Assembly: GCA_903916255.1 (NCBI GenBank)
Contig: CAIWVW010000043.1
Coordinates: 1 to 51,030, forward strand
From: an uncultured Bacteroidota bacterium
GTDB lineage: Bacteria > Bacteroidota > Bacteroidia > JABEUT01
Reading direction: 5' to 3'
Length of the DNA: 51,030 bases
Part shown: positions 1 through 51,030 of the stretch, in pieces
Position numbering within the stretch: the stretch's first letter is position 1
Layout: each line of letters opens with the position of its first letter
The notes under the pieces: generated by a model
Told to the model about the DNA's origin: nothing
Databases searched by the model: none
The model's input: the letters and a program-made list of their open reading frames with translations, nothing else
Translations under genes and position numbers: made by a program

Positions 1-762
1 GTGCTGATAGATTCTAACACTACAACAAGCAGAACAACATCGGTTACATTAGATACTACCACTACTATTCCAATGCCCGCAGGTACGTTTTCATACCCCA
101 AGCAATTACTTTACTATTTAAACGAAACACTAAACGCAAACGACTACTATACGTTGGTAATTACAAATACCAAAACCGGTAAAACAATTCGCGGTACTAC
201 AGGTTTGCTTTCTGATATTGCATTTACGGAACCGGAATATTTCACAAACAATAAAAATTTCCAAATCTCATTTATTCCTGACAATCCTACAGAAATAGCA
301 TGGACAACCAGTTATAATGCAAGAATTTATCAATTGGACATTAGGTTTTTTTATACTGAAATTGTAAATAATGACACCGCTAATAAATCGCTCGATTGGA
401 TTTTCTCCCCTGTTATTTCACCTACCATATCCGGCGGCGTTAGTTTATTTTATAATTTAACAGGACAGGGCTTGTGCACAACCATTTTAAACAGTATTCC
501 AATAAATACGTATGCTACAAGATATGCTGATTCATTACAAGTAATATTTACAACTGGCTCCGACGATTTGAATACTTACGTACAGTTGAGCCAGCCGCCA
601 ACCGGTATCAATCAGGATGTGCCTTCTTTTTCAGATGTTGAAAACGGTGTTGGGCTATTTACGGCAAGGCATGTGCAAACTATTTCGAAAAGTATAGATA
701 CCCAACTTCTCGATACCCTTACTATGGAAACGAAATACCTTCCTCTTAATTTTCAGCAATAA
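1..762 (+). CDS. Secreted hypothetical protein, 5'-truncated by window edge
   Basis: The frame is already open at base 1, so these 253 residues are probably the C-terminal part of a longer protein; the GTG at base 1 is not convincing as a start and no signal peptide is visible. The chain is rich in Thr, Asn and Tyr with alternating beta-strand-like segments and no catalytic motif. The overall pattern (a GTTGL-type early strand, an IYQLDIRFFYTE segment and a C-terminal SDVENGVGLF block) resembles uncharacterised Bacteroidota exported beta-sandwich proteins, possibly the DUF4249 group, but this is from memory and uncertain. It ends 55 nt before the next gene on the same strand. No T9SS sorting domain is seen at its end. 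Confidence 0.6.
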   Translation: MLIDSNTTTSRTTSVTLDTTTTIPMPAGTFSYPKQLLYYLNETLNANDYYTLVITNTKTGKTIRGTTGLLSDIAFTEPEYFTNNKNFQISFIPDNPTEIAWTTSYNARIYQLDIRFFYTEIVNNDTANKSLDWIFSPVISPTISGGVSLFYNLTGQGLCTTILNSIPINTYATRYADSLQVIFTTGSDDLNTYVQLSQPPTGINQDVPSFSDVENGVGLFTARHVQTISKSIDTQLLDTLTMETKYLPLNFQQ

Positions 763-817
763 TCATAACTTATTTGATTCTTTTGCGTAAAGATTAAAAA
801 ATCGTAAAAAAACACCC

Positions 818-1690
818 ATGGCTGATTTAAATAAAAAAGAAGTAAACGCCTTAATTAACTTGCTGGATGACCCGGACGAACGAATCTTCAGCACAATAAA
901 AGGAAAGATACTGGGCCTTGGGGAAAAAGCTATTCCGGTACTTGAAGATGCCTGGGAAAGTTCGGCCAGCATGGTGCTTCAAACCCGTATCGAAAATATT
1001 ATTCACCGTATTCAGTTCGACAAAACGCTGGAAGCTATAACTGAATGGAAACAAAAAGAATCGCCAGACCTGCTGGAAGGCGCTATTTTGATAGCCCGCT
1101 ACCATTACCCCGAACTGGATGAAGCCAAAATAAATGAAGGCATCCGCCAGTTGCATCAGGATGTATGGCTGGAAATGAATGACCAGCTTACAGCCCTTGA
1201 AAAAATTCGCGTAATTAACCACATATTCTTTGATGTTCACCGCTTTGTAGGCAATACTGAAAACTATACAGCGCCTGAAAATTCATATATCAATAAGGTT
1301 CTTGAATCTAAAAAAGGAAACCCGCTTTCACTTGCAATTATATATTTGACCCTTTGCAAAAAGCTAAATCTTTCGGTATATGGCGTTAACCTGCCACAGC
1401 ACTTTGTAATGGTATATATAGATGAACTGATATTCGCTTCCGAAAACAAAGAAGATAATATCATGTTTTACATAAATCCCTTCAGCAAGGGCGCCATTTT
1501 CAGCAAAAGGGAAATAGATATTTTCCTTAACCAGCTTGCCATCGACCCCCAAAAATCGTTCTATCTACCCTGCTCCAATGTTGAGATTATAAAGCGTTTG
1601 GTTCGCAACCTGATTACATCCTACACTAATTTGGATGAGCATGATAAGATTGACGACCTGAAAGAAATTCTGAAAACATTGAATTCGTAA
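818..1690 (+). CDS. SirB1-family transglutaminase-like protein
   Basis: A 290-residue protein with the layout of the SirB1 family: a helical, HEAT-like N-terminal third (about residues 1-110) followed by a transglutaminase-like core. The core shows the family block GNPLSLAI (about 167-174) and NLPQHF (about 191-196), which supplies the conserved His region. The classic transglutaminase catalytic Cys is not evident at the expected place, as is common in this family, so enzymatic activity is doubtful. Family members are cytoplasmic and of unknown molecular function. ATG at 818 is the first in frame and the N-terminus has no signal peptide. It converges on the small heat-shock gene across a shared hairpin terminator. 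Confidence 0.85.
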   Translation: MADLNKKEVNALINLLDDPDERIFSTIKGKILGLGEKAIPVLEDAWESSASMVLQTRIENIIHRIQFDKTLEAITEWKQKESPDLLEGAILIARYHYPELDEAKINEGIRQLHQDVWLEMNDQLTALEKIRVINHIFFDVHRFVGNTENYTAPENSYINKVLESKKGNPLSLAIIYLTLCKKLNLSVYGVNLPQHFVMVYIDELIFASENKEDNIMFYINPFSKGAIFSKREIDIFLNQLAIDPQKSFYLPCSNVEIIKRLVRNLITSYTNLDEHDKIDDLKEILKTLNS

Positions 1691-1694
1691 ATTA

Positions 1695-1723
1695 AAAAGG
1701 CTCCGAAAATTCCGGAGCCTTTT
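1695..1723. terminator. Bidirectional intrinsic terminator
   Basis: Perfect 11-bp inverted repeat AAAAGGCTCCG / CGGAGCCTTTT with a 7-nt loop. It lies between the convergent SirB1-like and hsp20 genes and has an A tract on one side and a T tract on the other, so it can end transcription from both directions. Confidence 0.9.
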
Positions 1724-1744
1724 ACTTTTACAGGATGCTTAACC

Positions 1745-2194
1745 TTAGGAAACCTTGATTTCCTTAGTTGCTTTTTTAACTTCAATTTCCTTTTTAGGTA
1801 AATCGACAGAAAGAATTCCATTTTCATACTTAGCAGAAATTGCCTCCGTATTAATGTTTTCAGGAAGTGTAAAGCTCCTTGAAAATGAACCATAACGGAA
1901 TTCCCTGCGGCTGAATTTGGTGTTTTCTTCTTTCTTTTCTTCTTTATACTCGCTCGAGATAGTCAGCATACCATCTTCTGCGGCAATTTTGAAGTTTTCT
2001 TTGCTTATTCCGGGTGCGGAAACCTCCACCAGAAAAGCGTTTTCTTTTTCCGATACATTTACGGCCGGAACAAAGCCTGCACGGCCGCTCATATCATGCG
2101 TTAAATAATCATCCATTACGGAAAACGGATTCCATGAAAATACATCGTTACCGTTTCTGATAACTCCGGGTTTTGACCATTTTATAAGTGTCAT
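1745..2194 (-). CDS. Small heat-shock protein, Hsp20/alpha-crystallin family
   Basis: A 149-residue protein with an alpha-crystallin domain over roughly residues 40-140. It includes the VEVSAPGISKENFKI strand region, the FSRREFRYGSFSRSFTLP segment and the A-x-x-x-NGIL-x-V-x-LPK motif (ENGILSVDLPKKE) that ends the domain. Such proteins are ATP-independent cytoplasmic holdases that bind unfolding proteins. The length is typical. It is transcribed away from the ABC exporter gene; the 173-nt divergent gap contains a perfect palindrome (2266-2284) well placed to control it. A weak -7 box (GATATTTG on the minus strand, 2243-2250) lies just downstream of that palindrome. Confidence 0.95.
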   Translation of the reverse strand: MTLIKWSKPGVIRNGNDVFSWNPFSVMDDYLTHDMSGRAGFVPAVNVSEKENAFLVEVSAPGISKENFKIAAEDGMLTISSEYKEEKKEENTKFSRREFRYGSFSRSFTLPENINTEAISAKYENGILSVDLPKKEIEVKKATKEIKVS

Positions 2195-2265
2195 ATGATT
2201 TGAAATTTATTGGTTAATAATTTAGTTACATTAGCATTATTTCAAATATCATGCCAGCACTTTTC

Positions 2266-2284
2266 GACTGACATTTTGTCAGTC
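2266..2284. promoter_or_regulatory. Perfect palindrome, candidate operator of the hsp20 promoter
   Basis: GACTGACA-TTT-TGTCAGTC is an 8-bp perfect inverted repeat with a 3-nt spacer. It lies between the divergent hsp20 and ABC exporter genes, centred about 28 bp upstream of a weak hsp20 -7 box, where a -33 element would sit. The very short spacer and symmetry suit a dimeric repressor better than a terminator. The regulator is unknown. Confidence 0.55.
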
Positions 2285-2303
2285 AATTTTTCAACTTCTT
2301 TTG

Positions 2304-2338
2304 TTTGTGCCTGAATTTACAGCTTTTACCTACCTTTG
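2304..2338 (+). promoter_or_regulatory. Bacteroidota promoter of the ABC exporter gene
   Basis: -33 TTTG at 2304-2307 and -7 box TACCTTTG at 2331-2338, spaced 23 nt. The start codon follows 29 nt downstream. This fits the Bacteroidota consensus TTTG / TAnnTTTG. Confidence 0.75.
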
Positions 2339-2367
2339 CGAATACATTATAATAAGAATAGTTGTAA

Positions 2368-4143
2368 ATGAGCGACGTTAGCGGAAAAGCATTTGATTTT
2401 AAAGCCTTCAGGCGGATACTGGAATACCTCAGGCCCTATAAAATGGTGGCATGGTTCACCATTATCTCCAGTATTATGCTGGCAGCATTGGCACCTGCTA
2501 TGCCAAAGCTTATTCAATATACTTTAGATACAGCGGGAAAATTAGGCAAGGCACAAGGATTTCCGTTTCTTCTTAAAATGGGCGCCTTGCTTTTTGCCAT
2601 ATTGCTTCTGCGAAGCACCATCCAATTCCTGAATACTTATTTCACTAGTCTGTTGGGGCAGGATATTATTAAAGATATGCGGATAAAACTATATAAGCAT
2701 ATCCTGAACCTTAAGCTCCAGTTTTTCGACCGCACACCTGTCGGCACATTGGTAACACGCGTAAGCAGTGATATTGAAACCATCTCCGATGTTTTTTCCG
2801 ATGGTTTAATCATCATAATTAATCAGGCCTTGATTGTGATTGTAATTATAGTAGCCATGTTGGTGCAAGACTGGAGAATGGCCCTGTTGAGTTTAAGTGT
2901 TTTTCCGGTACTTATTTTCGCCACATACCTGTTTCAGCGAGCCACGCGTGCCTCGTTTCAGGACGTAAGGGTACAGGTAGCCAAACTAAATGCCTTTGTT
3001 CAGGAACATATTACAGGTATGAGTATTGTTCAGGTTTTTAACCGTGAAAAAGTGGAATTGGATAAGTTTAAGCAGATTAACAATAGCCATAAAATGGCGA
3101 ACATCCGTTCTATTTGGTACTATTCCATCTTTTTTCCGGTGGTCGATATTTTATCTTCCATATCTATTGCTCTTATTGTTTGGTGGGGAACCAGAGGTAT
3201 GTTAGGCAAAACGGAAACATTCGGAACCATTGCCCAGTATATATTTTACATTAATGCATTATTCGGGCCTATACGCCAATTATCTGATAAGTTTAACACC
3301 CTGCAAATGGGCGTAGTAAGCTCCGACCGCATCTTTACCTTGCTTGATATGGAAGGAAAAATAGAAGATAAAGGAACACTGGCTATCGATAAACTGAAAG
3401 GCAAAATAAAATTTGAGGATGTTTACTTTGCATACAGCAATGATGATTATGTTTTAAAAGGTGTTTCATTTGATATTGAAGAAGGCAAAACCCTTGCCAT
3501 TGTGGGTGCTACCGGAGCCGGAAAATCATCTATCATAAATATTCTCGGGCGTTTTTATGAGTTCCAGAAAGGCTCTATCTTATTAGATGATAATGAAATT
3601 CGTGACTATACAATCGAAACATTGCGCAAAAATATTGCCATTGTTTTGCAGGATGTCTTCTTGTTTTCCGATACTATCGCAAATAATATTGCATTATACA
3701 ATAAGGATGTAACTATCGAAAAAATCAAAGCCGCCGCTGAGGCCATAGGTGCCGAAGAATTTATTGAAAGTCTGCCCGGAGGATATGATTACAATGTAAG
3801 GGAACGCGGCAATATGCTTTCAGCCGGACAGCGGCAATTAGTATCATTTATCAGGGCATATGTGCAAAACCCTGCTATTTTAGTGCTTGATGAAGCCACT
3901 TCCTCTATAGATACGGAAACAGAACGGCTAATACAAAATGCGATTGAAAAGCTAACGGAACACCGTACATCCATCATTATTGCCCACAGGCTTGCAACCA
4001 TACAGCGGGCTGATAAGATTTTGGTACTCGACCATGGGGTTGTTATGGAAGCCGGCACACATAAAGAACTTTTACAAAAGGATGGATTTTACCGAAAACT
4101 GTATGAAATTCAATTCAAAAGCGAAGAAAAACTGAGGGCTTAA
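2368..4143 (+). CDS. MsbA-like ABC exporter half-transporter (permease-ATPase fusion)
   Basis: A 591-residue protein with six transmembrane helices in the first ~320 residues and a C-terminal nucleotide-binding domain. The ATPase has Walker A GATGAGKSS (about residue 380), signature LSAGQ (about 484), Walker B ILVLDEATSS (about 505) and the H-loop in IIAHRL (about 538). It would work as a homodimer or heterodimer exporting a lipid or hydrophobic compound across the inner membrane. No partner half-transporter is adjacent, which favours a homodimer. Whether it is the lipid A flippase cannot be decided here, since Bacteroidota carry several such paralogues. Its own promoter precedes it. Confidence 0.93.
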   Translation: MSDVSGKAFDFKAFRRILEYLRPYKMVAWFTIISSIMLAALAPAMPKLIQYTLDTAGKLGKAQGFPFLLKMGALLFAILLLRSTIQFLNTYFTSLLGQDIIKDMRIKLYKHILNLKLQFFDRTPVGTLVTRVSSDIETISDVFSDGLIIIINQALIVIVIIVAMLVQDWRMALLSLSVFPVLIFATYLFQRATRASFQDVRVQVAKLNAFVQEHITGMSIVQVFNREKVELDKFKQINNSHKMANIRSIWYYSIFFPVVDILSSISIALIVWWGTRGMLGKTETFGTIAQYIFYINALFGPIRQLSDKFNTLQMGVVSSDRIFTLLDMEGKIEDKGTLAIDKLKGKIKFEDVYFAYSNDDYVLKGVSFDIEEGKTLAIVGATGAGKSSIINILGRFYEFQKGSILLDDNEIRDYTIETLRKNIAIVLQDVFLFSDTIANNIALYNKDVTIEKIKAAAEAIGAEEFIESLPGGYDYNVRERGNMLSAGQRQLVSFIRAYVQNPAILVLDEATSSIDTETERLIQNAIEKLTEHRTSIIIAHRLATIQRADKILVLDHGVVMEAGTHKELLQKDGFYRKLYEIQFKSEEKLRA

Positions 4144-4246
4144 TTCAAGCATTACTATACTTATTAACAAATTATTAAAAGAGGTTATTAACACTTTGTT
4201 AACAATTTGCTTGCCGATTTGAACACCGTATTGTGGAAAAAGATTA

Positions 4247-4254
4247 TATATTTG
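4247..4254 (+). promoter_or_regulatory. -7 box upstream of the GIY-YIG gene
   Basis: TATATTTG matches TAnnTTTG and lies 23 nt before the ATG at 4278. A TTTG at 4218-4221 (25-nt spacing) may be the -33 element. Confidence 0.6.
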
Positions 4255-4277
4255 TACTTATACAGATTTAAAGTACT

Positions 4278-4634
4278 ATGTCAATTCATAAAAGGTGGTC
4301 CAGTTACACCGAAAAAAATGCGTCCTCGGAACCTAACAGTTTTGGAATTTACGAAATAGGAGATATTGAAACCGGAGCCATTCTCTATATTGGAGAAGGT
4401 AATATCCGTGCAGGATTGCTGGCCCATTCACCCGATGGAGGAAAGAAAAAACACATTTCTATATTCGGGACTTCCATAGTAGGTTTATATGGCTACCGTT
4501 TTGAACTAACCAAGACCCGTGAAAAGGCTAAACAACGCCAAAAAGAGCTCTTAAAAGATTTTAAAAACACCTACGGCTCATTGCCACGTTTTAACCAAAA
4601 ACAGGAAAAATCGGCTACGCCGGTATTTATTTAA
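4278..4634 (+). CDS. Small GIY-YIG nuclease-like domain protein
   Basis: A 118-residue single-domain protein. GIY at residues 23-25 and YIG at 37-39 are spaced as in the GIY-YIG nuclease fold, followed by an Arg (R44) and His (H50). A basic helix (TREKAKQRQKELLKDF) near residue 77 carries Glu residues where the family has its metal-binding Glu. No extra DNA-binding domain is present. The fold assignment is from motif spacing; actual nuclease activity is uncertain because the catalytic Glu cannot be placed without an alignment. It stands alone behind its own promoter, and a REP-like inverted repeat follows it. Confidence 0.65.
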   Translation: MSIHKRWSSYTEKNASSEPNSFGIYEIGDIETGAILYIGEGNIRAGLLAHSPDGGKKKHISIFGTSIVGLYGYRFELTKTREKAKQRQKELLKDFKNTYGSLPRFNQKQEKSATPVFI

Positions 4635-4662
4635 ACAGTTTTATGTATTATTCCGTTGTGCA

Positions 4663-4734
4663 GAGATTGCTTCGCAAAGCCTCGCAATGACGTAATACCA
4701 CTATGTTCGTCATTGCGAGGAACGAAGCAATCTC
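4663..4734. repeat. REP-like imperfect inverted repeat
   Basis: The left arm (4663-4692) reads GAGATTGCTTCG, a 6-nt insert, then CTCGCAATGACG. The right arm (4708-4734) reads CGTCATTGCGAG, a 3-nt insert, then CGAAGCAATCTC. The paired 12-mers are exact complements, so a long cruciform or RNA hairpin with a 15-nt loop is possible. The words CGTCATTGCGAGG and GAAGCAATCTC recur as dispersed intergenic repeats in many bacterial genomes. It sits in the 136-nt convergent gap between the GIY-YIG and lipoprotein genes. Confidence 0.85.
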
Positions 4735-4770
4735 AATTCCAATTTTAACTGTTACACAATAATTCTGCTA

Positions 4771-5229
4771 TTATTGTTCGGAAGGAGGAGTTTTCGGATT
4801 CTTTATCCGGATGGCTTTTATTTGATTAAAGTTTAACTTTTCCTGTACAGAGGGAAACGATAACTGTCCATATAAAAGACTATCCTTGGCAAACATGGTG
4901 CGGAAAAGAAGCCGTTTCTTGTCGTCGTCTTTAGTAGTTATTATAGCCACAGTATTAACATATACGTTAATCAGTTTTGTATTACCTGCTTTATCATTAC
5001 ATGTAATTTGCTGTAAGCCGTTATTAAAGTATTTGGTTAACACTATTACATCCCAATATTTGTGATTATAGGCAGCCGCAGTGTCTTTTATTTTGGATAG
5101 CTCCGTATGCAGGTTATCGGCACTCATATAATATGAATTGTAGCAGGATTGCAGGGAAGCAAGGATGTAAAAGAGGGAGAGATATTTTAGGGTTTGCTTG
5201 AGCACGGAGCAAAAGTAGGGTAATAGCAT
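4771..5229 (-). CDS. Hypothetical lipoprotein
   Basis: A 152-residue protein whose N-terminus ends in a lipobox-like LASLQSC (Cys about residue 29), so it is likely exported and lipidated. The mature part has charged and beta-prone segments with no motif I recognise. A pattern such as 'VQEKLNFNQIKAIRIKNPK' near the C-terminus recalls short Bacteroidota envelope lipoproteins of unknown role. The only in-frame Met ahead of the signal sequence is the one used. It lies 24 nt downstream of the 1207-residue T9SS cargo gene on the same strand and could be co-transcribed with it. Confidence 0.7.
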   Translation of the reverse strand: MLLPYFCSVLKQTLKYLSLFYILASLQSCYNSYYMSADNLHTELSKIKDTAAAYNHKYWDVIVLTKYFNNGLQQITCNDKAGNTKLINVYVNTVAIITTKDDDKKRLLFRTMFAKDSLLYGQLSFPSVQEKLNFNQIKAIRIKNPKTPPSEQ

Positions 5230-5253
5230 AAGAGAGGTTTAACCATCTAACTA

Positions 5254-8200
5254 TTATCTATTTCTTATTATCACTAATTTGCGAACATTGATTCCACCTG
5301 TGGTCTTTACCCTTAAAGAATATACACCTGATGATAATCCTTCTAAACCTAAATGTTCGCTCACATTCCCGGCTAAACGAGTTTCCGACTTACTGAAGGC
5401 TATTTGCCCTAATTCATTAATTATATCAATAGCAACATTGCTATTTTTATTCAGAAAATAATTTAAGGTAACATTTCCATTGGATGGATCAGGGTAAATA
5501 ATTAGGTTGGAAATAGAATTATTTAGATTCGAAACGCCTAATATGATTGTATTAAATCCGTTTGAAAATGACCCTGAAAGTGTTGCGCTTAAATGTCCAT
5601 GTAAATAACCTGCCGTAGGAATACAGACTCCCGATGGATTTACTGCTTCAACCGCATAGTAAGAATTAAGCGGCGGGAAAGAATCGGTATAAGTAAGAAC
5701 TGTGTATGGCACCGAATCAATCTGCACCATGGCATTCAATGCAGGGCCACGGAAAATGCGATATTCAGTTGGAATAAAGCCCATATAAGTTGTCCAGTTT
5801 AAAATATAGGCATTTACACCTGTTGTTACAGAGAGATAAATACTTGTATGTGGAGCGCTTAAGGCAGATTCACCACAGGAATCTACCGTAGAAAGCTCAT
5901 AGCTTACAGGACCCGTCAAAGGATAAGAACCAATATCAACGTATTCAGTCAGAGAATCTAAGGGCTGGGAATATATGTAGGTAAATGTGGTATCAATAGG
6001 TAACTCATACCTATAAATATTGTAATACCCCGAATCAGGAGGAGAATTTGTTCTACTCCAAATTATTTCACACTTACTGTTAGCTGTGTCTACTGTAACA
6101 ATACAAATAGGCTGAACATAATGATTAACACAAAGCACAGTGATGGTTACAGAATCTGTAAATGTTCCGCAGGCAGTAGTCACAGTACAAGTGAAGGTAG
6201 TGGTAACAGTTGGAGTGGCAAAGGTAGAGTCGGTTAAAGGATTGCTGATATAACCCGAGGGAGCCCATGAAAAGGTGGCAGGTATGTTACATCTTGCGCT
6301 TAAAATGCAACTATCACCTATGTATATTGTTGAAGGATTCCCGCGAACCCGGAGGATTGTACCTGCTTTTACTGTATCGGTAGTAGTAACACTGCATCCT
6401 GTAGAATCGTTAATGGTCACGGTATATATTCCAGCACTTAACCCTGAAATGGTATCGCTGGTTTGTCCGCCGGGAGCCCATGAGTAAGTATAAGGGGGCG
6501 CCCCCAAAGAAGGTGTTGCAGTAACTGTTCCCAAATATGATGCGCAATAGCTGGACGTGGATGTAGTGGTAATCCTAAAACAATTTACCGTTACAAGTAC
6601 CGAATCAGTAAATGTTTTGCAGGCGGTAGTGATATTACATGAATATGTTGTGGAAACCATAGGTTTTGCCCAAGTAGAATCTGCATTAGGACTTCTAACT
6701 GAACCGGAAGGTAACCAATAATATGAAGCAGCTTCATTTGAATTTGCAACGAGAAGAGTACTATCTCGCATAACAATAGTTTGCGGTGTTGCGCTAATAG
6801 TTATGGTTGGATTTGGCCTGACATTAACAAGGAAAGATTGTACTCCCTCGCAAAGTCCATTATCAGCCGAAACTTGGTAAAGAATTGATACTGTAGGGTC
6901 AACTATAATCGTGCTATCGTTTAATGTTTTAACAATAGAATCATTGGCAGCCCATGAATAATTAGTATATCCACCGCGAACTGTCAAGGTATCATATTCA
7001 CCTGGACAGATAACGTTTTTTCCTGTTATTACCGGGACAGGATAATTTACAATGCTAATAGTTTCGGAAATCGTATCATTACAATAGCCATTGGAAAAGG
7101 CCAGAGTTACAGTGTAGGTTCCTAAAGTATTATAAGTATGTGAAGGATATTCAGTTGTCGAAGTATCAAGAGGTCCGCTAGAAGGGTCTCCGAAATTCCA
7201 TAAATAGGTATGTGCATTATTATAGCCATAAAAGTATACCGCAAATCCTACACAACTGCCACTATACCCAATTGAGGCATAAACAGCAGTATCTACAGTG
7301 ACATTCAAAAAAGTATCCGCTCCGCAGCCATTATACATTTCATGCATTTTAACCTTGTATGTTCCGGGTGCAGGGTATAACCATGAAGGGTTTAGAATAT
7401 TGGTATCGTTATAGTAATTCACATTATAAAAATCCCAATCAAAAGTTCCGCCTATCGGGCTTGAAGTATTAGTAAACTGTATTGTCTGCCCGGAGCATAC
7501 TGTATTGGCAGTACAGGTGGGGTGTGGGGCAGGTCCGGCAACTTTTCCAATTGTAATAGTTAGGGTATCAGCACAGGTGGCTCCACTTATAGGGCTGCAA
7601 ACTACGCTATAAGTTCCGGTGCTGTCTATCCAAATGTTCTGTGTACTATCGCTGCCTCTAATACCATTTAGGGGCCCAGACCAGGAATAAGTAGTGGTAG
7701 GTGGGGCTGTTAGAAGAATTGAATCTTGTCCGCAAAAATTAGGAGATGAAGTAATAATAGTAAGAGGCGAACAGTTAGCATCAATATAGGCATACCCAAA
7801 ATGTCCTCCTTCGGAGCAATCAGCTACTTCAAACACAATAGTTACACATTGGCCCACATAATTCGACAAAGGAACATTTACAGTTGTCCAATTTGTGTAT
7901 TTCGTGTTACAGGGAATCCCTAAATAATGGGGATTATCATAGGTTAAACTATCAAATCCTGCCATATTATAACCTGAAACCACATTGTATTTACCACAAG
8001 AAGGAATAGTATCGCCATTTTGGTCAAGCACCACGGCACAAAAAAATGGTTGGTCGCTGTATGGATGATTTGGTTGTTGCAAAAATAAGGCGTATTGATA
8101 AGTGAGATTCGAAGTAGATGGCGTGACCAGGAATGTTTTGCTTAAAATGGCTACCCCCTGCCCATTTATCTGGCTATCTCCCAACATAGCAGAATAGTGG

Positions 8201-8877
8201 CCACCCCAAGGTGAAACCCTCGGTATACTTGGAACAACATAGTCATATCCACCCGAAGTGATAGAAAGCTGATAATCGGTAGCAAGGTTTACAGAATAAT
8301 AGGATAACATATTTTGTATAACCATAGAATCATTGCAAGCTTGGGTTACTGCACCCAAGGGGCCACCGGTAATGTTATATATAAATGTATTGGAGTAATT
8401 CATGGCATAATATCCATTCCAGCCGTTAAAGTTTCCGTTTTCAAAACCAATATTATCGCAACCATTTGAATCACATGGGTTAGAAGTCAGTTTTTTACCA
8501 AGGGAAACAGGGTGGGCATACTCTGTGATAGTACTTTGGTAATTCCTCTTGATATCTACATATTTTCCATATAAGAGCCGTAAGGCATTTTTAGCCTCAG
8601 CAATATTTCTTGAAATGGTTGCAGCATCAAAATTAGTTTTGCGAGCTTCCGACAAAACCTGTGCTTTCATTAACAAAATCTGATTTGCATCAAATCTGAT
8701 GAAACCTTCAAAGTCTTCGTCACTTGCAGTATTTATAGTCTGAACATATTTAAGGGCTTCATTCCACACCACCGAAAAACTCTCCGATTGCTCCACATTC
8801 TTATTTTTTTGGGTTTGCGCGATTCCTTCCCCAAAAATAAATGATAGCAACAAAAAGAAAAAGTAATGCTTAGTCAT
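5254..8877 (-). CDS. Large T9SS cargo protein with PKD and SprB-type repeats
   Basis: A 1207-residue secreted protein. A signal peptide ends near GIAQ (residue 21). A short helical segment follows (about 25-110), then a lectin/jellyroll-like region starting at GFENGNFNGW. Ig-like and PKD domains come next, with PKD strands seen as FDWDFYN and YLWNFGDPS. An SprB-like repeat (TPSLGAPPYTYSWAPGGQTS...GIYTVTINDSTGC) and fibronectin-like modules follow. The last ~80 residues are a type A sorting domain (IIYPDPSNGNVTL to VRKLVIIRNR). It should cross the outer membrane by the type IX system and be released or attached at the surface, probably as an adhesin; no enzyme motif is visible. The -7 box sits almost on the start codon, suggesting a leaderless mRNA. 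Confidence 0.9.
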   Translation of the reverse strand: MTKHYFFFLLLSFIFGEGIAQTQKNKNVEQSESFSVVWNEALKYVQTINTASDEDFEGFIRFDANQILLMKAQVLSEARKTNFDAATISRNIAEAKNALRLLYGKYVDIKRNYQSTITEYAHPVSLGKKLTSNPCDSNGCDNIGFENGNFNGWNGYYAMNYSNTFIYNITGGPLGAVTQACNDSMVIQNMLSYYSVNLATDYQLSITSGGYDYVVPSIPRVSPWGGHYSAMLGDSQINGQGVAILSKTFLVTPSTSNLTYQYALFLQQPNHPYSDQPFFCAVVLDQNGDTIPSCGKYNVVSGYNMAGFDSLTYDNPHYLGIPCNTKYTNWTTVNVPLSNYVGQCVTIVFEVADCSEGGHFGYAYIDANCSPLTIITSSPNFCGQDSILLTAPPTTTYSWSGPLNGIRGSDSTQNIWIDSTGTYSVVCSPISGATCADTLTITIGKVAGPAPHPTCTANTVCSGQTIQFTNTSSPIGGTFDWDFYNVNYYNDTNILNPSWLYPAPGTYKVKMHEMYNGCGADTFLNVTVDTAVYASIGYSGSCVGFAVYFYGYNNAHTYLWNFGDPSSGPLDTSTTEYPSHTYNTLGTYTVTLAFSNGYCNDTISETISIVNYPVPVITGKNVICPGEYDTLTVRGGYTNYSWAANDSIVKTLNDSTIIVDPTVSILYQVSADNGLCEGVQSFLVNVRPNPTITISATPQTIVMRDSTLLVANSNEAASYYWLPSGSVRSPNADSTWAKPMVSTTYSCNITTACKTFTDSVLVTVNCFRITTTSTSSYCASYLGTVTATPSLGAPPYTYSWAPGGQTSDTISGLSAGIYTVTINDSTGCSVTTTDTVKAGTILRVRGNPSTIYIGDSCILSARCNIPATFSWAPSGYISNPLTDSTFATPTVTTTFTCTVTTACGTFTDSVTITVLCVNHYVQPICIVTVDTANSKCEIIWSRTNSPPDSGYYNIYRYELPIDTTFTYIYSQPLDSLTEYVDIGSYPLTGPVSYELSTVDSCGESALSAPHTSIYLSVTTGVNAYILNWTTYMGFIPTEYRIFRGPALNAMVQIDSVPYTVLTYTDSFPPLNSYYAVEAVNPSGVCIPTAGYLHGHLSATLSGSFSNGFNTIILGVSNLNNSISNLIIYPDPSNGNVTLNYFLNKNSNVAIDIINELGQIAFSKSETRLAGNVSEHLGLEGLSSGVYSLRVKTTGGINVRKLVIIRNR

Positions 8878-8881
8878 CCCA

Positions 8882-8889
8882 CAAATATA
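8882..8889 (-). promoter_or_regulatory. -7 box of the 1207-residue T9SS gene, leaderless arrangement
   Basis: On the minus strand TATATTTG ends at 8882 and the ATG begins at 8877, only 4 nt later. With the usual distance from this box to the transcription start, the mRNA would begin at or next to the start codon. Confidence 0.55.
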
Positions 8890-8925
8890 GCTAAATTTTA
8901 TTTACCTGAAAATGAAATACATTTG

Positions 8926-8941
8926 CCCCGAGTAATCGGGG
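8926..8941 (-). terminator. Hairpin downstream of the rhodanese gene
   Basis: CCCCGA-GTAA-TCGGGG, a perfect 6-bp stem with a 4-nt loop, 22 nt past the rhodanese stop codon. The T-run after it is weak, so termination may be partial. Confidence 0.6.
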
Positions 8942-8963
8942 TAAATATTTTCTTTATTAAAAT

Positions 8964-9260
8964 TCAGGAATTCAAATACGCCACAATTCCGCCTTGGAGG
9001 TTGTAGAGATTGGTGTAGCCCATCTTTTGCTCGAGGGCTTGTATAACAGAGGCTGAACGCATTCCGGCTTTGCAGTGCACTACCACTTTTTTGTCGCGTG
9101 AAATTTCCTGGTCTGCTCTTTGCAGTGCATCTCCCATAGGTATATTTAAACCACCTAATGATACTTCTTCCACTTCCCAGGGTTCACGCACATCAATAAG
9201 CTGGAAATCCTCGTGGGCATCCATCATTTGCTTTAACTCGGCAGGAGATACTGTTTTCAT
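8964..9260 (-). CDS. Single-domain rhodanese-like protein
   Basis: A 98-residue cytoplasmic protein, the size of a GlpE/PspE-type single rhodanese domain. It shows the LIDVREPWEV motif (about 21-30) and the active-site loop HCKAGMRSA with the sulfur-carrying Cys at about residue 63. Such proteins move sulfane sulfur from a donor such as thiosulfate to an acceptor thiol. The substrate cannot be told from the sequence. It lies just downstream of the ATP synthase genes on the same strand, but 82 nt away with no shared role evident. Confidence 0.9.
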   Translation of the reverse strand: MKTVSPAELKQMMDAHEDFQLIDVREPWEVEEVSLGGLNIPMGDALQRADQEISRDKKVVVHCKAGMRSASVIQALEQKMGYTNLYNLQGGIVAYLNS

Positions 9261-9342
9261 CAGTTTGTAAAGTTTTTAAGGTTCGTAAAGCTAATCAGCA
9301 ATTAAAGTCCTTAACTTTTTACTTTACACTCTTTACTTTTCA

Positions 9343-10245
9343 CTAATTATTAATCGCTTCCGCACCTGCCACGATTTCCAAAATTTCCTTGGTAATAGCG
9401 GCCTGACGGGCTTTATTGTAAGATAACTTGAGGCTTTTAATCATTTCAGAAGCATTATCGGTTGCTTTGTGCATAGCAGTCATACGGGCGCCATGTTCGG
9501 CAGCATACGAATCGAGCATAGAACGATAGAACCGAACTTTTAATGCATACGGAATTAAATCCTGAATGATTTGTTCCTGGTCTGGCTCGAAAATATAATC
9601 CGGCTTTAAACCTGTACCCTTTTTATCTGATTTTTTTGCAGTGTTTGCAGCAGTTGTCAAATCAAAAGGAAGCAATTGGTCGACTTTTAAAATTTGAGTG
9701 GCGGCATTCTTAAAACTATTATACACCACTTCTACCCTATCTATTTTACCTTCAGAATAGAGTTTTAATATTTCTCCTGTAAATTCAGCTACACTGGTAT
9801 AGTTTAAGCCATCCCAAAGTTCATTGCGGGTTTCCCAAACTTTGCCACCAACTCTTTTATAATAGTCGGAACCCTTTTTACCCACACAAGCCAAACTAAC
9901 ATTTCCCTTGGCTGCTTGTTCAGGATATTTTTCCTTAACCATTTGGTTAACGGCTTTAATCACATTGGCGTTGAATCCACCGCATAATCCACGGTTGGAT
10001 GTGATAACAGCTATCAAAACTTTTTCAGCCGGGCGTGATTTGGCAAAAACACCAGCTTCAGAACCGGTTGAAAGAATAAGGTTATCAAGTATTTCTTTCA
10101 GTTTGGCTTCAAAAGGACGCATTTGTATAATGGCATCCTGGGCCCTGCGCAACTTGGCTGCCGACACCATTTTCATGGCGCTGGTAATCTGTTGTGTAGA
10201 AATTACAGATGCTATTCGTATGCGTACCTCTTTTAAGTTTGGCAT
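9343..10245 (-). CDS. atpG: ATP synthase F1 subunit gamma
   Basis: A 300-residue central-stalk subunit. The N-terminal helix (LKEVRIRIASVISTQQITSAMKMVSAAKLRRAQ) and C-terminal helix (ARMTAMHKATDNASEMI...LSYNKARQAAITKEI) are the coiled coil that rotates inside the alpha3beta3 ring. The motif SNRGLCGGFN in the globular part is highly conserved. It is the last gene of the operon, 6 nt after atpA. The epsilon and beta genes that would pair with it are not in the window. Confidence 0.97.
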   Translation of the reverse strand: MPNLKEVRIRIASVISTQQITSAMKMVSAAKLRRAQDAIIQMRPFEAKLKEILDNLILSTGSEAGVFAKSRPAEKVLIAVITSNRGLCGGFNANVIKAVNQMVKEKYPEQAAKGNVSLACVGKKGSDYYKRVGGKVWETRNELWDGLNYTSVAEFTGEILKLYSEGKIDRVEVVYNSFKNAATQILKVDQLLPFDLTTAANTAKKSDKKGTGLKPDYIFEPDQEQIIQDLIPYALKVRFYRSMLDSYAAEHGARMTAMHKATDNASEMIKSLKLSYNKARQAAITKEILEIVAGAEAINN

Positions 10246-10251
10246 GACTTC

Positions 10252-11832
10252 TTACTTCTTATATTTTTTAGCTAAATCCGTTGCAATCTTTTCTAATGTT
10301 GCCACTACATCATCAGGCAGTTTACCGGCTTTTAATTCCGATAAAACATTCTTATGCTGAGCTTCCAGTATGCCCAAGTATTCGGCTTCAAATTCTTTTA
10401 CTTTATCTAATGGAACATCTCTCAACAACCCTTTGGTTCCGCAATAAATAATAGCAACTTGCTTTTCAACGGTCATTGGGGAATATTGCGCTTGTTTCAG
10501 GATTTCCACATTGCGGGAGCCTTTTTCCAACACATATTTGGTAGCGGCATCCAAATCAGAACCGAATTTGGAGAATGCTTCCAATTCGCGGTATTGAGCC
10601 TGGTCAAGTTTCAATGTACCTGCTACCTTTTTCATAGACTTAATCTGTGCATTACCACCCACACGCGATACGGAGATACCCACGTTAATTGCAGGCCTTA
10701 CACCGGCATTAAATAGGTTACTTTCCAAAAATATCTGTCCGTCGGTAATAGAGATTACATTGGTAGGGATATATGCTGATACGTCACCTGCTTGCGTTTC
10801 AATAATAGGCAATGCGGTTAATGAACCTCCGCCCTTTACCAAATGTTTGATAGATGGTGGAAGGTCATTCATATTGCTTGCAACTGATTGGTCAGCATTG
10901 ATTTTAGCGGCACGTTCCAATAAACGGGAGTGTAAATAGAACACATCACCCGGATAAGCCTCACGTCCCGGAGGGCGGCGAAGAAGCAAGGATACCTCAC
11001 GGTAAGCCACAGCTTGTTTCGACAAATCATCATAAATAATCAACGCTGCACGGCCTGTATCGCGGAAGAATTCGCCCATAGCGGCTCCTGATAGCGGAGC
11101 AAAGAACTGCATAGGTGCAGGGTCGGCAGCGCTGGCGCACACAATAATGGTATATGGTAAAGCTCCGTTTTCATCCAGAGTACGCAACACGTTAGCTACG
11201 GTAGAAGCTTTCTGGCCGATAGCTACATAAATGCAATATACAGGTTGTCCTTTTTCGTAAAATTCTTTCTGGTTGATAATGGTATCTATAGCGATAGCGG
11301 TCTTTCCGGTTTGGCGGTCGCCGATAATCAACTCCCGTTGTCCGCGCCCGATTGGAATCATCGCATCAATAGGCTTGATACCTGTTTGAAGCGGTTCATT
11401 TACAGGCTGACGGTAGATAACCCCCGGAGCTTTACGTTCCATTGGCATTTCATATAATTCGCCGGTAATAGGGCCTTTTCCATCTATTGGATTACCCATA
11501 GCATCTACAACACGGCCCAAAAGTCCTTCGCCGGCTTTAATAGAAGCAATTTTTCCGGTACGTTTTACGGTAGCGCCTTCCTTAATATCTCCGGAAGGGC
11601 CTAACAATACAAGACCTACGTTATCTTCCTCCAGGTTAAGAGCTATACCTCTTAAGCCATTATCGAACTCAACAAGCTCTCCGGCCTGAACGCTGTCCAA
11701 TCCGAAAACACGGGCAATACCGTCACCAATTTGAAGTACTGTTCCTACTTCTTCCAATTCCTTTTCGGTCTTGAATCCTGATAACTGTTCGCGTAATATT
11801 GCAGAGACTTCTGCCGGTTTTATTTCAGCCAT
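10252..11832 (-). CDS. atpA: ATP synthase F1 subunit alpha
   Basis: A 526-residue subunit of the catalytic hexamer in the cytoplasm. It carries the nucleotide-binding P-loop GDRQTGKT (about 171-178), the segment [16 protein letters not shown] and the VSRVGGNAQ region with the Arg that reaches into the beta catalytic site. Full-length for the family. It follows atpH by 13 nt and precedes atpG by 6 nt, so translation within one message is likely. Confidence 0.98.
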
Positions 11833-11845
11833 ATCTATTTGATAA

Positions 11846-12394
11846 TTAATTTAATATATGCGTTTGATTAAAGTTTTTATTTAATTGTTTCAGTTGTTTC
11901 AGCACACTCATATCTGCTTGCCTGTTTCCAACTGTAAGCACAAACCCGCCAATAATTTTCGGGTCCGTTTTTTCAACTAATTCTATGGTAGCCTTCAGGT
12001 GATTTGTGAGTATGGAAATCATCTTTTTGCGGGTAGGCTCATCTAATTTTGTGGCCGATGTGATTACAACCGTGCTCACATTCTTAACTGTTTTATACTG
12101 GTCGATAAATTCTTCAGCTATCTTATCTAAATAAGATTCCCTTTTGTTTTTGGCCAGAAGTACTAAAAATTTATCGGTTATTTCACCCACTTCGCCTTTT
12201 AATACCGTTTTAAACGTGCTTATTTTCTTATCAGTCTTAATTAAGGGGCTTTGGAGTAATAAATGAAAGTCGTTTATTTTGCACAAATTCAGCAATTTGC
12301 GCATATCGCTATACACTTCATCCATCTTGTTATCTTCGGTAGCAAGCTGCATAAGAGACTTAGCGTAGCGGAATGCAATAGATGACTTGGCCAT
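11846..12394 (-). CDS. atpH: ATP synthase F1 subunit delta
   Basis: A 182-residue peripheral-stalk protein. It shows the N-terminal six-helix bundle start ([14 protein letters not shown]) and the C-terminal motif [21 protein letters not shown], typical of the delta/OSCP family. It links the alpha N-termini to subunit b. It lies 8 nt after atpF, between atpF and atpA as in most bacterial operons. Confidence 0.96.
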
Positions 12395-12402
12395 GGTATC
12401 TG

Positions 12403-12897
12403 TTAGTTAAGGGTAACGTCGTTTAATAAACTGTTTACCAACGCTTTTTGTTTTTCATCCGATGAAAGCTCCGTGCGCAATATTTTTTCGGCAATTTCCA
12501 AAGAAAGTTTGGCAACCTGGCTCTTCATTTCGTCAATAGCAGCCATTTTTTCACTTTGAATGACCTCACGGGCGCTTTGCATAATCTTTTCTGCTTCTTT
12601 TTGTGATGCTGCCTTTGCTTCACCAATAATACTTTCTTTGGTATCGCGGGCTTCTTTCAAAAGCTTGTCACGTTCATTGCGGGCTTCCATAAGGATGGCT
12701 TCGTTGCTGGCTTGAAGTGCCTGCATTTCTGCTTTTGCTTTTTCAGCGGAATCCAACGCATCTTGTATGGATGTTTCTCTTTCCTTTAAAGATTTAAGGA
12801 TTGGCTTCCAAGCCATTTTGCGGAGCAGGAGAAACACTACCAAAAAGGTAAGTGTCATCCAGAATATGAGCCCGATTGAAGGTACTATAAGGTCCAT
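12403..12897 (-). CDS. atpF: ATP synthase F0 subunit b
   Basis: A 164-residue peripheral-stalk subunit with one N-terminal transmembrane helix (GLIFWMTLTFLVVFLLLRKM, about 8-27) followed by a long charged, Ala-rich coiled coil (KSLKERETSIQDALDSAEKAK onward). Only one b-type gene is present, so a b2 homodimer is expected. A 122-nt gap with a strong hairpin separates it from atpE, in contrast to the tight spacing of the following genes. Confidence 0.96.
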   Translation of the reverse strand: MDLIVPSIGLIFWMTLTFLVVFLLLRKMAWKPILKSLKERETSIQDALDSAEKAKAEMQALQASNEAILMEARNERDKLLKEARDTKESIIGEAKAASQKEAEKIMQSAREVIQSEKMAAIDEMKSQVAKLSLEIAEKILRTELSSDEKQKALVNSLLNDVTLN

Positions 12898-12974
12898 TGC
12901 GAGTTATGATTTATAAGTTATGGGTTATAATCGTATTGATTCCTAATTCCTGATTTTTAATTTGTAATTGAAGT

Positions 12975-13005
12975 TCCGGAGACCAACCAACCGTCAGTCT
13001 CCGGA
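12975..13005. promoter_or_regulatory. Intercistronic hairpin between atpE and atpF
   Basis: TCCGGAGAC (12975-12983) pairs exactly with GTCTCCGGA (12997-13005) around a 13-nt loop, right after the atpE stop codon. There is no T-run on the minus strand, so it looks more like an RNA stabiliser or processing element than a full terminator. Confidence 0.55.
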
Positions 13006-13019
13006 GTTCAAAATAGCAA

Positions 13020-13292
<273 letters not shown>

Positions 13293-13323
13293 TTATTTAT
13301 TTAGAGTTAAAGAATCCGAGTTA

Positions 13324-13410
13324 AATATCGAATAATGAATAATGAATGTCGAACTATTGGACTATTCATCCCTTTGGTATTCGATATTTTATATTCGTTA
13401 TTCATTATTC
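13324..13410. repeat. Inverted repeats in the atpB-atpE gap
   Basis: AATATCGAAT (13324-13333) pairs with ATTCGATATT (13379-13388), and GAATAATGAATAA (13330-13342) pairs with TTATTCATTATTC (13398-13410). The left arms overlap, so the two pairings compete. The sequence is AT-rich and made of repeated TAATGAA words. Confidence 0.6.
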
Positions 13411-14487
13411 CTAGTGATGCTCTGCTTCTTCCGTTGCCATTCCAAAGTATATAGCCGAGAGTAAGGTAAACACATACGCCTGTATGAGTGATACCAACAC
13501 GTCTAGCAGCAACATACCTGCCGAAAAAGCAACTGAAAACACAGATGTTAAATATCCTGCAAAGTGCCCCCATAAACCTCCGAAGATAAATATGAGTGCA
13601 AAAAACGAAAGCGCTACAATGTGGCCGGCAAGCATATTGGCAAATATCCGGATAAGGAGCGTGAAGGGTTTTAAAATAATACCAAGAGTTTCGATAGGGC
13701 CTAAAATAGAAATTTTAACCCAAGCCGGAACGCCGGGCATCCATAAGGTATGGCCCCAATAGGTTTTGCCGCTATTAGCCATCATTACTATAAAAGTAAA
13801 GCAAGCCAGAGTTGTTGTAACTGCAATGTTGCCGGTTACATTTGCTCCTCCTGGGAAGAACGGAACAAGGCCTAATATATTCATCAACAATATAAAGAAG
13901 AATAAAGTCAGCAGGAAAGGCATGAACTTTTCATATTTTTTCGGGCCGATACTTGGAATGGCTAAATCATCGCGTACAAATACAATAATAGGTTCAAAAA
14001 ATGACTGGATTCCTTTAGGTGCACCCGTTCCTCTTTTGCTATACCCCCTTGAAACGGCAGTCATAATCAGTAATAAAAGCAGCCCGGAAAGTACAATAGT
14101 AGTTGCCGTTTTAGTCAATGAAAAATCCCAAAGCTTGGCGGTATCTTCTTTATTTACAGAACCATCAGCATTGGCAACCACAATATGTTCTCCGTTTAGT
14201 TTATATCCATTATATATTGCGCCATCATCCAGCTTATTGGAACAGAACACAGCAAAACCGTGGTTAGATGAATACAAAATAATGGGAAGCGGAATAGAAT
14301 AATCGCCTGCCACGTGCCAGCTGTGAGCATCACTGACGTGCTCCAGAATCATATCACCTGCGTTGAAAGATTTGCCTTTTTCATCTCCTGCAAAAACGGC
14401 AGACGGAACGGCAAAAAGCAGGGCAAGGATAAAAGTTAAACGCTTAATACTTAAAAATCTCTTAAAATCAGACACTTGTATGTTCAT
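13411..14487 (-). CDS. atpB: ATP synthase F0 subunit a, with signal peptide and periplasmic domain
   Basis: A 358-residue subunit, about 90 residues longer than the E. coli protein. The N-terminus is a signal peptide (RLTFILALLFAVPSAVFA, cleavage near residue 33), then a ~90-residue hydrophilic domain (about 34-118) before the first core helix. The proton channel core is intact: the essential Arg is at about residue 280 in FTLLIRIFANMLAGH, with a Glu in the preceding GPIETLG segment. This form is usual in Bacteroidota. It is the first gene of the operon; no atpI precedes it, and a good promoter lies 39 nt upstream. Confidence 0.96.
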   Translation of the reverse strand: MNIQVSDFKRFLSIKRLTFILALLFAVPSAVFAGDEKGKSFNAGDMILEHVSDAHSWHVAGDYSIPLPIILYSSNHGFAVFCSNKLDDGAIYNGYKLNGEHIVVANADGSVNKEDTAKLWDFSLTKTATTIVLSGLLLLLIMTAVSRGYSKRGTGAPKGIQSFFEPIIVFVRDDLAIPSIGPKKYEKFMPFLLTLFFFILLMNILGLVPFFPGGANVTGNIAVTTTLACFTFIVMMANSGKTYWGHTLWMPGVPAWVKISILGPIETLGIILKPFTLLIRIFANMLAGHIVALSFFALIFIFGGLWGHFAGYLTSVFSVAFSAGMLLLDVLVSLIQAYVFTLLSAIYFGMATEEAEHH

Positions 14488-14525
14488 TTTAACGGCTTTT
14501 TGGCCTCTTTTTTTGAAATTCGCTG

Positions 14526-14533
14526 CAAATATA
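14526..14533 (-). promoter_or_regulatory. -7 box of the ATP synthase operon
   Basis: TATATTTG on the minus strand, 38 nt before the atpB ATG. No clear -33 TTTG is seen at the usual distance. Confidence 0.65.
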
Positions 14534-14674
14534 GATTATTTCCACATTAACGATTTCGAAATGTGAATAAGTTTTGAAAACAATGCAAACTAATTTTCCC
14601 CTTCAAAAAGCCACCCAATAGAAATATGATTTAAATTGCCTAACCAAATTTATCTTTACAGAATTGTAGATTCA

Positions 14675-15160
14675 ATGAGAACCAAGCTTTTCTTAATTTT
14701 CTTATTATTTTGTGGAATTACATGCCAAGCGCAGATAAGTGACTCAATTCGAAAGATAAAGCAACTATTACAAGGCACTTGGGTTGATAGCCTAAGGCCT
14801 GATAACTATTATTCATTTAGTGACTCAGAGATTACAATTGGATATTCTGATTTAAATAACAGCGATTCTAATGGAAATGCTTTTTCCGTATCAATTTGGC
14901 GCTACAAAATTGATACTTTTAGTATGAAAACATCCTATATCATAACGGATTTGGAAGGCAAAAAAACAAAATACCCGCCTTGTAAAGATTATTATATTTC
15001 AGCTTTAATTCCAAACTTTAAAGATACGGTTAAAGAGGAATCATTAGATGCGCCGCCAAGAGACAGATTTAGGGCAGATTTCTATCTTCATATTAAAAAT
15101 AGACTTTACTTGTATTTTAATTTTTCTGAATTTGAAGTTAATCTAATAAGAAGGGAATAA
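14675..15160 (+). CDS. Hypothetical exported protein
   Basis: A 161-residue protein from the ATG at 14675. This start is preferred over the one 39 nt upstream (14636) because it gives a clean signal peptide, MRTKLFLIFLLFCGITCQA, followed by Gln. The mature part looks like a small beta-sandwich or lipocalin-like domain: GTWVDSLRPDNYYSFSDSEITI, then IWRYKIDTFSMKTSYIITDLEGKK. That pattern resembles Bacteroidota proteins describing a 'threshold and display' fold, but I do not recognise the family. A near-match -7 box (TATCTTTA, 14651-14658) precedes it. It is a single gene between the ATP synthase promoter and the MNT/HEPN pair. Confidence 0.65.
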   Translation: MRTKLFLIFLLFCGITCQAQISDSIRKIKQLLQGTWVDSLRPDNYYSFSDSEITIGYSDLNNSDSNGNAFSVSIWRYKIDTFSMKTSYIITDLEGKKTKYPPCKDYYISALIPNFKDTVKEESLDAPPRDRFRADFYLHIKNRLYLYFNFSEFEVNLIRRE

Positions 15161-15191
15161 TTCCAATTTTTAACTTCCAAAATAATTTCCC

Positions 15192-15199
15192 TACCTTTG
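15192..15199 (+). promoter_or_regulatory. -7 box of the MNT/HEPN pair, leaderless arrangement
   Basis: TACCTTTG ends 4 nt before the ATG at 15204, so the transcript should start at or beside the start codon. A later start is excluded because the catalytic GS motif begins at residue 27 and the next Met lies inside it. Confidence 0.6.
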
Positions 15200-15203
15200 C
15201 ATT

Positions 15204-15521
15204 ATGGTATCCCAATCAGTTAGTGCTATTATAAAAACAACGGTACACTCCATTATTCCAGATGCGAGGGTGGTATTGTTTGGCTCTATGGTTCGTGGAG
15301 ATAATGTAAAAAACAGCGATTACGACTTATTGATTGTAACTAAAGATACTATTCCCGTAAAGGAAAAAATAGGTTGGATGGGTAGGTTGCACGGGGCATT
15401 AGTAAATGCATTGGATGCACCGGTTGATGTATTACTAAATAGCGAAGAAGAAGTGCAGCAAAAAAAACAACTTGTTGGCCATATTGTACGTTTGGCTATG
15501 AAAGAGGGATTGGAATTATGA
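15204..15521 (+). CDS. MNT-type minimal nucleotidyltransferase
   Basis: A 105-residue protein of the minimal nucleotidyltransferase family (pol beta superfamily). The signature GSMVRGDNVKNSDYDLLIV has the Gly-Ser pair at 27-28 and the two metal-binding Asp residues at 39 and 41. In MNT/HEPN gene pairs the MNT protein usually acts as antitoxin and in studied cases transfers AMP to the HEPN partner. Its stop codon overlaps the start of the HEPN gene in an ATGA junction, so the two are translationally coupled. The catalytic residues look intact. Confidence 0.88.
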   Translation: MVSQSVSAIIKTTVHSIIPDARVVLFGSMVRGDNVKNSDYDLLIVTKDTIPVKEKIGWMGRLHGALVNALDAPVDVLLNSEEEVQQKKQLVGHIVRLAMKEGLEL

Positions 15522-15907
15522 CTCCGGAAGGCAAAGATTATATTCAAAAACTCATTACAAAAGCCGAGAATGACCTTCAAGCGGCAGAAAACCTGATTCA
15601 TTCTAAACCTCAAGTCTTAGATGCCGCTTGTTTTCATTGCCAACAATGTGCCGAGAAATATCTTAAAGCCTTCCTGTTTTCAAAGGGTGTTGATTTTGAC
15701 AAAATTCATGACATAAAAAAACTTCAGGGTGATTGTGCTAAAATCGATAAAGAATTTCTTTCCCTCAATTTCGAAAATCTTGATGTATATGCAGTGGAAG
15801 CGCGTTATGCGGATAACTTTCTTTTGCCTGAACTTTCAGAAGCGGAAAAATACTTTGAAATTGCAAGGCAAATTAAGGAGTTGGTTCTTGCAAAGCTGAA
15901 ACCATAA
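15518..15907 (+). CDS. HEPN-domain protein, partner of the MNT gene
   Basis: A 129-residue all-helical protein. The segment CFHCQQCAEKYLKAFLFSKG (about 33-52) followed by HDIKKL is characteristic of HEPN proteins encoded next to MNT genes. The RNase motif R-x4-6-H of toxic HEPN proteins is not seen: the Arg in EARYADNF is not followed by a His at that distance. It may therefore be a non-RNase or inactive HEPN, or use another mechanism. It begins within the last codons of the MNT gene. Copy 1 of the 127-bp repeat follows 29 nt after its stop. Confidence 0.85.
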   Translation: MTPEGKDYIQKLITKAENDLQAAENLIHSKPQVLDAACFHCQQCAEKYLKAFLFSKGVDFDKIHDIKKLQGDCAKIDKEFLSLNFENLDVYAVEARYADNFLLPELSEAEKYFEIARQIKELVLAKLKP

Positions 15908-15936
15908 AGTTTTCCATTTTTATTGCATTTGCCACC

Positions 15937-16063
15937 CATTTGCCTGCCACTAAAAATGTCCAAAAAACCTGCTAAACCCGGACATGGCTTCAAAGCCCTA
16001 TCCGGTATGGTCTAGATGGCAATTTCCATATTTCCGAATACACGAAAAACCCGGACATTTCAC
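15937..16063 (-). repeat. 127-bp dispersed repeat, copy 1
   Basis: Read on the minus strand, this aligns end to end with 42693-42819 on the plus strand. Both are exactly 127 nt. Shared blocks in order include TGAAATGTCCGGGTTTTTCG, GTATT, CATCTA, CCATAC, GGCTTTGA, CATGTCC and GGACATTTTTAGTG, with variable sequence between them. The ends carry AAATGTCC and GGACATTT as inverted words. Similarity stops sharply at both ends and no target-site duplication is obvious. It lies between the HEPN gene and the DUF4399 lipoprotein gene. Confidence 0.85.
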
Positions 16064-16103
16064 AGAAAGGAATTCTGCGGAAAAATCATTCCTTAAAATA
16101 ACC

Positions 16104-16111
16104 TATATTTG
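16104..16111 (+). promoter_or_regulatory. -7 box of the DUF4399 lipoprotein gene
   Basis: TATATTTG matches TAnnTTTG, 23 nt before the ATG at 16135. Confidence 0.65.
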
Positions 16112-16134
16112 CACCTCGAACAAAACTCAAACCT

Positions 16135-16581
16135 ATGAAAACCGCTTTTTTACTTCCAGCTGCATTATTTATTACTATGGTGGCTTGCAACCAACCTAAA
16201 AGTACAGATACTACTTCATCCCAAATTAGTACAACTACTAATGCCGATATGGGTGTGTATTTTGTAAACCTGAAAAATGGCGACACCGTAAAATCACCGG
16301 TTATTGTTCAAATGGGAGTAAAAGGCAAAACAGTGGCGCCTATGGGCACTATGGATTCAACAAAAGGCCACCATCATTTAATTATAGATGGTAGTTTTGT
16401 AGAAAAAGGCCAGGTAGTTACCAAAGACTCTACTCACTTGCATTTTGGCAAGGGTCAAACTGTGGATACCCTTAAGTTGAGCCCCGGAACACATACGCTT
16501 ACTTTACAGTTTGCCGATGGCGCACATCAATCATATGGCAAAGACTGGAGCAATACCATTACTATAGTTGTAAAACAATAA
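16135..16581 (+). CDS. DUF4399-domain lipoprotein
   Basis: A 148-residue lipoprotein with lipobox TMVAC (Cys about residue 18). The mature domain matches DUF4399 by its ordered motifs: VYFVNLKNGDTVKSPVIV, the early M/GxKG segment, KGHHHLIID (about 79-87), HLHFGKGQT (about 102-110) and LSPGTHTLTLQFADG (about 116-130). The clustered His residues suggest a metal site, which is an inference. The function of the family is unknown; members are periplasmic or outer-membrane anchored. It has its own promoter. Confidence 0.85.
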   Translation: MKTAFLLPAALFITMVACNQPKSTDTTSSQISTTTNADMGVYFVNLKNGDTVKSPVIVQMGVKGKTVAPMGTMDSTKGHHHLIIDGSFVEKGQVVTKDSTHLHFGKGQTVDTLKLSPGTHTLTLQFADGAHQSYGKDWSNTITIVVKQ

Positions 16582-16613
16582 TAGCGGCCGACAGCTTTTG
16601 GCTATTTTGCTTC

Positions 16614-17069
16614 ATGTTTATACGCTTTTCACCTAAAAATGGGCTATTACTCTTAGTTCTTAGCTCTTCATTCTTAGCTTTCACAAGCTGTTCTCCTAAA
16701 ATAAAACTGGGCATTTGGGCAAAAAGGCATACCGATGCAGCTACAGCACTTGGCACATGGGCGGCAAACAATCCAATCGATGCAGCCGGATTGTTAAATA
16801 TCGATTGCACCGACCGAAAACAATTCAAGAAAAAAATAACCGACGCACTAAATAGCCCCGCAACGGAACAAGCATCTCAACATAGCGAATACGACGTTCG
16901 CCAACATAATTATCATTATGGAACTGCGTCTTCGGGTGGAAATTCAAGAGATGGATTTGCTGATTGGTGCCGCAAATATCCAAAAGCAGCTAAAACATTA
17001 CGTGGGCATGCCAAAGCCCTTTGCAAAACCGGGTTAGGAATTTTAAATGGTACCTATAAAATAGATTAA
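16614..17069 (+). CDS. Hypothetical lipoprotein
   Basis: A 151-residue protein with a lipobox AFTSC (Cys about residue 26). The mature part has a short IWAKRHTDAATALGTWAANNPIDAA segment, a His/Tyr-rich linker (EYDVRQHNYHYG) and a basic C-terminal part with Cys residues (WCRKYPKAAKTLRGHAKALC). No family is recognised. The signal peptide is encoded by repeated TTCTTAGC/CTTAGTTC-like words similar to those in nearby gene-free DNA. It follows the DUF4399 gene by 32 nt and may share its transcript. A strong hairpin terminator follows. Confidence 0.7.
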   Translation: MFIRFSPKNGLLLLVLSSSFLAFTSCSPKIKLGIWAKRHTDAATALGTWAANNPIDAAGLLNIDCTDRKQFKKKITDALNSPATEQASQHSEYDVRQHNYHYGTASSGGNSRDGFADWCRKYPKAAKTLRGHAKALCKTGLGILNGTYKID

Positions 17070-17115
17070 ACTGCCTGCCCTAAACCCCTAAGGGGGCTGG
17101 TCTTACCACAAAAAA

Positions 17116-17142
17116 TTAGTCCCGCCTATTTAGCGGGACTAA
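17116..17142. terminator. Bidirectional hairpin terminator
   Basis: TTAGTCCCGC / GCGGGACTAA, a perfect 10-bp stem with a 7-nt loop, preceded by AAAAA. It lies between the convergent lipoprotein and HTH-protein genes. A second small palindrome (CCCCTAAGGGG) lies just upstream. Confidence 0.85.
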
Positions 17143-17174
17143 CAATTTTGGTTAATTATTAATTACACGAAAAT

Positions 17175-18044
17175 TTAGTAGAACCTCTTTTTGCTTTTGC
17201 CGGCTCTTGATTTACCCGGAAAATGTTTCCTTAAATGCGAGTGCAAGGTAACATACTGTAATTTGGGTAAATAATTTTTTTGAAGCCAACGGTGCAAGTC
17301 AGACAGTTTTTCGTTCGGTTTCACCTGAAGGCGCTTTTTGATTGCATTGTGCGTTTCTTCATTGATGATGGTCCGGAACGGGCCTGCCTGGCTCTGGCGT
17401 ACTCTTGCCAACCCGCCTTTCTTGTAAAGCTCGAGGCAATTCATGATGCGCATGAATGAACTTCCGGTTTCGCGAGTAATGTCGCCAATACCGTTGATTT
17501 TCCTTTCTTTCACCATGATTAAAATCTGAATCCTTGGCTTAATACGCGGCAAAGCAAGCTTGTAGGCTTCTTTCAGTTCGGCTAATGATTCCTTGATTAC
17601 CGGAAGCTGATTCAACCTCAGTTCGCGGATTTCTTCGCCGAAATCTTTACGGGCATACTTATACAATGTAGGTAAGCTAACCTTTAAACCATGCTTTTTT
17701 TGCAACCATTTGTGCAATTCCTTGTAGCTGGTAGGTTCGCCGCTTTTAAGCCTTGTAGCTAAGTCCTTGCGAACTTGCTCGGGCCATAAAAACCTGCGGT
17801 GGCCTTTGTCCTGCAATTGCATAAGCGCTTTCAATCCGCCTTTTTCATACAACTCGCTCCATTTAAGGATTGAACTGTAGCTGGCGCCGGAAGCTTTGGC
17901 AATATTAATTCTCGTGGCCCTGCGCTCCTTTTTAAGCGCGAGTAACATTCTTATCCTGGGCTTCAGATAAGGCTTCACGTCCTTAAGTAAAGACTTAAGT
18001 TGAGGAAGCTGTTCCGATACTTTCGTTTCTAATAGTTTAGTCAT
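17175..18044 (-). CDS. Tandem transposase-like HTH protein lacking a catalytic domain
   Basis: A 289-residue basic protein made of two copies of the same ~140-residue unit (about 13-140 and 147-280). Each copy has a KPRI-hydrophobic helix, an HTH ending in ILKWSELYEKGGLKAL or IMNCLELYKKGGLARV, and a second helical unit ending LHKWLQKK...TLYKYARKDF or LHRWLQKN...TLHSHLRKHF. These resemble the bipartite DNA-binding region of IS630-type transposases. The DDE catalytic domain that normally follows is absent; the protein ends in a Lys/Arg tail. No terminal inverted repeats or IS remnants flank it. It is probably a DNA-binding protein of domesticated origin; its target is unknown. Confidence 0.75.
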   Translation of the reverse strand: MTKLLETKVSEQLPQLKSLLKDVKPYLKPRIRMLLALKKERRATRINIAKASGASYSSILKWSELYEKGGLKALMQLQDKGHRRFLWPEQVRKDLATRLKSGEPTSYKELHKWLQKKHGLKVSLPTLYKYARKDFGEEIRELRLNQLPVIKESLAELKEAYKLALPRIKPRIQILIMVKERKINGIGDITRETGSSFMRIMNCLELYKKGGLARVRQSQAGPFRTIINEETHNAIKKRLQVKPNEKLSDLHRWLQKNYLPKLQYVTLHSHLRKHFPGKSRAGKSKKRFY

Positions 18045-18124
18045 GTCGCAATATTAGTACATATTTATGTAATATTGGCGGATTCAAATTAAAATTTTAA
18101 CACCCATTAACAAAAGAAAATATT

Positions 18125-18132
18125 TACGTTTG
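18125..18132 (+). promoter_or_regulatory. -7 box upstream of the barrel-like protein gene
   Basis: TACGTTTG matches TAnnTTTG. It overlaps an in-frame TTG at 18130, which argues that the real start is the downstream ATG at 18211. Confidence 0.55.
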
Positions 18133-18210
18133 TCATTTATTGCTCATATCCAACTCCAAACACATTATTTCAGAAACAAATTATTTTTTTATTCCCGGCC
18201 ACTTTATAAA

Positions 18211-19050
18211 ATGAACCACTCAATCCCCTACCTTATTGCTGTTTTAAGCTTTTTTGCCGCTGAAAAGGCTTTTTCGCAAGATGTAAATAAGTTTTCTTCC
18301 GATGAAAATAAATTTTCGGCTGGCTTTCAACTTTCAGGCGCATTTCCGGTGGGAAGTTTTACCAATGCCGATATAAGTTTTCCATGCAACTCTTCTGTCA
18401 GCACCGGTTCTGCATTCGAGCTATCTTTGGGATATAAAATTAATTTGCATATTGGCGGAACACTGTTGCTATCGGAGGCGCTTTATGAGCTTGACCCCAG
18501 CAGCCGTGGGGTAGCCCAACTAATAAGCCTGCATCCTTCTTTATATCAAAATGCGGCTGTTTTTAAAAGCGGGCAACTGTCGGCCCAATCAGTTATGGTT
18601 GGCGCATTTTATGATTTACCTGTCGGCAAAAACAATAAAATGTTTTTAAAATCACACATGCTGCTGGGTATTATGGATTGCACCATTCCCGAGATTGAGG
18701 TGGTGGGCCAGCATAACCCAACTGCTGCCGATAAAAACGGAAACAGCATTGATACAGTAGAAACATGGGATGCACCCAGAATTTATTCCTATTTTCTTTC
18801 ATATCGCATAGGAACAGGCCTATATTACTCCCTTAATAAAAGGCTCTCCGTTTTTGTAACTATCGATTATCAGGGCAGCAATCTGGCATTTACCAGCGTG
18901 CCTATAACATACAACCTTGCAATTAACAGCAATAACAACGCCGCCGGAACCAGCACTAATCTTTCAAACGGGGTATATACCACAGAGGTGAACCCCACTA
19001 TATTTTATCAATCTGTTTTGGTTGGATTGGGTTGTGAGGTGAGTTTTTAA
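18211..19050 (+). CDS. Outer-membrane beta-barrel-like hypothetical protein
   Basis: A 279-residue protein from the ATG at 18211. That start gives a signal peptide (MNHSIPYLIAVLSFFAAEKAFSQ), and the upstream TTG at 18130 lies inside the promoter. The mature chain has many alternating strands (KFSAGFQLSGAFPVG, FELSLGYKINLHIGG, YRIGTGLYYSLNKRLSVFVTIDY) and ends in VGLGCEVSF. A terminal aromatic after an amphipathic strand is the usual outer-membrane barrel signature. No specific function can be assigned. It converges with the DNRLRE T9SS gene with only 3 nt between stop codons. Confidence 0.7.
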   Translation: MNHSIPYLIAVLSFFAAEKAFSQDVNKFSSDENKFSAGFQLSGAFPVGSFTNADISFPCNSSVSTGSAFELSLGYKINLHIGGTLLLSEALYELDPSSRGVAQLISLHPSLYQNAAVFKSGQLSAQSVMVGAFYDLPVGKNNKMFLKSHMLLGIMDCTIPEIEVVGQHNPTAADKNGNSIDTVETWDAPRIYSYFLSYRIGTGLYYSLNKRLSVFVTIDYQGSNLAFTSVPITYNLAINSNNNAAGTSTNLSNGVYTTEVNPTIFYQSVLVGLGCEVSF

Positions 19051-19053
19051 GCC

Positions 19054-20544
19054 TTATTGAAGCACAATTTTACCGCTTTGCAATATTGTATTATTGCCTA
19101 CAATTTTATACAAATACATTCCTCTTGCTAAATCGGAAGTATTTATGGTTACCTGATACGGATATAGCTGGAAATTTCGTACTTCTTGCCCTAAAACATT
19201 GTACATTTCAACATGATATTTTTTTACAATATCACTCGAGCTGGTTTTAAATACTATGGCATCTTTTGCAGGGTTTGGGTAAACCTGCACACTAATGTTC
19301 GGATTAGAAACTATGCCAATCGAAGTTGGTGTAGTGTAACATATATCCAGTTTTGGGCGAAGTGTAGAATCAGCATTTGCTGAAGAACCAAATACCAAGC
19401 TTTGATAAGGAGTTGTTTCATTTTGCTGCAATAATTCAAAACCATAATTATTTCCACTTGTCATTATATCAGTAATAAGCTGAGTGACATTTAAAACATA
19501 TTTCTCTGAGCTATTACTACTTTGCGCTAAAGTTACTTCATTAGTAGTGGTAGTGGTTGGCAATGTATTCCAAGTAACCGTATTATAGGTCCAAGGGGAT
19601 GTTATTCTTTGTAACCAGCCTGCATTATTTGTACCATAGGTGGGTTGACCAGTAATCCCTATGGTTGCATTATCGTCAGGGTAAAGAGAGAGAGAGGCAT
19701 TTATAATAGTTGCATTACTCGGAATCGAAGAAATATCAAATTTAATTAACCCTCTATCAACGCAGGGGGAACCGCAAGTCCATGTTGCACTATAAAATAT
19801 ATCATATGCACCTCCGGCATTATTCGGGTTTTGAGTACCTAATACCGTGCCATTAGTGTCATATGGCCTTAAACTTACACAGTTTGAATCCCCCGGTGTA
19901 ACATCAATTACATAGCAAACCTGAATTTGCGGATGGGTATTTGTGTCTGAATTATAACTTGAACCAAAAATAAGACTTTGATATGGAGTAGTTTCATTTT
20001 GCTGTAATAATTCAAAACCGTAGTTATTGCCACTGCTGATAATATCTTTTACAAGTTGGGTAACATTTACACTATAGTTTTCTGAGGAGTTAGAACTTTG
20101 TGGCAAGGCAACCTCATTAGTAGTGGTTGTTGTAGGTTGGGTTGCCCATGTTACCGTAGAAGAGTTCCATGCAGAAGTAACTCTTTGAAACCATCCTGCA
20201 TTATTTGTGCCATAGGTTGGCTGCCCGGTAATTCCTTCGGTAGCATTATTGTCAACATATAAAGATACAGTAGCGTTCAAAATAGTCGCCGAAGCCGGTA
20301 TTGAGGACAGGTCGAATTGAATAAGGCTTCTATCAATGCAATTACCTCCACATGTCCATGTAGCACTAAAAAAGTCTATTGCAGAACCAAAATTTGCAGT
20401 TGTATTTTGGGTGCTGATTTCAGCATTTACACCTTGTGCCCCGGAAGGACGTAAAGTAAAACAAACTGTGTCTTTAATTGCCTTGGCTTCACCGCAAAAT
20501 AATGATGTCGCAACGCAAATTGTAGAAAGTAATTTGTATTTCAT
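19054..20544 (-). CDS. T9SS cargo with two DNRLRE-type domains
   Basis: A 496-residue secreted protein: a signal peptide ending near GEAKA (residue 22), two ~190-residue copies of a DNRLRE-like beta-sandwich (about 25-215 and 220-405), and a type A sorting domain (VYPNPAKDAIVF to SGKIVLQ). Each copy has an RSLIQFDLSSIP / RGLIKFDISSIP strand and the shared words TGQPTYGTNNAGW and GFELLQQNETTPYQSL. The copies are so alike that the duplication looks recent or gene-converted. DNRLRE modules are usually carbohydrate-binding or structural parts of extracellular proteins; no enzyme domain is attached here. It has its own promoter. Confidence 0.88.
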   Translation of the reverse strand: MKYKLLSTICVATSLFCGEAKAIKDTVCFTLRPSGAQGVNAEISTQNTTANFGSAIDFFSATWTCGGNCIDRSLIQFDLSSIPASATILNATVSLYVDNNATEGITGQPTYGTNNAGWFQRVTSAWNSSTVTWATQPTTTTTNEVALPQSSNSSENYSVNVTQLVKDIISSGNNYGFELLQQNETTPYQSLIFGSSYNSDTNTHPQIQVCYVIDVTPGDSNCVSLRPYDTNGTVLGTQNPNNAGGAYDIFYSATWTCGSPCVDRGLIKFDISSIPSNATIINASLSLYPDDNATIGITGQPTYGTNNAGWLQRITSPWTYNTVTWNTLPTTTTTNEVTLAQSSNSSEKYVLNVTQLITDIMTSGNNYGFELLQQNETTPYQSLVFGSSANADSTLRPKLDICYTTPTSIGIVSNPNISVQVYPNPAKDAIVFKTSSSDIVKKYHVEMYNVLGQEVRNFQLYPYQVTINTSDLARGMYLYKIVGNNTILQSGKIVLQ

Positions 20545-20570
20545 AGTAGTATTGTTTTATTTATTACAGA

Positions 20571-20578
20571 CAAAAGTA
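20571..20578 (-). promoter_or_regulatory. Promoter of the DNRLRE T9SS gene
   Basis: TACTTTTG on the minus strand, 26 nt before the ATG. TTTG at 20597-20600 or 20601-20604 (18- or 22-nt spacing) can serve as the -33 element. Confidence 0.65.
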
Positions 20579-20660
20579 ATAATATATTTCACACAACAAA
20601 CAAATAACTGCCTGAATGGTAGGCCTTACTCTTTAGTCAGCATGTTATTGTGTATGCCCC

Positions 20661-21980
20661 CTACTTCACTGAAACCATTTTAATCCTTTTGGCAAAAGGC
20701 CCAGCCAACATAGAGCAGATATAGGAAAAGTCACGCGGCTGAGGAATTGTAAATTCTATTATATAAGTGCCGGGCGCTTTCACTTCATTAACAATGGTAC
20801 TTATTCTTCGTCCTCCATCATCAAACACTTCTATATGTACCATTTGCGCTTCCGGAATTGTATAGGTTATAGTTGTTGAACCCGTAAATGGGTTGGGCAT
20901 ATTTTGTGACATGGAGTAGCCACTTAGCGCTTTCACTTCGGCAACTCCTACCGTTGGAGATTTATAATACCTGTAAACCCTTTGGCCTACCCCATAAGCA
21001 AGTGTATCACTCAAAAATCGTACCCTGTTCAAATTCACCAACAAATTAGCCGGAGTTACCGTATCCCAGATGCGGCCGCTGTCTCTGGTATGTAACGCAT
21101 ATGTGTTGCCACCAACCCATCCTTCCGAATCACTCACAAAGCCAATTCCCTGGCTCCAACCATAGGGAGCGGATGAAATAACGTGTTCTGCCCAGGTATT
21201 CCCTCTGTCTACCGATTCAAAAAAACGAAGCGTATTATTGCTATATAGTTCTTCTACCGAAACATAAAACACATTTCTGGAAGGGTGGGTTATTTTCCAG
21301 CAATGATTGCCAATTAAGGAGCCGATAATCTTTTTTGTCCATGTAGTTCCCCCATCGGCAGTAAATAATATTACGGAGTAAGAACTTCCTTCAATGGAAT
21401 CTGTGCCGCCTACCACAAAACCTGAGTCAGGCGTCATAAAATACGTATCTATCAGCATGCCTGCCACCGAATCCATGTGTTTTGAATAGAATGTTTTCCC
21501 CTGATTGGTGCTTTTCATAAAATAAGGAGGCCCGTCAAACCTTCCGGTTGCCACTATGGTGGAATCATTTACTACTGACATACCGCAGGTGCCTTTTGGT
21601 TTTGGCCCGATAATTACGGGCAGTAAAAGGGTCCTTGCACCATCAATGGTATAATAAATAGGGTTAGTATCGGGTGTGGGAGCCCAATTGCCGGGGCCTA
21701 AATTACCCACACAACCATGAATTGAGTCGAAAAAACCAACACAGCGAAAAGAAGAAGTTTGATTAATTAATTCGGTCCATGAATTACCACCGTCTTTCGT
21801 ATTCCAAACTTGCCCACTTACATTTACAACCCAACCGGTATCTCGATTGATAAAATACACATCATCGTGCCGGAAGGTTTGGGCGGGGGAGTTTGGCAAA
21901 AGAAACCATTGCTGCGAAAAGACAAATGAAGAATGAAAAATGAGGAATGAAAAATAGAATATGAATTTTAGCTTTTTCAT
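20661..21980 (-). CDS. T9SS cargo with Ycf48/BNR-like beta-propeller
   Basis: A 439-residue secreted protein. The signal peptide ends at FVFSQ (about residue 23). The body contains propeller repeats with Asp-box-like turns: TKDGGNSWTEL, TADGGTTWTKK, SVDRGNTWAEH and TRDSGRIWDTV. These resemble the BNR repeats of Ycf48-like and sialidase-type proteins. The C-terminus is a type A sorting domain (MSQNMPNPFTGSTTITYTIP to AKRIKMVSVK). The sialidase catalytic Arg/Tyr/Glu set was not recognised, so it is more likely a binding protein. The signal peptide is encoded by a near-tandem repeat of GAATGAAAAAT (plus-strand 21931-21955). Confidence 0.85.
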   Translation of the reverse strand: MKKLKFIFYFSFLIFHSSFVFSQQWFLLPNSPAQTFRHDDVYFINRDTGWVVNVSGQVWNTKDGGNSWTELINQTSSFRCVGFFDSIHGCVGNLGPGNWAPTPDTNPIYYTIDGARTLLLPVIIGPKPKGTCGMSVVNDSTIVATGRFDGPPYFMKSTNQGKTFYSKHMDSVAGMLIDTYFMTPDSGFVVGGTDSIEGSSYSVILFTADGGTTWTKKIIGSLIGNHCWKITHPSRNVFYVSVEELYSNNTLRFFESVDRGNTWAEHVISSAPYGWSQGIGFVSDSEGWVGGNTYALHTRDSGRIWDTVTPANLLVNLNRVRFLSDTLAYGVGQRVYRYYKSPTVGVAEVKALSGYSMSQNMPNPFTGSTTITYTIPEAQMVHIEVFDDGGRRISTIVNEVKAPGTYIIEFTIPQPRDFSYICSMLAGPFAKRIKMVSVK

Positions 21981-22007
21981 GAATCGTGTTTCGTACTATT
22001 AATGAAT

Positions 22008-22015
22008 CAAATATA
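22008..22015 (-). promoter_or_regulatory. -7 box of the Ycf48-like T9SS gene
   Basis: TATATTTG on the minus strand, 27 nt before the ATG at 21980. Confidence 0.6.
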
Positions 22016-22024
22016 AACGAAAAA

Positions 22025-22043
22025 GGGCTGCAAAATGCAACCC
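22025..22043 (-). terminator. Intrinsic terminator of the C1 peptidase gene
   Basis: On the minus strand GGGTTGCA-TTT-TGCAGCCC (8 bp with one G-T pair) is followed directly by a T5 run. It lies 31 nt past the peptidase stop codon. Confidence 0.85.
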
Positions 22044-22074
22044 CGTTATTCTTTTATCAATTTCAACTTATTAT

Positions 22075-23286
22075 TTACAGGCCCATTTTCTTTCTAATAT
22101 TAGCAGGGATTGCATTTTTATTTACCATAATCGAAGTGGTTTTGTAGAGGAAATAGGGCGCGGAAACATAAAAATAGCCGCTACAGTACCCAATTTTCCC
22201 CCAACTGTTTTTTACAATGTAAAACTCATCGCCGTTTTGGTCCTTTGCCATGCCCGTAATCTGCATACCGTGGTCGTCGGTAGTGCTTAAATTATCAAAC
22301 GCTTGCTGGCGAATTTCCTGGGTAATTTCTTTTTGTGCCACCGGATTCAGGAATAAAGAATCTTTTACGCCGGAAGCTGTATTATTGCCAATATCGACTT
22401 GCGGAACAATAGCAAGGCTGTATTTTTTCGCGCCGAAACCTGCTTCGCTTACATCAGCGCCCCACTCCACCGTATAGCCGTTTTGAATGGCATTATCGGT
22501 AATTTGGTGAAACTCATCCAGCGGAACATTGTAAACTTGTCCGCCAGCCCAATTATCAGGCACTTCCAACGCAAATTTGGTATAGAATGGATGGTGTGTA
22601 AATGAAGTAATCTCTACATAATCATCGGGATTAATACCCAACGATTTAGCATAGGATTGCGGGGTGTAGGTTTTGCCTTCATACGTAAATTCAGCAGGAA
22701 CAGCACCCATATACCCATCCAACGCTCCCTGAAAAGCTTTAAACCAATTCGGGTTCAGCTTTCCGTCATGCAGTTTATTAATTTCATCGAGCATGGCTTT
22801 TAATACATTGTCCATTTCACCCATTACTGGAAGGGAATCGCCATCAGGCAAACCCCTATACACACTTGCCGGAACAATGCCAAAATCGCGAACGGCGTTT
22901 ATAACATCATGCGGTTCTCCGCCTTCGCCAAATTGGGCATGGCCCTGGTAACGCACATAGTTAATTGCCTTTTCGAGGTACATATTATGCACAACGTACA
23001 TTTCGGAAAGGGGGATATTCCCTTTTCCCATACGCATTAATTCCGATTCTAAAAAAGATTGCGTAGAAAAGCACCAGCAAGTACCGGACCTGTTTTGGTT
23101 CTTAACGCTTGATGCGCCATTGTCTTTAATAATTGTAAACTGGTATTTGCTGTTTTTAGCGTTCGTAAGGGGAATGTCGGGCGTGTTATCCTGTTTCATG
23201 GTTTGCTTGGGCATCTCTTGCGCGGTAAGAGCAAGTGCACCAAAAAATCCAAATGCAAAAAGCAGTGAATGTTTTTTTGAAATCAT
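22075..23286 (-). CDS. C1-family (bleomycin hydrolase/PepC-like) cysteine peptidase
   Basis: A 403-residue protein with a papain-type active site. The oxyanion Gln (about 64) and catalytic Cys (about 70) are in KNQNRSGTCWCFST. The catalytic His is in DDHGMQITG and the Asn in VKNSWG near the C-terminus. The overall layout is that of aminopeptidase C/bleomycin hydrolase. Unlike the cytoplasmic enzymes, it starts with a signal peptide (LLFAFGFFGALALTAQ), so it is exported to the periplasm or beyond. It lies 19 nt after dxs on the same strand and is probably co-transcribed; no functional link is known. Confidence 0.92.
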   Translation of the reverse strand: MISKKHSLLFAFGFFGALALTAQEMPKQTMKQDNTPDIPLTNAKNSKYQFTIIKDNGASSVKNQNRSGTCWCFSTQSFLESELMRMGKGNIPLSEMYVVHNMYLEKAINYVRYQGHAQFGEGGEPHDVINAVRDFGIVPASVYRGLPDGDSLPVMGEMDNVLKAMLDEINKLHDGKLNPNWFKAFQGALDGYMGAVPAEFTYEGKTYTPQSYAKSLGINPDDYVEITSFTHHPFYTKFALEVPDNWAGGQVYNVPLDEFHQITDNAIQNGYTVEWGADVSEAGFGAKKYSLAIVPQVDIGNNTASGVKDSLFLNPVAQKEITQEIRQQAFDNLSTTDDHGMQITGMAKDQNGDEFYIVKNSWGKIGYCSGYFYVSAPYFLYKTTSIMVNKNAIPANIRKKMGL

Positions 23287-23305
23287 ATCTTCCTTTTTTA
23301 TTGTT

Positions 23306-25246
23306 TTAAAATGTAAGAAAAACGGATTTATTCCCTTTTTTCTTTTTTGTAATCATTCCCTTTGCGGTATTAACAATATCCTCGGTACTATAACCGCATT
23401 CCTTATAAAGTTCCTGTTGGGTTCCGTGTTCAATTACTTTATCAGGTATACCGAGGCGTATAATAGTGGAACTATAATTTTTATCTGCCATAAATTCCAG
23501 CACTGCGCTACCCATTCCGCCCATTAGGCAGCCATCTTCCACGGTTATTATCTTATCGAATTTCTTAAATACTTCGTGCAGCATTTCCTCATCAATCGGC
23601 TTCACAAAACGCATATCATAATGCGCCGCATTAATGCCTTCGTTCTCCAATATTTTACACGCATCCAACGCAAAATTGCCGGGATGACCAATAGAGAGAA
23701 TTGCCACATCGGTACCATCTTTTATTTTGCGGCCTTTTCCTATTTCAATCTCTGCAAACGGTTGTTTCCAATCTATAATTGCGCCATTACCGCGTGGGTA
23801 ACGTATAGAGAAAGGGTTTGTGATTTTATCTAATTGGGCGGTATACATCAGGTTGCGCAACTCTATTTCGTTCATCGGGGCAGAAACAATCATATTCGGT
23901 ACACAACGGAAAAACGCCAAGTCGAAATTACCATGGTGGGTAGGACCGTCAGAACCGGCTACTCCTCCCCTATCCAAACAAAAAACCACTTTCAAATTTT
24001 GAATTGCCACATCATGTATCACCTGGTCATAGGCACGCTGCATAAAGGTGGAATATATATTGCAGAATGGAACCAATCCCCTTGTAGCTAATCCGGCAGA
24101 GAAAGTAACGGCATGTTGTTCGGCAATACCTACATCAAAAGCCCTTTCCGGCATAGCTTTCATCATTATATTCAACGATGAGCCTGTAGGCATAGCGGGG
24201 GTAATTCCCATTATCTTATCATTCTTTTCGGCTAACTCAACCAATGTATGCCCGAACACATCCTGGTATTTGGGTGGCTGTGGCTTGGTGTTAGAAGACT
24301 TAATAAGTTCCCCTGTATCTTTATTAAATGTTCCCGGAGCGTGCCAAAATGTCTGGTCGCCTTCTTCCGAGAATTTATAGCCCTTACCTTTTACGGTGAG
24401 ACAATGCAATATTTTAGGTCCGGGTATTTTTTTCAGGTCGTTCAAAACCTTTGCCAGATGCACCACGTCGTGCCCGTCAACCGGGCCGAAATAGCGGAAA
24501 TGCAGGGATTCAAAAAGATTGCTTTGATTGAGTAAAGATGTTTTTACGGCATTCTCAATTTTAGCAGCAATGTCTTGTGCGTTTGGCCCAAACTTGCTGA
24601 CCTTTCCTAATAATTTCCATACTTCATCCTTCACTTTATTATAAGTTGGTGAAGTTGTCATATTGGTTAAGTATTCCCGCAATGCGCCCACATTCGGGTC
24701 AATGGACATGCAATTATCATTCAGCACCACCAGTAAATCCGATTTGCTGGTTCCGGCATTGTTCAAGCCTTCAAAAGCCAATCCGGCAGTCATGGCTCCA
24801 TCGCCAATAACTGCTATATGTTTACGGTCAAATTCCTTTTTGTATTTCGATGCCACAGCCATACCCAAGCCAGCTGAAATGGATGTGGATGTATGCCCTA
24901 CTCCAAAAGCATCATATTCGCTTTCGCTGCGGTTGGGGAACCCGCTGATGCCTTTATACAGGCGGTTGGTATGAAATGCTTTTCTCCTTCCGGTAAGTAT
25001 TTTGTGTCCGTAGGCCTGATGCCCTGTATCCCACACCAATTGGTCATAAGGAGTATTGAAAATATAATGCAATGCAACCGTCAGTTCCACCACCCCAAGG
25101 CTGCCGCCAAAATGCCCGCCTTTTTCAGAAACGAGGTCAATTATAAACTGGCGCAATTCAGCGCAAACAGTTGGCAAATCCTCGTACTTCAGCTTGCGCA
25201 GGTCGGCAGGATATTCTATATTATCAAGAAATTTATTCTCTCCCAT
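23306..25246 (-). CDS. dxs: 1-deoxy-D-xylulose-5-phosphate synthase
   Basis: A 646-residue enzyme, full length. It condenses pyruvate and glyceraldehyde 3-phosphate to 1-deoxy-D-xylulose 5-phosphate, the first step of the MEP isoprenoid pathway, using thiamine diphosphate. The TPP-binding motif starts at GDGAMTAGLAFEGLNN and ends near LVVLNDN. The transketolase-like central domain shows FDVGIAEQHAVTFSAGLA and DRGGVAGSDGPTHHG, whose His and Glu are catalytic. The C-terminal domain is complete. It is the first gene of a likely two-gene unit with the C1 peptidase. Confidence 0.97.
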   Translation of the reverse strand: MGENKFLDNIEYPADLRKLKYEDLPTVCAELRQFIIDLVSEKGGHFGGSLGVVELTVALHYIFNTPYDQLVWDTGHQAYGHKILTGRRKAFHTNRLYKGISGFPNRSESEYDAFGVGHTSTSISAGLGMAVASKYKKEFDRKHIAVIGDGAMTAGLAFEGLNNAGTSKSDLLVVLNDNCMSIDPNVGALREYLTNMTTSPTYNKVKDEVWKLLGKVSKFGPNAQDIAAKIENAVKTSLLNQSNLFESLHFRYFGPVDGHDVVHLAKVLNDLKKIPGPKILHCLTVKGKGYKFSEEGDQTFWHAPGTFNKDTGELIKSSNTKPQPPKYQDVFGHTLVELAEKNDKIMGITPAMPTGSSLNIMMKAMPERAFDVGIAEQHAVTFSAGLATRGLVPFCNIYSTFMQRAYDQVIHDVAIQNLKVVFCLDRGGVAGSDGPTHHGNFDLAFFRCVPNMIVSAPMNEIELRNLMYTAQLDKITNPFSIRYPRGNGAIIDWKQPFAEIEIGKGRKIKDGTDVAILSIGHPGNFALDACKILENEGINAAHYDMRFVKPIDEEMLHEVFKKFDKIITVEDGCLMGGMGSAVLEFMADKNYSSTIIRLGIPDKVIEHGTQQELYKECGYSTEDIVNTAKGMITKKKKGNKSVFLTF

Positions 25247-25278
25247 TTAAGGCTTATTCCGGTGTAATGTAATACGCG

Positions 25279-25286
25279 CAAATATA
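25279..25286 (-). promoter_or_regulatory. -7 box of dxs
   Basis: TATATTTG on the minus strand, 32 nt before the dxs ATG. Confidence 0.6.
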
Positions 25287-25489
25287 GAATAAATTGCAGC
25301 ATTTCGGGGCATTCTATATTAAGGCATCTTAAATTTACCCGAAGAATAGCCTCTTTAAAGGGGAAACGAGGGGATGTTAAAGTGTGTTAAGGGAACAAAG
25401 TCGTAAGTTGTAAGTTATAAGTCGTAAGTGCTATAGGGATAATTCCTTCGTCAGCATTACAAAGACACTTTCTTCCTCAACTTTCAGAA

Positions 25490-27136
25490 TTATTTCTTCC
25501 CCACTTCACCCATCACCTGCCCCATGCAGCCGTCCGGGTTGGGTATATGTAACAGCCAGCAGATGGTGGGCGCTATATTGGTAATGGCTTCCTCTTTAGG
25601 CGTTGCTCCATGCTTAATTTCTCCTCCCCATAAAAGCAGTGGCACATGGGCATCGTAATCATACGGCGCTCCATGCGTGGTGCCTGTTTTGGCATATATC
25701 AGCCAGTTTGGTGATAGGTTTACAATCACATCTCCGGAGCGGATTGGGTAATAGCCGTTCACAATTTTGCGGTTAATCATATCCTTATTTACTTCGTCTA
25801 ATTTATAGGCAGGTATGGCACGCTCTATACCCGTGCATTGCAAGGCAATATTGGCTACTTCTGTTTCTATTAAACCCTTATCAAGTTTCTTTTCGGCAAT
25901 AGTTTTATCATTTAAATAAAACTGCTGGTTAACAAATTCAAGCGCAATTGAATCACCATATTTATCGGCTAAATAGGTATTGACTTTCCGCAGCAACGCT
26001 TTTTCATCTACATATCCCGCAGGAACGCCCCTATCCATAAGGTATTGGGCATTTACGGCCGCTCCGTGGTCGGCTGTAAGAAATACCAGCACATTCTTTT
26101 TGCCGATATATTTATCGAGGAAAGTAAGCAGGGTATCCAAATCTTTATCCATACGGATATAGGTATCTTCCAACTCAATAGACTCCGTGCCAAACTGGTG
26201 CCCCACATAATCGGTAGATGAAAAACTGATAGTCAGCATATCGGTTTCATCGTGCTGGCCGAGGCTGTCATTTTTAATGGTTGCTATGGCGAAGTCTTTC
26301 GTTAAATCATCCCCGAAAGGAGTTGCTTTAATCAAACCCAACCCGCCGTTCTTCTCCATCAGCACAGGCAAATTATGCGGGAAGATAGGCGCGCTTTCTG
26401 TTTTGTAAGGCTTCTCGTAAGGGTTGTCATCGGGCATGCTTTCGGTATATGCGCTTAAGTTTAATGTTGCATACCAGGGCTTACTTAAATAGGCTTTTGC
26501 AAGTTGCCGGTTATTGAACTTAGTAACCCAATCGGGTAAGGCTTTCATATAATACGTGCTGGTGATAAAGTTTCCGGTGCTGTCATCGAGCCAATATGCC
26601 GCATCAGCCCTGTGTCCTGCGGGAAGTATAGCGGCCCTGTCCTTTTGCGAAATACCAATTACTTTTGATTTTCCACCATCACTTAATTTAAGCGCATCGC
26701 CAATGGTGCTAACCAATTCCCGCCTCGGCGACATCTGCCCCTCTCTGGTTGGTGCGCCAATGGTTTTCATGCTGTCATCCTGCACACAATAGACCATTTT
26801 TCCTGATTGCCTGTCATACCAATCATTGGCAACAATGCCGCTCATACAGGGTGTTGAACCGGTATATATGGAAGTATGCCCCGGCCCTGTGAAGGTCGGC
26901 ACATAATTATATTGGGCATCATCAAATGAGAAACCTTCTTTCATCAATCGCCTGAAGCCACCTTTACCATATTTTTTGGCATATTTATAAAGGTAATCGT
27001 AGCGCATTTGGTCAATCACAATGCCGACAACCAATTTTGGGCGGTGCTCATTTTTGTTGTCTTCTTTATTGTGTTCATCGGTGCAAGATGAAAGAATAGC
27101 AAGAAGAAAAAGCGCGGGTAAAAGTCTTTTTATCAT
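25490..27136 (-). CDS. pafA: PafA-like alkaline phosphatase (lipoprotein)
   Basis: A 548-residue enzyme of the alkaline phosphatase superfamily. A lipobox-like LAILSSC gives Cys at about residue 18. The nucleophile Thr is in PTFTGPGHTSIYTG (about 80-93). An Asn follows in VANDWY (about 104), and K165 and R167 lie in SQKDRAAILPAG. This Thr/Asn/Lys-x-Arg set is that of the PafA phosphomonoesterase of Flavobacteria. Metal ligands are in VVGIVIDQMRYD (about 37-48) and TADHGAA. PafA enzymes release phosphate from organic monoesters in the periplasm and need zinc and usually calcium. It stands alone. Confidence 0.88.
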   Translation of the reverse strand: MIKRLLPALFLLAILSSCTDEHNKEDNKNEHRPKLVVGIVIDQMRYDYLYKYAKKYGKGGFRRLMKEGFSFDDAQYNYVPTFTGPGHTSIYTGSTPCMSGIVANDWYDRQSGKMVYCVQDDSMKTIGAPTREGQMSPRRELVSTIGDALKLSDGGKSKVIGISQKDRAAILPAGHRADAAYWLDDSTGNFITSTYYMKALPDWVTKFNNRQLAKAYLSKPWYATLNLSAYTESMPDDNPYEKPYKTESAPIFPHNLPVLMEKNGGLGLIKATPFGDDLTKDFAIATIKNDSLGQHDETDMLTISFSSTDYVGHQFGTESIELEDTYIRMDKDLDTLLTFLDKYIGKKNVLVFLTADHGAAVNAQYLMDRGVPAGYVDEKALLRKVNTYLADKYGDSIALEFVNQQFYLNDKTIAEKKLDKGLIETEVANIALQCTGIERAIPAYKLDEVNKDMINRKIVNGYYPIRSGDVIVNLSPNWLIYAKTGTTHGAPYDYDAHVPLLLWGGEIKHGATPKEEAITNIAPTICWLLHIPNPDGCMGQVMGEVGKK

Positions 27137-27192
27137 TTTTGTAATCTGGTTGCGGTAAAATTAATTTAATTCCATTAACTCAACATTAACAC

Positions 27193-28047
27193 ATGCTCTT
27201 AATTGCAGATAGCGGCTCATCTAAAACAGGTTGGCGATTGGTGAATGACAAGGGCGTTATATTCTCTTTTCACACCGAGGGGCTTAACCCTTATTACAAA
27301 ACCATTGAGCAAATAAAAGCTGTTTTGAATAAGGACCTCATTGCCTATTTACCTTATAAAGCGGACGATATTACCCACGTTTATTTTTATGGTGCGGGAT
27401 GCTCGGTTGCCATTAAATGCGAGGAAGTGAAAAAGGCTTTGTCGGAATGTTTTGCAAAAGCGGAAGTGGAAGTTCACCATGACATTTTAGGCGCAGCCCG
27501 TGCCTGTTGCGGACATGATAAAGGCATTGTGTGCATACTTGGCACAGGTTCCAATTCCTGCTATTATGATGGCACCGATACCACCCAAACCATAGGCGGA
27601 TTAGGTTTTATTTTAGGAGATGAAGGCAGCGGAGGGCATATCGGGAAAAGCATTGTGGCAGCTTTTTTAAACAAAGAAATGCCCGAAGATTTAAGAACGG
27701 CGTTCACCAATACCTACCACATGGACCGTACCGCTATAGATAAAAAGGTTTATCTTGAACCCAACTTTAATAAGTTTTTAGGCACATTCAGCATGTTTGC
27801 GGCGGAGCACATAAGCCACCCGTTTATACAAAGCTTGTTAAAAGAATGTTTGGACCTATTTTTAGTGAAGCACGTTTGCCGCTACCCAGATTATAAAACC
27901 ACAACAGTGCATTTTGTCGGTTCGGTGGCCTATTATTACAAGGACATTCTCATGGAGCTTTGCAAAAGCAAAGGCATCACAACAGGCAAGTTTGTGCTGG
28001 AGCCTGTGGAAGAGTTGGTGGGGTTTCATAAACAATTAGGGATTTAG
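27193..28047 (+). CDS. BadF/BadG-type ATPase, N-acetylglucosamine kinase-like
   Basis: A 284-residue protein of the ASKHA fold. The phosphate-1 loop is ADSGSSKTGWRLV at the N-terminus, phosphate-2 is GTGSNSCYYDG (about 117-127) and the adenosine segment is GGLGFILGDEGSGGHIGK (about 132-149). This layout is that of small Bacteroidota GlcNAc-kinase-like proteins. It would phosphorylate an amino sugar, perhaps from recycled peptidoglycan, but the substrate is not proven by sequence. It is cytoplasmic and begins near the divergent phosphatase gene, 56 nt away. Confidence 0.85.
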   Translation: MLLIADSGSSKTGWRLVNDKGVIFSFHTEGLNPYYKTIEQIKAVLNKDLIAYLPYKADDITHVYFYGAGCSVAIKCEEVKKALSECFAKAEVEVHHDILGAARACCGHDKGIVCILGTGSNSCYYDGTDTTQTIGGLGFILGDEGSGGHIGKSIVAAFLNKEMPEDLRTAFTNTYHMDRTAIDKKVYLEPNFNKFLGTFSMFAAEHISHPFIQSLLKECLDLFLVKHVCRYPDYKTTTVHFVGSVAYYYKDILMELCKSKGITTGKFVLEPVEELVGFHKQLGI

Positions 28048-28090
28048 CCTGAAATCATTTAATTCTGTTGTTTCTATAATCATAAATTCT

Positions 28091-28744
28091 ATGTGTAAAA
28101 TTATCCTTCTAATAGTTGTATTGTTTCCTGCAATACTCTTTGGCCAATCCACCAAAAAGGTAACTGATAAAGACAAACACGAAGTCTATTATGTATTAAA
28201 ATCTGATAAAACGATTCGGCAAGGGAGTTATAATAAATCTGGATGGAATGGAAAACCCCTCATTGATGGTTATTACAAAAATGGAATGAAAGATAGTATC
28301 TGGACATTTTATGACAATTCCGGTCAGGTTAACCAAAAATACGATTATATTAAAAAAGAGTTTATTTTTGAGAAAGCAGATACTGCGGGAAGTAATGATT
28401 TATGGCCTGTTATTAAAGGCTCCGATACTATCAAGACAAAACTTGACAAACACCCTAATTATATAGGAGGCTCCAATGTATTATATCAATTTCTTGCTGA
28501 TAATTTAGATTACCCTGATTCGGCTAAGGACTTAAATAAAATGGGGACAGTAAAAATAATTTTTACGGTCGACAAAAATGGGAAAGCTATTAATCATAGG
28601 GTAATCCAACATGTTTACCCTTGCCTTGACAGGGAAGCAATGAGAGTTGTTAAACTTCTACCCAATGAATGGGAACCAGCAATTTTAAATGGAGAAAAAG
28701 TAGATGCCTCTTACACTTTACCAATTCGATTTGTGTTGCGGTGA
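28091..28744 (+). CDS. Exported protein with TonB C-terminal domain
   Basis: A 217-residue protein with a signal peptide ending near LFGQ (about residue 16). A MORN-like antitoxin-style repeat follows (GYYKNGMKDSIWTFYDNSG, about 56-74). The last ~80 residues are a TonB C-terminal domain (GTVKIIFTVDKNGKAIN to YTLPIRFVLR). It has no retained N-terminal transmembrane anchor or Pro-rich spacer, so it cannot be a standard TonB energy transducer. Such soluble TonB-C proteins are common in Bacteroidota but their role is unclear. It follows the GlcNAc-kinase-like gene by 43 nt. Confidence 0.82.
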   Translation: MCKIILLIVVLFPAILFGQSTKKVTDKDKHEVYYVLKSDKTIRQGSYNKSGWNGKPLIDGYYKNGMKDSIWTFYDNSGQVNQKYDYIKKEFIFEKADTAGSNDLWPVIKGSDTIKTKLDKHPNYIGGSNVLYQFLADNLDYPDSAKDLNKMGTVKIIFTVDKNGKAINHRVIQHVYPCLDREAMRVVKLLPNEWEPAILNGEKVDASYTLPIRFVLR

Positions 28745-28941
28745 AAGCCCCTTGGTTTCAGATTTATGTTATAATCGTTGTGCCCTCAACAGACATATTT
28801 TAAATTAGAAAGCGTTTTTCCTTGTCGACAACCTACAAATCAACGAGTTCAAAAACTGAAAAACATAAATAACACTGGTAATCTGTAATTTAATGGAAAA
28901 TGAGTCGCTAAGTATTTGCATTGGCAATCAAATTTTTTGCA

Positions 28942-28976
28942 TTTGAAAAATTGGAAGCAATAAATTTCTATCTTTG
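28942..28976 (+). promoter_or_regulatory. Promoter of secDF
   Basis: -33 TTTG at 28942-28945 and -7 box TATCTTTG at 28969-28976, spaced 23 nt, with the ATG 20 nt downstream. One of the best matches to the Bacteroidota consensus in the window. Confidence 0.75.
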
Positions 28977-28996
28977 CGCCCCTATAAATTAAAAAA

Positions 28997-31900
28997 ATGC
29001 AAAATAAAGGTGTTATTCGGTTGTTTGCTATACTCTTAGCCTTAGCCTGTGTCTATTACTTCTCATTCACATATTTCTCCACTAAAACGGAAAATGCAGC
29101 CAAGGAATATGCTGCCGATTATGTTTCACAAAAAAATGTAATTGCTTTAGCGGCTTCGGCGGCTACAGTAAAGGATACAGCTACCAAAGCTACCAAGCTG
29201 GATACCGTAAAACAAAGGTTTTACCTTGACTCATTACAGTTGCAAACCGCTGACAACTACCTTAAACGTGCAAAAGACAGCGTTATATATCCCCTATTTG
29301 GATTTAGTTACGAAGAATGTAAAGAAAAGAGTATCAACCTTGGGCTTGACTTGAAGGGTGGTATGAACGTAACCCTTGAAATCTCTGAAGCGGATATTAT
29401 CAGGGGTATGTCTGGAAATAATAAGGATATAGCTTTTAATCAAGCTATCAACCAAGCAGAAGACCAACACTTAAAATCAACGAAGCCGTTTATCGACCTC
29501 TTCAGTGAAAGCTACGCTCAATTAAAACCAGATGGTAAACTGGCTACCTATTTCCAAACCATGGAACTCAGGGATGCTATTTCCCCTACCGCTACTAATG
29601 AACAAGTTATCGACGAATTAAAGAAACGCATTGCAGATGCAATAAGTACTGCACAGTTAACCCTCCGTGCACGTATCGACAAATTCGGTGTGGCTCAACC
29701 TAACATACAAGTATTGCCGGGTTCCGGCAGAATCTTAATCGGACTGCCAGGTGTAAGCGATAAAGACCGTGTACGCAAACTATTACAAGGAAGCGCTAAC
29801 CTTGAATTCTGGGAAACCTATTCCAATGAAAAGATTTACCCTTACCTTGAACGCGCCGACGAACGTTTGGCAAGCATCCTGAATGTAATTCCTGATACAG
29901 CTAAAAAAGCGACTGTAGCCGATTCAAACAAACCTGTTACTGCTAATGATTCGTTAACTAAAGCCAATAAAACAAATGACAGTTTAGCAGCTGCAAGCAA
30001 GAAAAATGATACATCCAGAGCTGCAATAGCAAAGAAACAACCATTGTTTGTGGTGCTTTCTCCAGTATTAATGCGTGACCAACAAAACCATATCTTCCCA
30101 CGTAAAGGTCCTGAACCGGAAGTTGGGTATGCACGTTTAGCTGATACTGGAAAGGTTGGAGCTTACTTACGTATGCCTCAGATAGCATCTATGTTCCCTT
30201 CTGATTTGAAATTTTTATGGGAAAAACCAAAAGATAAGAGTGCAGGCGTACTTCAATTGGTAGCAATTAAAACCTTAAAGGGCGGCCAAAGCCCCCTTTC
30301 AGGTGATATTATTGCCGATGCCAAGAAACAATTCGACCAGAACAATGGCGGCAGCCCAAGTATTGAAATGACCATGACTCCGCAAGCCGGACAGGTTTGG
30401 AGAAGGTTGACCAATGCCAATAAAGGACAATGTATTGCTATCGTTCTAGATAATGTGGTTTATTCCGCGCCGGTAGTTCAAAATGAAATTCCGAACGGTA
30501 TTTCTCAAATTACCGGAAGCTATAAGCCTGAAGAAGCAGATGACTTAGTAAATATTTTGAAGGCCGGTCGTTTGCCAGCCCCGGCACATATTGTTGAAGA
30601 AAGCGTAGTGGGCCCTACCCTCGGTAAAGAATCTATCAGTTCAGGATTACTTTCATTCGTAGTAGCGCTCTTATTCGTGTTAGTCTTTATGGCATTGTAT
30701 TATAATCAAGCCGGTAGAGTTGCGGATGCAGCCATGATAATTAACGTGTTCTTTGTATTGGGTATTCTTGCCTCTCTCGGTGCAGTTCTAACCTTACCCG
30801 GTATTGCAGGTATTGTATTGACAGTTGCTATGTCGGTAGATGCTAACATATTGATATTTGAGCGTATACGTGAAGAATTGTCACATGGCGGAAAAACCCT
30901 TTCAAATGCGGTAAAAGACGGCTTTAAAAACGCCCGTTCATCCGTACTCGATTCTAATATCACGACCTTTATTCTTGGTATCATATTATATGTATTTGGT
31001 ACAGGCCCAATTCAAGGGTTTGCAACCACCTTGATTATTGGTATTCCATCTTCCTTATTCTGCGCTATTTTTATTACCCGCTTAATGTTAGAACGCAGAT
31101 TATCTAAGAACAAGGATATTAAGTTTGATACTACTTTAACCCGGAATGCTTTCAAAAATATCAATATCAATTTCGTAAAACACAGACGTTGGTATTATAT
31201 CATTTCCGGCAGTATCCTTATTTGCGGATTGGTTTCTTATCTCCATAGTGGTTTTAACTTGGGTGTCGATTTCAAAGGCGGACGGAATTATGTAATTCGT
31301 TTTGATAACCCTCCATCCGTTGAGAATGTGCGTAAAGCATTAACCGTTTCTTTTGGCGGAGAAGCTCCTGAAGTGCAAACTTATGGTGAACAAACCCAAA
31401 TAAAAGTCACCACCGGTTACATGATTAACGACCAAAGCAAGAATGCGGAACAAAAAGCCGAAGATGCCCTTAATAGCGGCCTTGCTCCAATGCACAACCA
31501 TTATATAATTGAAAGTTCACAGTTGGTAGGTGAATCTGTTTCACATGATATTAAATCAAAGGCTATATGGTCGGTATTGCTGGCATGCCTGCTTATGTTT
31601 ATCTTTATATTCATCCGGTTCCGCGGATGGCAATATGGCTTGGGAGCTGTAGTTGCCTTGTTCCACGATGCATTAATGATTATGGCTGTATTTACCCTTT
31701 TCAAGAATGTGGTGCCATTCTCCTTGGAAGTTAATCAGGACTTTATAGCTGCTATTCTAACCGTAATGAGCTACTCAATGACGGATACGGTTGTTGTATT
31801 TGACAGGATACGTGAATACTTAAACCAAAAGAAAAAAACGCAGGGAGACGACAAAACGCAAATCATTAATTACGCATTGAATGCAACATTGAGCCGTACA

Positions 31901-32089
31901 ATCAACACTTCAATGAGTATTTTCTTCGTATTGTTAGCCATCTTTATATTTGGCGGAACAACCATTAAAGGATTTGCTTTTGCATTGCTGGTAGGTATTG
32001 TTGTGGGAACATATTCGTCCATATGCATCGCTACTCCTATCGTTATCGACTTCGACAGGAAGAAGAAGGACGAACCTAAAAAGGCATAA
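28997..32089 (+). CDS. secDF: Fused Sec translocase accessory protein SecDF
   Basis: A 1030-residue fusion of SecD and SecF, which use the proton-motive force to pull secreted proteins off SecYEG on the periplasmic side. SecD begins with one transmembrane helix (IRLFAILLALACVYYF), the motif GLDLKGGMNVTLE (about 115-127), a large periplasmic domain and five more helices. SecF starts near residue 715 with NFVKHRRWYY, followed by GVDFKGGRNYVIRF and its own periplasmic domain and helices. A low-complexity Ser/Asn/Lys stretch (about residues 310-345) sits in the first periplasmic domain. A separate promoter and strong terminator make it a single-gene unit. Confidence 0.97.
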   Translation: MQNKGVIRLFAILLALACVYYFSFTYFSTKTENAAKEYAADYVSQKNVIALAASAATVKDTATKATKLDTVKQRFYLDSLQLQTADNYLKRAKDSVIYPLFGFSYEECKEKSINLGLDLKGGMNVTLEISEADIIRGMSGNNKDIAFNQAINQAEDQHLKSTKPFIDLFSESYAQLKPDGKLATYFQTMELRDAISPTATNEQVIDELKKRIADAISTAQLTLRARIDKFGVAQPNIQVLPGSGRILIGLPGVSDKDRVRKLLQGSANLEFWETYSNEKIYPYLERADERLASILNVIPDTAKKATVADSNKPVTANDSLTKANKTNDSLAAASKKNDTSRAAIAKKQPLFVVLSPVLMRDQQNHIFPRKGPEPEVGYARLADTGKVGAYLRMPQIASMFPSDLKFLWEKPKDKSAGVLQLVAIKTLKGGQSPLSGDIIADAKKQFDQNNGGSPSIEMTMTPQAGQVWRRLTNANKGQCIAIVLDNVVYSAPVVQNEIPNGISQITGSYKPEEADDLVNILKAGRLPAPAHIVEESVVGPTLGKESISSGLLSFVVALLFVLVFMALYYNQAGRVADAAMIINVFFVLGILASLGAVLTLPGIAGIVLTVAMSVDANILIFERIREELSHGGKTLSNAVKDGFKNARSSVLDSNITTFILGIILYVFGTGPIQGFATTLIIGIPSSLFCAIFITRLMLERRLSKNKDIKFDTTLTRNAFKNININFVKHRRWYYIISGSILICGLVSYLHSGFNLGVDFKGGRNYVIRFDNPPSVENVRKALTVSFGGEAPEVQTYGEQTQIKVTTGYMINDQSKNAEQKAEDALNSGLAPMHNHYIIESSQLVGESVSHDIKSKAIWSVLLACLLMFIFIFIRFRGWQYGLGAVVALFHDALMIMAVFTLFKNVVPFSLEVNQDFIAAILTVMSYSMTDTVVVFDRIREYLNQKKKTQGDDKTQIINYALNATLSRTINTSMSIFFVLLAIFIFGGTTIKGFAFALLVGIVVGTYSSICIATPIVIDFDRKKKDEPKKA

Positions 32090-32101
32090 TTACAACCTAT
32101 T

Positions 32102-32152
32102 GAAAGTGGAGAATCGTGAAACTAAAATTCATGATTCTCCACTTTCTTTTTT
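32102..32152 (+). terminator. Strong intrinsic terminator of secDF
   Basis: A 19-bp stem (32102-32120 with 32128-32146, one mismatch) with a 7-nt loop, followed by TTTTTT. It begins 13 nt past the secDF stop. Confidence 0.93.
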
Positions 32153-32156
32153 GAAC

Positions 32157-32164
32157 TAACTTTG
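32157..32164 (+). promoter_or_regulatory. -7 box of tatA, very short leader
   Basis: TAACTTTG ends 7 nt before the tatA ATG at 32172, and directly follows the secDF terminator. The transcript would have almost no leader. Confidence 0.55.
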
Positions 32165-32171
32165 TCAAATC

Positions 32172-32474
32172 ATGTTACTCTCAACATTCTTATTTCTTGA
32201 TTTCAGCGGAGGTGAGTTTCTCCTTATAGCAGTAGTATTCCTGATGTTCTTTGGCTCAAAAAGCATACCCGGAATGGCTCGTACTTTAGGCAAAGCTATG
32301 CGCGATTTTAAAGAAGCGGCCAATAATGTACAGCGTGAAATACACGAAAGCGCAACCGTAGAGGAAGTGAAAGAAGTTAAGCAACCCTCCCCTACCACAA
32401 TTCCGCAGCAAACTACAACCACTGCATCGGCACAGCCGGAAACAACCTCCAATACAGAGGAAGTTAAAAGATAA
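32172..32474 (+). CDS. tatA: Twin-arginine translocase subunit TatA
   Basis: A 100-residue protein with the TatA/E plan. A short N-terminal transmembrane helix (FLLIAVVFLMFFG, about 16-28) is followed by the hinge SKSIPGMARTLGKAMRDFKEA, an amphipathic helix with the conserved Phe-Gly and Pro. A Thr/Gln-rich flexible tail ends the protein. TatA oligomers form the pathway by which folded proteins with twin-arginine signals cross the inner membrane, together with TatC, which is not in this window. It lies between secDF and ssrA. Confidence 0.93.
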   Translation: MLLSTFLFLDFSGGEFLLIAVVFLMFFGSKSIPGMARTLGKAMRDFKEAANNVQREIHESATVEEVKEVKQPSPTTIPQQTTTTASAQPETTSNTEEVKR

Positions 32475-32537
32475 AAATAAAAAAGTAATTCTGCTGCTCA
32501 TCTTGTATCGCTTATCTCTAATGGCTATTATTTGTAG

Positions 32538-32545
32538 TATCTTTG
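32538..32545 (+). promoter_or_regulatory. -7 box of ssrA
   Basis: TATCTTTG matches TAnnTTTG, 16 nt before the tmRNA 5' end inferred from acceptor pairing. Confidence 0.65.
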
Positions 32546-32561
32546 CGATGTCTTACGTTAT

Positions 32562-32928
32562 GGGGCCGACAGGTTTTGACAGCAGGCCGAAGTAGCGGAT
32601 AAGCATGCCGAGCATTGGGAAAGTGGCTCGCAAATCTTAATTCTCAACAATTCAGAAGGCGAATCAAATTACGCCCTAGCTGCTTAATTCTCAAGGAGAT
32701 TTAAGTGCTATGTTTCCCGGGAAGCCCCTCCTGCCGGCGTCCCGACCGAAGCATCGAAAATGACAGGATAGGTATTGTATCGTTCCGGTACAGTAGCGAA
32801 ACTTTAGGAACTAAGGTGGCAATAGCCTTGATTTACGACGGTTGCCACACCAAAATAAAGTAACTCTAAGCATGTAGAAGGTTCGTTGTTTCCTTGTTTG
32901 GACGAGGGTTCGAATCCCTCCGGCTCCA
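32562..32928 (+). ncRNA. ssrA: Transfer-messenger RNA (tmRNA)
   Basis: The 5' end GGGGCC pairs with GGCTCC at 32922-32927 to form the acceptor stem, and A32928 would be the discriminator. CCA is not encoded. The 3' half shows a T-arm with GGTTCGAATCC. The 5' part has the conserved GACAGGTTTTGACAGC-like start. The tag reading frame is at 32658-32687: Gly-Glu-Ser-Asn-Tyr-Ala-Leu-Ala-Ala then TAA, so the full tag is (A)GESNYALAA, close to other Bacteroidota tags ending NYALAA. The molecule releases stalled ribosomes with SmpB and marks the product for proteolysis. It is a single, non-permuted gene of about 367 nt. Confidence 0.95.
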
Positions 32929-33136
32929 CTGGTACGGTTATTCTTGCTGCACTATTTACCTGAAAAATTTTCAGAATTCATACATTATAAGGCTGTTTTT
33001 TTTACCGCCAAGCCTATACCTTTTTATTAATAGGCGTTTAAACTCTACCGATACATATTTTAATAAGTATGCATCAATTAACATTTGTTTGTTAGTAACT
33101 AATATTTATAGTATTTAAAGCATAATAATAATTATT

Positions 33137-33144
33137 TAATTTTG
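33137..33144 (+). promoter_or_regulatory. -7 box upstream of the small anchored protein gene
   Basis: TAATTTTG matches TAnnTTTG, 41 nt before the ATG at 33186, within an otherwise very AT-rich spacer. Confidence 0.45.
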
Positions 33145-33185
33145 CAGTATATTATTCTAAAAAACTAAATAAATATATTTTAAAT

Positions 33186-33839
33186 ATGTCTAAATATTCA
33201 CATGCATGGCTTATGGTAATAGGATTCAGTGCCTCTGCTATTGCCGAAAAGAGGCCGTTTATTGTTAAACTCCAGGGGAATACGCTATACAGTAAAAGTG
33301 CTGTGGGAAAACCTGTCAGTCAAGCAAAACACATATACATAAACTCAAATAATTCACTAACTAGTGAACCAACAACTAAACTGGTTTTAGCTCCTTATAA
33401 TAAAATGGAGAAAGATACCTCAAGTAGCCAAAAGCCAGTGAAGGCGGGTTACCTTACTATACAGTCGCATTGTTTAGACCGCGACAGCCTGAACCCACTC
33501 GACTCTGTGGTAATGGATGTATATTCTAATGGGGAGCATATAACGGCAGGCATGTCCGATAAAAATGGATTTATTAGCACCGACAGCATCCCGCCGGGAA
33601 ATTATTTTGTTGTTTTATACCGGAAAAACTATAAAACGTTTTCTACCTTTATAAGCAGGACAAGCTTAAATGGACAATCATATATAGATATTCCGCTTAA
33701 GAAAAATGAGAAATATCTTTATGAATCATTCGGACAAAGATTGTGGAAATATATTGTAAGCTTCCAGGGCTTACTTATTTTCCTGTTAGTTTGCCTGTTC
33801 ATCAAGTTGTCTGGCGTAGTAATTAAATACGCCATTTAG
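33186..33839 (+). CDS. Membrane-anchored protein with carboxypeptidase-regulatory-like domain
   Basis: A 217-residue protein. The N-terminus is a weak signal sequence (AWLMVIGFSASAIAEK). The middle (about 90-180) is a beta-sandwich of the carboxypeptidase regulatory/CnaB-like type: LDSVVMDVYSNGEHITAGMSDKNGFISTDSIPPGNYFVVLYRKNY, with the usual DKNG turn and PPGNYFV strand. The C-terminus is a single transmembrane helix (FQGLLIFLLVCLFIKLSGVVI), so the domain should face the periplasm. No function is known. It has no co-transcribed partner and converges on the BNR/PKD T9SS gene. Confidence 0.72.
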   Translation: MSKYSHAWLMVIGFSASAIAEKRPFIVKLQGNTLYSKSAVGKPVSQAKHIYINSNNSLTSEPTTKLVLAPYNKMEKDTSSSQKPVKAGYLTIQSHCLDRDSLNPLDSVVMDVYSNGEHITAGMSDKNGFISTDSIPPGNYFVVLYRKNYKTFSTFISRTSLNGQSYIDIPLKKNEKYLYESFGQRLWKYIVSFQGLLIFLLVCLFIKLSGVVIKYAI

Positions 33840-33880
33840 CTCAAAGCAAAAAACAAGGACAAAACCTGAACCGGTATCTA

Positions 33881-36800
33881 TTAATACACCACTATTTTTT
33901 TTACTACTTGCATATTATTACCTTTAATATTCAGCAAATAAATACCTGTACCATACCCTGACAAGTTAAGATTGGAAGTATTTATACCCGAAATATGGAT
34001 TACTTCGGTATATATAGTTTGTCCGATAATGTTATCTACTGAAAGTGTGTAATCACCTTCCGGTAAATTAGCAACCACCTGCATACTTCCATTTGAAGGA
34101 TTAGGATAAATGGCCACTCTATCATTATTGGAAACACCATTGACTCCTGTTGATATGACAGTAAAAGAGCTCAAGCTTGAACATCCATTGGCATTTGTAA
34201 TTACTACAGAATATGTACCTAATGGCAAAGGCACCTGGCTATAGGTATCCGCAGTAGCCCCAGGAATTAATATGCCATTATAATACCATTGATATGAACT
34301 CATTGAAGTGGGCGTACAAGTGAGCGTATGTGTGTTTTGCGTAATTACGGGAGTAGCAGGGTCAGCATACACTGTTATAAAACCATTTTGTGTAACCGAA
34401 TTATTGCCATGGGCATTAGTCGCAGTTAAAGAAACTGCAAAAGTACCTGCCGTTAAATAACCTACAGTCGGGTTTTGAACTGTGGAGGTAGCTGGATTGC
34501 CTCCCGTAAATACCCAACTCCATTGGGTTGGTTGGTTAGTTGAAAGGTCGGTAAACTGAACCGTATCGCCTACACAGAAAGTGGTAGGATAGCCTGAAAA
34601 AGCTGCTACAGGTGCAGCTGTTGGAGAAGTATAGGTAGGGCTTTGCCAGGTACCTCTTCCAAAGGTAGCAGCCATTAAATTGCCGGAAGCTTTTGAAATT
34701 TCCAACCCCAACACAACCGTATTTGGAATGCCATTGCTATAATCTACCCATGTATTAATAATAGTATCATGATAATAAACGCCCTGGTCGGTTCCTACAT
34801 AAATTCCATCGGCTGTGCCTGTTTGATATACTACACAGTTGACAGGAAGGTTTGGCAACCCGGCAGATATATTAGTCCATGTAGCTCCTGCATTGGTTGA
34901 TTCATATACCTTATCATTCGCTGAATAGCCTGAAAAAGTAACCCATAATCTGTTTGGCTTAGTCGGTGAAACAGCAATAGCATAAATGCCAGCATTATTT
35001 ACAGGCAAAGTTCCGGTTATATTGGTCCATGATGTGCCACCATTAGTTGTATAGTATATAAGGCTGTCTATTGCCGCATAAATCCATTGGCTATTGGAAG
35101 GTGCCACAGCTATAGCCGTAGACTGATAACTGGAACCAGCCCATGTGCTTATTTTAGTAAAGTTCCTGCCCTGATTAGTTGACTTCCATACATTTTCATA
35201 CCCCGCATAAACTGTATTGGGTGTATTCGGGTCCTCAATCCATGGGGTAACCCAAGGGCCATTTTCACTCACATTGCCTCCGTTATTCCAGGTATTCCCA
35301 CCATTGGTAGAATAATATAACGTGCCATATGGGTATGAAGCATACATATTGTTATCGTTTGTAGGGTCAATAAAACAGAGGGTACCGTCTCCTCCCACTG
35401 TTTGCGACCAATTAGCAGCATTGGCAAGATTTGTACCATTGTCCTGCCATCCGGTTAACCACAAAGTGGAGGTGAGCCCTGACGGGCCTATGCCATATTG
35501 TTGGGCTATTTCAAGATTATTACTTACGTCCGACCAACTGCCGCCGGTGCTTGAAGTATAAAATACGCCCCCGTCACAAGCAGCATATAAATCGGTACTG
35601 CTTCCGGGAACGAAAGTTATATGATGGATATCGGCATGAACATAGCTGCCCCCATTTCCGGTCCAGCTTGATTTATTGCTCCATGTTGAACCGCCATTGG
35701 TAGATTCCCAAATATCTACACCGCCAATAAAAAGGGTAGTAGCATTGGCAGGAGATACCGCAATGGAAAGGTCATACCAGCCCTGACCTCCGGTACCGCT
35801 GCCGTTTGCATTCCATCCCAAAATATCTGGTGTGGTTGACATAGTTGAGAAAGTTTTTCCTGTGTCGGTAGATTGATATAAGCCTAAAAACCCCCCATCC
35901 ACACTATCGGCAGCTAAAATATATACATAGGCCGGATTAGCAGCAGAAACACCAATTTCCATGCGGGCAAAGCCTTGTGGGCCGGGCAAGCCAGATGTTA
36001 TTTGTGAAAAAGTGGCACCGGAATTGGAAGAACGGAAAAACTGTCCGTTTAAGGTAGAGGCATAAACCACTTTATAATTTCCGGGTTCATACTGAACATC
36101 ATATACATTTTCGTTGGCTAATACATTGGTCCAGTAATTACCACTGTTGGTAGAAAGAAAAACTCCAGCTGAAGTGGCGCAAAAAATAATATTTGTATCA
36201 ACAGGATTCAATAAAAGTTCGTTGCAGGTAGAAATAGAAGGCCCTGTGGATGAAATAGTATAATACAATCCGGAAGGAGCCCAGGTTTTTCCTGCATCCA
36301 TAGATTTTAAAACGCCTACCGTGGTAGGCGTATATAGGGCATACGCCCCATCGCCATCCCCTGTAGCCATATACATAATGTTTGTATCGAGCGGGTTAAC
36401 GGCAATATCATTAACTGCTAAGTCTATCAAATGGTCGGTATTAGTTGCCCATGTATTGCCGCCATTATTAGACCTCCACAATCCACCGGAAGGAGTGCAG
36501 GCATACACTATACTTGTTTTAAGCGGATTAAAACGAATATGCGCTACGCGCCCATCGCCACCACCACCGCTTGGCACAGTGGTATTACCCGCATAGGTCC
36601 AGTTGGCAGGCGCAGCAATACGTTCGGGGTGTTTGGCATTCTCGCTGGCTTTACTTGCTTTAAAACCATTAAATTCTTTTTCCATTACCGCAGGGTCGGG
36701 ACGGTTGCCGGAAGGAAAAGTTCTTTTTCCATAAAAATATTCCCATCGTTTAAATTGCATTAATGCTTCGTCATCGCCGGTTTCTTTCGATTCATGCTTT

Positions 36801-36988
36801 CTGTCCATCAAATCTTTTAAATGCTTTTTGGCATGGGGTTGTTTAAGATACCACGCATAAAAAGCTTTTTGTACATCATGTACATTAGCTTTCGGGTCGT
36901 TCATCATACTAACCCACTTTTGTGCGTAAATTGAAAAGAAGGAAGCAGTAAAAGCTAAAAATATCAGGGTAAGGAATATTTTTTTCAT
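33881..36988 (-). CDS. Large T9SS cargo with BNR propellers and PKD domain
   Basis: A 1035-residue secreted protein with a signal peptide ending near FSIYAQ (about residue 23). A helical N-terminal segment (25-125) precedes a long set of sialidase/VPS10-type propeller repeats (about 130-770) with many Asp-box turns such as SNNGGNTWATN, STNGGSTWSNK and STNAGATWTNI. A PKD domain follows (FSGYPTTFCVGDTVQFTD, about 790-870), then an Ig-like module and a type A sorting domain (VAIYPNPSNGSMQVV to MQVVKKIVVY). The repeats probably form one or two beta-propellers. No catalytic residues are recognised, so a binding role at the cell surface is likely. Confidence 0.9.
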   Translation of the reverse strand: MKKIFLTLIFLAFTASFFSIYAQKWVSMMNDPKANVHDVQKAFYAWYLKQPHAKKHLKDLMDRKHESKETGDDEALMQFKRWEYFYGKRTFPSGNRPDPAVMEKEFNGFKASKASENAKHPERIAAPANWTYAGNTTVPSGGGGDGRVAHIRFNPLKTSIVYACTPSGGLWRSNNGGNTWATNTDHLIDLAVNDIAVNPLDTNIMYMATGDGDGAYALYTPTTVGVLKSMDAGKTWAPSGLYYTISSTGPSISTCNELLLNPVDTNIIFCATSAGVFLSTNSGNYWTNVLANENVYDVQYEPGNYKVVYASTLNGQFFRSSNSGATFSQITSGLPGPQGFARMEIGVSAANPAYVYILAADSVDGGFLGLYQSTDTGKTFSTMSTTPDILGWNANGSGTGGQGWYDLSIAVSPANATTLFIGGVDIWESTNGGSTWSNKSSWTGNGGSYVHADIHHITFVPGSSTDLYAACDGGVFYTSSTGGSWSDVSNNLEIAQQYGIGPSGLTSTLWLTGWQDNGTNLANAANWSQTVGGDGTLCFIDPTNDNNMYASYPYGTLYYSTNGGNTWNNGGNVSENGPWVTPWIEDPNTPNTVYAGYENVWKSTNQGRNFTKISTWAGSSYQSTAIAVAPSNSQWIYAAIDSLIYYTTNGGTSWTNITGTLPVNNAGIYAIAVSPTKPNRLWVTFSGYSANDKVYESTNAGATWTNISAGLPNLPVNCVVYQTGTADGIYVGTDQGVYYHDTIINTWVDYSNGIPNTVVLGLEISKASGNLMAATFGRGTWQSPTYTSPTAAPVAAFSGYPTTFCVGDTVQFTDLSTNQPTQWSWVFTGGNPATSTVQNPTVGYLTAGTFAVSLTATNAHGNNSVTQNGFITVYADPATPVITQNTHTLTCTPTSMSSYQWYYNGILIPGATADTYSQVPLPLGTYSVVITNANGCSSLSSFTVISTGVNGVSNNDRVAIYPNPSNGSMQVVANLPEGDYTLSVDNIIGQTIYTEVIHISGINTSNLNLSGYGTGIYLLNIKGNNMQVVKKIVVY

Positions 36989-37088
36989 AGTAAATTATTT
37001 TATACAAACAGGTATGTTTTAGTGCAAGTTTACGAAAATTGCCTATATCTCCGGGTGACAATTATCAGTCACATATCTAAAATGAAAA

Positions 37089-37114
37089 AGTCCCCTGCAT
37101 TTCTACAGAGGACT
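37089..37114 (-). terminator. Intrinsic terminator of the Lys/Ala-rich protein gene
   Basis: On the minus strand AGTCCTCTG pairs with CAGGGGACT (one mismatch) around an 8-nt loop and is followed by a T-rich run. Confidence 0.8.
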
Positions 37115-37136
37115 CCCATTAGTAACTGGTAAAGAA

Positions 37137-37481
37137 TTACATTCCCTTAGCAGGGGATGCGGCAGCTTTTTTAGGAGCGGCTTTCTTTCCGGCAGCAGGC
37201 TTAGCTGGTGAAGCCGGAGTTGTGGTTTTGTTTTCTTTATAACGCTTGTCAGGGGTGCCATCCTTTTTCAAGTGTTGGGTAGTGGCTGGCTTGGCAGCAG
37301 ATTTATCAGCGGCAGCTTTGGTATCTGTGCTTGATTTAGCGGTTGTGCCGGCTTTTTTTGTGGTTTTTTTGGCAGGAGTTTGCTTAGCAGGTGCTGTAGC
37401 TGTTTTATCCTGGGCGTTAATTGCGCCAAAGCCAAAACATGCAATAAGCAGTCCGGCAATGGTTAATTTCATTTTATTCAT
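37137..37481 (-). CDS. Exported Lys/Ala/Thr-rich protein with KDGTPDKRYKENK motif
   Basis: A 114-residue protein: a signal peptide (LTIAGLLIACFGFGAINAQ, cleaved near residue 23), then a low-complexity tail of Lys, Ala, Thr and Pro resembling the disordered tail of histone H1. One non-repetitive island is present, HLKKDGTPDKRYKENK (about 70-85). Related islands occur in small exported Bacteroidota proteins, as far as I remember, so it is probably the functional part. Because it is exported, a nucleoid role is unlikely; a polyanion-binding envelope role (DNA, LPS or polysaccharide) is an inference. It has its own promoter and terminator. Confidence 0.75.
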   Translation of the reverse strand: MNKMKLTIAGLLIACFGFGAINAQDKTATAPAKQTPAKKTTKKAGTTAKSSTDTKAAADKSAAKPATTQHLKKDGTPDKRYKENKTTTPASPAKPAAGKKAAPKKAAASPAKGM

Positions 37482-37505
37482 TTGAGGTGGTTTTTAATTA
37501 GGAAG

Positions 37506-37513
37506 CAAATATA
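37506..37513 (-). promoter_or_regulatory. -7 box of the Lys/Ala-rich protein gene
   Basis: TATATTTG on the minus strand, 24 nt before the ATG at 37481. Confidence 0.6.
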
Positions 37514-37650
37514 CAAACAAACCTGCTTATATAAAGACTAAAAATATGGATTAACATGATAAACATCAATTTTCCTCATACCACAAAGCTGCTATTCATA
37601 TTATAACCGAACAATTCTAAACTTTCAACTCCCAACTTGCAATTCTTTAA

Positions 37651-37658
37651 TATCTTTG
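37651..37658 (+). promoter_or_regulatory. -7 box of yidC
   Basis: TATCTTTG matches TAnnTTTG, 29 nt before the yidC ATG. No -33 TTTG at the usual spacing was found. Confidence 0.6.
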
Positions 37659-37687
37659 CCGTCCCTTAAAAAAAGGTACCCTTCATA

Positions 37688-39607
37688 ATGCGCTCAACGA
37701 ATATTCGGTTAATAGATACACTTGTAATAGTACTTGTAGTTGTGTTAGGCTTCATCTACTGGAAGTCTCAACCATCAGAGAAAGAGTTAGCAAAACAAAA
37801 GGCAATTCAGGACTCCATTGCTCAGGTTCAGGCAAAGCAACAAAAAGCAAAAGCACCGATTGCACCGGCTGCAAAAACTATACAAAAAGCGGATTCTTCG
37901 GCTGCAAGCGCCCACGATACAGCTAATCATTCAAACGATTCTGTAGCCACTATCCATAAAATGCAGGCTGAAAACGGAATCTTTTTCACTGCATTAAAAG
38001 GTCAGGATAACAATTATACACTTGAGAATGAATTGTTGAAAGCAACCATAAGCGCCAAGGGCGGAAAAATTGCTTCGGTTGAACTTAAAAACTTTAAAAC
38101 CAGCGCCGGCGGCCCGTTAATTCTATTCACTCCTGATTCAAACCATTTCGGGTTATTGTTAAATGCCTACTCCAAAATTATTTCCACTGACTCCTTATAT
38201 TTCAGTCAGGTAAGTAGTTCATCCATTACAACCAAAGATTCTTCGGTAGTAACCATGCAACTGAATACTTCCGACCCTAAAAAATATATACAGTTTGTTT
38301 ATACCTTAAAAACAGGAACCTACCTGATGCAATGCAATGTGCGTGTTGTAGGTATGCAGGATATTCTTGCATCTAACGCACAAGACATCGGCTTAGATTG
38401 GAGCATGCACACCCCTTCGCAAGAAGCGGATGTTAAATATCAGCGTGCACACTCTACCATTTATTATAAGTTTTATGGCGATGAAGTAGATAACCTTTCT
38501 CCCTTAAAAGACGACAGAAAAATATTGGCTTCCGATATCAGTTGGGTTTCTTTCAAGCAGCAATTCTTCTCTTCTATTCTTATTGCAAATACTAAGTTTG
38601 GCACTCCCGTTGTTCAGGAATCTAACGACAAAAATGCGAAACTGATAAAGGATTATGCGGCTGAAGTTTATATTCCATATACCCGCACAGCCGATGAAAG
38701 TTTTGGAATGCAATTCTATTTCGGGCCTAACAACTATCACCTCCTGAAAAAAATCTCATCCGGCAATGACCTTGACCTGCATGGACAAATAAGCCTTGGC
38801 TGGGGTATATTCGGATGGGTAAATAAGTTTTTAGTAATTCCCATTTTCGATTTCCTGAATGGGTTCAATATGAATTATGGTTTGGTTATCCTCATCCTGA
38901 CTATAGTTATTAAGTCATTGCTTTTCCCGATAGCTTTTAAAACCTATGTTTCTTCGGCAAAAATGCGGGTTCTGAAACCTGAAATAGATGAATTAGGAAA
39001 GAAGTTCCCTAAGACGGAAGATGCCATGAAGAAGCAGCAAGCCACTATGGCTTTGTATAAAAAGGCAGGGGTTAACCCTATGGCAGGTTGTTTGCCTATG
39101 TTGTTGCAGTTGCCTATATTATATGCACTTATCAGTTTCTTCCCCGCCTCCATAGAATTGCGCCAACAGCATTTTTTATGGGCGCATGACCTTTCTACCT
39201 ACGATTCTATTTATAACTTCGGGTTCAATGTTCCTTTCTATGGCGACCATATAAGTCTCTTTGCCTTATTGATGACTTTATCACAGTATTTATACCTCTC
39301 GGCCAACCAGCAATTAATGGGCACAGGCGGTAACGACCAAATGGCTAAAACCATGAAATGGATGATGTATCTCACCCCGGTGATGATTCTCGGGTTCTTA
39401 AATTCATACTCGGCAGGACTTAGTTACTATTACTTTCTCGCGAATCTTATTACTTTTGGGCAAACTTTCTTAGCCAGAAGGTTCATAAATGAGAAAGAAC
39501 TACATCGTAAAATGCAGGAAAACAAGGCAAAACCAGTTAAAGTATCCCGTTTTCAAAAGAAACTGGACGAAATGGTGAAACAACAACAGGCGCTAAAAAA
39601 ACGATAA
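37688..39607 (+). CDS. yidC: Membrane protein insertase YidC
   Basis: A 639-residue Oxa1/YidC family insertase. The first helix (RLIDTLVIVLVVVLGFIYW, about 7-25) is followed by a Lys/Gln/Ala-rich linker and the large periplasmic beta-domain typical of Gram-negative YidC (about 95-365). The five-helix core starts near residue 370 with a signature segment LVILILTIVIKSLLFPIAF and continues through NPMAGCLPMLLQLPILYALI. It inserts and folds inner-membrane proteins alone or with SecYEG, including F0 subunits c and a. The C-terminal tail is basic. The pnt genes follow 53 nt downstream. Confidence 0.97.
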   Translation: MRSTNIRLIDTLVIVLVVVLGFIYWKSQPSEKELAKQKAIQDSIAQVQAKQQKAKAPIAPAAKTIQKADSSAASAHDTANHSNDSVATIHKMQAENGIFFTALKGQDNNYTLENELLKATISAKGGKIASVELKNFKTSAGGPLILFTPDSNHFGLLLNAYSKIISTDSLYFSQVSSSSITTKDSSVVTMQLNTSDPKKYIQFVYTLKTGTYLMQCNVRVVGMQDILASNAQDIGLDWSMHTPSQEADVKYQRAHSTIYYKFYGDEVDNLSPLKDDRKILASDISWVSFKQQFFSSILIANTKFGTPVVQESNDKNAKLIKDYAAEVYIPYTRTADESFGMQFYFGPNNYHLLKKISSGNDLDLHGQISLGWGIFGWVNKFLVIPIFDFLNGFNMNYGLVILILTIVIKSLLFPIAFKTYVSSAKMRVLKPEIDELGKKFPKTEDAMKKQQATMALYKKAGVNPMAGCLPMLLQLPILYALISFFPASIELRQQHFLWAHDLSTYDSIYNFGFNVPFYGDHISLFALLMTLSQYLYLSANQQLMGTGGNDQMAKTMKWMMYLTPVMILGFLNSYSAGLSYYYFLANLITFGQTFLARRFINEKELHRKMQENKAKPVKVSRFQKKLDEMVKQQQALKKR

Positions 39608-39616
39608 ATAATAAAT

Positions 39617-39655
39617 AACCAGCTAATAGCTAATAGCTAATAGCCAATAGCTAAA
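39617..39655. repeat. Short tandem TAGCTAA repeats before pntAA
   Basis: Four to five imperfect copies of a 7-8-nt unit (AGCTAAT) in the 53-nt yidC-pntAA gap. Each AGCT is self-complementary. Likely replication slippage; no clear function. Confidence 0.55.
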
Positions 39656-39660
39656 ACAAA

Positions 39661-40785
39661 GTGAAAATAGCAATTCCAAAAGAAACTAAAGTAAAAGAAA
39701 ACAGGGTAGCCATTACCCCCGACACTATCAAAGACTTAATAAAGAACGGATTTTCCTGTACCATTGAAAAAGGCGCGGGCGAAAACTCCTTTTTTAAGGA
39801 TGATGTGTACACCGCAGCCGGAGCAAGCGTTGCAGGCAGCCGTAAAGAATTATTCTCAAATGCAGATATCGTTCTTGGGGTAAATCCTCCATCAGCTGAT
39901 GATGTCGCAGCTATGAAAAAAGAAGCCATTCTTATTTCATTTATGTATGCCGCTACCCACCCTGATTTGGTGAAAGCTTGTGTTAATGCAGGTATAACGG
40001 CTTTCTCAGTAGATGCTATTCCGCGTATTTCACGGGCGCAAAAGATGGATGCTTTAAGTTCACAAGCCAACCTTGCAGGGTATAAATCTGTAATCCTTGC
40101 CGCCGACAACCTGGGCAAAATATTCCCTATGTTAATGACTGCGGCAGGAACCATTAAACCGGCTAAGGTGGTAATTATGGGTGCGGGTGTTGCAGGCTTG
40201 CAAGCCATAGCAACTGCAAAGCGCTTAGGCGCAATTGTAGAAGTATCTGATATACGTCCTGAAACAAAGGAACAAGTAATGTCGCTTGGCGGTAAGTTCA
40301 TCGAATTGAAAGGCGATGACACCGTTAAGATGGAAGGCGGATACGTAACTAATGTATCGGAAGACTTTTTAAAGAAACAACAGGAACTCGTTGGCAAGCA
40401 CGTTGCCGAAGCTGATATAGTTATTACAACTGCACTTATTCCCGGCAGGAAAGCCCCTGTGCTTATTACCGAGGAAATGATTAAGCGCATGCGCAATGGC
40501 TCTGTAATTGTGGATATGGCCGTTGAGCAAGGCGGAAACGTAGTAGGCAGCAAAATGAATGAAAACGTAGTTTCTGCCAATGGTGTAAAGATTATCGGAG
40601 AATCAAACCTTCCGGCTCTATTGCCATTAAACGCCAGCGACCTCTATGCAAAGAATATCTCCACGTTCCTTTACCACCTTGCAACCAAGGATGGCTTTAA
40701 ATGGGAAATGGAAGAAGAAATAACCAAAGGCTCACTCATCGTTCATAAGGGTGTAGCCGTTCATCCAAGTGTAAAACAATCTTAA
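39661..40785 (+). CDS. pntAA: NAD(P) transhydrogenase subunit alpha, part 1
   Basis: A 374-residue soluble NAD(H)-binding subunit (domain I) of the proton-translocating transhydrogenase. It is related to alanine dehydrogenase, starting KIAIPKETKVKENRVAITP. The Rossmann motif VVIMGAGVAGLQAIATAKRLGA is near residue 173, and the segment SDIRPETKEQ provides the loop that faces the NADP site. A GTG start at 39661 gives the family-typical N-terminus. PntA is split in two here, as in Rhodospirillum; the membrane part is the next gene. Short TAGCTAA repeats precede the start. Confidence 0.96.
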   Translation: MKIAIPKETKVKENRVAITPDTIKDLIKNGFSCTIEKGAGENSFFKDDVYTAAGASVAGSRKELFSNADIVLGVNPPSADDVAAMKKEAILISFMYAATHPDLVKACVNAGITAFSVDAIPRISRAQKMDALSSQANLAGYKSVILAADNLGKIFPMLMTAAGTIKPAKVVIMGAGVAGLQAIATAKRLGAIVEVSDIRPETKEQVMSLGGKFIELKGDDTVKMEGGYVTNVSEDFLKKQQELVGKHVAEADIVITTALIPGRKAPVLITEEMIKRMRNGSVIVDMAVEQGGNVVGSKMNENVVSANGVKIIGESNLPALLPLNASDLYAKNISTFLYHLATKDGFKWEMEEEITKGSLIVHKGVAVHPSVKQS

Positions 40786-40798
40786 TACCTCAATAACC

Positions 40799-41128
40799 AT
40801 GCAAGAAACATTGTCATTTATCTACGGGCATATTAATATGTTCTACATCCTCATCCTGATGATATTCGTGGGTGTGGAAGTAATTAACAGCGTACCTTCC
40901 GTATTGCACACTCCGCTTATGTCGGGTGCAAATGCTATTCACGGGGTGGTAATTATCGGCGCAATCATTGTGCTGTTGAATGCTGACCCAACCAACTACG
41001 TTGAACTCCTGCTCGGCTTCCTCGCCGTTATTTTAGGAACGTTGAATGTTGTCGGTGGCTTTGTTGTTACCGACCGTATGTTAGAAATGTTTAAAAAGAA
41101 ACCTGCAAAAAGTAATGCTAAATGGTAA
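40799..41128 (+). CDS. pntAB: NAD(P) transhydrogenase subunit alpha, part 2
   Basis: A 109-residue membrane protein with three hydrophobic helices (about 15-30, 45-65, 70-90). It is the membrane-domain fragment that in other bacteria is fused to PntA, containing the FVGVEVINSVPSVLHTPLMSGANAIHGV motif. Together with PntB it forms the proton channel. It lies 13 nt after pntAA and 57 nt before pntB, so all three are co-transcribed. Confidence 0.95.
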   Translation: MQETLSFIYGHINMFYILILMIFVGVEVINSVPSVLHTPLMSGANAIHGVVIIGAIIVLLNADPTNYVELLLGFLAVILGTLNVVGGFVVTDRMLEMFKKKPAKSNAKW

Positions 41129-41185
41129 ATGCTGAATTGTAAATGAAATTCATCCGGCATTAACAATTAACAATTTAAAATTAAT

Positions 41186-42574
41186 ATGAATCAGACTATT
41201 TTATTGGATATTATTTATTTAATTGGCTCTGTTACCTTCATTTTAGGATTGAAGATGATGGGCAAACCCGACACCGCCCGCCGTGGTAATACGTATGCCG
41301 CTTTCGGTATGACATTGGCTATTTTAGGAACCATATTCCTGCATAATGGCCCAATTGCACCTATCATTTATGGTATGCTGTTCGGTGCTTTCGCCATTGG
41401 CGGAATCATTGGCTGGATGGTTGCCAAAAAAGTGAAGATGACAGCCATGCCTCAATTGGTGTCACTCTTCAATGGTATGGGTGGTGCTTGCGCCGCGTTG
41501 ATTTCCATTATGGAGTTCCATGTTCATGCGGGAGACCCAAAGACCATTATGATGGTTATGGCCGGACTTATTATCGGTAGTATTTCCTTCTCCGGTTCCA
41601 TGATTGCCTTTGCAAAATTGAATGGCAACCTGAATAAGAATCCAAAAATACCCGGTTACAATATTATTAATGCGCTTATCCTTTTAATTACACTGGGAGT
41701 TGGTGTGTATATCACCGTTGCAGGGGTTACCGATTTCATGTGGCCTTGCATTGATTTAGCCCTGGCTTTATTATACGGTATCATGTTTGTATTGCCTATC
41801 GGTGGTGCAGATATGCCTGTTGTAATTTCCTTATTGAACTCATTCACCGGACTTGCAGCAGCATCCGGAGGTTTCCTTTATCACAACAAAGTAATGTTGA
41901 CAGGCGGTATCCTTGTAGGTTCTGCAGGTACTATCTTAACCATTGCCATGTGTAAAGGTATGAACCGTACCTTGTTCAGCGTAGTGTTTGGTGCATTTGG
42001 CGAAGGCAGTGCAGCCGCTGCCAGCGGGGGCGCTACAGGCGGTTCTGTAAAAGATATTTCTATTGCCGATTGCGCAGTATTGATGAACTATTCCAAGAAG
42101 GTTGTTATTGTTCCCGGTTACGGTTTAGCAGTGGCACAAGCCCAGCACGTAATGCATGAACTGGAAGCCCTTTTGGAAGAACGGGGCGTAGAAGTTAAGT
42201 ATGCCATTCACCCGGTTGCAGGACGTATGCCCGGCCACATGAACGTATTGATGGCGGAAAGTAATGTGGATTATTCCAAGCTTTGCGAAATGGAAGACAT
42301 CAACCCGGAATTTGAAACCACCGATGTAGTGTTTATTGTTGGTGCGAATGACGTTGTGAACCCTGCGGCTAAAACCAACCCTGCCAGCCCTATTTACGGT
42401 ATGCCAATCCTTGAAGTTGAAAAAGCAAAGAACATCATAGTAAACAAGCGCAGTATGGCGGCAGGATATGCCGGTATCGACAACGAGCTTTTCTATAATC
42501 CTAAAACCAGCATGTTATTCGGCGATGCCAAAAAGGTAGTTACCGAGTTGGTTGCGGAGCTGAAAACAATGTAA
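41186..42574 (+). CDS. pntB: NAD(P) transhydrogenase subunit beta
   Basis: A 462-residue subunit: about nine transmembrane helices over residues 1-265, then the NADP(H)-binding domain III. The latter has VPGYGLAVAQAQHVMHEL (about 308-325), HPVAGRMPGHMNVLMAES and the C-terminal KRSMAAGYAGIDNELF segment. The complex transfers hydride from NADH to NADP+ using proton influx and so supplies NADPH. It ends the three-gene unit, with a long hairpin 12 nt past its stop codon. Confidence 0.97.
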   Translation: MNQTILLDIIYLIGSVTFILGLKMMGKPDTARRGNTYAAFGMTLAILGTIFLHNGPIAPIIYGMLFGAFAIGGIIGWMVAKKVKMTAMPQLVSLFNGMGGACAALISIMEFHVHAGDPKTIMMVMAGLIIGSISFSGSMIAFAKLNGNLNKNPKIPGYNIINALILLITLGVGVYITVAGVTDFMWPCIDLALALLYGIMFVLPIGGADMPVVISLLNSFTGLAAASGGFLYHNKVMLTGGILVGSAGTILTIAMCKGMNRTLFSVVFGAFGEGSAAAASGGATGGSVKDISIADCAVLMNYSKKVVIVPGYGLAVAQAQHVMHELEALLEERGVEVKYAIHPVAGRMPGHMNVLMAESNVDYSKLCEMEDINPEFETTDVVFIVGANDVVNPAAKTNPASPIYGMPILEVEKAKNIIVNKRSMAAGYAGIDNELFYNPKTSMLFGDAKKVVTELVAELKTM

Positions 42575-42586
42575 AAAACAGGGATA

Positions 42587-42656
42587 AGAGATGAGTGATA
42601 AGAGATAAGCGGAAAATTGTCTTTCGCTCATCACTTATCTCTTATCACTCATCTCT
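42587..42656. terminator. Long hairpin after pntB
   Basis: The left arm 42587-42611 and right arm 42625-42656 form a 23-bp perfect stem (built on GATGAGTGATAAGAGATAAG) with a short asymmetric loop region, followed by ATTTTAATG. It should end or protect the pnt transcript. The stem words resemble the quasi-repeats seen in other gaps of this window. Confidence 0.8.
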
Positions 42657-42692
42657 ATTTTAATGTTAAATTTTACCGCGAAAGTGAAAAAA

Positions 42693-42819
42693 GTGAAATG
42701 TCCGGGTTTTTCGCGTATTTGAAACTTGGACATTTGGCATCTAACCCATACGCTGCTTGGCTTTGAGGGCATGTCCATATAAAAGAGCAATTCTGGACAT
42801 TTTTAGTGATATGCAAATG
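42693..42819 (+). repeat. 127-bp dispersed repeat, copy 2
   Basis: Aligns over its whole length with the reverse complement of 15937-16063, with the same 127-nt length and conserved blocks. The word ATGTCC occurs twice (42699-42704 and near 42770) and GGACAT twice (near 42728 and 42795), allowing alternative 6-8-bp stems. No open reading frame is present. Confidence 0.85.
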
Positions 42820-42867
42820 CCACGCATTATCCGGTCATTGGCTTTTTGGGAAGATGACAAATAAAGG

Positions 42868-42951
42868 CTGTGGTATATGCCACAGATTACACAGATTTGA
42901 GAATCCAACTATGCAAATCCACTAAATAGTGGTACCGAGTCCGAGCCGGAC
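42868..42951. other. Chain of three small hairpins
   Basis: CTGTGG-TATATG-CCACAG (42868-42885), CCACTA-AA-TAGTGG (42919-42932) and GTCCG-AGC-CGGAC (42939-42951). All stems are perfect. The arrangement could be a small structured RNA or a decayed repeat element. Confidence 0.4.
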
Positions 42952-43019
42952 CGGCAATTATGAGAGCCATTGACTTTTGGGAAGCTGCCAAGTTTTTGAT
43001 TATCATTCTGATTTTTTGT

Positions 43020-43027
43020 TATTTTTG
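43020..43027 (+). promoter_or_regulatory. -7 box of the GloVer-repeat gene
   Basis: TATTTTTG matches TAnnTTTG, 17 nt before the ATG at 43045. Confidence 0.55.
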
Positions 43028-43044
43028 TAGGAAATTAAAACCGG

Positions 43045-44427
43045 ATGAAAAAACCTATACTATTAATTTTTGTGGTGTTTTGTTTGGGAATAATCTCCGG
43101 AAATGCGCAATATAATATCCTTCATAGTTTCAATGATACTAATGAAGGAGCCCCGCTTGGCTCGTTGGTTCTTTCCGGAAACACCTTATTTGGAATGACC
43201 GATTCAGGCGGAGTAGGTAAAATGGGAACCATATTCTCAATACACAAGGATGGTACGCATTATAAAGAACTATTGGATTTTAATGGCAGTAATGGTAAAA
43301 ATCCAGTCAGTGATTTAATTCTTTCAGGTACAACCTTATACGGTATGGTTCCTCATGGAGGAGCACACAATGACGGGTGCATTTTTTCCATTGATACAAG
43401 CGGGAACAACTATACTGATATTTACGATTTCAATATTCCTAATGGGCTAGGCCCTCAAGGTGCATTAATCATTTCAGAAGGAGTTTTATATGGAATGACT
43501 GAAGGAGGCGGCAGTGACGGTGATGGGAATGTTTTTTCAATCAGAACGAATGGCACAGGATATAAAAACCTGCATTCATTTAATGGCGCCGATGGTTGGA
43601 ACCCATATGGCTCATTACTTCTTGAAAATGGGCATTTATTCGGTACAACGCCTTGGGGCGGTACATACGGGGTCGGAAACCTTTTCTCATTAGATACAGA
43701 TGGGGCGGGATTTGATAACCTCTACCAATTTACCGGTAGCGTAGGCTACCCTTTCGGTTCTCTGCTTCTTTCAGGGGGAAGATTCTACGGTATGGTATAT
43801 CAGGGTGGTTTTCCGGGTATAGGTGGTTACATCTTTTCTATCAAAACTAATGGCAGTAGTTTTTCAGTTCTTTACAACTTTAGTGCAAACTATCCCCGGG
43901 GTTCATTAATAGTTTCCTGGACTACTTTGGTGGGAATGACCTTTATGGGGGGAACCAATAACGATGGTTGTATATTCAGTATCGATACCTCAGGAAATGA
44001 ATATAAGGATTTGTTCGATTTTGGTCCGGCTTCCGGAATATACCCACATGGTTCACTAATCCAATCTGGAAGCATATTGTATGGAATGGCTTCTGGCGAG
44101 GGCGGAGGAACTAATGGCGATGGTGTTGTTTTCAGTTTCAACGATGTTCCGCTTTCATTAACTACTACTCCATCAAACAGCTCGAATATTTCCATTTACC
44201 CCAACCCGGCTTCCAACAAAATATTCGTTACCCTTACCTCTAATCCCAATGAATCCTATTGCCAACTTTACACCCTAACAGGCCAACAAGTGTGGGTTTC
44301 AACAATTGCTGCCAATACTTCTACTTTTGAAATTCCGGTGGGTAATTTTAATAATGGCATTTACTTTCTGAAACTCCAAACCGGGGATGGAACTACTTTT
44401 GTGAAGAAAGTGGAAGTGGCAAAATAA
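43045..44427 (+). CDS. T9SS cargo with GloVer-type tandem repeats
   Basis: A 460-residue secreted protein with a signal peptide ending at ISGNAQ (about residue 21). The body is about eight tandem ~40-residue repeats of the form LHSFN-G-x-P-GSLLLSG-x-LYGMT-GG-x-G-x-IFSI-x-x-DG, known as the GloVer choice-of-anchor tandem repeat. They probably form a beta-propeller or solenoid. A type A sorting domain closes the protein (ISIYPNPASNKIFVTL to TTFVKKVEVAK). The function of the repeat is unknown. It converges with the acylation cassette, with 6 nt between stop codons. Confidence 0.88.
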   Translation: MKKPILLIFVVFCLGIISGNAQYNILHSFNDTNEGAPLGSLVLSGNTLFGMTDSGGVGKMGTIFSIHKDGTHYKELLDFNGSNGKNPVSDLILSGTTLYGMVPHGGAHNDGCIFSIDTSGNNYTDIYDFNIPNGLGPQGALIISEGVLYGMTEGGGSDGDGNVFSIRTNGTGYKNLHSFNGADGWNPYGSLLLENGHLFGTTPWGGTYGVGNLFSLDTDGAGFDNLYQFTGSVGYPFGSLLLSGGRFYGMVYQGGFPGIGGYIFSIKTNGSSFSVLYNFSANYPRGSLIVSWTTLVGMTFMGGTNNDGCIFSIDTSGNEYKDLFDFGPASGIYPHGSLIQSGSILYGMASGEGGGTNGDGVVFSFNDVPLSLTTTPSNSSNISIYPNPASNKIFVTLTSNPNESYCQLYTLTGQQVWVSTIAANTSTFEIPVGNFNNGIYFLKLQTGDGTTFVKKVEVAK

Positions 44428-44433
44428 AATACG

Positions 44434-45462
44434 TTATTTATTGCCATACATTTTTGCCATTAAATAATCGGCAACCGGAGGACGATAGTGGGTATTATCG
44501 TAATAATTATGAAAATCGTTTGTAATGGAATTTATACCCGAAAAATCATATACGTTCTCTTTCCCAAATATGGCATATAGCGCTTTCAGGTCGGTACTGT
44601 CTATTTTTAATTGGTTGTACAACGGGCCTATTACCACTTTAAATTGGCTTTTATCATTCTTCAAAATATCAGCCATTTCCTGAAGCATAACATGCTGTGT
44701 ATCTGAAATAACTTTTGTCCAATATTTTTGGTATGTTGTATCTCTCTTATAAAAAAACTGCATTGTTTTCGGGGTATAAAATTTTGCCGGGTCAGTTTTT
44801 ATTAAATCATCGAAATGTTTAAACTGCATTTCATTGTACTTCCCAATATATTCAATAGGAACATCATTCAGCAGGTGGTCATTCTTCATGTAATCCTTAA
44901 TCTTATGTGTTATCATAAAATCGCAATAGGCCTTGAAAAAATCGCGGGAAAGAAAGGTTTTAAAAAACTCCAGTTCGAACGAAAACCAGCTTCCGTCAAT
45001 TAAAGCCGGATGGCTCATAAATAAATGCCCTGTTTTTTCCTTTATTTGAGACAGCGTTGAATTATCAAGGATAATTAAGGCATAGGAAATAGTTACATGG
45101 TATTTATTCAGGAATTTCATTTTCTGATATATGCCCCATAATGATTCATTGAACGCGTCGAAATGAAAGCAGTTATCGGTATGTATATATTTTTCCCAGG
45201 TATTAATCTGGTAAAACCGCGAGGTTGAATTACCGAATATGAATGCATTGTAATTGTACTTTTTAGAGTTATTCAGATATGTTTGGGTGCTTACATAATC
45301 TCTGTTAAGTGTAACGTATGAAGGGGTTCCGGGAGGGTAGTATGAATCGTAATGCCTTACAACTTTAAATGGGTCGAGATAAATGTAGGCGCCCAAAATA
45401 ATCAACACCGGAAACGCCAGTAATGCAGATTTATAGAAAAATTTTAAATATTGTTTCCTCAT
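44434..45462 (-). CDS. Membrane-anchored SGNH/DltD-like protein of the acylation cassette
   Basis: A 342-residue protein with one N-terminal transmembrane helix (SALLAFPVLIILGAYIYLDPF, about 12-32) and a periplasmic domain. The domain shows an SGNH-hydrolase-like pattern: the candidate nucleophile Ser at about residue 79 in IFGNSTSR, and D322/H325 in YYDNTHYRP near the C-terminus, spaced as the usual D-x-x-H. The topology and partners resemble DltD and AlgX/AlgJ, which take part in the last step of acyl transfer outside the inner membrane. The role is inferred; sequence alone does not show whether it transfers or removes an acyl group. It starts 2 nt after the MBOAT gene. Confidence 0.7.
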   Translation of the reverse strand: MRKQYLKFFYKSALLAFPVLIILGAYIYLDPFKVVRHYDSYYPPGTPSYVTLNRDYVSTQTYLNNSKKYNYNAFIFGNSTSRFYQINTWEKYIHTDNCFHFDAFNESLWGIYQKMKFLNKYHVTISYALIILDNSTLSQIKEKTGHLFMSHPALIDGSWFSFELEFFKTFLSRDFFKAYCDFMITHKIKDYMKNDHLLNDVPIEYIGKYNEMQFKHFDDLIKTDPAKFYTPKTMQFFYKRDTTYQKYWTKVISDTQHVMLQEMADILKNDKSQFKVVIGPLYNQLKIDSTDLKALYAIFGKENVYDFSGINSITNDFHNYYDNTHYRPPVADYLMAKMYGNK

Positions 45463-45464
45463 TA

Positions 45465-46943
45465 TTAAAACTGAAAATAAATAAACTGGCGATGTTCATA
45501 TACACCCCAAAACATAATTGTAAAAAGCAATGAATAGTAAATGGCCCAGCGCACAATGGGCGGTTTTAGGCTAATAAACTCCCGCATGCTGCCCCTTTTT
45601 TCTTGATAGTAATGCACTGCCTCCAAAAAGAAGATAAGCAGAACAGAGAAATAAAAATCCTTTGAATCGATTCCCAGGCTAACCAAGGTGCTTGAAAAAT
45701 AGTGTAAGCCAAAATGCCAGCCCTTAAAAATGCCGGGTATTAAATTCAATGCTATGCTTATTCTTTTTGCCCTGAAAAATATCATAGCTAAACAAACCAG
45801 GGAGAATACCAAAAACTTATCTATAAGCCCGGAAAGTGCAGGAAACCTTGAAAGGCCTGTAAATTGTTCCAATCCCTCTCTCCTATTCCTTGTTATGGTT
45901 GCAAATACAAGATAAAGGCCATGCAATCCGCCCCATACAACATATGTCCAGTTGGCTCCATGCCAAAGTCCGCTTATTAAAAAAACCAGAAATACGTTAA
46001 TATATAATTTCAATGCCCTGTTGCCCTTTCTTTTACTGAATGAAATGGATAAAGGGTAAAAGATATAATCGCGAAACCAAGTGGTTAATGAAATATGCCA
46101 TCTGTTCCAGAATTCGGCTATTGTTTTAGCCTGAAAAGGGTTGTTAAAATTCTTCATAAGGTCAAAACCCATAACTTGCGCCGCACCTATTGCAATATCT
46201 GAATAACCTGCAAAATCACAATAAATTTGGAATGTAAAAAATACTACGCCAATCACTAGAGCTAACCCCTGGAAATTTGATGAATGGTCAAAAACATTGT
46301 CGGCAACACGAGCCAGCCTGTCAGCAATTACAACTTTTTGAAACATACCCCATGCCATAAGCTTAAGCCCACTTACAACCCGTTGGTAATCGAACATATG
46401 TTTTTCATGAAACTGGTGTATTAAATTTTGCGGCCTTTCAATTGGCCCAGCCACCAATTGAGGGTAAAACATAACATATAAAGCATATATGCCAAAGTGC
46501 CTTTCGGCTTTTTGGTTGCCACGGTAAACCTCAATAGTATAACTCATAGCCTGAAATGTATGGAACGATAATCCTAAAGGAAGAATAATATAAAGATACG
46601 GTATAGGTAAAGTATTAATATGCGCCAGATGCAATAAGGCATCCATGTTACCTACAAAGAAATTATAATACTTAAAGACACACAGCACCCCTACATTGGC
46701 CACAATGCTGAGTATCAGAAAATATTTCCGTTTTTTGCCCTCCGCATTTTCTATCATTATACCTGCAAAGTAGTCGATTACAATGGTAAACAGCAGTATA
46801 AATATATACACCGGAATAAACGCCATATAAAATATACAGCTTGCAACAAGCAGGTGAAACCACCTGAATTTGTGGGGCAAAAGGAAATATATAGCTGTTA
46901 CTATAGGGAAAAAGAAAAGAAATTCAAATGAATTGAATAACAT
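45465..46943 (-). CDS. MBOAT-family O-acyltransferase (AlgI/DltB-like)
   Basis: A 492-residue polytopic membrane protein. It begins MLFNSFEFLFFFPIV as AlgI-type proteins do and has about ten to twelve helices. The two conserved His residues of MBOAT proteins are at about 283 (FWNRWHISLTTWFRDYI) and 328 (LISGLWHGANWTYVVWGGLHG). These proteins pass an acyl group from a cytoplasmic donor through a membrane tunnel to an acceptor on the outer face. The donor here is presumably the acyl carrier protein encoded just upstream. The acceptor (polysaccharide, LPS or other) is not encoded nearby. No isolated acetyl-CoA-linked partner is seen. Confidence 0.94.
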   Translation of the reverse strand: MLFNSFEFLFFFPIVTAIYFLLPHKFRWFHLLVASCIFYMAFIPVYIFILLFTIVIDYFAGIMIENAEGKKRKYFLILSIVANVGVLCVFKYYNFFVGNMDALLHLAHINTLPIPYLYIILPLGLSFHTFQAMSYTIEVYRGNQKAERHFGIYALYVMFYPQLVAGPIERPQNLIHQFHEKHMFDYQRVVSGLKLMAWGMFQKVVIADRLARVADNVFDHSSNFQGLALVIGVVFFTFQIYCDFAGYSDIAIGAAQVMGFDLMKNFNNPFQAKTIAEFWNRWHISLTTWFRDYIFYPLSISFSKRKGNRALKLYINVFLVFLISGLWHGANWTYVVWGGLHGLYLVFATITRNRREGLEQFTGLSRFPALSGLIDKFLVFSLVCLAMIFFRAKRISIALNLIPGIFKGWHFGLHYFSSTLVSLGIDSKDFYFSVLLIFFLEAVHYYQEKRGSMREFISLKPPIVRWAIYYSLLFTIMFWGVYEHRQFIYFQF

Positions 46944-46984
46944 AGCTGTTTAGTAATCAGTTATGGTTTAAAACAAATTTAATT

Positions 46985-47227
46985 TCAGGCAGGTTTATCC
47001 AGTTTTTTCTCTAAAATATCTACAAGCGCTTTAACAGAATCAATCCGTTGAATTTCACTTACAGTAAACGAAACCTTATAGTGTTCCTGCAACTCGCTTA
47101 TCAGGGTAATGTGATTTATCGAATCCCACAGCGGCAAATCCTTTTTAACAGTATTTTCGCTTATGGTGGCTTTTTTACCTAAAGCATTATAAAACACTTG
47201 TTGCAGTTCTGAAATGGTTGGTTTCAT
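46985..47227 (-). CDS. Acyl carrier protein of the cassette
   Basis: An 80-residue acyl carrier protein. The phosphopantetheine attachment Ser is at about residue 36 in LPLWDSINHITLISELQ, the DS-x-x-H/L motif. The surrounding four-helix pattern fits a carrier protein of the DltC/PCP type rather than a fatty-acid-synthesis ACP, since the motif is DSINH rather than DSLDT. It overlaps the end of the FkbH-like gene by 41 nt in another frame, which points to strict translational coupling, and is followed by the MBOAT gene 41 nt later. No dedicated phosphopantetheinyl transferase is nearby. Confidence 0.9.
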   Translation of the reverse strand: MKPTISELQQVFYNALGKKATISENTVKKDLPLWDSINHITLISELQEHYKVSFTVSEIQRIDSVKALVDILEKKLDKPA

Positions 47228-48767
47228 TTTTTATTTTATTATAAAAGTTTTCAGCAGGTATATTTTTTTCCGTCCGGATAAATTTCACAGATGCTAGTTG
47301 CAGGCTATTTTCCTTAATATCCTGTAAAACAAAATTTAAAAAGCTATCCTCTATTTTTTTCCCCAATGCTCGGCAACTCATCAGGAAATTTTCCAAAACT
47401 ACTTCTTTTTTATTTCCTGCGGGCTTAATCATAATTAGGCCAACTGTTCCGTAATCCCCAAACTTATCGGAAACAGAAAGGGAATATAGCCTTCCTCGGT
47501 CAACTATGAAATTATTTAGCTGTTCACTAGTATAGGGTTGTTTATTAAAATTAAACTGATTTGTTTTTCCGGTCATTTGAGATAACCTTTCCAAATCAGC
47601 AGTATCATTAAGCCTGATATCCATTTTAATTTCAAGGCTCTTGATAAACTCATCTATATTTTCATAGTTCTGTTCTTCACCGGCCCTTTGTTGTTGCTTA
47701 ATATATTGTTCTGTCTTTGCGATATCGTCCTTCAGTACCAGTTTTTTTTTGAATTCAAACCTGTTTATTAGTGCAATAAAATTAGTGTAATCTTCGGTGA
47801 ACTCAATACAAGTAATTCCCTTCAAGCTATTGCTTACAAAATCTAATTCATATTTATTGTCATCTACAAAAATAAATGAATCAGTGCCTACATTAAGCTC
47901 TGCGGCTATTTCCTTCATGTTTGCCACTTTATCGTTCCAGTTTATTTTCCGGATAATAAAGTCATCCCATTTCAGCACAAATTTTTTCTTTTCAAATGCT
48001 TCCTGAACATCCTTTTCATTATTTTTCGAGCAAATGCAGAGCAGGAAGCCTTCCTCTTTTTTCCCTTTTAAAAACTCTTGGAAATGATAATGAATAATAC
48101 CTTCAGCATCTTTATTGCAATATATGCCATTAATACCGTCTTCTCCAACAATTCCTTTCCAAAGGGTGTTATCACAATCTAAAACAATAACTTTTTTTTC
48201 CTCGCCGAACAACCATTCTGACTGGTTTACAACCGCTTCGGCTATTGCACCGATTGCCTTCTTTGTGTAGGGCATTTGGTACAAATGCCCTACAGGGTAG
48301 TTGTAGCAGTTATTTTCGCCCAGCTTTTTAAGAATGGAAAGAAAATCAAAAACAAAAATATTTGAACGCTCCAACAATGAACTGATTTCTGCTGAAAACA
48401 AATAAGCCACATCGAAGGAGTTTCCAAATGAACCTTTAAAAGGGGGTGTTTTGAATGCCCCTGTTAAGGAATTGCTGACAAGTATTGTTATATTGCTTAG
48501 CTGAGACGAAAAATGAAGGAGCGTATTACAAAACACTTTCTGCCACTCCGAAGGACGGTTATGGAATACCTGGTCGGAATGGATAAAAAGAACATCTATT
48601 CCTTTAAAATCATCTGATTCAACCGATAACATCTTGCTGACAATATCCTCTTGATACGAAAACATGCAAGATATATTTCCGCTTGAAATAACGTCTATCT
48701 CTTTTGCAATATGGTCAAAAGTAACATCCGAAATAACAAACATCTTGATTGGCCTGTTTCTATACAC
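47187..48767 (-). CDS. FkbH-like HAD-IIIC protein, probable glyceryl-carrier-protein synthase
   Basis: A 526-residue three-part protein. Residues ~1-185 look SGNH-like. About 190-330 is a HAD domain with motif I VLDCDNTLWKG (D197, C198, D199), motif II Ser (about 247, ICSKNNE), motif III Lys (about 280, NWNDK) and motif IV VDDNKYE (about 301-307). About 370-526 is a GNAT-like domain with SCRALGKKIEDSF. FkbH proteins take 1,3-bisphosphoglycerate, remove phosphate and load glyceryl onto a carrier-protein thiol. That activity is established for polyketide FkbH proteins; its use here is inferred from the adjacent ACP. All HAD motifs appear intact. Start 48767 or the in-frame Met at 48743 are both possible. 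Confidence 0.88.
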   Translation of the reverse strand: MYRNRPIKMFVISDVTFDHIAKEIDVISSGNISCMFSYQEDIVSKMLSVESDDFKGIDVLFIHSDQVFHNRPSEWQKVFCNTLLHFSSQLSNITILVSNSLTGAFKTPPFKGSFGNSFDVAYLFSAEISSLLERSNIFVFDFLSILKKLGENNCYNYPVGHLYQMPYTKKAIGAIAEAVVNQSEWLFGEEKKVIVLDCDNTLWKGIVGEDGINGIYCNKDAEGIIHYHFQEFLKGKKEEGFLLCICSKNNEKDVQEAFEKKKFVLKWDDFIIRKINWNDKVANMKEIAAELNVGTDSFIFVDDNKYELDFVSNSLKGITCIEFTEDYTNFIALINRFEFKKKLVLKDDIAKTEQYIKQQQRAGEEQNYENIDEFIKSLEIKMDIRLNDTADLERLSQMTGKTNQFNFNKQPYTSEQLNNFIVDRGRLYSLSVSDKFGDYGTVGLIMIKPAGNKKEVVLENFLMSCRALGKKIEDSFLNFVLQDIKENSLQLASVKFIRTEKNIPAENFYNKIKNETNHFRTATSVL

Positions 48768-48855
48768 AGTATAAAGTACTATAGTAGTTAATGTTATTTA
48801 AAAAGACACAATTACAGAAACAGCCCCTAAAACTTAATCCATCCTGTATGGGCAG

Positions 48856-48863
48856 CAAATGTA
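48856..48863 (-). promoter_or_regulatory. Candidate -7 box of the acylation cassette
   Basis: TACATTTG on the minus strand, 88 nt before the first gene. No -33 TTTG was found at a good distance, so this is tentative. Confidence 0.35.
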
Positions 48864-49061
48864 TGTAAATATTTCCTTCCTCATTTGAATTGCCCCGTAT
48901 TAAATCATACCCGAAAGAACATGCTTTTACCTGCAAAGAAGAAGTGGATAAATAAAAAAAATACATTTTTTCATTTATCCTTTATCGTCACATTATCATA
49001 GTATTGGCTTACTACTAACATGCTTGTTAATAGAAAACTCACAGGGTCGGTAAAGTTTTTT

Positions 49062-49069
49062 TACCTTTG
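49062..49069 (+). promoter_or_regulatory. -7 box of the tolC-like gene
   Basis: TACCTTTG, 18 nt before the ATG at 49088. An in-frame TTG at 49067 overlaps the box and is therefore not the start. Confidence 0.6.
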
Positions 49070-49087
49070 CGCCGTCTTAAGCCAAAT

Positions 49088-50509
49088 ATGATAGTTGAAG
49101 AGGCGTTAAACAATACCCCGTTAAACGCAAATAGAAATAGAAAATTGATACAAACTACAAACCCAAAAGGCATACCCCTTTTACTTACAGGTTTAGTATT
49201 ATCGCTCAGCACGTTTAACGTGTTTGCCGGCGACAGCCTGAAATACAAAATACTTTCATTGGACAGTGCTATAAGCATGGGCCTGCAGCATAGCAAGCAA
49301 GTACAATATTCCAATGCGAGGGTTAATGAAAGCAAATCATCATTGGGTGATTTGAACAACCGCATAGTGCCCGATTTGGATGTTGCCGCCGGATATGAAC
49401 GTTTAAGCAATATACCCACCGAATATTTCAGCATCCTCGGGCAAACGATACCATCTACCGCATTTTTCCCGGTTATTTTAAATAACTATTCCGCAACGGC
49501 TTCTTTAACTGAAAACGTATTCAACGGCTTCCAATGGAAATATGCCGTTCAAAACATGCAGTTTACTGAAAAAAGCGCTGAATTTTCATTAGAAAGCCAA
49601 AAAAGCAATGTTGCTTTAGCCGTAATAATGGAATACATTAACTTATATAAGCTGCAAAAGGCCTATGATGTTGTTGAAGAAAACATTAAAGAAATAAATG
49701 CCCACGTAGATGAGGTGAGCGATTTTGTAAAACATGGCTTGGCAACTCAAAACGATTTATTGCGTACACAATTAGGCCTTACCAACGCACAACTTGCCGA
49801 ACTGGATATTAAAAACCAGATTCAAACGCTGAATTTCAACCTGAATACATTATTAGGCTTACCGGAAAATACGGCTATTGGGGTAGATAGTAATGCTATT
49901 CTCACCAATAAAACAACCCAACCCCTTCCTTATTACCTGCAGAATTATACCCAAAACCGTAATGATTTGAAAGCATTGGATATGCAATCGAAAGCGGCAG
50001 AAGCAATCATCAATGAAACGAAAAGCAGTTTATACCCGCACTTGGTTATTGGAGCAGATTACGATTACATGCGTCCTAACCCACGGGTGGTTCCACCGCT
50101 TGACCAGTTCCAACCTACATGGGATATCGGTTTTAAAATTTCTTACAGCATTACCGGTTTATATGATAACAAAAACAAGACCGATGTAAGCCGCGCCCGC
50201 CTGGCTGAAGCCAAAGCACAATACGACGACCTTTCGGATAATGCAAAAATGGACATAAATAAAGAGTTTTTGCAATACAAAGAATCGTTGGATAAAATTG
50301 GAGTTGCACAAAAATCATTGGAGCAAGCCACCGAAAACTACAAAATTGTAAAATCGAAATATGACAATCATATTGCATTATTAACTGACTTGCTGGATGC
50401 TGACAACTTCCTGCTGAATGCAAAAATTAACCTTATATCATCTAAAGCCGATGCTACACTGGCATATTATTCCATGTTAAAATCTGCCGGAGTATTCACT
50501 ACTAAATAA
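49088..50509 (+). CDS. TolC-family outer-membrane efflux protein
   Basis: A 473-residue protein starting at 49088. A ~28-residue N-terminal extension precedes the hydrophobic signal segment (GIPLLLTGLVLSLSTFNVFAG). The mature protein has the duplicated helical plan of TolC: LDSAISMGLQHSKQVQYSNARVNESK, then a long coiled coil (EENIKEINAHVDEVSDFVKHGLATQNDLLRTQLGLTNAQLAEL) and its repeat in the second half (ARLAEAKAQYDDLSDNAKMDINKEFLQYKE). It would form the trimeric outer-membrane channel of an efflux or type I export complex. The periplasmic adaptor gene starts 9 nt downstream. Confidence 0.93.
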   Translation: MIVEEALNNTPLNANRNRKLIQTTNPKGIPLLLTGLVLSLSTFNVFAGDSLKYKILSLDSAISMGLQHSKQVQYSNARVNESKSSLGDLNNRIVPDLDVAAGYERLSNIPTEYFSILGQTIPSTAFFPVILNNYSATASLTENVFNGFQWKYAVQNMQFTEKSAEFSLESQKSNVALAVIMEYINLYKLQKAYDVVEENIKEINAHVDEVSDFVKHGLATQNDLLRTQLGLTNAQLAELDIKNQIQTLNFNLNTLLGLPENTAIGVDSNAILTNKTTQPLPYYLQNYTQNRNDLKALDMQSKAAEAIINETKSSLYPHLVIGADYDYMRPNPRVVPPLDQFQPTWDIGFKISYSITGLYDNKNKTDVSRARLAEAKAQYDDLSDNAKMDINKEFLQYKESLDKIGVAQKSLEQATENYKIVKSKYDNHIALLTDLLDADNFLLNAKINLISSKADATLAYYSMLKSAGVFTTK

Positions 50510-50518
50510 CGCTACCTC

Positions 50519-51030
50519 ATGAGCACTGAAGAAGTAAAAGAACCTAAAAAAAAGAAAGCGCCTACTACCTTTATCCTTGGAGGAGTGTTGCTTGCCGGAA
50601 TTATAATAGGAGTATACGAATACCTGAAATATAAAAACGTTGTTACAACAGACGATGCCCAGCTTTCCAGCAATATTGACCCTGTTGTGGCACGTATTTC
50701 CGATTATGTTACCTCTATTAATTTTAAAGATAACGAACACGTAAAAAAAGGTCAGCTATTGGTTCAGTTAGATGACAAGGACCTTGTAATTAAAGAACAA
50801 CAAGCCGAAGCGGACCTGAACGATGCACAAGCAAATGCGGATGTTTCGAAAGCAAATGCGGCATCGGTACAATCCATGTTAGCAACCAGCAAAGACGAAA
50901 TCACATCTGCTAAAATTAACTTTGAAAAAGCGAAACGGGACTTTGAGCGTTACCAAAACCTTTATAAAGACGGGTCTGTAACACAAGAACAGTTCGACCA
51001 ATACAGAACCACTATGCAGAGTGATTCGAA
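50519..51030 (+). CDS. HlyD/EmrA-family periplasmic adaptor, 3'-truncated by window edge
   Basis: The first 170 residues of a membrane-fusion protein, open to the window end. The ATG at 50519 is 9 nt after the tolC stop. A short cytoplasmic Lys-rich segment (STEEVKEPKKKKAP) is followed by one transmembrane helix (TTFILGGVLLAGIIIGVYEY), then the biotinyl-lipoyl-like half-motif DDAQLSSNIDPVVARISDYV and VKKGQLLVQLDDKDLVI. A coiled coil begins at EQQAEADLNDAQANADVSKA. The order matches EmrA, which usually works with an EmrB-type MFS transporter; that gene would lie beyond the window. Confidence 0.9.
   Translation, partial: MSTEEVKEPKKKKAPTTFILGGVLLAGIIIGVYEYLKYKNVVTTDDAQLSSNIDPVVARISDYVTSINFKDNEHVKKGQLLVQLDDKDLVIKEQQAEADLNDAQANADVSKANAASVQSMLATSKDEITSAKINFEKAKRDFERYQNLYKDGSVTQEQFDQYRTTMQSDS

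Follow-up and report, generated by a model that had tools for sequence, protein, structure and literature searches.

In the Dlt system of teichoic acid D-alanylation in Gram-positive bacteria (DltA-DltB-DltC-DltD-DltX), an adenylating enzyme for amino acids (DltA) and a carrier as donor work with a two-His MBOAT that has no LGG loop and with a separate SGNH transferase. The FxYxxF motif of the system is borne by the microprotein DltX (PMC12148441). MBOAT-SGNH systems other than Dlt have no carrier protein; PatA, of the PatA-PatB pair for peptidoglycan O-acetylation, uses acetyl-CoA and is acylated on the Tyr of its C-terminal FxYxxF hexapeptide, and this acyl-Tyr supplies the SGNH partner (PMC12148441). 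The AlgI-type systems for acetylation of alginate and cellulose also have an MBOAT with a fused C-terminal FxYxxF and an SGNH partner. FkbH-like enzymes are credited with forming glyceryl-ACP from 1,3-bisphosphoglycerate, and this has been described for polyketide pathways only (PMC7489565). There, the glycerate-utilisation modules (polyketide tetronate, methoxymalonyl-ACP) consist of an FkbH-domain enzyme and a standalone ACP and pass the acyl group to a polyketide synthase. The open-access full text that we searched had no description of FkbH together with an MBOAT in glycan acylation; searching it for FkbH and polysaccharides, for HAD-IIIC proteins and MBOATs and for a glyceryl transferase of gellan brought up no account of the cassette reported here.

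The DNA analysed is a stretch of 51,030 nucleotides from an uncultured Bacteroidota bacterium, hereafter the window. Positions 44434-48767 on its minus strand are filled by four ORFs, as the initial annotation had it, for an FkbH-domain HAD protein, an ACP, an MBOAT and a membrane-anchored SGNH-type protein. The features are as follows.

47187..48767, minus strand: FkbH-domain HAD protein, putative loader (TIGR01686 above cut-off, invariant HAD residues)
46985..47227, minus strand: ACP, Ser36 being the phosphopantetheine site (PF00550 above cut-off, D35-S36 invariant, profile match to solved ACPs)
45465..46943, minus strand: MBOAT with His283/His328, C-terminal FIYFQF (Tyr489) and a carrier-type loop without LGG (PF03062, match to DltB 6bug)
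46014..46097, minus strand: MBOAT loop codons HISLTTWFRDYIFYPLSISFSKRKGNRA, residues 283-310, candidate carrier-docking site (DltB alignment, LGG absence set against carrier linkage)
45468..45485, minus strand: codons of the FIYFQF hexapeptide, MBOAT residues 487-492 (sequence, invariant columns, motif definition in PMC12148441)
44434..45462, minus strand: SGNH-type membrane-anchored putative transferase with Ser79/Asp322/His325 (invariant residues, profile match to 4hf7, AlphaFold, adjacency to the MBOAT)

The genes are tightly spaced, with a 41 bp overlap between FkbH and ACP, a 41 bp gap between ACP and MBOAT and a gap of 2 bp between MBOAT and SGNH. All four have intact catalytic residues and are free of internal stops. 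The operon contains no tailoring gene, no AMP-binding gene of the DltA type (adenylating ligase) and no gene for a DltX microprotein, the motif being borne by the MBOAT instead; no glycan genes are found within the window. It is reasonably probable, in our view, that the four genes work together as an MBOAT-SGNH system for O-acylation that is fed by a carrier.

The FkbH protein, which is the sole copy in the 3.74-Mb genome, scored 256.7 bits against TIGR01686 (cut-off 146.65). Across 12 relatives the invariant columns were D189, D191, T193, S239-K240-N241, K272, D294-D295 and S456-R458 including C457, so that the HAD motifs DxDxT, SKN, K and DD are all present, together with an SCR motif. Its start is more likely the ATG at 48743 (518 aa) than the GTG at 48767, because of the comparison with the protein of a sister species. 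The ACP passed PF00550 narrowly (22.9 bits, cut-off 20.8); its family profile clearly matched solved ACPs (best 2lml, 2.5e-24), and D35-S36 was invariant in 11 relatives.

The MBOAT (PF03062, 92 bits) has DltB as its closest solved relative (6bug, 9.7e-30), and its two His residues, already pointed out in the initial annotation, align as H283/H328 with H289/H336 of DltB. Its last six residues, FIYFQF, were missed in that annotation and fit the FxYxxF acyl-shuttle motif of PatA and DltX. F487, I488, Y489 and F492 were invariant in nine cassette MBOATs, and F(I/L/V)Y..F was found in nearly all MBOATs linked to FkbH. The window cassette combines a fused shuttle with a carrier protein.

The fourth protein had no match in Pfam or NCBIfam, and hence none to a DltD model. 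We call it SGNH-type with moderate confidence, because of its invariant residues, a profile match to the GDSL acylhydrolase 4hf7 (1e-4), the residue placement in its AlphaFold model and its Foldseek matches of highest probability. In an alignment of eight cassette proteins only five columns were invariant (G77, S79, P280, D322 and H325), and the block II Gly and block III Asn of SGNH/GDSL proteins were not among them. The AlphaFold model from 26 sequences (pLDDT 94.3), which superseded a poor one from 8 sequences (pLDDT 49), has an N-terminal helix at residues 2-29; S79 follows directly on a strand and D322/H325 precede the final helix, a placement expected of SGNH enzymes and in keeping with the membrane anchor and the three residues proposed in the initial annotation. 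Foldseek returned no match below 0.001 for this model; the matches of highest probability (0.6-0.8, TMt about 0.5) were SGNH hydrolases. Of the features of bacterial MBOAT-SGNH pairs, three are found here: a catalytic His pair, a C-terminal FxYxxF (elsewhere sometimes borne by a partner) and an adjacent protein with Ser and Asp-x-x-His; an acyl-Tyr intermediate on the hexapeptide would be a fourth.

The initial annotation read the four genes as a mirror of Dlt with FkbH in place of DltA. The Dlt-like logic stands, and the FIYFQF shuttle and the carrier-type loop add to it; the equivalence of the parts does not hold as well, as the fourth protein falls outside the DltD models and the MBOAT reached 172.6 bits against the DltB equivalog TIGR04091, whose cut-off is 375. 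The ACP likewise stayed below the cut-off of the DltC equivalog NF003464 (17.8 bits against 68). With the DltB and DltC cut-offs failed, no DltD model match, and DltA and DltX absent from the operon, we rejected membership in Dlt. The cassette shares with Dlt the carrier donor, the two-His MBOAT without the LGG loop, the FxYxxF shuttle and the separate SGNH transferase, whereas it differs in its FkbH loader, in the fusion of the shuttle to the MBOAT C-terminus and in its Bacteroidota host. From PatA-PatB and the AlgI-type systems, with which it has the fused shuttle and the SGNH partner in common, it differs by its carrier and loader, PatA being carrier-free, and by an MBOAT without LGG. It resembles the FkbH polyketide modules in the FkbH-domain enzyme and standalone ACP, but the acyl group would go to a membrane acyltransferase pair, as proposed from the genes. 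The AT3 and AT3-SGNH systems (OatA, OafA type) also carry out membrane acyl transfer to surface sugars, although by another membrane family. We regard the cassette as a new variant of MBOAT-SGNH acylation, Dlt-like in its working but outside Dlt.

A short loop of the MBOAT may tell which donor is used. Carrier-free MBOATs have an IPLGG[NS] loop, as in DYLYIPLGGN, after the catalytic helix, which most carrier-linked ones lack, and the window MBOAT has PLSISF where the carrier-free ones have PLGGN. We propose to define the carrier-type (non-LGG) class by the lack of an [IPSF]LGG loop after this helix. Among 77 MBOATs, 22 linked ones were non-LGG and 6 LGG, compared to 3 and 46 of the unlinked ones (Fisher p 6e-11). 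Absence of the LGG loop correlates with carrier linkage of the MBOAT. Three of the six linked exceptions were extra MBOATs from L036, L040 and L194, clusters that contain two or three MBOATs each; there, non-LGG MBOATs come after the ACP or after its tailoring genes, and it is the additional MBOAT that has the LGG loop. The FkbH-linked clusters L008, L196 and L197, with LGG MBOATs only, count against the signature. The three unlinked non-LGG MBOATs were L163, at a contig end directly after an SDR gene, and L158 and L159, both from the sister species G010, which has FkbH-ACP elsewhere in its genome.

The signature was noticed post hoc, and therefore a separate plasmid set was examined, whose members were chosen for MBOAT similarity from a range of genera. 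In it, four of four carrier-linked MBOATs were non-LGG, namely DltB (L294), one with an ACP plus an AMP-ligase (L296), that of Sinorhizobium meliloti (L297) and one with an AMP-ligase-ACP fusion (L319), though the set, while separate, was not wholly blind, since the first three were known before the rest was drawn and are also counted among the 77. None of the 18 carrier-free plasmid MBOATs was non-LGG, those beside AlgF or cellulose genes included. At plasmid locus L313, an FkbH gene lies about 4 kb upstream, ACP is absent, and the MBOAT is LGG. A phylogeny-controlled pair test of the loop gave 2.4 pairs for and 0 against, of 6, which are too few pairs.

The contacts of DltC on DltB are V305, I306, M309, K312 and R317 (PMC11035591). 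The window loop aligns with the DltB stretch that starts at His289 and holds these contacts, and K312 and R317 of DltB correspond to K306 and R309 of the window protein. The distant G010 MBOAT L158 was 74% identical to the window MBOAT in the loop and only 35% and 27% identical in the flanks. Judged from these alignments, the loop is a candidate carrier-docking site.

We infer the following chemistry. The acid that FkbH would load, as a thioester on the Ser36-phosphopantetheine of the ACP, would have three carbons and would most likely be D-glycerate derived from 1,3-bisphosphoglycerate. On the cytoplasmic side, the MBOAT would use its PLSISF...KRKGNR loop to bind the acyl-ACP, and the acyl group would move to Tyr489 in the MBOAT's own C-terminal FIYFQF. 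The SGNH protein would then accept it on Ser79 and esterify an envelope glycan made elsewhere. Because the MBOAT ends in FIYFQF, the route probably runs from the ACP over Tyr489 and Ser79 to the glycan. By analogy with the described FkbH enzymes, glyceryl is the likeliest acyl group; it is favoured because such enzymes are held to make glyceryl-ACP (PMC7489565) and because tailoring genes are missing from the window. The 'negative or polar' O-ester of the initial annotation would be polar and not negative: a glyceryl ester would be neutral, because the carboxylate is consumed in the ester bond.

The four genes co-occur in relatives, a point on which the initial annotation had made its proposal depend. 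FkbH matches were found in 22 of 296 Bacteroidota genomes and in 33 of 396 genomes of the class, with an MBOAT nearby in 3 of the 20 phylum-level loci fetched (L036, L040, L045) and in 7 of 30 class-level loci (L194, L195, L196, L197, L199, L205, L207). A same-strand MBOAT lay within five genes at 21 of the 131 FkbH loci read, compared to about 0.5 expected by chance, a rough figure derived from about 2.4 MBOATs per genome, for loci that are not fully independent and for two families with a shared preference for polysaccharide loci. Three other Bacteroidota families (L040, L045, L207) show the exact order FkbH-ACP-MBOAT-SGNH as well, and a rearranged set, MBOAT-SGNH-ACP-FkbH, lies on pSymB of S. 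meliloti; among plasmids, 40 Sinorhizobium records had an FkbH match. Related clusters outside Bacteroidota come from Doudnabacteria (L071), Nitrosopelagicus (L093), Micrarchaeota (L111), Clostridium (L115, L122), Verrucomicrobia (L119, L129), Obscuribacterales (L127) and Desulfovibrio (L108), the hosts of single contigs being uncertain since many of these clusters come from metagenome bins. Variants of the cassette are seen, then, in CPR bacteria, Clostridia and Verrucomicrobia as well as in archaea. The Doudnabacteria cluster carries its own phosphopantetheinyl transferase gene.

The two halves of the cassette can also stand apart. In G010, FkbH (69% identical) and ACP (73%) occupy the same slot between pntB and TolC/HlyD genes, and an acyltransferase-3 (AT3) gene on the opposite strand replaces the MBOAT-SGNH pair. 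Beyond the genus, the closest FkbH (L052, 42%) precedes an ACP, a GNAT-like protein that narrowly missed its Pfam cut-off, and a polysaccharide deacetylase. On the other side, the window SGNH protein has 17 full-length homologues, of which 16 stand directly behind an MBOAT gene (one MBOAT frame being partial), with FkbH near none of the 17 and an ACP near one; the transfer half therefore often works without an FkbH donor. The plasmid search with the SGNH protein as query gave no matches. The donor and transfer halves are separable, because FkbH-ACP is found without MBOAT-SGNH and SGNH homologues without FkbH, and these same cases rule out a fixed FkbH linkage. On the MBOAT tree the linkage was labile (12 changes, compared to a shuffled mean of 16.3). 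Linked and unlinked MBOATs were mixed on this tree, and reading the donor type from the overall MBOAT phylogeny was rejected; only the FIYF[RK]F-type clade was free of FkbH. FkbH-ACP makes most sense as a mobile module for donor supply on which different acyltransferases can draw.

This separability would also suit two units that merely lie side by side, an acetyl-CoA O-acetyltransferase made of MBOAT and SGNH, and an FkbH-ACP pair giving glyceryl-ACP to another pathway. We think this unlikely, because the genes form one tight operon whose order is the same in several lineages, because carrier-free relatives about 52-60% identical to the window MBOAT keep the LGG loop that it lacks, and because the gene in the same place in the sister species is again for a membrane acyltransferase. 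It is rather improbable, too, that the system is carrier-fed with a group other than glyceryl, FkbH loading another acid or enzymes encoded elsewhere converting the glyceryl (e.g. to lactyl or O-methylglyceryl): glyceryl-ACP is the described product of FkbH, and the window operon has no tailoring gene. Sibling cassettes do have such genes, with a MaoC dehydratase and an SDR beside FkbH in L009, L036, L194 and L199 and a methyltransferase, a feature in common with the FkbH polyketide modules, in L008, L196 and L205. Campylobacter flagellin is modified with a derivative of di-O-methylglyceric acid, and an FkbH-domain gene lies in its glycan island (PMC3958885, PMC7099621).

The acceptor, we infer, is a glycan. 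Acceptor genes are missing nearby and the cassette is missing beside pntB in G002, G005 and G009, as might be expected of an inactive remnant or of an enzyme set that acylates a small molecule or lipid; however, with catalytic residues intact and no internal stops in all four genes, and with the SGNH partners of described systems acting on envelope polymers, we hold either to be highly improbable.

The carrier-fed O-acylation system that we prefer for the window may be one case of a wider scheme, which we hold to be somewhat less likely than not. FkbH-ACP might be a plug-in module drawing three-carbon hydroxy acids from glycolysis and supplying them for the acylation of surface glycans in bacteria and archaea alike, with tailoring genes setting the group (glyceryl, O-methylglyceryl, or lactyl via MaoC plus SDR) and the short MBOAT loop setting the use of acyl-carrier or acyl-CoA, so that the donor class could be read from the MBOAT sequence. 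Lactyl and O-methylglyceryl in the sibling cassettes would follow from their gene content.

In the open-access literature searched we found no description of biosynthesis genes for glycerate-type esters on bacterial glycans, and the cassette would supply a source of them. Together with its relatives, it would be a Gram-negative and archaeal counterexample in which a carrier donor is joined to a fused Tyr shuttle. For genetic work on it, the set on S. meliloti pSymB provides a tractable model. If the loop signature is right, the acyl donor of many uncharacterised MBOAT-SGNH pairs would be predictable from sequence.

In the sister species of the window genome (G010), an acyltransferase-3 gene (locus L006:8512-9558) adjoins FkbH-ACP and replaces MBOAT-SGNH, in the same slot beside pntB as in the window. 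The presence of this gene in G010 and of MBOAT-SGNH in the window, each beside FkbH-ACP, is a natural exchange of the transferase. Between pntB and the window cassette, and convergent with the latter, lies a gene (43045-44427) for a secreted protein that is rich in repeats and has a Por secretion tail (PF18962). At a place separate from its FkbH-ACP, G010 also encodes an MBOAT of the LGG/FIYFRF clade (L158:4912-6354) with a loop resembling that of the window MBOAT, the two being 74% identical in the loop and 35% and 27% identical outside it. Either convergence or local recombination would account for this likeness.

A phosphopantetheinyl transferase gene (Pfam ACPS) is located immediately ahead of FkbH in a CPR bacterium (L071:6275-6610), and a similar short gene ahead of FkbH on a Micrarchaeota contig (L111:1886-2203) is, by its sequence resemblance, a putative one. 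In G005, another genome compared, a 209-aa gene ahead of an orphan MBOAT-SGNH pair (L161:6245-6874) was judged by eye to be Sfp-like and is also a putative phosphopantetheinyl transferase. On pSymB of Sinorhizobium meliloti 1021 (L293:10656-12828), FkbH is split over two frames, whereas it is a single open frame in other S. meliloti strains, in which the SGNH gene of this cassette is annotated as a TonB-dependent receptor.

Putative transketolase halves and an aldo/keto reductase, recognized by N-terminal sequence resemblance, adjoin FkbH-MBOAT cassettes at L108:5725-8301 and L119:4845-6585 and 11721-12572, and these neighbours possibly indicate a different acyl group. In L052:4450-9089 and L101:3471-7132, FkbH-ACP precedes a gene whose product is GNAT-like and another that resembles deacetylase genes, the latter being confirmed by Pfam as a polysaccharide deacetylase in L052; these gene sets suggest that the same donor module is used for N-acylation of a deacetylated sugar. 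On a Metabacillus plasmid (L296:4069-8415) and a Sulfitobacter plasmid (L319:3108-6774), a carrier-linked MBOAT is accompanied by an AMP-binding ligase in place of FkbH or DltA, and these ligases are additional loader types serving the same transfer logic.
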